A stretch of 23,555 bases of DNA from a virus. The notes beneath the pieces were generated by a model. It did no database searches and was not told where the DNA came from. It saw nothing but the letters and a program-made list of their open reading frames with translations. Both the position numbers and the translations under genes were made by a program. Location: IMG/VR virus record IMGVR_UViG_3300021960_000522, positions 1 through 23,555 of that record; one strand, written 5' to 3'. Positions 1 to 23,555 of this stretch are shown here, piece after piece. The number at the start of each line of letters is the position of its first letter. Positions within the stretch are counted from its first letter, which is position 1.

Positions 1-145
1 CATCCAAGCGACCTGAGCGCACGAGCGCCTCGATACGCTCACGAGAAAGGCCCGAAGCGCGAGCGCCTAAGAGCTCAACGCTGAGCGCGTCATAATGATC
101 TATGATGCTTTGGCGCGTGCGCCTCTCTGCGTCTAGGATCAGCAT
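1..145 (-). CDS. 5' part of an unidentified phage gene (runs off left edge)
   Basis: An ATG at 143-145 opens a frame with no stop down to base 1, giving 48 codons. It begins MLILDAERRTRQSIIDHYDA and contains a charged helical stretch ending in SRERIEALVRSGRLD. The start overlaps the end of the upstream 933-residue gene by 7 bases, the tight packing seen throughout the window. The pattern of a long helix, a short 'GLSRERIEAL' segment and then 'SGRLD' recalls N-termini of phage minor head (MuF-like) proteins, and the position after the portal would suit a head gene. This resemblance is weak and is inference only. The gene is truncated by the window, so length and domains cannot be given. Confidence 0.6.
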   Translation of the reverse strand, partial: MLILDAERRTRQSIIDHYDALSVELLGARASGLSRERIEALVRSGRLD

Positions 146-2940
146 CTGATCGCCTTATAGAGATCGAGTAGCGATGCGCTCTTCATCAACCAAGATGATC
201 CGCGCTGCCCTGCGTCTGCGATCACCTGATCTATCGCGGGTTGCAGCTTCTTATTACCTCTCGGCATTTCAACCTCTTCTCCTCGCGCGCGACGCGCTAG
301 GGTCTCTCTCACCATATCTTTAGCGCGATCATAATGAAATAGCTGATCTGCGAGCTTGCGCGCCTTGCGCGCTCTGGCTTTGAGCTCTTTCTTCTCGGCT
401 GCGCTCGCCTCTCTCATCTGAGACTCTAGCGCGTTCGCGCCTGCCTCAAGATCAAGCGCCTTCTGTCCTGCGTCTGAGAGATCCGCAAAAGATTGCGTCT
501 CGATGTCGCTCAATGATGTCTCTGAGACTGTTTGAAGCGCTTGTTGTCTAATGTCCTGATCTCTTGCAGGGGATGGCCTGCTCTTCTCAGGTAGCTCATA
601 GAGTCGAGATTCGATCTCATGTTCTTTCGCGAGCTCACCCGCGAGCTTGTTTGCTGCCTCGGTATAATCGAGGGTCTCGTCTCCTCCAAACAGGCCCGCT
701 TGCCCTGTGTCTTCGGTCAGCTTAACAAACTTCTTCATAGTGTCTTCAAGCTTCTTCGTGCCGGGATTCAACACAAGAATCTTGAGGAAAGCGCTTGCAA
801 GCGGGTCTTGTCTCACGCGCTCTTTTATCTCGCCTATTGGGATCTTTGAGACGCTGAGCTCGTCGGCCTCGCTCCCCTCTGCGCCTGCTGCTGCGAAGCT
901 CAGCTCTTGCTCTTCTAGCATGATTACATCCATCGCGCGGTTTCTGTCTTTGGGCTTCCCCTTCTGTTTGACAAGGTTGCGCTTGATCCCGTGATCATAG
1001 ATCGCGATCGCGTTCTGTAAGCTCGCGCGGTCTTTCTCGGTGATCCCTGCTGCTGCGAGCTTGCCTAAGCTCACTGTGAGCTGTTCCATTGTCGCGTAGT
1101 CGAGGTTCGGCAAGAGGTGATCATCGTTCACAACGTAGCCTGTGAGCATACTCTGTAGGAACTCGCGCCCTGTCGCGGTGAATGTACCATCTGCGGGTCT
1201 GATGAGCTCGCTCGCGTTCTGAGCATTGAGCACGCCATCTTTAAAGAGCGCCTCTTTGAATGTGCCTAGTGCGTCTGAAGGTCGCGTGAGGAATCTGTTA
1301 AAGGTGAAGTCTGGGAATCTATCGAGCCCGCGCTGAAGTGTCTTAAGTGTCTCCTGACTCACCTTCGCGGCGGCGGCGCGTCCTGCTGTGCGCTCATCCA
1401 TCCCTTGAGTTTTGTTCTCGTTCATGGCGCGCACTAATTTAGCCATGTGCTTTTTATCGGTCTGTTCGGGCTCGTACACCCTTACAAGCATAGGTGAGCT
1501 CATCGCGTCGATGTCTTCTTGGGTGAATCCATAGATCGCTGCGTCTTGAGAGAGTTTCTCTTTGTAGCGCTTCGCGCCTTCTGGGTTTCTCATGTTCACA
1601 AGCTGTGTGCTCATTACTCGGCTATTGCCACCTAACACGATTCCATCAGGCGTTACTATCGGCGGGCCGTTGGTCGCGTCGGGGTTTGTGTTGATCAAAT
1701 AGCTCGGTTCATAAGCGCTACCCGCGTTGCGTTGCACTTTGAGCTGCTCCATTCGGTCTTGATGATAGATGCGCTCTTGAATCCCTTCGGGGTAATCCTC
1801 GCGCTTTGAGAAGCTCACCGGATCATGTGAGGGGATCGCGTCACCGGCCTCAATCAACTGATATCTGAACTCAGCCTTGCGCTCTTTTCCATCGATGGTG
1901 AGAAACATCTCATCGCTTCGCCCTTCGCGCTTTGGCTGTGTCTGTGAGCCAAGTAGCGCGATCACTTTAGGGTCATTGGCTAGCGCGGGGTTCGCTTTGA
2001 TCAGATCTCTAATCGCCTGTAAATGCTCATCGAGCTTTGATTTTGCTACAGGTGGCTTGAGGTCTTCGCCCTCTGGGATGGCGCGTTGATCTCTATCGTT
2101 TGGTGGCCTAAAGTCTTCGACCTTAAGCTGTGTTCGTCCATCTCCTCTAACAAGCATCGATAGAGAGCGATCTTTGTCTGTGGAGCTGCTGAGCGAGTAA
2201 ACTCTAAGCTCTCCCTGATCTCTTCCTTCGATCAATCCCTCTTGCGCTGCGCTCTCTAGTGCCTTGAGCTGATCTTCTGAGAGTTTACCTTGTGAGATGA
2301 TGCTCTTTGTTCCATCATCGAACGTCTCAACCTCGCCCGCGCTGATGAGCTCTCTAAAGATCTCGTCTGTTGCGCTGTCGCCGCTCTGCGCGTAGTCGAT
2401 CTGATCTTTCTTGATGAGCTCATGCGCGGTCTCTGGGTCATTGTCTCTGAGCGCTTTCGCGAGATCTGAATCAAGCGCTTTGCGCTCCGCTGCGCTCATG
2501 CGCTTGATAGATGGGCGCTCTTGTGTCTTTGGCGCCTCCTCGCGCTTCGCGGTCTTCTTCTTCGCTGAGCTCTTGCGCCTGCGCTGCGCCTTCTCTCGGC
2601 TCTTGGTCTCCGCTGCTCCATGCTGTTTCTCTAAGATCGCTCTGAGCTCGCTCTTTGAAATGGTTACAGGCTCCATATTTGGTCGCGCGTCGTGTGAGAT
2701 CGTGACCATATCACCTTCAACGCTCTTGATATGGAAGTGTCCACGGCGCCCTCGCCATGTCAACTTAAAGGCGCTTCCCTCTTCAAAGCTCGCGCCTGTG
2801 ATCCCTCCGCCGTGGTGCTCTGCGTAGTAGTAGCGATAGCGCGCGCGGCCTCGCTTATCAGTGCCTATGCGCTTCTTATGGGTGTATTTGTGCTGAGCTG
2901 CCTTGATGAGCGTGAGCGCTAGTGTTGGTGAGTAGGTCAT
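139..2940 (-). CDS. Large phage protein with DdrB/ParB-like domain and shared N-terminal module (933 aa)
   Basis: The ATG at 2938-2940 is chosen over a longer frame reaching 3000. It starts 1 base after the upstream stop, has GAGAGG at 2953-2958, and gives MTYSPTLALTLIKAAQHKYTH, which aligns with the MTWNLAQTMSMIKAAQHKYTH start of its neighbour. Residues about 11-108 are the module shared with two other proteins here (YRYYYAEHHGGGI, GRRGHFHI, SKSELRAIL). A Lys/Arg-rich linker follows. Residues about 355-500 look like the DdrB-ParB domain known from DarB/DdrB-type phage proteins: RYQLIEAGDAIPSHD, then YPEGIQER, PPIVTPDGIVLGGNSR and PMLVRVYE. The GGNSR box corresponds to the family's GNGR box. 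The rest is helical and charged, with LEEQE and coiled-coil segments to the end. The likely role is virion-associated DNA handling or antirestriction. The domain assignment is fairly secure; the role is inferred. Confidence 0.8.
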   Translation of the reverse strand: MTYSPTLALTLIKAAQHKYTHKKRIGTDKRGRARYRYYYAEHHGGGITGASFEEGSAFKLTWRGRRGHFHIKSVEGDMVTISHDARPNMEPVTISKSELRAILEKQHGAAETKSREKAQRRRKSSAKKKTAKREEAPKTQERPSIKRMSAAERKALDSDLAKALRDNDPETAHELIKKDQIDYAQSGDSATDEIFRELISAGEVETFDDGTKSIISQGKLSEDQLKALESAAQEGLIEGRDQGELRVYSLSSSTDKDRSLSMLVRGDGRTQLKVEDFRPPNDRDQRAIPEGEDLKPPVAKSKLDEHLQAIRDLIKANPALANDPKVIALLGSQTQPKREGRSDEMFLTIDGKERKAEFRYQLIEAGDAIPSHDPVSFSKREDYPEGIQERIYHQDRMEQLKVQRNAGSAYEPSYLINTNPDATNGPPIVTPDGIVLGGNSRVMSTQLVNMRNPEGAKRYKEKLSQDAAIYGFTQEDIDAMSSPMLVRVYEPEQTDKKHMAKLVRAMNENKTQGMDERTAGRAAAAKVSQETLKTLQRGLDRFPDFTFNRFLTRPSDALGTFKEALFKDGVLNAQNASELIRPADGTFTATGREFLQSMLTGYVVNDDHLLPNLDYATMEQLTVSLGKLAAAGITEKDRASLQNAIAIYDHGIKRNLVKQKGKPKDRNRAMDVIMLEEQELSFAAAGAEGSEADELSVSKIPIGEIKERVRQDPLASAFLKILVLNPGTKKLEDTMKKFVKLTEDTGQAGLFGGDETLDYTEAANKLAGELAKEHEIESRLYELPEKSRPSPARDQDIRQQALQTVSETSLSDIETQSFADLSDAGQKALDLEAGANALESQMREASAAEKKELKARARKARKLADQLFHYDRAKDMVRETLARRARGEEVEMPRGNKKLQPAIDQVIADAGQRGSSWLMKSASLLDLYKAIRC
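2617..2910 (-). repeat. Shared N-terminal module, copy in the 933-aa protein
   Basis: Residues 11-108 of the 933-residue protein. Key matches to the other copies are KAAQHKYTH, RYRYYYAEHHGGGIT, AFKLTWRGRRGHFHI, the GD then HD-RP pair, and SKSELRAIL-KQHG. The DNA is also visibly similar to the copy at 4442-4735, pointing to duplication within this genome. Confidence 0.85.
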
Positions 2941-2941
2941 A

Positions 2942-4765
2942 TTATTGCTTAGCCTCTCTCGCAAGGGCGCGCTCTTCTGCGCGCTCTTGCTCTTTATCAA
3001 AGATTAGCTGCTCAAGCTCTTGAATTTGCTTGTTTGTACGCTCTTGGATCGATGAGGTTATCGCTGTGCTGTATGCGTGGCGTGTGGCCATCGCTAGGGC
3101 TTCGCGTTTGTAATACTCCTCTTGAGCCTTCCTCCGTTTATTGTTGGGCTCTGAAGGGATCGCATCATAAGCGGCGTCTCTCTGGGCGTCTAGCTCTGCG
3201 ATGATCGGGGGTATAAGCTTTTCATCACTAACTCTCTCAAGGTCTGCTGATGCGCGCTCTCTCACCTTCGCGAGCTCATATTTGAGACTTTCTAGGCTCT
3301 GATCTTCTGGTAAGGGGGCGCGCGTGGGCGCTTGCTCTGCGAGATATTGAGAGATCGCGTTGAGCTGTTGTCGTGGGGGGTTTGTTCCTTTGTGGCTCGC
3401 TACAACGTCATTGATTAGGCGCTCCATCTTAGGTGTCTTCACTAGCGTGAGTATTGCGTTTATATGCGCTTCTGATGCGCGCTCCGAGTCGGGGCCTTGT
3501 TGTGTCTTTAAGCGCTGCTCAAGCTCTCTGATCTTCTTACGGTTAAAGTCTCCGTAAGTCTCTTTAAGGATCTCGGCGCGCGTCTCTTTATACTCGGCGC
3601 TTGGGGTCTGGGGTGCTGTCTCCTCAGATGATCCCTTAATCTGATCTCTGATCGCTGTCATGAGCTCGCGTGGTTCTCCCGTGGTCGCCTCAATCAGTTG
3701 CTCAGCGAGGGGTAAGAGTTCGGCGCGCTCTGCGTCTGTGAGTGTACCTGATTCGGTTTTATCGATCACCTTATTGAGCTCTGCCTTAAAGGCGCGTTGG
3801 GCTTCTTGTGTACCCTCACCGCTCTTGATCGCGTCTACCATACCGCTGAAGGCTTGCGCGGCCTGGGATCGTTGGTCGGTTGGTTGGGTGGTTTTGAGAA
3901 GTTTCCTATTCAAGAAATCGTTAATTTTAAGAGCTGACTCTCTACGATTTATGGAGGCGGGCTCAATATCAAAGTCATCGGAGCCTATCATCGCTACGAT
4001 TACATTATCAATGTTCGCCTCTTCAGATGGGCCATAGAAAAGACCAAGCGCCTCTGTTAGCTTTTCAATAACAGCGTCTCGCTTCTTTTCTGGAATCTCT
4101 GAGTATCTGAGTTTGTTGTTTTTAAAAGCAATCACGCGCTTAAGTTGTCTTTTTAGTTCCGCGACGACGCTCTGGTGTGCATAGTTAGCTACAGGTTTCG
4201 GTCTTTTTATTTCATTTACACCGTCTGTGTAAACCTTCGGCTGTGTTGCATAATCTTTAATCTTATTGAAGGCTCTGACTTCTGGCTCTGTGGTGAAGAT
4301 CGCTGATGTATCTCCTTGGTAAAACCAATTCACTTTCTCTTCGGGGCTCTTCTGAGGCGCAGGTCTCTTCTTAGCGGGCTTCTTTCGCCCTTTGCGCCTC
4401 GCCTCTTGAGCCTTCTCGCGCTTCTTGTTCTCGATGGTCTCATGCTGTCTTTTGAGGAGCGCTCTGAGCTCGCTCTTTGTCATCTCGACCTCTTTAGCGT
4501 TTGGGCGCCCGTCGTGTTTAACATACACCTTATCACCTTCCACGCGCTGAACGTGAAAGTGTCCTCGGCGCCCCTTAAAGGTGAGCTTGAACGCTGCGCC
4601 CTCTTCGATGCTTGCTGAAGTGATCCCCCCTCCGTGGTGCTCTGCATAATAATAGCGATATCGGATGCGGTTTGTTTTGGGGTCGCGTCCGATCATCTTT
4701 CGGTGTGTGTATTTGTGCTGAGCTGCTTTGATCATGCTCATGGTCTGCGCTAGATTCCACGTCAT
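2942..4765 (-). CDS. Coiled-coil phage protein with shared N-terminal module (607 aa)
   Basis: The start ATG (4763-4765) overlaps the TGA of the upstream 224-residue gene as ATGA, with AGGAGAG about 8 bases upstream, so translational coupling is likely. Residues 11-108 are the module shared with the 933- and 1,493-residue proteins (KAAQHKYTH, RYRYYYAEHHGGGIT, FKGRRGHFHV, TKSELRALLKRQH). A basic linker follows (about 113-140). The remainder is mostly charged helix with no motif I recognise. The last 100 residues (IQERTNKQIQELEQLIFDKE onward) look like a coiled coil. There are no membrane segments and no signal peptide. Its place between a phage conserved-domain protein and the DdrB/ParB-like protein, plus the shared module, suggests a common assembly or location, probably the virion. 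The function is unknown. Confidence 0.75.
   Translation of the reverse strand: MTWNLAQTMSMIKAAQHKYTHRKMIGRDPKTNRIRYRYYYAEHHGGGITSASIEEGAAFKLTFKGRRGHFHVQRVEGDKVYVKHDGRPNAKEVEMTKSELRALLKRQHETIENKKREKAQEARRKGRKKPAKKRPAPQKSPEEKVNWFYQGDTSAIFTTEPEVRAFNKIKDYATQPKVYTDGVNEIKRPKPVANYAHQSVVAELKRQLKRVIAFKNNKLRYSEIPEKKRDAVIEKLTEALGLFYGPSEEANIDNVIVAMIGSDDFDIEPASINRRESALKINDFLNRKLLKTTQPTDQRSQAAQAFSGMVDAIKSGEGTQEAQRAFKAELNKVIDKTESGTLTDAERAELLPLAEQLIEATTGEPRELMTAIRDQIKGSSEETAPQTPSAEYKETRAEILKETYGDFNRKKIRELEQRLKTQQGPDSERASEAHINAILTLVKTPKMERLINDVVASHKGTNPPRQQLNAISQYLAEQAPTRAPLPEDQSLESLKYELAKVRERASADLERVSDEKLIPPIIAELDAQRDAAYDAIPSEPNNKRRKAQEEYYKREALAMATRHAYSTAITSSIQERTNKQIQELEQLIFDKEQERAEERALAREAKQ
4442..4735 (-). 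repeat. Shared N-terminal module, copy in the 607-aa protein
   Basis: Residues 11-108 of the 607-residue protein. This copy has HKYTHRKMIGRDP, YRYYYAEHHGGGIT, GRRGHFHV and TKSELRALLKRQH. It is the closest relative of the copy at 2617-2910, in both protein and DNA. Confidence 0.85.
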
Positions 4766-5436
4766 TTTTTACTCTCCTGTTTGACAATTTTTTGAGCCCA
4801 CTGATCGCCCGCGTCTCCCCCCCATAAGAGCCATGAAATATAGCTGGCGCTTGTGCGGTCTCGGTGGTATCCGCGCTCTTTATAGGTGCGATGTCTGTTA
4901 AAGAAATTCTTCATGCGCTTAACGGTCTCAAGGCTCAGCTCATCGCGGTTTTTCAAATTCACCGCGCGTTGTACTCCTGAGCCTATGCCATGCTCGCTCG
5001 CTTGTTTCGCGCTCAGTCCTCCGCGCCCGTGTTCGCGCCTGAGCTCAAGACCTCTCGCGGCCTCTCGTGCTACGCTCGCCGGTGGCCTGAATCCCTTTTC
5101 AAGATCTCCCTCAAAGATACTCTCGATCTCATCCATGAGTGAGCTCACGCGCGCCTTGTGTAGCGTGCTCATCTCTGAAGCGAGCTCTTTGATCACGTCC
5201 ACCTCTCCTCGATAATTGAGCGGGGGTTGTGGTGTGGTCTTCTTAGCCTTCGCTTTGATCAGATCGATGACCTTTGATGGGGTGTCTCTGGGGTCTAAGA
5301 TCACCTCACCCCGTGCGCCCTGCACGCTAAAGCGTCGCCTCAATCCCTTTTGAAGAGAGAGCTGTTGCCATATCTGGAACTGTATCTCCGGGCGCGCTAA
5401 TTGAGCGCTACTCCCTTTGAGCTTGAGCCTGCTCAT
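4762..5436 (-). CDS. Phage protein with conserved C-terminal 'GRGG...WLLWGGDAG' domain (224 aa)
   Basis: The ATG at 5434-5436 is preceded by AGAGAGG and lies 6 bases after the helicase stop. The N-terminal half is helical and basic (KVIDLIKAKAKKTT) with an acidic helix at about 85-112. Residues about 115-220 match a compact domain I know from many phage structural-region proteins. Its features are 'PPASVAREAARGLELRREHG', GRGGLSAKQASEHG, ETVKRMKNFFNRH and a final WLLWGGDAGDQWA. The domain's role is not established, and it is often found near or fused to head-maturation and portal-adjacent proteins. Context here is the post-portal block, with the next gene coupled by ATGA. A run of seven G (minus strand, plus 4817-4823) encodes the WGG part, but the frame stays intact through it. 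Confidence 0.75.
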   Translation of the reverse strand: MSRLKLKGSSAQLARPEIQFQIWQQLSLQKGLRRRFSVQGARGEVILDPRDTPSKVIDLIKAKAKKTTPQPPLNYRGEVDVIKELASEMSTLHKARVSSLMDEIESIFEGDLEKGFRPPASVAREAARGLELRREHGRGGLSAKQASEHGIGSGVQRAVNLKNRDELSLETVKRMKNFFNRHRTYKERGYHRDRTSASYISWLLWGGDAGDQWAQKIVKQESKK

Positions 5437-5442
5437 TGTTGA

Positions 5443-7410
5443 TCACCTCTCTAAGCTGATAAGCGTTTGGATTATATCAAGATCATACGCTCCACGCTCT
5501 AATAATCTTGCGTGCGCTCGCCGGATTCGCTCATCTGCGCTCGTCTCGATCACTGCGCGGTCTGCATCGGTGAGGGCTCCTGTGAGGCTCGCGCTTTGCA
5601 TGATCTTTCGTGTTAGTGCTTTATTCTTGGCCTCTTCTAGTCGGCTGCCGCTAGGTCTTAGCACGATAACAGGGCGCCTTTGTCCTTGTCTGTATACTCG
5701 CGCGGTGCTCTGGGTCAATGTGTCCGGCGCCCACGGTGTAGAGAGGTGCGCTACCATTGCGGCGCGCTTCTGTAAGTTGGCGCCTGTCTCTAGCGCGCGG
5801 GTCTGTCCTAAGAGAACTCTTGATCCGCCTTCATTGAGTCTCGTTGTCATCTCGGCGCGTTGGCTCTCTGAGCTCTCGCCGGTGTAAATGTCAATCTCTG
5901 AGCTCTTGAGCCCTCGCCTGATCAATGCCTTGCGCGCCTCTGTGAGCCCGATGATATATTCACAAAAGATCACTGCCGCGTGTGTCGGGTCCTCTGAGAG
6001 ATATCTCATCACCATGTCTATGATCCATCTCAGCTTTGGGCTCTCATAGTCTGGTGCGTGGGTGCTGAATGTCTCGCTAAAGATCGCGGGTGATATCGTG
6101 AGCTGCTCTAATCTCATCCCTAGCGCCTGCGCTGTCTGCGGTGCGCCTTCCGCTGCGATTAGGCTCTCAAAACCTCGCTCGCCTTCAAGCGCTTCGCGAT
6201 AACTGCTCGCGTTGAGCTCACGCGCTGCTTGCATCTCTACTAGCAATCTCATGAGCTCGCGTTGATTCTCGTCCGGTGGGATATAAGGCGCTAGATCTTG
6301 GCGCGGTGGTAAGTCTAGCTGTGCGTCGGGGTCTGAGGTGTTGCGCGTGAATAAGGAGTCTTTGAGGCGCTCGTAGAGCTCACCTAACATATCTCCTCTC
6401 AGCGCTCCCATTTCATATTGAGGGCCTCTGATCGAGTCATATTGAGCAAGCTTTCGATAGGTGTATCGAGAGGTGAATTCTTGAATGTCTCCTAATGTAC
6501 CTGGGGCGACTCGATCAATCACATGATAGAAGTCCTCAACGGCGTTTGGCTTCGGCGTGCCGGTGAGCCCTATCACGCGCGCTGCGCTCTTGCTGAGCTC
6601 TTGGAAGCATAGGCCGTTGATTCCGCGCGGGGCTTTGAATTTATGCACCTCATCAGCTACCAATAGATAAGGCTCAAGGCTCATGAGCTTCTTAAAGTAA
6701 TTTCGATCAATTGCGAGTGTCTGTGGTGTGATCAGCACGCCCTCTAACTGCCCATGATAGAGCGCTGTATAGACCGCTTCTCGCTTTTCCGGTGTCTGCG
6801 AGGTCAACACATGGATCTGAGCGTCTGACAGCTCAAGGTGTTCGCTCCATGATGCGTGCGCGCTTTTCGGTGCCGCTATGATCACGCGCTTGAGCTCTCC
6901 GCGCGCTCTCAATAGATGATAGCTCATCAGCGCTATGAGGGTTTTTCCTAATCCCATTTCGAGCGCTAACACTGAGCGCGGGCGTTCGATGGCGAACTGT
7001 ACAGCGCGCGCCTGATATGGATGGGGGGTCCATCCTCGGCGCCTCATCTCGCTCATGCCTTCGGGATGATCTGAGATGTAGATCTGAGGCTCTGAGTAGG
7101 GGCGCGTGAAGTGAGGCTGTCGAGCAGTGTCTAAGAAGGTGAAGTAAAACTCCTCGCGCTCATCATCTGTCCATTTGGCCCAAAGGTCTGAGAGTCTGCC
7201 TATCGCCTCGCTGAGCTGCGCCTCTTCATCTGCGCTGAGATGCTTTAGATCATCAGCCTTGTTCATTGTGATGATCAGCGAGCTCGAAGCATAGCCTAGC
7301 GCGCGTGTGATACCTAAGCGCTTGAGCGCCTCGCCTCCCGTTGTCCATGCGCGTCGGTTGCGCGCGGTGAAGAGGGGCGGGCGGTCTACGCTCAAGCGCG
7401 GGCTATTCAT
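5443..7410 (-). CDS. SNF2-type superfamily 2 helicase / DNA-dependent ATPase (655 aa)
   Basis: All core motifs are visible in order: motif I EMGLGKT (residues 151-157, Lys156), motif II DEVH (253-256, in place of the more common DEAH), motif III GLTGTP (281-286), motif V ETGANLQ (541-547) and motif VI QSTARVYRQGQR (567-578). The last is the Arg-finger region typical of SNF2/RapA-like enzymes. Upstream of motif I, 'TPHPYQARAVQFAI' is the usual Q-like element. The first 48 residues have no counterpart I recognise. A second Met at residue 49 is possible but has no clear ribosome site. The start at 7410 overlaps the ribonucleotide reductase stop as ATGA, so translational coupling fits. Phage SNF2 proteins are thought to translocate on duplex DNA, in replication, recombination or antirestriction. 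Which applies here is not shown. Confidence 0.92.
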   Translation of the reverse strand: MNSPRLSVDRPPLFTARNRRAWTTGGEALKRLGITRALGYASSSLIITMNKADDLKHLSADEEAQLSEAIGRLSDLWAKWTDDEREEFYFTFLDTARQPHFTRPYSEPQIYISDHPEGMSEMRRRGWTPHPYQARAVQFAIERPRSVLALEMGLGKTLIALMSYHLLRARGELKRVIIAAPKSAHASWSEHLELSDAQIHVLTSQTPEKREAVYTALYHGQLEGVLITPQTLAIDRNYFKKLMSLEPYLLVADEVHKFKAPRGINGLCFQELSKSAARVIGLTGTPKPNAVEDFYHVIDRVAPGTLGDIQEFTSRYTYRKLAQYDSIRGPQYEMGALRGDMLGELYERLKDSLFTRNTSDPDAQLDLPPRQDLAPYIPPDENQRELMRLLVEMQAARELNASSYREALEGERGFESLIAAEGAPQTAQALGMRLEQLTISPAIFSETFSTHAPDYESPKLRWIIDMVMRYLSEDPTHAAVIFCEYIIGLTEARKALIRRGLKSSEIDIYTGESSESQRAEMTTRLNEGGSRVLLGQTRALETGANLQKRAAMVAHLSTPWAPDTLTQSTARVYRQGQRRPVIVLRPSGSRLEEAKNKALTRKIMQSASLTGALTDADRAVIETSADERIRRAHARLLERGAYDLDIIQTLISLER

Positions 7411-9389
7411 CTCAATTCACACTGTCCACCTGAGCACACAATAGTCTCAAGAGGTTTCGTCTTGTCTGTCTCCTCGCTAAGATCGTCGTAGTTAACGGGG
7501 CTCATCGTCGCGCTGAGCTCTTGCCATAAGCGCCAAGCTTCGCGCTGTTGATCGCCATCCATATCAGGCGAGACGCCTTGCAAGGGCGCTTGTGCATAAT
7601 CATAATCACCTGAGCTCGCGAGGAGTGAGACGCCCGCGAAGTCTGCGCGGTGTTCCCATAGATATTTCTCTACGTCTGACCACTCGTCAACATCTACGCT
7701 CACAGTGAGGCTTACATTGTGTGAGGCGCCCTCTAAGCTCTCTGGGCGTGCGGTTCCTGCGTTCACATAGTGTCTTTTGACTCTCCGCGCTTCCTCTAAC
7801 ATCTCAAGCGCTGTGATATCGCTCTTAGTGATTGCACCTTCAGGCGCGCTCATAGGGAAGATCGCGCAATAATCTGATCCCCATACGCTCTTCTCTACTG
7901 CTTGTGGGTTGGCCTCTCTAAAGTGGTTGAATACGGGCTCTAATGTGGAGCACTGCACGCGCCTCAAATAGCGCTGAGCGTGCGCGGGGTGAATCCCGCT
8001 TGATGCACCTAAAACAAGGCTCGCGGTTCCTTCGGGCTTTACGCACGTTACACGCGCGGCGGGCCTGATCCCTATGAGCTCCGCTGTCTCTGCGTTCGCC
8101 TTTACCGCTGCGCTTGCCGCTGTCGCTAGGTTTCCGTTCGTCGTCAGGTCCGGCTTATCCATGACCCCACACAAGCTCACACCTAAGAGCGCTTCTCTTT
8201 CCATGATCCGCTGAGAGATGACCCCTAAATATCCCGTTTGCGTGTAGCCCGCTTGGAGTGTGCCGAGTACGGCTGCGCGTCGGCTCGCCTCGATCAGATC
8301 CTTTGAGCTCTCGCACGCGCTGACGTTTACCGTTGTCAGGTTGCACGCCTGCCAACCGCTCTGAAAAGTATAGCCTTGATCTCTCCATTGATCGCGCTTC
8401 TCGGGGTCGAGTAGATCGAGCGTGTACTCCTCAACTACATGACCTCTTTTATCTCGTATATATGTTGGACACATTATGATTTCAACACATGGATTGACCG
8501 CGTGCTCTGTGCTCTCCAAGAAGAGAAAGCCAGGCTCTCCATATTCGCGCGTGCTCTGGATCAGCTCATTAAATGTCTCTTGTGGGGTGTCTGATGTGAT
8601 AACGGCTGAGATGTTAGCTCTTGCGCGCTTCGGGTGTGTGAGATACCACTCGCCGGTCTTCGCCCTCATCATCTCCTGATCATCTGCGCTAAACTGCGCG
8701 ATGGTCGCGCTTCGCCTTGTTCCTGCTGTCCGTGTGCAATCCGCTAAAAACATGGTCATGTCAAAGACCTCAAGGGGCTTTAATTGTCTACCAACTGCGT
8801 TTTTTAAGATTGATCTCACGCCTTCGAGTGCCTCTTTTAGCGGTTCGGGTCCTGGGGCCACTCCTCCCACGCTGAGCGGTGCGCCTTTCGGTCTGATCAG
8901 CGAATAATCAAAGCGGGGCTCTGGTGCGCCTTGCATATATGCCCTCATGAGCTCGTCAACAGCGCTTGCCCAACCTTCGATGCTGTCTGCGATAATCTTG
9001 ATCGATGAGGTTTCAGGCTCTCGGATCTTTGGGAGTCGCGCGACGTGGTGACGCTGAACCGAGAAACCAACACCTGATCCGCACAATAAGAGCCATAGCG
9101 CCTCGGCAAAGAATCGCGGGCGGTCTGCATAAGAGCACGTGCAGTTATAAAGCCTCATGTGCTTGTCTGAGATCCCTTTCCCCCCAAACTGAAGCCCTCT
9201 CATCGATGGTAGAATCTCTTTATTGATCAGCGCTTCTCTCACATCTGCGAGTAGCTCTTCGACGATCTCTCCATACTGTCTACGGTGTGTCTCAAGGTAT
9301 CTATCGACGGCCTCTGGCCACGTCTCGCGGCGCTTCTCAGCCTCATTATATCGCGCGTATTTAAGCTTAAATACAAAATCCCCTATCAT
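7407..9389 (-). CDS. nrdJ: Adenosylcobalamin-dependent (class II) ribonucleoside-triphosphate reductase (660 aa)
   Basis: This enzyme makes deoxynucleotides from ribonucleotides using a B12-generated thiyl radical, feeding phage DNA synthesis. The visible features are those of the monomeric Lactobacillus leichmannii-type enzyme. NCTCSY (Cys83/85) is the first redox cysteine region and GSGVGFSV (104-111) a conserved loop. NPCVEI (299-304) carries the radical Cys301 and Glu303, and ACNLTTVNV (348-356) carries the second redox Cys349. PEGTASLVLGASSGIHP (452-468) is followed by a C-terminal CSGGQC (652-657) with the shuttling cysteine pair. At 660 residues it is shorter than the 739-residue Lactobacillus enzyme. 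The segment between NPCVEI and the CNL motif is about 37 residues longer than in that enzyme. The start at 9389 has AGGAGAG upstream. A coupled helicase gene follows. No cobalamin riboswitch fits in the 74-base leader. Confidence 0.93.
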   Translation of the reverse strand: MIGDFVFKLKYARYNEAEKRRETWPEAVDRYLETHRRQYGEIVEELLADVREALINKEILPSMRGLQFGGKGISDKHMRLYNCTCSYADRPRFFAEALWLLLCGSGVGFSVQRHHVARLPKIREPETSSIKIIADSIEGWASAVDELMRAYMQGAPEPRFDYSLIRPKGAPLSVGGVAPGPEPLKEALEGVRSILKNAVGRQLKPLEVFDMTMFLADCTRTAGTRRSATIAQFSADDQEMMRAKTGEWYLTHPKRARANISAVITSDTPQETFNELIQSTREYGEPGFLFLESTEHAVNPCVEIIMCPTYIRDKRGHVVEEYTLDLLDPEKRDQWRDQGYTFQSGWQACNLTTVNVSACESSKDLIEASRRAAVLGTLQAGYTQTGYLGVISQRIMEREALLGVSLCGVMDKPDLTTNGNLATAASAAVKANAETAELIGIRPAARVTCVKPEGTASLVLGASSGIHPAHAQRYLRRVQCSTLEPVFNHFREANPQAVEKSVWGSDYCAIFPMSAPEGAITKSDITALEMLEEARRVKRHYVNAGTARPESLEGASHNVSLTVSVDVDEWSDVEKYLWEHRADFAGVSLLASSGDYDYAQAPLQGVSPDMDGDQQREAWRLWQELSATMSPVNYDDLSEETDKTKPLETIVCSGGQCELR

Positions 9390-9425
9390 GTCTCTCTCTC
9401 CTCTGATCTAAGGGCGAGTGATCAC

Positions 9426-9453
9426 AATAGAGGATATGAGGCGCCTCTCTCAA
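9426..9453 (-). promoter_or_regulatory. Candidate sigma70-like promoter upstream of the ribonucleotide reductase gene
   Basis: On the minus strand, TTGAGA (plus 9448-9453, 5 of 6 to TTGACA) is followed after 16 bases by TCTATT (plus 9426-9431, 4 of 6 to TATAAT). It lies in one of only two gaps over 30 bases in the window. The host promoter consensus is unknown, so this is a guess supported by position. The rest of the gap (9390-9463) holds the palindrome GAGGCGCCTC at 9438-9447 and the reductase ribosome site. Confidence 0.3.
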
Positions 9454-9463
9454 GCGTTATGTG

Positions 9464-12400
9464 TTACGCGATCCGCTCTATCGTCTGGAGTAGCTGCGCG
9501 CGGTAGTCAATCAGGTGATTAGCGCTCTTTTGTGTGCTCGATGTAGGCTGCGCGGTGGTCGCGTTGCGTAGCTCTTCGATGGAGCTCATGATCCCTGCTC
9601 TAAAGTCTGCGCGTGTCTGCGCGCGCTCTGGTAGGTCTCCGCCTTGTAGCTTCACAAACTGCGAGTAATCAGCGAAGCGAGGCGCGAGGGGTCCAAGTCT
9701 CGCGCTCGCGTCACTGTGCAAGCGGTTATAGATCAGTAAGAGTTCTTGATCTTTGGCCTTCTGCCCTCTGCTCCGTCTCCCTGTCTTTGTGGCCTCTTCG
9801 CTACCTGATGTGATGAAGCGCGCGCGGTCTATAAGGTTTGCTCTGTCTGCTCGGCTTAACTCTCCTGAGCCCGTCAATGTTGCCTCGCTCGCTCTCGGTG
9901 TACTTCTCACGGCTGCGGTTCTCGCGGGCTGATCAGAGAGCTCTCTTACTGTCTCGGTGAGCTGCTCGCGTGGTGTGGTTGGCTGTCTGCCTCTTGTCGC
10001 CTCGTCATACTGTGCAAAGCCGCGCGCGAGCTCCTTAGCAAGATCGCCTCTAGTGCTTCTCTCTGTCAGGATCACTCTGCTGAGTAAGTGCAAACTTATC
10101 TTTTTGATGATCTCGGATTCAGAGCGACCGGGGGCTTTTAACTCCATCTGTGAAGGGATGGTGAAGCCTGCGTAATCCGCGTAATCTTTATATCTTTGAT
10201 AGCGCGCGTCGTCTCCTTTTATACCTAAGCTCGCGGGCCTGTGTTCTGCTAAAAGTCTGTGGATGAAGGGGCTCAGATCACCGGCTGTCTCCTCTAGCAG
10301 TTCTCGGTCTACCGCAGTTGATGTTACGCCGTCCTGATATCGCTCAATAGCGCTGAGCGCGTCGCGGTATTTTAAGGCGGGTTTTGTGTCTAGGCGCTCT
10401 GAGTAAATGGCGGCTGTGTACTTGTCCACAGTCTGGGCGCGTGGCTCAGGTCGCGGCTTTGCAAGTGGTACATCATCATAGATCGTGGCGCGTGGGGGCT
10501 CTTCGATCTGGGGGCCTCGGTCGCGTGGGGTGGGTAGAGGCGCGGCCGTCTCTAGGCGGTCTCTCATCTCCCTCTCAAGTATCGCGCGCGCCTCGCTCCT
10601 GTTCTCGTATGCCTGCGCCGCGCTACCTGCCCCGCTCGCGGTCTGGTTGCGCTCTAGCTTGTTTAGCGCTCCTGTGATCGCGGCTTTTCTCGCTTCTTCA
10701 GGGGTCAAGCTTGTCTGACGCTTTCGAGAGATCTCTTGAGCGCTCGGTAGGTCTGCAAACTCTGTCTCTAATAAGCTGCGCGCTGCCTGCGCTAAAGATT
10801 GATCAGCCTTCTTAGATTCGTTGGTTCGTCTGCCTGTTGCGCGGTCTAACTTTTCAGCCTTTCGTGTTAGCCCTCTCACTCGCCTGTAAGCCTTGAGATC
10901 ACGCGCCTCAACCTCTGGCATCGTCTCAAAGTTGTCCGCGCCTTGTGTCACCTCGCGTGCGGTCTCGGTGAGCTGCTCGCGGGGGGTTGCTGCCATTCTC
11001 TGCGCTGTGCGCTCGCGGTCCTCTTTCGCGCGCTCTATCATCCTGTCAATGATCTGATCAGATGGCTCATATTGATTGATCGCGGCTGTTAGCGCTTCGT
11101 CTAGTGTGTCATAGGTTCCTATCTCGTTTGATGATAATGAGCCTGAGAGCAAAGGTTCATCTCTAAAGCGCTCGCGAGGTAAACTTAGATCATATCTAAA
11201 CTTCCCTTCCCCTCTACCGCTCGCGGGGCCTGTGACAATGTGTCCGTCTCGCTCATAGGTTACGCGCTTGGTCGCCTCGTTTTTGCTAGGCTCACCAAAG
11301 AAACGCTTTGCGTCCTCCGCTGTGCGCTGCCCTTTCGGGGGTAGGTCTTCGATGTTCACTTGGATCTGAGTCTGGAGTTCTTCAAGAAATCGCGTCTCAA
11401 GATCTTTGAGCGCGTCTTCAATCTCGCTGCGTGACTTGATCCGCTTCTTCTTTAAGCTCTCCTGATCATCTGTCCATGATCCGCGCGTGAGTGTCTGTGA
11501 GCTCTTGAGTCCATTCAAGGCGCCTCTGAGCTTCGCGAAGTTGTCTTGTTGAGATGTGCGCTGATTGATGTCTGATGGTAGCGGTCTTTCCATGTCGCGA
11601 TAGTCTTGATCGATGATCCGCTCTATCGCCTCAATGAGTTGCTTATCCTCATTGATCGAAGCGCGCGCGCGTCTCCCTGTCGAGGTGAGCTTATCAGCTC
11701 GATTACTTGTCTTGATCCTCGTCTGGGCGCCTCGCGCTCTCTTGATCGCCTCGCGGGCTCTTACCTGCTTTACATTTAGCCTTGTCTCAGGCGCTGTCTC
11801 TGTTAATTGCTCGCGAGGCGCTGCTTGAGGCTGTCTTTCTTCTAGTCGATCAAGCTCTTTGAGGGCTCTTTGATATTCTTTATTTGCTCGGTCTTCGGCG
11901 ATTCCTATATCTCCAGCTGCTCTGTGATATCGTGCTGCGTTGCGTTGACCTGCTCCTCCTGAGAGTTGAGGTATTACAAGTTTTGCGCTGACTAATCGCC
12001 TCATTTGTTCAAGGATTTTAGGCAGGCGTCGATTTAAGATCTCTTGCGCTTTCGCCTGTTTTGCCTCGGTGCTGTATTCTCGGTTGAGTAGGCCCTGCTC
12101 TAACTTTTCAAGATCATCGAGAAGCTTTTTAACTTCTCTCTCTGCTGTGTCTTCGCGTCTTCGCCCTTCTCGGATAAAGCGCTCTACTGTGATCTCTGAA
12201 CGGATATCATCTAAAAGTGTCTTAGGTGTTCCCGCGCTCTCAACCTCTGGCATCGTCTCAAAGTTGTCAGCGCTTGGGTGATCCTCGTGCGGTGTGACTG
12301 TCTCCGCGCTCGTCTCAGGCGCCTCTTGTGCTGCGCCCTCTACCTCTAGCGCGAAGGCGCGCGCATCTTCAGCGCTCTTGAAGACGAAGCCGCGTACATA

Positions 12401-13945
12401 GCGCGATTCATAGCGCCCGCCGTGCTTCTTCGCGATCTCAACGCGCCTGAAATACTCATCTCGATCAGTGCGCTCTTTCTGCTTCGCGGTGTAGAGCTTC
12501 GCGCCGGTCTTCGTGTGCGTGTGCTCACCTAGCTCAAAGCGCGTGATCTCTTGGTGCTCGTCGTGGCGCTCTTCGTGCTCTTGGTTCGCCTCTTCGATGA
12601 TCTGCTGCGCTGTCTCTGTGAGCTCGTTTCGGGGGGTTGGTTGGGTGGCCTCAATAAGATCTCTGATCTTTTGCATTAAGCGGTCTGCTTCCCTCCTATT
12701 TCTTGTAGAGAAAGCGCTTAGCGTAGGATTCCACGCTGCGATCACGTTGAGGCGCCCCATAGCTGCTAAAGTGTTCCTATACACACTTTCTTCTAGGCGC
12801 TCTCTTGGTGTTACGATTGTCTCTCCGTCTGCCGTATACCCTATCTCAAAGAGATCATTTACCTCTGTGACTGTAACAGCCTCATGAGATCGTCTATCGG
12901 GATCTTGGCGCCTCTGCCTCTCTCGGAGAAAAGACCCCCCCGCCTGTCCTATGGTGCTGTTAATAACAGGATCAGGTTTTTGATTTGTTGATACAAACAA
13001 GCGGGTTTTAGGGTCTATGGTCGGTGAAGAGATCTGTCTCTGCTCTTCTAGGTATTCATCCACCACCTTAAACTCTTCGTCTGAGAGCTGTTTTAAAGCG
13101 TCTGCGACTCGCGTATCTTTAGCGCGTCGCCCTTTTGGCGGGGGTAGCTCATTGTAGATCTTGTTGAGCTTATCGAAAGCTTCTTGAAAAGATGTCTCGC
13201 TCTCCTCTACCTCTGGCATCGTATCGAAGCGATCCTCGCGCGGTGTGTCTGTGACCTGAGCGGGCTTCTTCTTCTTAGGCTTGCGCTGATAACGCTCATC
13301 AAGCTGAACGCCTGCGACCTGCGCCGCTTGTCTGAGTCGGTGAAGCGCGAGACCTAGCCCGCGCTTCACACCTTTGCTCTTGATCCGCTCAACGTCGCGC
13401 CTCTTCTTGTCGAGGTGCTCTTGCTCTGCTTTTCCGTGTTGCTTCTTGAGAAGCGCTCGGAGCTCGCTCTTTGAGATGGCTACAGGCTCCATGTCTGGCC
13501 GTGAATCGTGCGAGATAAAGACCTGATCACCTGAAACGTGATGAATATGGAAGTGTCCTTTTCGCCCTTTCCAAGTGAGCCTAAACGCTGCGCCCTCCAC
13601 AAAAGCACCCTCTGAGACCTTCGCGCCGTGTTTCTTAGCGTAAAAATAATCCCACTCACGTCTGCCCGTTCGCTTGTTCACGCGCTTTGATGGTCTGCGA
13701 TAGTCGTATTTTTTCGTTCTCGCCTTCTCTAGCTCGTCATCGTCCTCTTGATCGAGATAATGATAAGCGCTTTGGATGGCGCCCGCTGCGCGGTCGATCT
13801 TGCTCTGTACCCATTCGGCTAGGTCTTTGTCATCCGGCGCGGCCTCTAACATATCAGCGAGCTTGTCGGCGTACTCCGCGAGTAGCTGAGCTCGTCGCCG
13901 CGTCATCGGTACGTCCTGATAACCTCTGCTATTGATTGCATTCAT
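9464..13945 (-). CDS. Giant repetitive modular phage protein with shared N-terminal module (1,493 aa)
   Basis: The ATG at 13943-13945 is preferred to a TTG two codons upstream because GAGGAG at 13954-13959 sits 8 bases from it. The portal stop ends 2 bases before. Residues about 14-65 (MTRRRAQLLAEYADKL, then DLAEWVQSKIDRAAGAIQ, ending HYLD) resemble a small helical domain common in phage structural-region proteins. Residues 75-171 are the module shared with the 607- and 933-residue proteins. Around 474-540, 'HTKTGAKLYTAKQKERTDRD' and 'RYESRYVRGFVFKSAEDARAFA' resemble a short module seen in large phage and plasmid DNA-processing polyproteins. The rest is charged and Arg/Glu-rich. It has four TPREQLTETA-like and three FETMPEVE-like linkers, and a block of about 90 residues repeated three times. 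There is no signal peptide or membrane segment. The function is unknown; a virion-internal or polyprotein role is inference. Confidence 0.75.
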   Translation of the reverse strand: MNAINSRGYQDVPMTRRRAQLLAEYADKLADMLEAAPDDKDLAEWVQSKIDRAAGAIQSAYHYLDQEDDDELEKARTKKYDYRRPSKRVNKRTGRREWDYFYAKKHGAKVSEGAFVEGAAFRLTWKGRKGHFHIHHVSGDQVFISHDSRPDMEPVAISKSELRALLKKQHGKAEQEHLDKKRRDVERIKSKGVKRGLGLALHRLRQAAQVAGVQLDERYQRKPKKKKPAQVTDTPREDRFDTMPEVEESETSFQEAFDKLNKIYNELPPPKGRRAKDTRVADALKQLSDEEFKVVDEYLEEQRQISSPTIDPKTRLFVSTNQKPDPVINSTIGQAGGSFLRERQRRQDPDRRSHEAVTVTEVNDLFEIGYTADGETIVTPRERLEESVYRNTLAAMGRLNVIAAWNPTLSAFSTRNRREADRLMQKIRDLIEATQPTPRNELTETAQQIIEEANQEHEERHDEHQEITRFELGEHTHTKTGAKLYTAKQKERTDRDEYFRRVEIAKKHGGRYESRYVRGFVFKSAEDARAFALEVEGAAQEAPETSAETVTPHEDHPSADNFETMPEVESAGTPKTLLDDIRSEITVERFIREGRRREDTAEREVKKLLDDLEKLEQGLLNREYSTEAKQAKAQEILNRRLPKILEQMRRLVSAKLVIPQLSGGAGQRNAARYHRAAGDIGIAEDRANKEYQRALKELDRLEERQPQAAPREQLTETAPETRLNVKQVRAREAIKRARGAQTRIKTSNRADKLTSTGRRARASINEDKQLIEAIERIIDQDYRDMERPLPSDINQRTSQQDNFAKLRGALNGLKSSQTLTRGSWTDDQESLKKKRIKSRSEIEDALKDLETRFLEELQTQIQVNIEDLPPKGQRTAEDAKRFFGEPSKNEATKRVTYERDGHIVTGPASGRGEGKFRYDLSLPRERFRDEPLLSGSLSSNEIGTYDTLDEALTAAINQYEPSDQIIDRMIERAKEDRERTAQRMAATPREQLTETAREVTQGADNFETMPEVEARDLKAYRRVRGLTRKAEKLDRATGRRTNESKKADQSLAQAARSLLETEFADLPSAQEISRKRQTSLTPEEARKAAITGALNKLERNQTASGAGSAAQAYENRSEARAILEREMRDRLETAAPLPTPRDRGPQIEEPPRATIYDDVPLAKPRPEPRAQTVDKYTAAIYSERLDTKPALKYRDALSAIERYQDGVTSTAVDRELLEETAGDLSPFIHRLLAEHRPASLGIKGDDARYQRYKDYADYAGFTIPSQMELKAPGRSESEIIKKISLHLLSRVILTERSTRGDLAKELARGFAQYDEATRGRQPTTPREQLTETVRELSDQPARTAAVRSTPRASEATLTGSGELSRADRANLIDRARFITSGSEEATKTGRRSRGQKAKDQELLLIYNRLHSDASARLGPLAPRFADYSQFVKLQGGDLPERAQTRADFRAGIMSSIEELRNATTAQPTSSTQKSANHLIDYRAQLLQTIERIA
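9560..9856 (-). repeat. Repeated ~90-residue block, copy C in the 1,493-aa protein
   Basis: This segment encodes SRADRANLIDRARFI, then KTGRRSR, a helix ending 'LLLIYNRLHSD' and a final FRAGIMSSIEELRN. It aligns by pattern (basic helix, TGRR-R, acidic helix, 'LP' and 'ALN-LE'-like end) with blocks at 10640-10903 and 11492-11770. Similarity is at protein pattern level only and should be tested by alignment. Confidence 0.5.
9951..9970 (-). repeat. 20-base direct repeat, copy 1 (EQLTET linker DNA)
   Basis: The 20 bases here are identical to 10962-10981. Diverged copies occur at 11795-11814 and 12612-12631. Each encodes the linker (T/A)P-R-(E/N)-(Q/E)-L-T-E-T of the 1,493-residue protein. Confidence 0.85.
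10640..10903 (-). repeat. Repeated ~90-residue block, copy B in the 1,493-aa protein
   Basis: This segment encodes LKAYRRVRGLTRKAEKL, RATGRRTNESKKAD, a helix with ARSLLETEFADLPSAQEI, and an end ITGALNKLERNQT. The TGRR box, the LPS box and the GALN-L---QT end match copy A at 11492-11770 in the same order and with similar spacing. Confidence 0.6.
10908..10936 (-). repeat. 29-base exact direct repeat, copy 1 (DNFETMPEVE linker DNA)
   Basis: The 29 bases are identical to 12240-12268, about 1.3 kb away in the same gene. They encode the DNFETMPEVE linker. A third, diverged copy at about 13208-13235 encodes RFDTMPEVE. Confidence 0.9.
10962..10981 (-). repeat. 20-base direct repeat, copy 2 (EQLTET linker DNA)
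   Basis: Identical to 9951-9970. It lies about 25 bases from one copy of the 29-base FETMPEVE repeat, so the two linkers form a compound linker (TPREQLTETA, then ADNFETMPEVE) at this junction. Confidence 0.85.
11492..11770 (-). repeat. Repeated ~90-residue block, copy A in the 1,493-aa protein
   Basis: This segment encodes VRAREAIKRARGAQTRIK, LTSTGRRARASINEDKQLIE, ERPLPSDINQRTSQQ and LRGALNGLKSSQT. The TGRR, LPS and GALN-L--(S/N)QT elements recur in copy B and, more weakly, in copy C. Confidence 0.6.
12240..12268 (-). repeat. 29-base exact direct repeat, copy 2 (DNFETMPEVE linker DNA)
   Basis: Identical to 10908-10936. Exact DNA identity between two linkers in an otherwise diverged protein suggests recent duplication, or exchange by homologous recombination at the linkers. 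Confidence 0.9.
13433..13723 (-). repeat. Shared module, copy in the 1,493-aa protein
   Basis: Residues 75-171 of the 1,493-residue protein. This copy is more diverged: REWDYFYAKKHGAKV replaces the YRYYYAEHHGGGI stretch, but AAFRLTWKGRKGHFHI, GD-V-ISHDSRPDMEPV and ISKSELRALLKKQHG align closely with the copies at 2617-2910 and 4442-4735. Here the module is not at the extreme N-terminus but follows a roughly 70-residue helical domain. Confidence 0.8.
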
Positions 13946-13947
13946 GC

Positions 13948-15417
13948 TCAAAACTCCTCATCGATCTCGATGTCGTTATCTTGGTTGGGTGGTGTGAGGC
14001 CTGGGATCTCTTCGCCCTCATCCTCTTCACCTTCGCCGGCGGCGGCCATTTGTGCTGCGTTAATGTAGCTTGAGTTAAGCAACATATCAGCTATTGGATT
14101 ATCGAGCGGTTCAAGGTCAAAAGCTGCGCGCGCCTCATTCACGGTCATGTAAGAATTGACCTTCTTACTGATCGCGTCTAGGCGCTGACTCTCGCTCTCT
14201 ACATCGAGGCCTACGAAGCTGAGCTCTAAGTGAGGCGCTAAAGGTGAGATGATCCAACGATTGATCCATGTCTCTAGCGACCTGAGCAGAGGTCTCAACC
14301 CCTTCTCTTTGGAATACTCGATACGTTGCGCGGGGCCGCCTTGATTCAGTGCGCTTGATTGTCCTTCGTTACCAAACACATAGCCGAGCTCAGCGGGGTC
14401 CATCTGATATAGCGCGCAAACTTCTTTGATCAAGAAGTTGAGCCAAGAACTATACTCCATGTCAGAGTTCGAGTTGGTCATGTTGACCGATTGCACCTCT
14501 TCTTTTGCCTCAGGATCAAGTTGAATGATCGGTGTCTTCTTCGCGCCGTTCCCCCCCTGAAGCATCGAATAGAACTCGCGCCTGAACGCTCTAAACAGCG
14601 CAGGGCTCATCTTGCTCTTGATGGCTAAGATTCCTGATAGATGTAAACCGTGGGTGAAGTTTGCCGAGTTGTACGCCTTCGCTCTCACCATGTCTATGAT
14701 CGTGGGCGCTGCCTCTTCGATCTCAGGATAACCATATCCATTCGATGAGATCTCGCTTCTTGGCCTTCGAATCCCAAAGGCCATTTGATCCGCGTCAAAC
14801 TCCGCAACCACTCGATTATCGAGGACCTGAACATAAGCGGTTTTTTTCGGGTCGCGTTGGCCTGCTTTGATCTCTGCCTCTGTAGGCGCGGCGCGTCTGA
14901 TGGTCGCTGAATCGACCGGCTTAAAAGCGACCGGCCGCCCGCCTTTATGGATGATCTCGAAACAGCACTGATCAAGCGTCAAACTATCGCGCGTGACCTG
15001 TCGTAAGAAGCCCTCAAATGTTTGATGACCTACGATCCGTGAATCACCACAACGGAGTAACCATTCAACGATCGTCTTGATCTCTTCGCGGTGCTCATCG
15101 GTGAGCTCTTCGCTTTGATCTCTTAGCCTAATCACGAAGCCTGCGGCGTGTCTATCTGGCTGTGGTCGTGCAAACTCCGCGACTTGAGAGACGCGGGTTT
15201 GAATAATTCCGCTGATCAGTGGCACGCGCGCTAACTGTCTCAGAGTCGTATAGCTGAGCGCGCCTTGTGTTCCCTGATGAGCGTCACCCAACAGCGCGCT
15301 CTGATAACTCAGATTGTGATCGGTGCTGTATGGGTTGAGCTCATACGCCTGAGGCGTGCCAGGCTTCGCTTTGACTAGATCCGTCATCGCCTCGATGGTG
15401 TTTTGTATGTCGCTCAT
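13948..15417 (-). CDS. Phage portal protein (489 aa)
   Basis: The portal forms the dodecameric ring at the head vertex through which DNA enters and leaves. The length is typical for the family. Visible portal-like features are an N-terminal helical segment with LARVPLISGIIQTRVSQVAEF (about 62-82) and a 'GYGYPEIEEA' element (227-236) before a long helix. After these come 'EYSSWLNFLIKEVCALYQMDPAELGY' (about 321-346) and an SALNQGGPAQRIEYSKEKGL stem/wing region. A later 'SYMTVNEARAAFDLEPLD' is the typical C-terminal portal element, and the tail is acidic. The ATG at 15417 has GAGGGG upstream and follows the amidase-like gene by 14 bases. It is separated from the terminase by about 6.5 kb of fibre-like and lysis-like genes, which is less usual than a directly adjacent terminase-portal pair. 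Confidence 0.88.
   Translation of the reverse strand: MSDIQNTIEAMTDLVKAKPGTPQAYELNPYSTDHNLSYQSALLGDAHQGTQGALSYTTLRQLARVPLISGIIQTRVSQVAEFARPQPDRHAAGFVIRLRDQSEELTDEHREEIKTIVEWLLRCGDSRIVGHQTFEGFLRQVTRDSLTLDQCCFEIIHKGGRPVAFKPVDSATIRRAAPTEAEIKAGQRDPKKTAYVQVLDNRVVAEFDADQMAFGIRRPRSEISSNGYGYPEIEEAAPTIIDMVRAKAYNSANFTHGLHLSGILAIKSKMSPALFRAFRREFYSMLQGGNGAKKTPIIQLDPEAKEEVQSVNMTNSNSDMEYSSWLNFLIKEVCALYQMDPAELGYVFGNEGQSSALNQGGPAQRIEYSKEKGLRPLLRSLETWINRWIISPLAPHLELSFVGLDVESESQRLDAISKKVNSYMTVNEARAAFDLEPLDNPIADMLLNSSYINAAQMAAAGEGEEDEGEEIPGLTPPNQDNDIEIDEEF
13954..13959 (-). promoter_or_regulatory. Ribosome binding site deciding the start of the 1,493-aa gene
   Basis: GAGGAG on the minus strand lies 8 bases before the ATG at 13943-13945 but only about 2 bases from the alternative in-frame TTG at 13949-13951, so the ATG is the better start. 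The site lies inside the portal gene's last codons. Confidence 0.75.
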
Positions 15418-15431
15418 GTTCCCCTCGCTGT

Positions 15432-16052
15432 TTACTCGATCAGATCGACCTCCAACGGTCGATAAATGAACTTGATTTTATCAATCGGTCGGAAGCATCT
15501 TACCACACCCTCAGCGCGGTTTTCACTCGGTGTCTCTCCGAAAGCGTTACCTTCGACTGTCCACGCGCCCGAGAGATCACTCTCGACCTTATCAATGATC
15601 GTGATGTGATCGCCCCACCTTTTATTCGCGCTTGTCGAAATGACCATAATATCACCCGCGCGGGCGTTCTCAAGGCCTTTGATCTCGCGCGGTGTGCCTC
15701 TGGCCCATTCGCGTAATCGATAAGTGCTTGGGAAGCTCTTTTTTCTGAGCTTGGGTAGAACGCTGATCCAACACCAAGCAGCGAAGCAACCACACCACGC
15801 GAATTTACGATTTTGATAGCTCTCTTGCCAAGTCCACCCCGCGCCCTCTCTGATATATCGATCAAGGATCGGTCCATCTGATACCTCTCCTACAGGCTCG
15901 ATGATCTCCTCTCGCCATTGTGCAAGTCCTCGCTCAAGCGCCTCGCGCCCTGCTTCCTCGCTCGCGTATTCGGTCGGGCGCTCTACGCTTCGATCTTTAT
16001 CTAATTCATTCATTAACTTGGCGCGTTGCGCTCTTCTCTGGTCATGTTCCAT
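15432..16052 (-). CDS. Cysteine/histidine peptidoglycan amidase-like protein, probable endolysin (206 aa)
   Basis: The core resembles the CHAP/NlpC-P60-like family: a hydrophobic helix with the catalytic cysteine, FAWCGCFAAWCW (residues 84-95, likely Cys87), then RAGDIMVIS (131-139). GDHITIID follows (147-154, catalytic His149), then WTVEGN (165-169/170) supplying the third polar residue. Such enzymes cleave peptide bonds in peptidoglycan. The first 80 residues are charged helix with no signal peptide, so release would need a holin or the enzyme could be virion-borne. The ATG at 16052 has GAGG upstream and follows the preceding coiled-coil membrane protein by 6 bases, which supports a lysis block. 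The exact subfamily is not certain; three cysteines crowd the active-site helix. Confidence 0.72.
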   Translation of the reverse strand: MEHDQRRAQRAKLMNELDKDRSVERPTEYASEEAGREALERGLAQWREEIIEPVGEVSDGPILDRYIREGAGWTWQESYQNRKFAWCGCFAAWCWISVLPKLRKKSFPSTYRLREWARGTPREIKGLENARAGDIMVISTSANKRWGDHITIIDKVESDLSGAWTVEGNAFGETPSENRAEGVVRCFRPIDKIKFIYRPLEVDLIE

Positions 16053-16058
16053 GTGTCT

Positions 16059-16508
16059 CTACCTCATAAAATGATAGGTGGCGAAAGTAGCAGCGCACGC
16101 GCTCAACGTGATCGCGGCGCCGATAGCTGCGGGCTTGAATGTCGGGCAATGCTCCGTAGAGCACAAAGCCTTGAGCGCGTTTAGAGTGAGCTCATGCTCT
16201 GCGATCATCCCTCTGACATCGCTCTGAAGGCGCTTGAGCGCGGCCGTTTCTTCTGTGAGCTGTCTCTTCAGCTCATCGCGCTCTGCTCTGAGCTCTGCGA
16301 GCTCGCCTCGATTGCGCGTGAAGAGTGAGCGAGAAAGCAATACACCCGCTTGAGGTGCCTGGCAGCCTCTCGGCAGTCGCGCGGGCTCATTCTCGCTCAA
16401 TGTCTCCGGACAAGGTGCGCTGATCTCCTCACCTGAGCTCTTGATCCATACGCCCGAAGGCGCAGGGGTCAAGATCACGATAAGGCTCAAAAGTCCTGAT
16501 CTAACCAT
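16059..16508 (-). CDS. Small membrane/coiled-coil protein, candidate lysis (spanin-like) protein (149 aa)
   Basis: The N-terminus MVRSGLLSLIVILTPAPSG reads as a signal peptide or anchor. Residues about 42-60, RLPRGCQAPQAGVLLSR, resemble a motif (G-x-x-AP-x-x-GVLL) seen in phage lysis-region coiled-coil proteins. Residues about 66-108 form a strong heptad coiled coil (ELAELRAERDELKRQL). A hydrophobic segment near the C-terminus (about 126-147, AAIGAAITLSACAATFATYH) is probably a membrane helix. The start has GAGAGG upstream and overlaps the previous gene by 22 bases. Together with the 89-residue neighbour and the following amidase-like gene it suggests a lysis cassette. Spanin function is inferred from topology and location; a holin accessory is an alternative. 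Confidence 0.6.
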   Translation of the reverse strand: MVRSGLLSLIVILTPAPSGVWIKSSGEEISAPCPETLSENEPARLPRGCQAPQAGVLLSRSLFTRNRGELAELRAERDELKRQLTEETAALKRLQSDVRGMIAEHELTLNALKALCSTEHCPTFKPAAIGAAITLSACAATFATYHFMR

Positions 16509-16756
16509 GTTTTAGCCTCTCGCTCTCCACGCTCACGCGCTGCGCTCTTGGTGTCTGTGAGCTCACGCTCTCGCTCAAGCTCGCGCTCTTCGCTCTGCTT
16601 GATCTGGGTCTCAATCTTTTTCTTACGCTCTCGATGTGCTGCGCCCGCCGCCGCGATCACGGCGCCCGCGCCCGCTGTCTCTCGCCCGAAGAGATAATAG
16701 CAGAGGATCAATGCGCCTATGATGATCAGCGCTTTTTTGTGCTTAGATGAGAACAT
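16487..16756 (-). CDS. Small N-terminally anchored coiled-coil protein, possible holin or spanin (89 aa)
   Basis: A clear membrane helix lies at residues about 8-24 (KALIIIGALILCYYLFG). A short second hydrophobic stretch (AGAGAVIAAAGAA, about 28-40) follows, then a highly charged coiled coil (about 41-85, rich in E-R-E-R). The positive N-terminus (SSKHKK) would favour the inside. The gene overlaps the upstream 115-residue gene by 14 bases and the downstream 149-residue gene by 22 bases. Its ribosome site is weak, so coupling to the upstream gene is likely. Size and topology fit a Rz-like inner spanin or, counting the second stretch, a two-helix holin. The sequence does not decide between them. 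Confidence 0.6.
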   Translation of the reverse strand: MFSSKHKKALIIIGALILCYYLFGRETAGAGAVIAAAGAAHRERKKKIETQIKQSEERELERERELTDTKSAARERGEREAKTWLDQDF

Positions 16757-17090
16757 TTACTAAGGTTCCGCTTGCAACAGACCCGCTCTCATCCAGATCT
16801 CCTGAGTATGGAAAGATAAAACGGTGACTAGACCCTGAATCATTGTCTATAAAGACTCGACCGTTTTCAACGCTCAAGCGCCCCCCATGAGGCGCGATAA
16901 TACGAGATGTGTACGCTTGAAACTCACCGTTTAGGCTGATAATCGCCTCTGTTGCGCCATCATCGATCCCGATGATAGATCCAATCATCCCGATGTGTGA
17001 CGAAGCTTTGACCCATTGATTCGCGACCTCATCAAAAGACACAAGATCATGAAGCGCGACCCCTGCTGCTACTGCTGCTCTGATAATCAT
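16743..17090 (-). CDS. Small beta-rich phage protein of unknown function (115 aa)
   Basis: The ATG at 17090 has AAGGAGAG upstream and follows the 188-residue gene by 10 bases. The sequence is rich in short strands and glycines (IGMIGSIIGIDDGATEAIISL, then HGGRLSVENGRVFIDNDSG), with no charged helices, no signal peptide and no membrane helix. The pattern 'alternating hydrophobic strand, W-VKA, G-I-GIDDG' is like small virion surface or decoration modules. It broadly recalls the first 120 residues of the 725-residue protein upstream. It sits between fibre-like and lysis-like genes. I do not recognise a family, and the virion role is inferred. Confidence 0.6.
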   Translation of the reverse strand: MIIRAAVAAGVALHDLVSFDEVANQWVKASSHIGMIGSIIGIDDGATEAIISLNGEFQAYTSRIIAPHGGRLSVENGRVFIDNDSGSSHRFIFPYSGDLDESGSVASGTLVNVLI

Positions 17091-17100
17091 TAGACTCTCC

Positions 17101-17667
17101 TTAGATTGTCACGTCTTCGATCAGCTCGGCTCGAAAACGCCTGACGTACTGTGACCAATTGGCGTGATACCAACCAAGATCTGTGTTTACGTTCCCGCTG
17201 TTATAGGTCGGCACCACTCCAGGATTACCGCTTGCGATAGATCCCACCGCGTCTATTTTCACGTAGCTTTCCATCTTGAAATAAAAGACGTTATATCCTG
17301 TCGAAACATTACGTCCTGTATCGTAGGCCTCTACCTTGTGGCGGTCACTTAGTATTGACCATGTAGCGCCTGAGTAATATGAGGTTATGCCATTAGATAT
17401 GAGAGTAGACGCCGCGTTTGTCTTTGTCACATCGTATTGTTGGGAGCATTCAAAGGTAATCTTATACACGCCAAGCTCGCGAAGCGCCCAATGATGCCCA
17501 TGCGCGACCGCTCCTGCTGTGTTCTTCACTCTTACATGGGGCGATGCTGAAGAGTTTTGAATCGATGGATCCCGAGTCAATTGCAACGCGTAGGAATAAT
17601 TAAAATAGGTACAAGCAGAAGGAAATAGCTCAAGTTCAAATACTCTAGGTTCGGGTTTGTATGTCAT
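17101..17667 (-). CDS. Virion-associated protein of unknown function (188 aa)
   Basis: The ATG at 17665-17667 is chosen because AAGGAG (plus 17674-17679) lies 6 bases before it. A frame extension to 17727 would run back into the previous gene and has no ribosome site. The protein is rich in Tyr, Asn, Ser and Thr (FNYSYALQLTRDP, YYSGATWSILSDRHKVEAY, NVFYFKMESYVKIDAV), typical of beta-structured phage surface proteins. It ends with FRAELIEDVTI. There is no known motif, signal peptide or membrane helix. The gene follows the 725-residue fibre-like gene with a 10-base gap, which suggests a tail or fibre accessory. No family recognised. Confidence 0.6.
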   Translation of the reverse strand: MTYKPEPRVFELELFPSACTYFNYSYALQLTRDPSIQNSSASPHVRVKNTAGAVAHGHHWALRELGVYKITFECSQQYDVTKTNAASTLISNGITSYYSGATWSILSDRHKVEAYDTGRNVSTGYNVFYFKMESYVKIDAVGSIASGNPGVVPTYNSGNVNTDLGWYHANWSQYVRRFRAELIEDVTI

Positions 17668-17673
17668 AGCGCG

Positions 17674-17679
17674 CTCCTT
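17674..17679 (-). promoter_or_regulatory. Ribosome binding site deciding the start of the 188-aa gene
   Basis: AAGGAG on the minus strand lies 6 bases upstream of the ATG at 17665-17667 and overlaps the TAA of the 725-residue gene (17678-17680). It supports the short start over the one at 17727. Confidence 0.8.
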
Positions 17680-19855
17680 AGATGATATGCCAATTTGAAC
17701 CGTCACAAACAATCGTGAGCGCTTCATAAGTCTGTGATATTACATACGTTAAAGAGCCGTCAATCGTCTCTGTAGAATTCGCGTCAATCGTGATGTTCGC
17801 TGATCCAAGCGCCTTGAACCCATACTTGAATCCGGAACCACAAGTAGCCGCGGGCTGTAACGTGACTGTGATTGCTGTTGAGCTGTTATTGATCGTGTAG
17901 ATCTCCTCGATCACGCCCGAAGATGGAGCGCTCAGCGTTACATCTGAGGTTGTGATTGTTGAGGGGTTCACGCTTGGAGCAGATGAGCCCCCGCCCGCGC
18001 TACCTAGTGCGCTATCAATCGCGCTCAAGTGCGTGCTCAACGTATCTGAGCTCGTCGCCGTGTAATTTGTCGGCGTGATGTTGGCTGTCAGATCATCACT
18101 CGTCGAGGGTGTGATTGGGTTGATCACTGACCACGTTGAGCTGCTACGTTTGCTTAATGTGATCGTGTCATACTGAGCGAGAGTCGTCGAGGTCGCGCCG
18201 TCGAATGTGTCTGTTGACCCTCTGTTGAGCGTCACTGTGCCTGAACCCGCGTTTTTTACAGTGACTTGATAATCTGGCTTACAATCACTGAGCGTGGGGA
18301 GTGTCACCGTTACATTGTTCGCGGTGTTGACAATGTATGTTAGGTGTTTCTCTCGCCCGTGCGAGATGGTCGCATTTGCGCCGCTTGTGTCCTCAGTTGT
18401 CTCATATGTCGGTGTGTGTCTACCTAGTCGATAATAGACCCTCAAATCTGAGGCGCTCACATCCTCTGTCTCTATCTCGATCTCTACCCGCTCGCCCGGT
18501 TGTAGCGTGTAGGTGTTGCCCGTGATCTGTGTGTTATCGAAGCGGCGGAGGTAGGCTCTATAGCTGATGCTGTTCTGAAAAATGTAATTATCGTAGAGGT
18601 CCACGGTGAATGCCGTAGTGCCTCGATTCTCGAAGTATACGCGCTGTCCGTTCAGCTCGCTTACTAGAGCCTCGTTATTGTACCGATCCGGCAGACTGAC
18701 TGTTCGCGCTGTCGCCTCGTCGTAGGCGGTTGTGTAAAGATGATATGGATAGACGGTCGAGACTATATTAGCGCTCAGGATCTTCTCGCCGTGTATCTCG
18801 CCCGCGCTCACAAAAGCCTTCCGCTGCGCGTTGTACGCTAGCGCCTGCGCTGTGTCTAGCTCATCTGTTGGAGCCTCGACCTCGAACGCTGGTGAATGAT
18901 ATAAATACCATTCAACAGGCGAACCGGCGCCCGCTTGATAAAGTCTGATCGTGCCTTGTGATTCAACTGTGATTCGGTCGGTGTAAATCGCCACTGTCGG
19001 CGCTTGGGTTCCGTCTGCGTAGTAAAGTTTAGCCTGCCCGCTCGTGTCGTAGAGCTCGATATTTACGGCCTGTGAGCTCAGATTTGTTACTTCTATTGTG
19101 TCTCCGTCTGTACTCCCGCTACTTGGTACGCGTGCGGTGAGAGTGCCGGTTATCGAGGGATCGACTACGTAATTTGTGTTTGCGCTTAGGGCTACAGTAG
19201 ATGAGTTGTCAATGACTGTCGGTGCTGTCGCTCCGCCGCTTGGCGCGCTAAACGTCACAGCGCCCGCGCCGTCTGTCGTGAGCACGTCGCCCGCGTTCCC
19301 GTCCGTGATTGGTAAAGTGTAAACGCTCGCTGAGCTCTGATTGCTCGCGTTGCCTACAAAGAATTTCCCTTGATCTAGGTTTGGTGTCGCCGCAGTTCTG
19401 CCCGCGCCACCCACAAAGATCACACCCGCTGAATCCGCGCGCACTACTCGCCCGATGTTTTGGAGCTTTGCGCTTGATCCTGTCGGCGGGCTCGCGACTA
19501 GCGCTCCCGCTGTAGCGCTTACATAGAGCGTGTCTCCCTCGCTAAATGTAGAGGTGTTCACATTCTTGAGCTCACCTAGCGCGATCACCCAAACTTCGGC
19601 GCTCGCGTTGCCACCGGTCGCGATCAGGCCCGCTGCGGGCGTCGTGCCTACACCGTCTGCGTCTGCTAAGAGCACTTCTGGCACATCACCGCTGACCCCT
19701 GAGATGTAGACCGCTTGTCCAACGGTCATCGCGCTCAAGCTCGCGTTCTTGGCCTTAAATACAAGCCCGCCTGTAAGCTGACTCGCATAGACGCGGTTAA
19801 ATGGCGCGTCTTCGTCTCTCAGAGTATCCGCTAGCTGTTTGCCTTTGATCCGCAT
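17678..19855 (-). CDS. Multi-module phage fibre-like structural protein (725 aa)
   Basis: The N-terminus MRIKGKQLADT resembles that of the upstream 433-residue protein (AQIKGKQIANA). Residues 1-155 form a beta-rich domain (GDTLYVSATAGALV). 'LPITDGNAGDVLTTDGAG' (181-198) is a hallmark of phage tail-fibre-like proteins. At least three beta modules follow (about 213-320, 360-478, 505-578). A linker 'DDLTANITPTNYTATSSDTL' to HLSAIDSALGS (588-618), common in phage fibres, precedes a final module (651-725). The 505-578 and 651-725 modules look duplicated (TVTLPTLSDCKPDYQVTVKN versus TVTLQPAATCGSGFKYGFKA, both ending in a Trp-containing strand). The start at 19855 has GAGAGGGA upstream. The likely location is the tail or virion surface, possibly receptor-binding, though binding is not shown. 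Confidence 0.8.
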   Translation of the reverse strand: MRIKGKQLADTLRDEDAPFNRVYASQLTGGLVFKAKNASLSAMTVGQAVYISGVSGDVPEVLLADADGVGTTPAAGLIATGGNASAEVWVIALGELKNVNTSTFSEGDTLYVSATAGALVASPPTGSSAKLQNIGRVVRADSAGVIFVGGAGRTAATPNLDQGKFFVGNASNQSSASVYTLPITDGNAGDVLTTDGAGAVTFSAPSGGATAPTVIDNSSTVALSANTNYVVDPSITGTLTARVPSSGSTDGDTIEVTNLSSQAVNIELYDTSGQAKLYYADGTQAPTVAIYTDRITVESQGTIRLYQAGAGSPVEWYLYHSPAFEVEAPTDELDTAQALAYNAQRKAFVSAGEIHGEKILSANIVSTVYPYHLYTTAYDEATARTVSLPDRYNNEALVSELNGQRVYFENRGTTAFTVDLYDNYIFQNSISYRAYLRRFDNTQITGNTYTLQPGERVEIEIETEDVSASDLRVYYRLGRHTPTYETTEDTSGANATISHGREKHLTYIVNTANNVTVTLPTLSDCKPDYQVTVKNAGSGTVTLNRGSTDTFDGATSTTLAQYDTITLSKRSSSTWSVINPITPSTSDDLTANITPTNYTATSSDTLSTHLSAIDSALGSAGGGSSAPSVNPSTITTSDVTLSAPSSGVIEEIYTINNSSTAITVTLQPAATCGSGFKYGFKALGSANITIDANSTETIDGSLTYVISQTYEALTIVCDGSNWHII
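17681..17905 (-). repeat. Beta module, C-terminal copy in the 725-aa protein
   Basis: Residues 651-725. The pattern TVTLQPAATCGSGF, NITIDANSTETIDG, YEALTIVCDGSNWHII parallels residues 505-578 in order and spacing. Confidence 0.6.
18122..18343 (-). repeat. Beta module, internal copy in the 725-aa protein
   Basis: Residues 505-578. The pattern TVTLPTLSDCKPDYQVTV, TVTLNRGSTDTFDGATS, YDTITLSKRSSSTWSVI matches the C-terminal copy. Such modules are common in phage fibre-like proteins. Confidence 0.6.
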
Positions 19856-19865
19856 AGGGTTTCCC

Positions 19866-19897
19866 TCTCTCGCATAGTGTCTATCTATGCCGAGAGA
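19866..19897. promoter_or_regulatory. Strong inverted repeat upstream of the 725-aa fibre-like gene
   Basis: The arms at 19866-19877 and 19885-19897 are complementary over 12 pairs with a single bulged C, around a 7-base loop (tgtctat). There is no T-run after it on either strand, so it is not a standard terminator. As minus-strand RNA the arm next to the gene contains GAGAGA, part of the purine-rich ribosome site, so it could mask translation. As DNA it overlaps the candidate -10 box and could be an operator. Confidence 0.6.
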
Positions 19898-19923
19898 ATA
19901 CCACTATTTAGATTTCATGTCAC
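19895..19923 (-). promoter_or_regulatory. Candidate sigma70-like promoter for the 725-aa gene and downstream genes
   Basis: On the minus strand, GTGACA (plus 19918-19923, 5 of 6 to TTGACA), a 17-base spacer and TATTCT (plus 19895-19900, 4 of 6 to TATAAT). It lies in a 74-base gap of an otherwise gapless region. The predicted transcript start near 19888 falls inside the inverted repeat. The host consensus is unknown. Confidence 0.4.
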
Positions 19924-19929
19924 CTTCGA

Positions 19930-21231
19930 TCAAGCGTTGTATCGGATCTCTATGATATCATCTGTCTCTAAGGTGTAGTGTGTTGAGCCGTTCCAGATGA
20001 GCTCATCCCCTGAAGCGATATCAGCGAGCGCGCGCGCTGTCGTTCCGCTGTCGCTTGAGAAGTAGGCTTCGGTGGTCTTCACGCCGTCGCCTAGTTCGAT
20101 GCCTACACCGTTCAGGAGTACAAGCACCGCGCTATCATCGAGAGGGGTTGCAGAGATGGTGATCCCTGTTCCTGTGCCATCGAGTGAAATCGAGCTCGCC
20201 GCGCTTCCGCTGTCGAGCTGTGGTACTGATGCGTCAAGCTGCCCGTTCGCTGTGTCTGCTGTGAGGCCATCGCCCGCGAGCGCTGTTAAGAGCTCATTTC
20301 GTGCGATCTTTCGAACTCCTGAAGCATCCACCATGACAAAGTTATGAGTGCTCGCGAGTCCTGCCGCGAGTACCGCGCTCATGTTGTCATCATCAAGCTC
20401 AAGACCTGATGAGCTCGATGCTAGACCACCGTTGCTCTTGAGGTTAAGCGCTACCTTGTTTGATGCTGTGGTGAACTCGTTCGTGTTATTGAGATCACTC
20501 AAGAAAGTGAGCGCTGAGATCTTGCGCGGGCCGCTTACGCTCGCATCATAGACCGCGATCGAATCACCGCTTGCCGCCGCGTCTGCTACTGACGTGAGAC
20601 CGTTGATGTCAAGGTTGAGTGTGTCGCCGCTCTTTGAGAGACCGTCGCCCGCTGTGATTTGGCCCGCGCCTGAGAACTGAATGAATACTAGATCATCAGT
20701 GTCAAGCGTTGGTGAGCTCCCGTCGCCGTTCGCCTGTAGCACATACGCGCGGTTTTGATTCGTTGAGCCATCCTCGACGAAGACGAAAGCGCCTGTGTTG
20801 AGATCTGCGGAGCTGTCTGCGTCGGTTGCGCGCGTGAGCTCTGCGGCGGTGCTCCCGTCACCAACTACGCTCACATAGTAGATTCCGTTATTTGATGCGG
20901 TGCTCTGGTCCTTCAAAAGCACGCGATCATTGAGCGCGAGGCTCACGCCGTCAATCGAGATCGCGCCGGTTGAGCTCGCGGTGAGCACGTTTGCGCTGTA
21001 TGATCCCGCGAAGTTTGCCGCTGACGCGACTACTACGCTCTCCTTAAAATCGAGCCCTGCCGCTGAGCCCGTGCTCACAGAGTCTACGTAGGCTTTATTT
21101 GCTGCATCGTTGTTTGAACTTGGGGTTGCTACACTCACAGACCCGGACGTGAAATCAAAGCTGTCTGTGAGGTCGATCTTTGCGGCTGCGATGCTCGCAT
21201 TCGCAATCTGTTTTCCCTTGATTTGTGCCAT
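19930..21231 (-). CDS. Phage tail fibre-like structural protein (433 aa)
   Basis: The N-terminus MAQIKGKQIANASIAAAKID is followed by 'NDAANKAYVDSV' (41-52), the classic phage fibre/collar motif. A conserved domain spans about 58-190 (GLDFKESVVVASAANF, DGVSLALNDRVLLKDQ, NNGIYYV, LTRATDADS, GAFVFVEDG, DDLVFIQFSGAG). It is known from many phage tail or fibre proteins and is of uncertain biochemical role. The rest is Ser/Asp/Gly-rich, with 'GDGLSKSGDTLNLDINGL' (195-212) and a C-terminal strand ETDDIIEIRYNA resembling the end of the small upstream protein. AAGGAG precedes the ATG at 21231. There is no signal peptide. The location is probably the virion surface or tail. Confidence 0.8.
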   Translation of the reverse strand: MAQIKGKQIANASIAAAKIDLTDSFDFTSGSVSVATPSSNNDAANKAYVDSVSTGSAAGLDFKESVVVASAANFAGSYSANVLTASSTGAISIDGVSLALNDRVLLKDQSTASNNGIYYVSVVGDGSTAAELTRATDADSSADLNTGAFVFVEDGSTNQNRAYVLQANGDGSSPTLDTDDLVFIQFSGAGQITAGDGLSKSGDTLNLDINGLTSVADAAASGDSIAVYDASVSGPRKISALTFLSDLNNTNEFTTASNKVALNLKSNGGLASSSSGLELDDDNMSAVLAAGLASTHNFVMVDASGVRKIARNELLTALAGDGLTADTANGQLDASVPQLDSGSAASSISLDGTGTGITISATPLDDSAVLVLLNGVGIELGDGVKTTEAYFSSDSGTTARALADIASGDELIWNGSTHYTLETDDIIEIRYNA

Positions 21232-21256
21232 GTTCGGCGCTCCTTATCAGGTGGGG

Positions 21257-21532
21257 TTATCGAGGTTGATAAAAGATTTCGATCACGTCTCCGGTCTCAA
21301 GCGCGTCTGCTGAGATCCAAGTGAAGGTGCGATAGTTATGCGAATACTCAACATTGATCTGTTGAGTCACACCGTTGAGCTTGAGGATCGCGAGAGCGTC
21401 GCCGTCAAGATCTGTGGCGGGCTGTTGTCCTATTGTGAACTGAGTTTGGGGCGCCGTGACCGTGAAAAGCTCAAGTTGCCAACCTTGTGAGCCTCCGCTC
21501 ATCGAAGATTCGTCTCCGTATAGTGTCGCCAT
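21257..21532 (-). CDS. Small beta-rich phage protein of unknown function (91 aa)
   Basis: The ATG at 21530-21532 is chosen over a longer frame (to 21622). It lies 1 base after the stop of the preceding gene, has AGAGG upstream and starts cleanly with MATLYGDESSMSGGSQGWQ. The body is strand-rich (QFTIGQQPATDLDGDALAIL, LNGVTQQINVEYSHNYRTFTW). The end, ALETGDVIEIFYQPR, closely resembles the last residues of the following 433-residue protein (TLETDDIIEIRYNA). It is probably a small virion protein. I do not recognise a family. Confidence 0.65.
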   Translation of the reverse strand: MATLYGDESSMSGGSQGWQLELFTVTAPQTQFTIGQQPATDLDGDALAILKLNGVTQQINVEYSHNYRTFTWISADALETGDVIEIFYQPR

Positions 21533-21533
21533 C

Positions 21534-21863
21534 TTAAAGACCTCTGGGCCATGTGCTGAGCGTAATTGTCTGTGTCGCGGGTGCGACGGGTACGCCTGCG
21601 AATTCAACCTTGATCGCGTCAAAGATCGGTGCGCGAGGGCCTGCTAGCATTACTGCGTCGGTCTCTAGTGCTCCTGAGACGTGCTCCACAAAAGCGGGCG
21701 CTCCTACGGGCCGATAAGATACCGTAAATGATCCCCCCCCTAGATCCTTTGCGCTTATCTGCACGTTTCTATGGCCGTCGCTGAAGCGCTGACCGAAATA
21801 TGAGCTCGGCTCGATGATGAGCTCTGCTCCTCCCGTCGAGGTAAATGTATGTGTCTCTATCAT
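21534..21863 (-). CDS. Small beta-rich phage protein of unknown function (109 aa)
   Basis: The ATG at 21861-21863 shares one base with the terminase TGA and has GGAGAG upstream, so it is preferred to a longer frame starting at 21905 inside the terminase gene. The protein is strand-rich (HTFTSTGGAELIIEP, GGGSFTVSYRPVGAPAF, FDAIKVEFAGVPVAP) and ends TLSTWPRGL. It has no signal peptide, membrane helix or catalytic motif. A run of eight G on the minus strand (plus 21733-21740) encodes part of LGGG, and the frame is open on both sides. The location just after the terminase and before fibre-like genes suggests a virion component. No family recognised. Confidence 0.65.
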   Translation of the reverse strand: MIETHTFTSTGGAELIIEPSSYFGQRFSDGHRNVQISAKDLGGGSFTVSYRPVGAPAFVEHVSGALETDAVMLAGPRAPIFDAIKVEFAGVPVAPATQTITLSTWPRGL

Positions 21864-23555
21864 CAGTGCTCTCCGGTTGTGAAGCCTGGTAGTAATTCGC
21901 TCCATATTGTATCATGACTCGCGCGGGTTGCGTGATCAGAATATTCAGCGTGCGTCATGATTTCGCTCTCATCTCCGCTAAATAGGCGCTCGTCGGCTGA
22001 TCCTTGTAGCTCAGTGCCTCCAAAGTCCATCGTGTACACAAACGCGCTCTTTCTCAGCCAAGTCTCGGCGATCCATAACGCCATTACAGTGTCATCATGG
22101 CGCTCTTTGCCTAAGTTATAGAGCTCATGGATCAGCGGCTCTAGTCGCTCGCGGTCTGTGTCTGTGGCGCTTGGTAGGATGATCTTATCGTTTTCGAAGA
22201 GCACGCTCAGCGCTGGCACACCTTCCCACGGATCAGCCTTGTTGCGCGCGTGGGTGATGTGACCTTTGAGGGGTAGATCTGAGGATCGCTGTAATCCGAG
22301 ATAGTGCAGCTCACCGAAAGCGTTTTTTTCTACCGCGACCACGCGCGGCGGGCGGGGGAACTTCGCATACTCTCCCTTAACTCTGCCCTGCAACTCGGTC
22401 GGGCTCATGCCTCGCTGACGAAAGATGTCTATTAGATATCGATCGCCCGTCTTTGAGTTCCTCCCCCATGTGATCCCCACTGTATAATCTGTGTCTCGCT
22501 CCTGAGCTCCCTGCGCATCGGTCACTAGCGAGAAATCCCAACCTTGTACGAGATCATCTACCTCGGGCGGTATGTTCCCGAGTCGGTAGCGATTCCCTCG
22601 CTCCATCGCTCTCTCTAGCCACGCCATCTTAAAGGCGGCTGAGCTCTCATCCTGTACTTCATTCTGAAACTCTCGCGAGAATAGGCGGCTACCTACCGCG
22701 CGGCGCTCAAGTAATAGATAATCAAGCGGGCGCTCCGATGGCCATAAACATGAGCCACCGGTTATGTCTACGCCCGTGATGATCTCGCGCCCGTTCTCGT
22801 CTGTGTCTGTCACAAAACTATAGCTCTCCGGCCATTCTGGGATAGCCTTGTCATGCATCACTCGATAGGTTGGATCATTGATCAGGTGCGCGAATAGATC
22901 ATCATGGTGTTTGCGCGTTCCTATCACGAGTATCGATCCACCTCGCGAGAGCATAGGCGCCACAGTACCGCGCCACCATTCGCGGGTTTTTGATCTCACG
23001 CCCGCTGTGTAGGTGTTTCTATCATCTTGGATATCATCACAGATAATCAGATCAAAGTGACCACCGGTCACGGATCCCCCCGCGCCGATCACCTCAAGGC
23101 TTGCGTCTACGCTCTGTCTGGATCTGTTGAGATAGATCAGATTATTGGTCCACTTGCTCCCCTCGGCTTGAAATGGTGGCGCGCCGTCAAGAGGATCTGA
23201 GGCCCAATCCTCTAGGATTCTTGAGCTCTGTAGCAGCGAGCTTACTCGCCTCATGCGCTTCTCAGCTTGTCCTTGTGACTCGCTGATCCATAGGATTCTG
23301 ATGTCTCGATCAAGGCACAGCGCGCGCGTGGCGTAGGTGATCGCGGCCTCTGTTTTGCCATGATCACGCGGTGCTAAGATCAGGGTTTTTGCTTTTACAC
23401 CCGTGTCTTTGGCTCGGACCGTGGCGCGCTCCATCGTGTCTAGCCAACGGTCGCGATGATCAGCGCGCCTCATTCCGCAGTAGTACGCGTCGAAGAATTG
23501 TGGGCTCGCCGCGCTCAATATCCGGCGCCCTCGCGGGGTCGCTAATAGCTGTTGA
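21863..23555 (-). CDS. terL: Terminase large subunit, 5' end beyond the right edge (at least 563 codons)
   Basis: This is the DNA-packaging motor ATPase and nuclease. A Walker A-like loop APRDHGKT and a Walker B DLIICDD lie about 61 and 168 residues from the window edge, and VIGTRKH is the coupling motif. The C-terminal RNase H-like nuclease shows the expected acidic set: Asp in QGWDFSL, Glu in VAVEKNAFG and Asp-Asp in KERHDDTVMA. The frame stays open past a TTG at 23516-23518 to the edge, reading a plausible LLATPRGRRILSAASPQF. I therefore treat the gene as 5'-truncated rather than starting at that TTG. The stop at 21863-21865 overlaps the next gene by one base. Confidence 0.93.
   Translation of the reverse strand, partial: QQLLATPRGRRILSAASPQFFDAYYCGMRRADHRDRWLDTMERATVRAKDTGVKAKTLILAPRDHGKTEAAITYATRALCLDRDIRILWISESQGQAEKRMRRVSSLLQSSRILEDWASDPLDGAPPFQAEGSKWTNNLIYLNRSRQSVDASLEVIGAGGSVTGGHFDLIICDDIQDDRNTYTAGVRSKTREWWRGTVAPMLSRGGSILVIGTRKHHDDLFAHLINDPTYRVMHDKAIPEWPESYSFVTDTDENGREIITGVDITGGSCLWPSERPLDYLLLERRAVGSRLFSREFQNEVQDESSAAFKMAWLERAMERGNRYRLGNIPPEVDDLVQGWDFSLVTDAQGAQERDTDYTVGITWGRNSKTGDRYLIDIFRQRGMSPTELQGRVKGEYAKFPRPPRVVAVEKNAFGELHYLGLQRSSDLPLKGHITHARNKADPWEGVPALSVLFENDKIILPSATDTDRERLEPLIHELYNLGKERHDDTVMALWIAETWLRKSAFVYTMDFGGTELQGSADERLFSGDESEIMTHAEYSDHATRASHDTIWSELLPGFTTGEH

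Follow-up and report, generated by a model that had tools for sequence, protein, structure and literature searches.

A discrete domain of about 100 residues, referred to below as the module, recurs on unrelated cargo in large phage proteins. The genes of these proteins are located in the head-morphogenesis operon, and the cargo that can be recognized is the polyvalent-protein set of the P1 DdrB/DarB type. We somewhat favor the view that the module is a docking domain, by which anti-host polyvalent proteins would be recruited into the procapsid. The window, i.e., the whole stretch of 23,555 nucleotides analyzed here (IMG/VR record IMGVR_UViG_3300021960_000522), comes from an uncultivated tailed-phage genome. 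Every gene lies on the minus strand, with terminase, fibre-like proteins, a CHAP endolysin and the portal followed by three large module proteins. The features discussed below are the following:

139..2940, minus strand: 933-aa module protein with a ddrB-ParB domain
1474..1884, minus strand: ddrB-like ParB domain (PF18763, E 4e-14) in the 933-aa protein
2581..2916, minus strand: module copy of the 933-aa (DdrB-type) protein, by sequence match, about residues 9-121
2942..4765, minus strand: 607-aa module protein, its cargo devoid of known domains and mosaic across relatives
4403..4741, minus strand: module copy of the 607-aa protein, by sequence match, about residues 9-121
4762..5436, minus strand: 224-aa protein conserved beside module genes, with a C-terminal match to phrog_2859
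5443..7410, minus strand: SNF2-family helicase, here without the module; related helicases are fused to it in other phages
7407..9389, minus strand: ribonucleotide reductase without the module (in-operon negative control)
9464..13951, minus strand: 1,495-aa module protein with a helical N-terminal segment, the module, and cargo with repeated short motifs
13397..13741, minus strand: module copy of the 1,495-aa protein, hairpin diverged, by sequence match, about residues 71-185
13948..15417, minus strand: portal gene, upstream of the module genes

With the copy of the 607-aa protein as query, the other two copies of the window are retrieved with E-values of 1.1e-50 (65% identity) and 4.6e-30 (about 42-46%), and about 40 alignment columns are invariant across the three, which bears out the sequence-only reading that one module of about 100 residues is common to these large proteins. 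The similarity of two copies as DNA, noticed at the same time, is also found: the 933 and 607 copies are 73% identical over 144 nt, and the 607 copy is 68-70% identical to the other two over 105 nt. The copy of the largest protein had been described as diverged, and so it is, but the divergence resides in the N-terminal hairpin (WDYFYAKKHGAKV) and not in the barrel that follows. In the window clade, a K/R-rich (lysine-rich) linker comes directly after the module. The start of the 933-aa protein is taken as the ATG at 2940; an upstream TTG start would give 953 aa.

Viral contigs were scanned three times and bacterial and archaeal genomes once; with the subsequent iterative profile search (cut-off of at least 35 bits), this yielded 141 module domains (104 distinct in sequence) in 136 ORFs, which come from uncultivated phages and from genome contigs of Myxococcota. 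As loci partly overlap on the same contig, the independent genes number somewhat fewer than 136. Exactly one module is present in 131 of the 136 ORFs and two are present in the remaining 5. The median module ORF has 986 aa and the proteins reach 3,050 aa. Of the 104 distinct copies, 60 start no farther than residue 60 of their protein and the others start deeper, one example occupying residues 1154-1253 of a 2,912-aa protein. Outside of it, the proteins are mostly unrelated or cannot be aligned, largely as had been noted for the three window proteins, and in full-length alignments of 31 and 29 relatives the module is essentially the sole conserved block. Matches lying mainly outside phages, the outcome that the sequence-only reading had named as adverse, are not what the searched collections contain: among the Myxococcota, 3 of 284 genomes carry the module, with a portal gene on two of the three contigs, the third being short. 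No match was obtained among cultured phages, queried with five different module copies, or among plasmids, queried with one copy.

Regarding known families, members of the module alignment have no convincing match among Pfam, PHROG and NCBIfam profiles, the hits being at chance level and mutually inconsistent, with SH3-type folds recurring. Sequence searches of solved structures returned nothing significant for the module or for the cargo of the 607-aa protein, and no literature was found on a shared loading domain of polyvalent proteins. The module is new to the tested public libraries (Pfam, PHROG, NCBIfam) and to the searched literature, whereas the protein class itself is already known. 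It could be one of the 40 LPDs of a 2017 study (PMC5512222) that were never deposited in Pfam, the comparison having covered the Pfam-deposited LPDs.

Polyvalent proteins (Iyer et al., 2017; PMC5512222) are large, multidomain proteins that are encoded near portal-type packaging genes and, by prediction, are packaged in the virion and injected. Their domain vocabulary is also that of the module proteins, which in the first relatives carry ddrB-ParB, SNF2 or Strawberry-notch helicase, ART-PolyVal and LPD1 domains. A further 60 module proteins display ddrB-ParB (16), LPD1 (8), SNF2 (6), ART-PolyVal, InPase, PAPS reductase and Strawberry-notch helicase (3 each), C5 methylase (2), and DarA_C, GNAT, RelA/SpoT and N6 methylase (1 each); in some phages helicase, module and ddrB are fused in a single chain. 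The class of the window proteins is not anonymous, since a ddrB-ParB domain, a typical component of polyvalent proteins, is present in the 933-aa protein. Large polypeptides with disparate domains, one hallmark of this class, characterize the module family at large as well as the 933-aa protein (one known domain plus the module); the other hallmark, a phage with portal-terminase packaging and a virion gene context, is likewise present. Unlike the polyvalent proteins described so far, the module matches no Pfam LPD model, the 607- and 1,495-aa proteins have no recognized domain besides the module, and the three window proteins have no Pfam match to the zincin-like metallopeptidase that is common, though not required, in polyvalent proteins.

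The cargo of the 1,495-aa protein contains two short motifs between 9946 and 13246 (minus strand), with four occurrences of PRxxLTETA and three of DxFxTMPEVE. Among related phages, both are restricted to module proteins and to ORFs of this large type that are cut at an end. Processing sites, or motifs for binding that lie between cargo domains, are possible roles; a role as sites of the head protease is unproven, the motifs being found in no capsid, portal or MuF ORF. The helical N-terminal segment of the same protein (13742-13906) has a weak likeness to uncharacterized proteins of Pelagibacter phage HTVC008M and Synechococcus phages (E 0.07-0.9).

The gene context of the module is that of head assembly. 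In the relatives of the window, the portal gene is followed by a 1,495-type module protein, ribonucleotide reductase, SNF2 helicase, the 224-aa protein, one or more 607-type module proteins and a DdrB-type module protein, and further on by a MuF-like minor head protein, the head maturation protease, a 190-aa protein, the major capsid protein and, at some distance, the tail sheath. The identities of the reductase and the helicase in this order were confirmed. Portal, MuF, protease and capsid genes still adjoin the module genes in distant contigs, where module identity is down to 25-45%. Over 15 contigs, the mean distance from a module ORF to the closest of these head genes is 3.2 ORFs and large control ORFs of the same contigs mostly lie much farther away, with a P of about 5e-5 that overstates independence given the common ancestry of the contigs. 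A head or packaging gene is present within 4 ORFs in 74 of 92 loci; the other 18, some of them short or cut, have no recognized head gene at that distance. A profile search for the fusion partners and gene places of the module, proposed earlier as a check, therefore points to polyvalent-type cargo encoded among portal, MuF, protease and capsid genes, and the status of the module proteins as head-operon proteins with polyvalent cargo is well supported. The module is absent from the neighbors themselves (45 portal, 40 MuF, 30 protease, 24 capsid and 19 terminase ORFs, 0/158 in the same loci; ribonucleotide reductase, 0/16) and is carried by 7 of 39 SNF2-like ORFs of the same operons, the other 32 being without it; in these counts, overlapping loci may tally one gene twice.

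Some particulars of this arrangement can be added. The ribonucleotide reductase gene (7407-9389) stands inside the head-morphogenesis operon, between the portal and capsid genes, and keeps this place in several relatives, while in others it is near the terminase. The 224-aa protein (4762-5436) is kept in most relatives between the helicase and the module genes, and the family that it matches, phrog_2859, is of unknown function. In L144 and G034 (L075), a second module protein is encoded among tail or connector genes, away from portal and protease.

That the module is a shared address tag on different cargo had been suggested from the sequence of the window. One module in 131 of 136 ORFs, varied cargo of the packaged type and placement among head genes agree with this suggestion, although loading by the module stays an inference. 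As a mechanism, each polypeptide would have one small docking domain, folded as a helix, beta-hairpin, SH3-like barrel and second helix, that binds a common component of the procapsid, possibly the inner capsid surface, the scaffold or protease core, MuF or the portal vertex. The cargo would be held in the head ahead of DNA packaging and would exit with the DNA, then blunt host restriction and reprogram the cell. The presence of a single module per polypeptide, the packaged-type cargo and the head-gene placement in distant phages fit this docking role well, as does the absence of the module from in-operon neighbors such as ribonucleotide reductase, portal, MuF, protease and capsid. Its weak points are that the module is internal rather than N-terminal in many giant proteins, that 32 of 39 SNF2-like ORFs of the same operons do without it even though the SNF2-family protein DarB of P1 is packaged, that P1 DarB, DdrB and DarA have no module, and that a few module ORFs are near tail or connector genes (G034, L144) and 18 of 92 loci have no head gene nearby. 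A wider proposal, on which we are more reserved and which we put forward tentatively, is that many groups of tailed phages may use this one folded domain as a general and transferable tag for the loading of polyvalent effectors. It would capture any attached protein into the procapsid, so that recombined cargo would amount to gain or loss of delivered effectors.

Two known systems of head-targeted proteins can be compared with the module. In P1, the N-terminal capsid-targeting signal of DarB is sufficient for the loading of a reporter, and the Dar proteins enter the head and are then ejected (PMC9024508; PMC12810830). A common loading signal of the Dar proteins has been suspected, no consensus being obtained by BLAST, and the P1 signal is shorter than 30 residues (PMC9024508). 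As in the P1 Dar system, DdrB-type and SNF2-type cargo genes are found here near portal and head protease genes, and the ddrB region of the 933-aa protein also matches ddrB of the P1-like phage D6, whose ddrB gene is near portal and head protease genes. In contrast to the P1 signal, the module has about 100 residues and is missing from the P1 proteins: its profile has no significant match in DarB, DdrB or DarA when searched against the P1 region, and its identity by sequence with the Dar capsid-targeting signal was rejected. The internal proteins of T4 are diverse anti-host cargo with only a conserved targeting sequence in common (PMC3012670). They resemble the module proteins, which may be internal head proteins as well, in the presence of one conserved element on varied proteins; they differ in that the T4 targeting sequence is found on small proteins, whereas the module is predicted to be a folded domain of about 100 residues on proteins of up to 3,050 aa. 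On the best reading, the module may do as a folded domain what the capsid-targeting sequences do in T4 and P1.

The selection of diverse injected anti-defence proteins for the head is known only for the T4 internal proteins and partly for P1 DarB (PMC9024508). The module may be the label by which defence-breaking proteins get into the virus head, and its conservation on more than 130 ORFs makes the question of head selection directly testable. It also provides a sequence handle for delivered effectors of unknown function, e.g., the 607- and 1,495-residue proteins, and might become a laboratory tag with which proteins of choice are directed into phage heads.

With regards to structure, the AlphaFold2 prediction (86 diverse sequences; pLDDT 80, pTM 0.71) has a short helix first and a long C-terminal helix last; between them lie a beta-hairpin, formed by the HKY and YRYYY segments, and the strands of an SH3-like barrel (pLDDT around 90). 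The predicted barrel aligns over 50-60 residues with SH3-like small beta-barrels (Tudor, KOW, TnsB barrel, NdhS), from which the module differs by its additional N-terminal hairpin and C-terminal helix and by the absence of a significant sequence or Foldseek match: its structural neighbors are all weak (TnsB barrel, Z 5.5; SETDB1 Tudor, Z 5.3; also PWWP and Sac7d), the best Foldseek E-value with the predicted module is about 0.1, and the best PDB profile match, again an SH3-like barrel, is not significant. The main rival to docking, which we consider unlikely, is that the SH3-like barrel and the lysine-rich linker bind DNA, the cargo entering the head with the genome or staying on the viral DNA after ejection with no need for a protein partner. 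Small SH3-like barrels often bind nucleic acid, the neighbors cited include the TnsB barrel, PWWP and Sac7d, the three window modules have a net charge of +10 to +12 and are followed by the K/R-rich linker in their clade, and part of the cargo acts on DNA. Against this stand the weakness of the fold matches and the distribution of charge over 106 distinct modules (median +6, range -4 to +14, 17 of them at +2 or less), which makes a universal charge-driven role of the module less likely and weakens the idea of universal charge-based DNA binding.

Still less likely, in our judgment, is that the module joins polyvalent proteins to one another, or else to the SNF2 helicase and the 224-aa protein, in a single antirestriction complex whose head loading depends on another signal. 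Some phages do have several module proteins, the helicase and the 224-aa protein often adjoin them, and the P1 Dar proteins are mutually dependent for incorporation (PMC12810830). Many phages, however, have a single module protein, and the module is retained where helicase, module and ddrB already form one chain.

Recombination in and around the module is documented. The cargo of 607-type proteins is a mosaic across related phages, with segments that are 48-97% identical and others that are unrecognizable, while the modules remain similar; in one locus (L015), three tandem genes have modules that are 86-98% identical and cargo that differs. Another locus and its close copies (L008; L009, L010) lack the 607-type gene and have a DdrB-type gene with a chimeric module (L008, 8395-8754), in which the upstream DNA and the first half of the module resemble the window 607 copy, and the second half and the cargo resemble the DdrB copy, the switch point being directly after the RYRYYYAEHHGGGI hairpin. 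The chimera arose by a crossover between two neighboring module genes with loss of the intervening gene, and the module thus acts as a natural crossover point. If the module is a docking domain, its constancy would be the reason why cargo can be exchanged by recombination beside or inside it. In all the module pairs compared dN is well below dS, so that the module is under purifying selection. A module tree sorted by cargo was not obtained: the deep branches follow the phage clade and cargo types are mixed within the window clade, with weak support.

Recombination inside the module, together with the presence in the operon of ribonucleotide reductase, an enzyme expected to act in the cell, could also be accommodated by an unpackaged, in-cell role during phage production, the module being a structural element of general use in head-operon proteins that duplication and recombination have spread, but this is improbable given that the ddrB-ParB, ART-PolyVal, LPD1 and DarA_C cargo is that of packaged proteins, that ribonucleotide reductase itself has no module, and that the low dN relative to dS shows the module to be under constraint.

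As a minor observation, the terminase, ribonucleotide reductase and SNF2 helicase of contig G008 (L044, L045) appear to be split across several reading frames (contig bases 2799-4654 and 20098-24120), through sequencing errors or decay.
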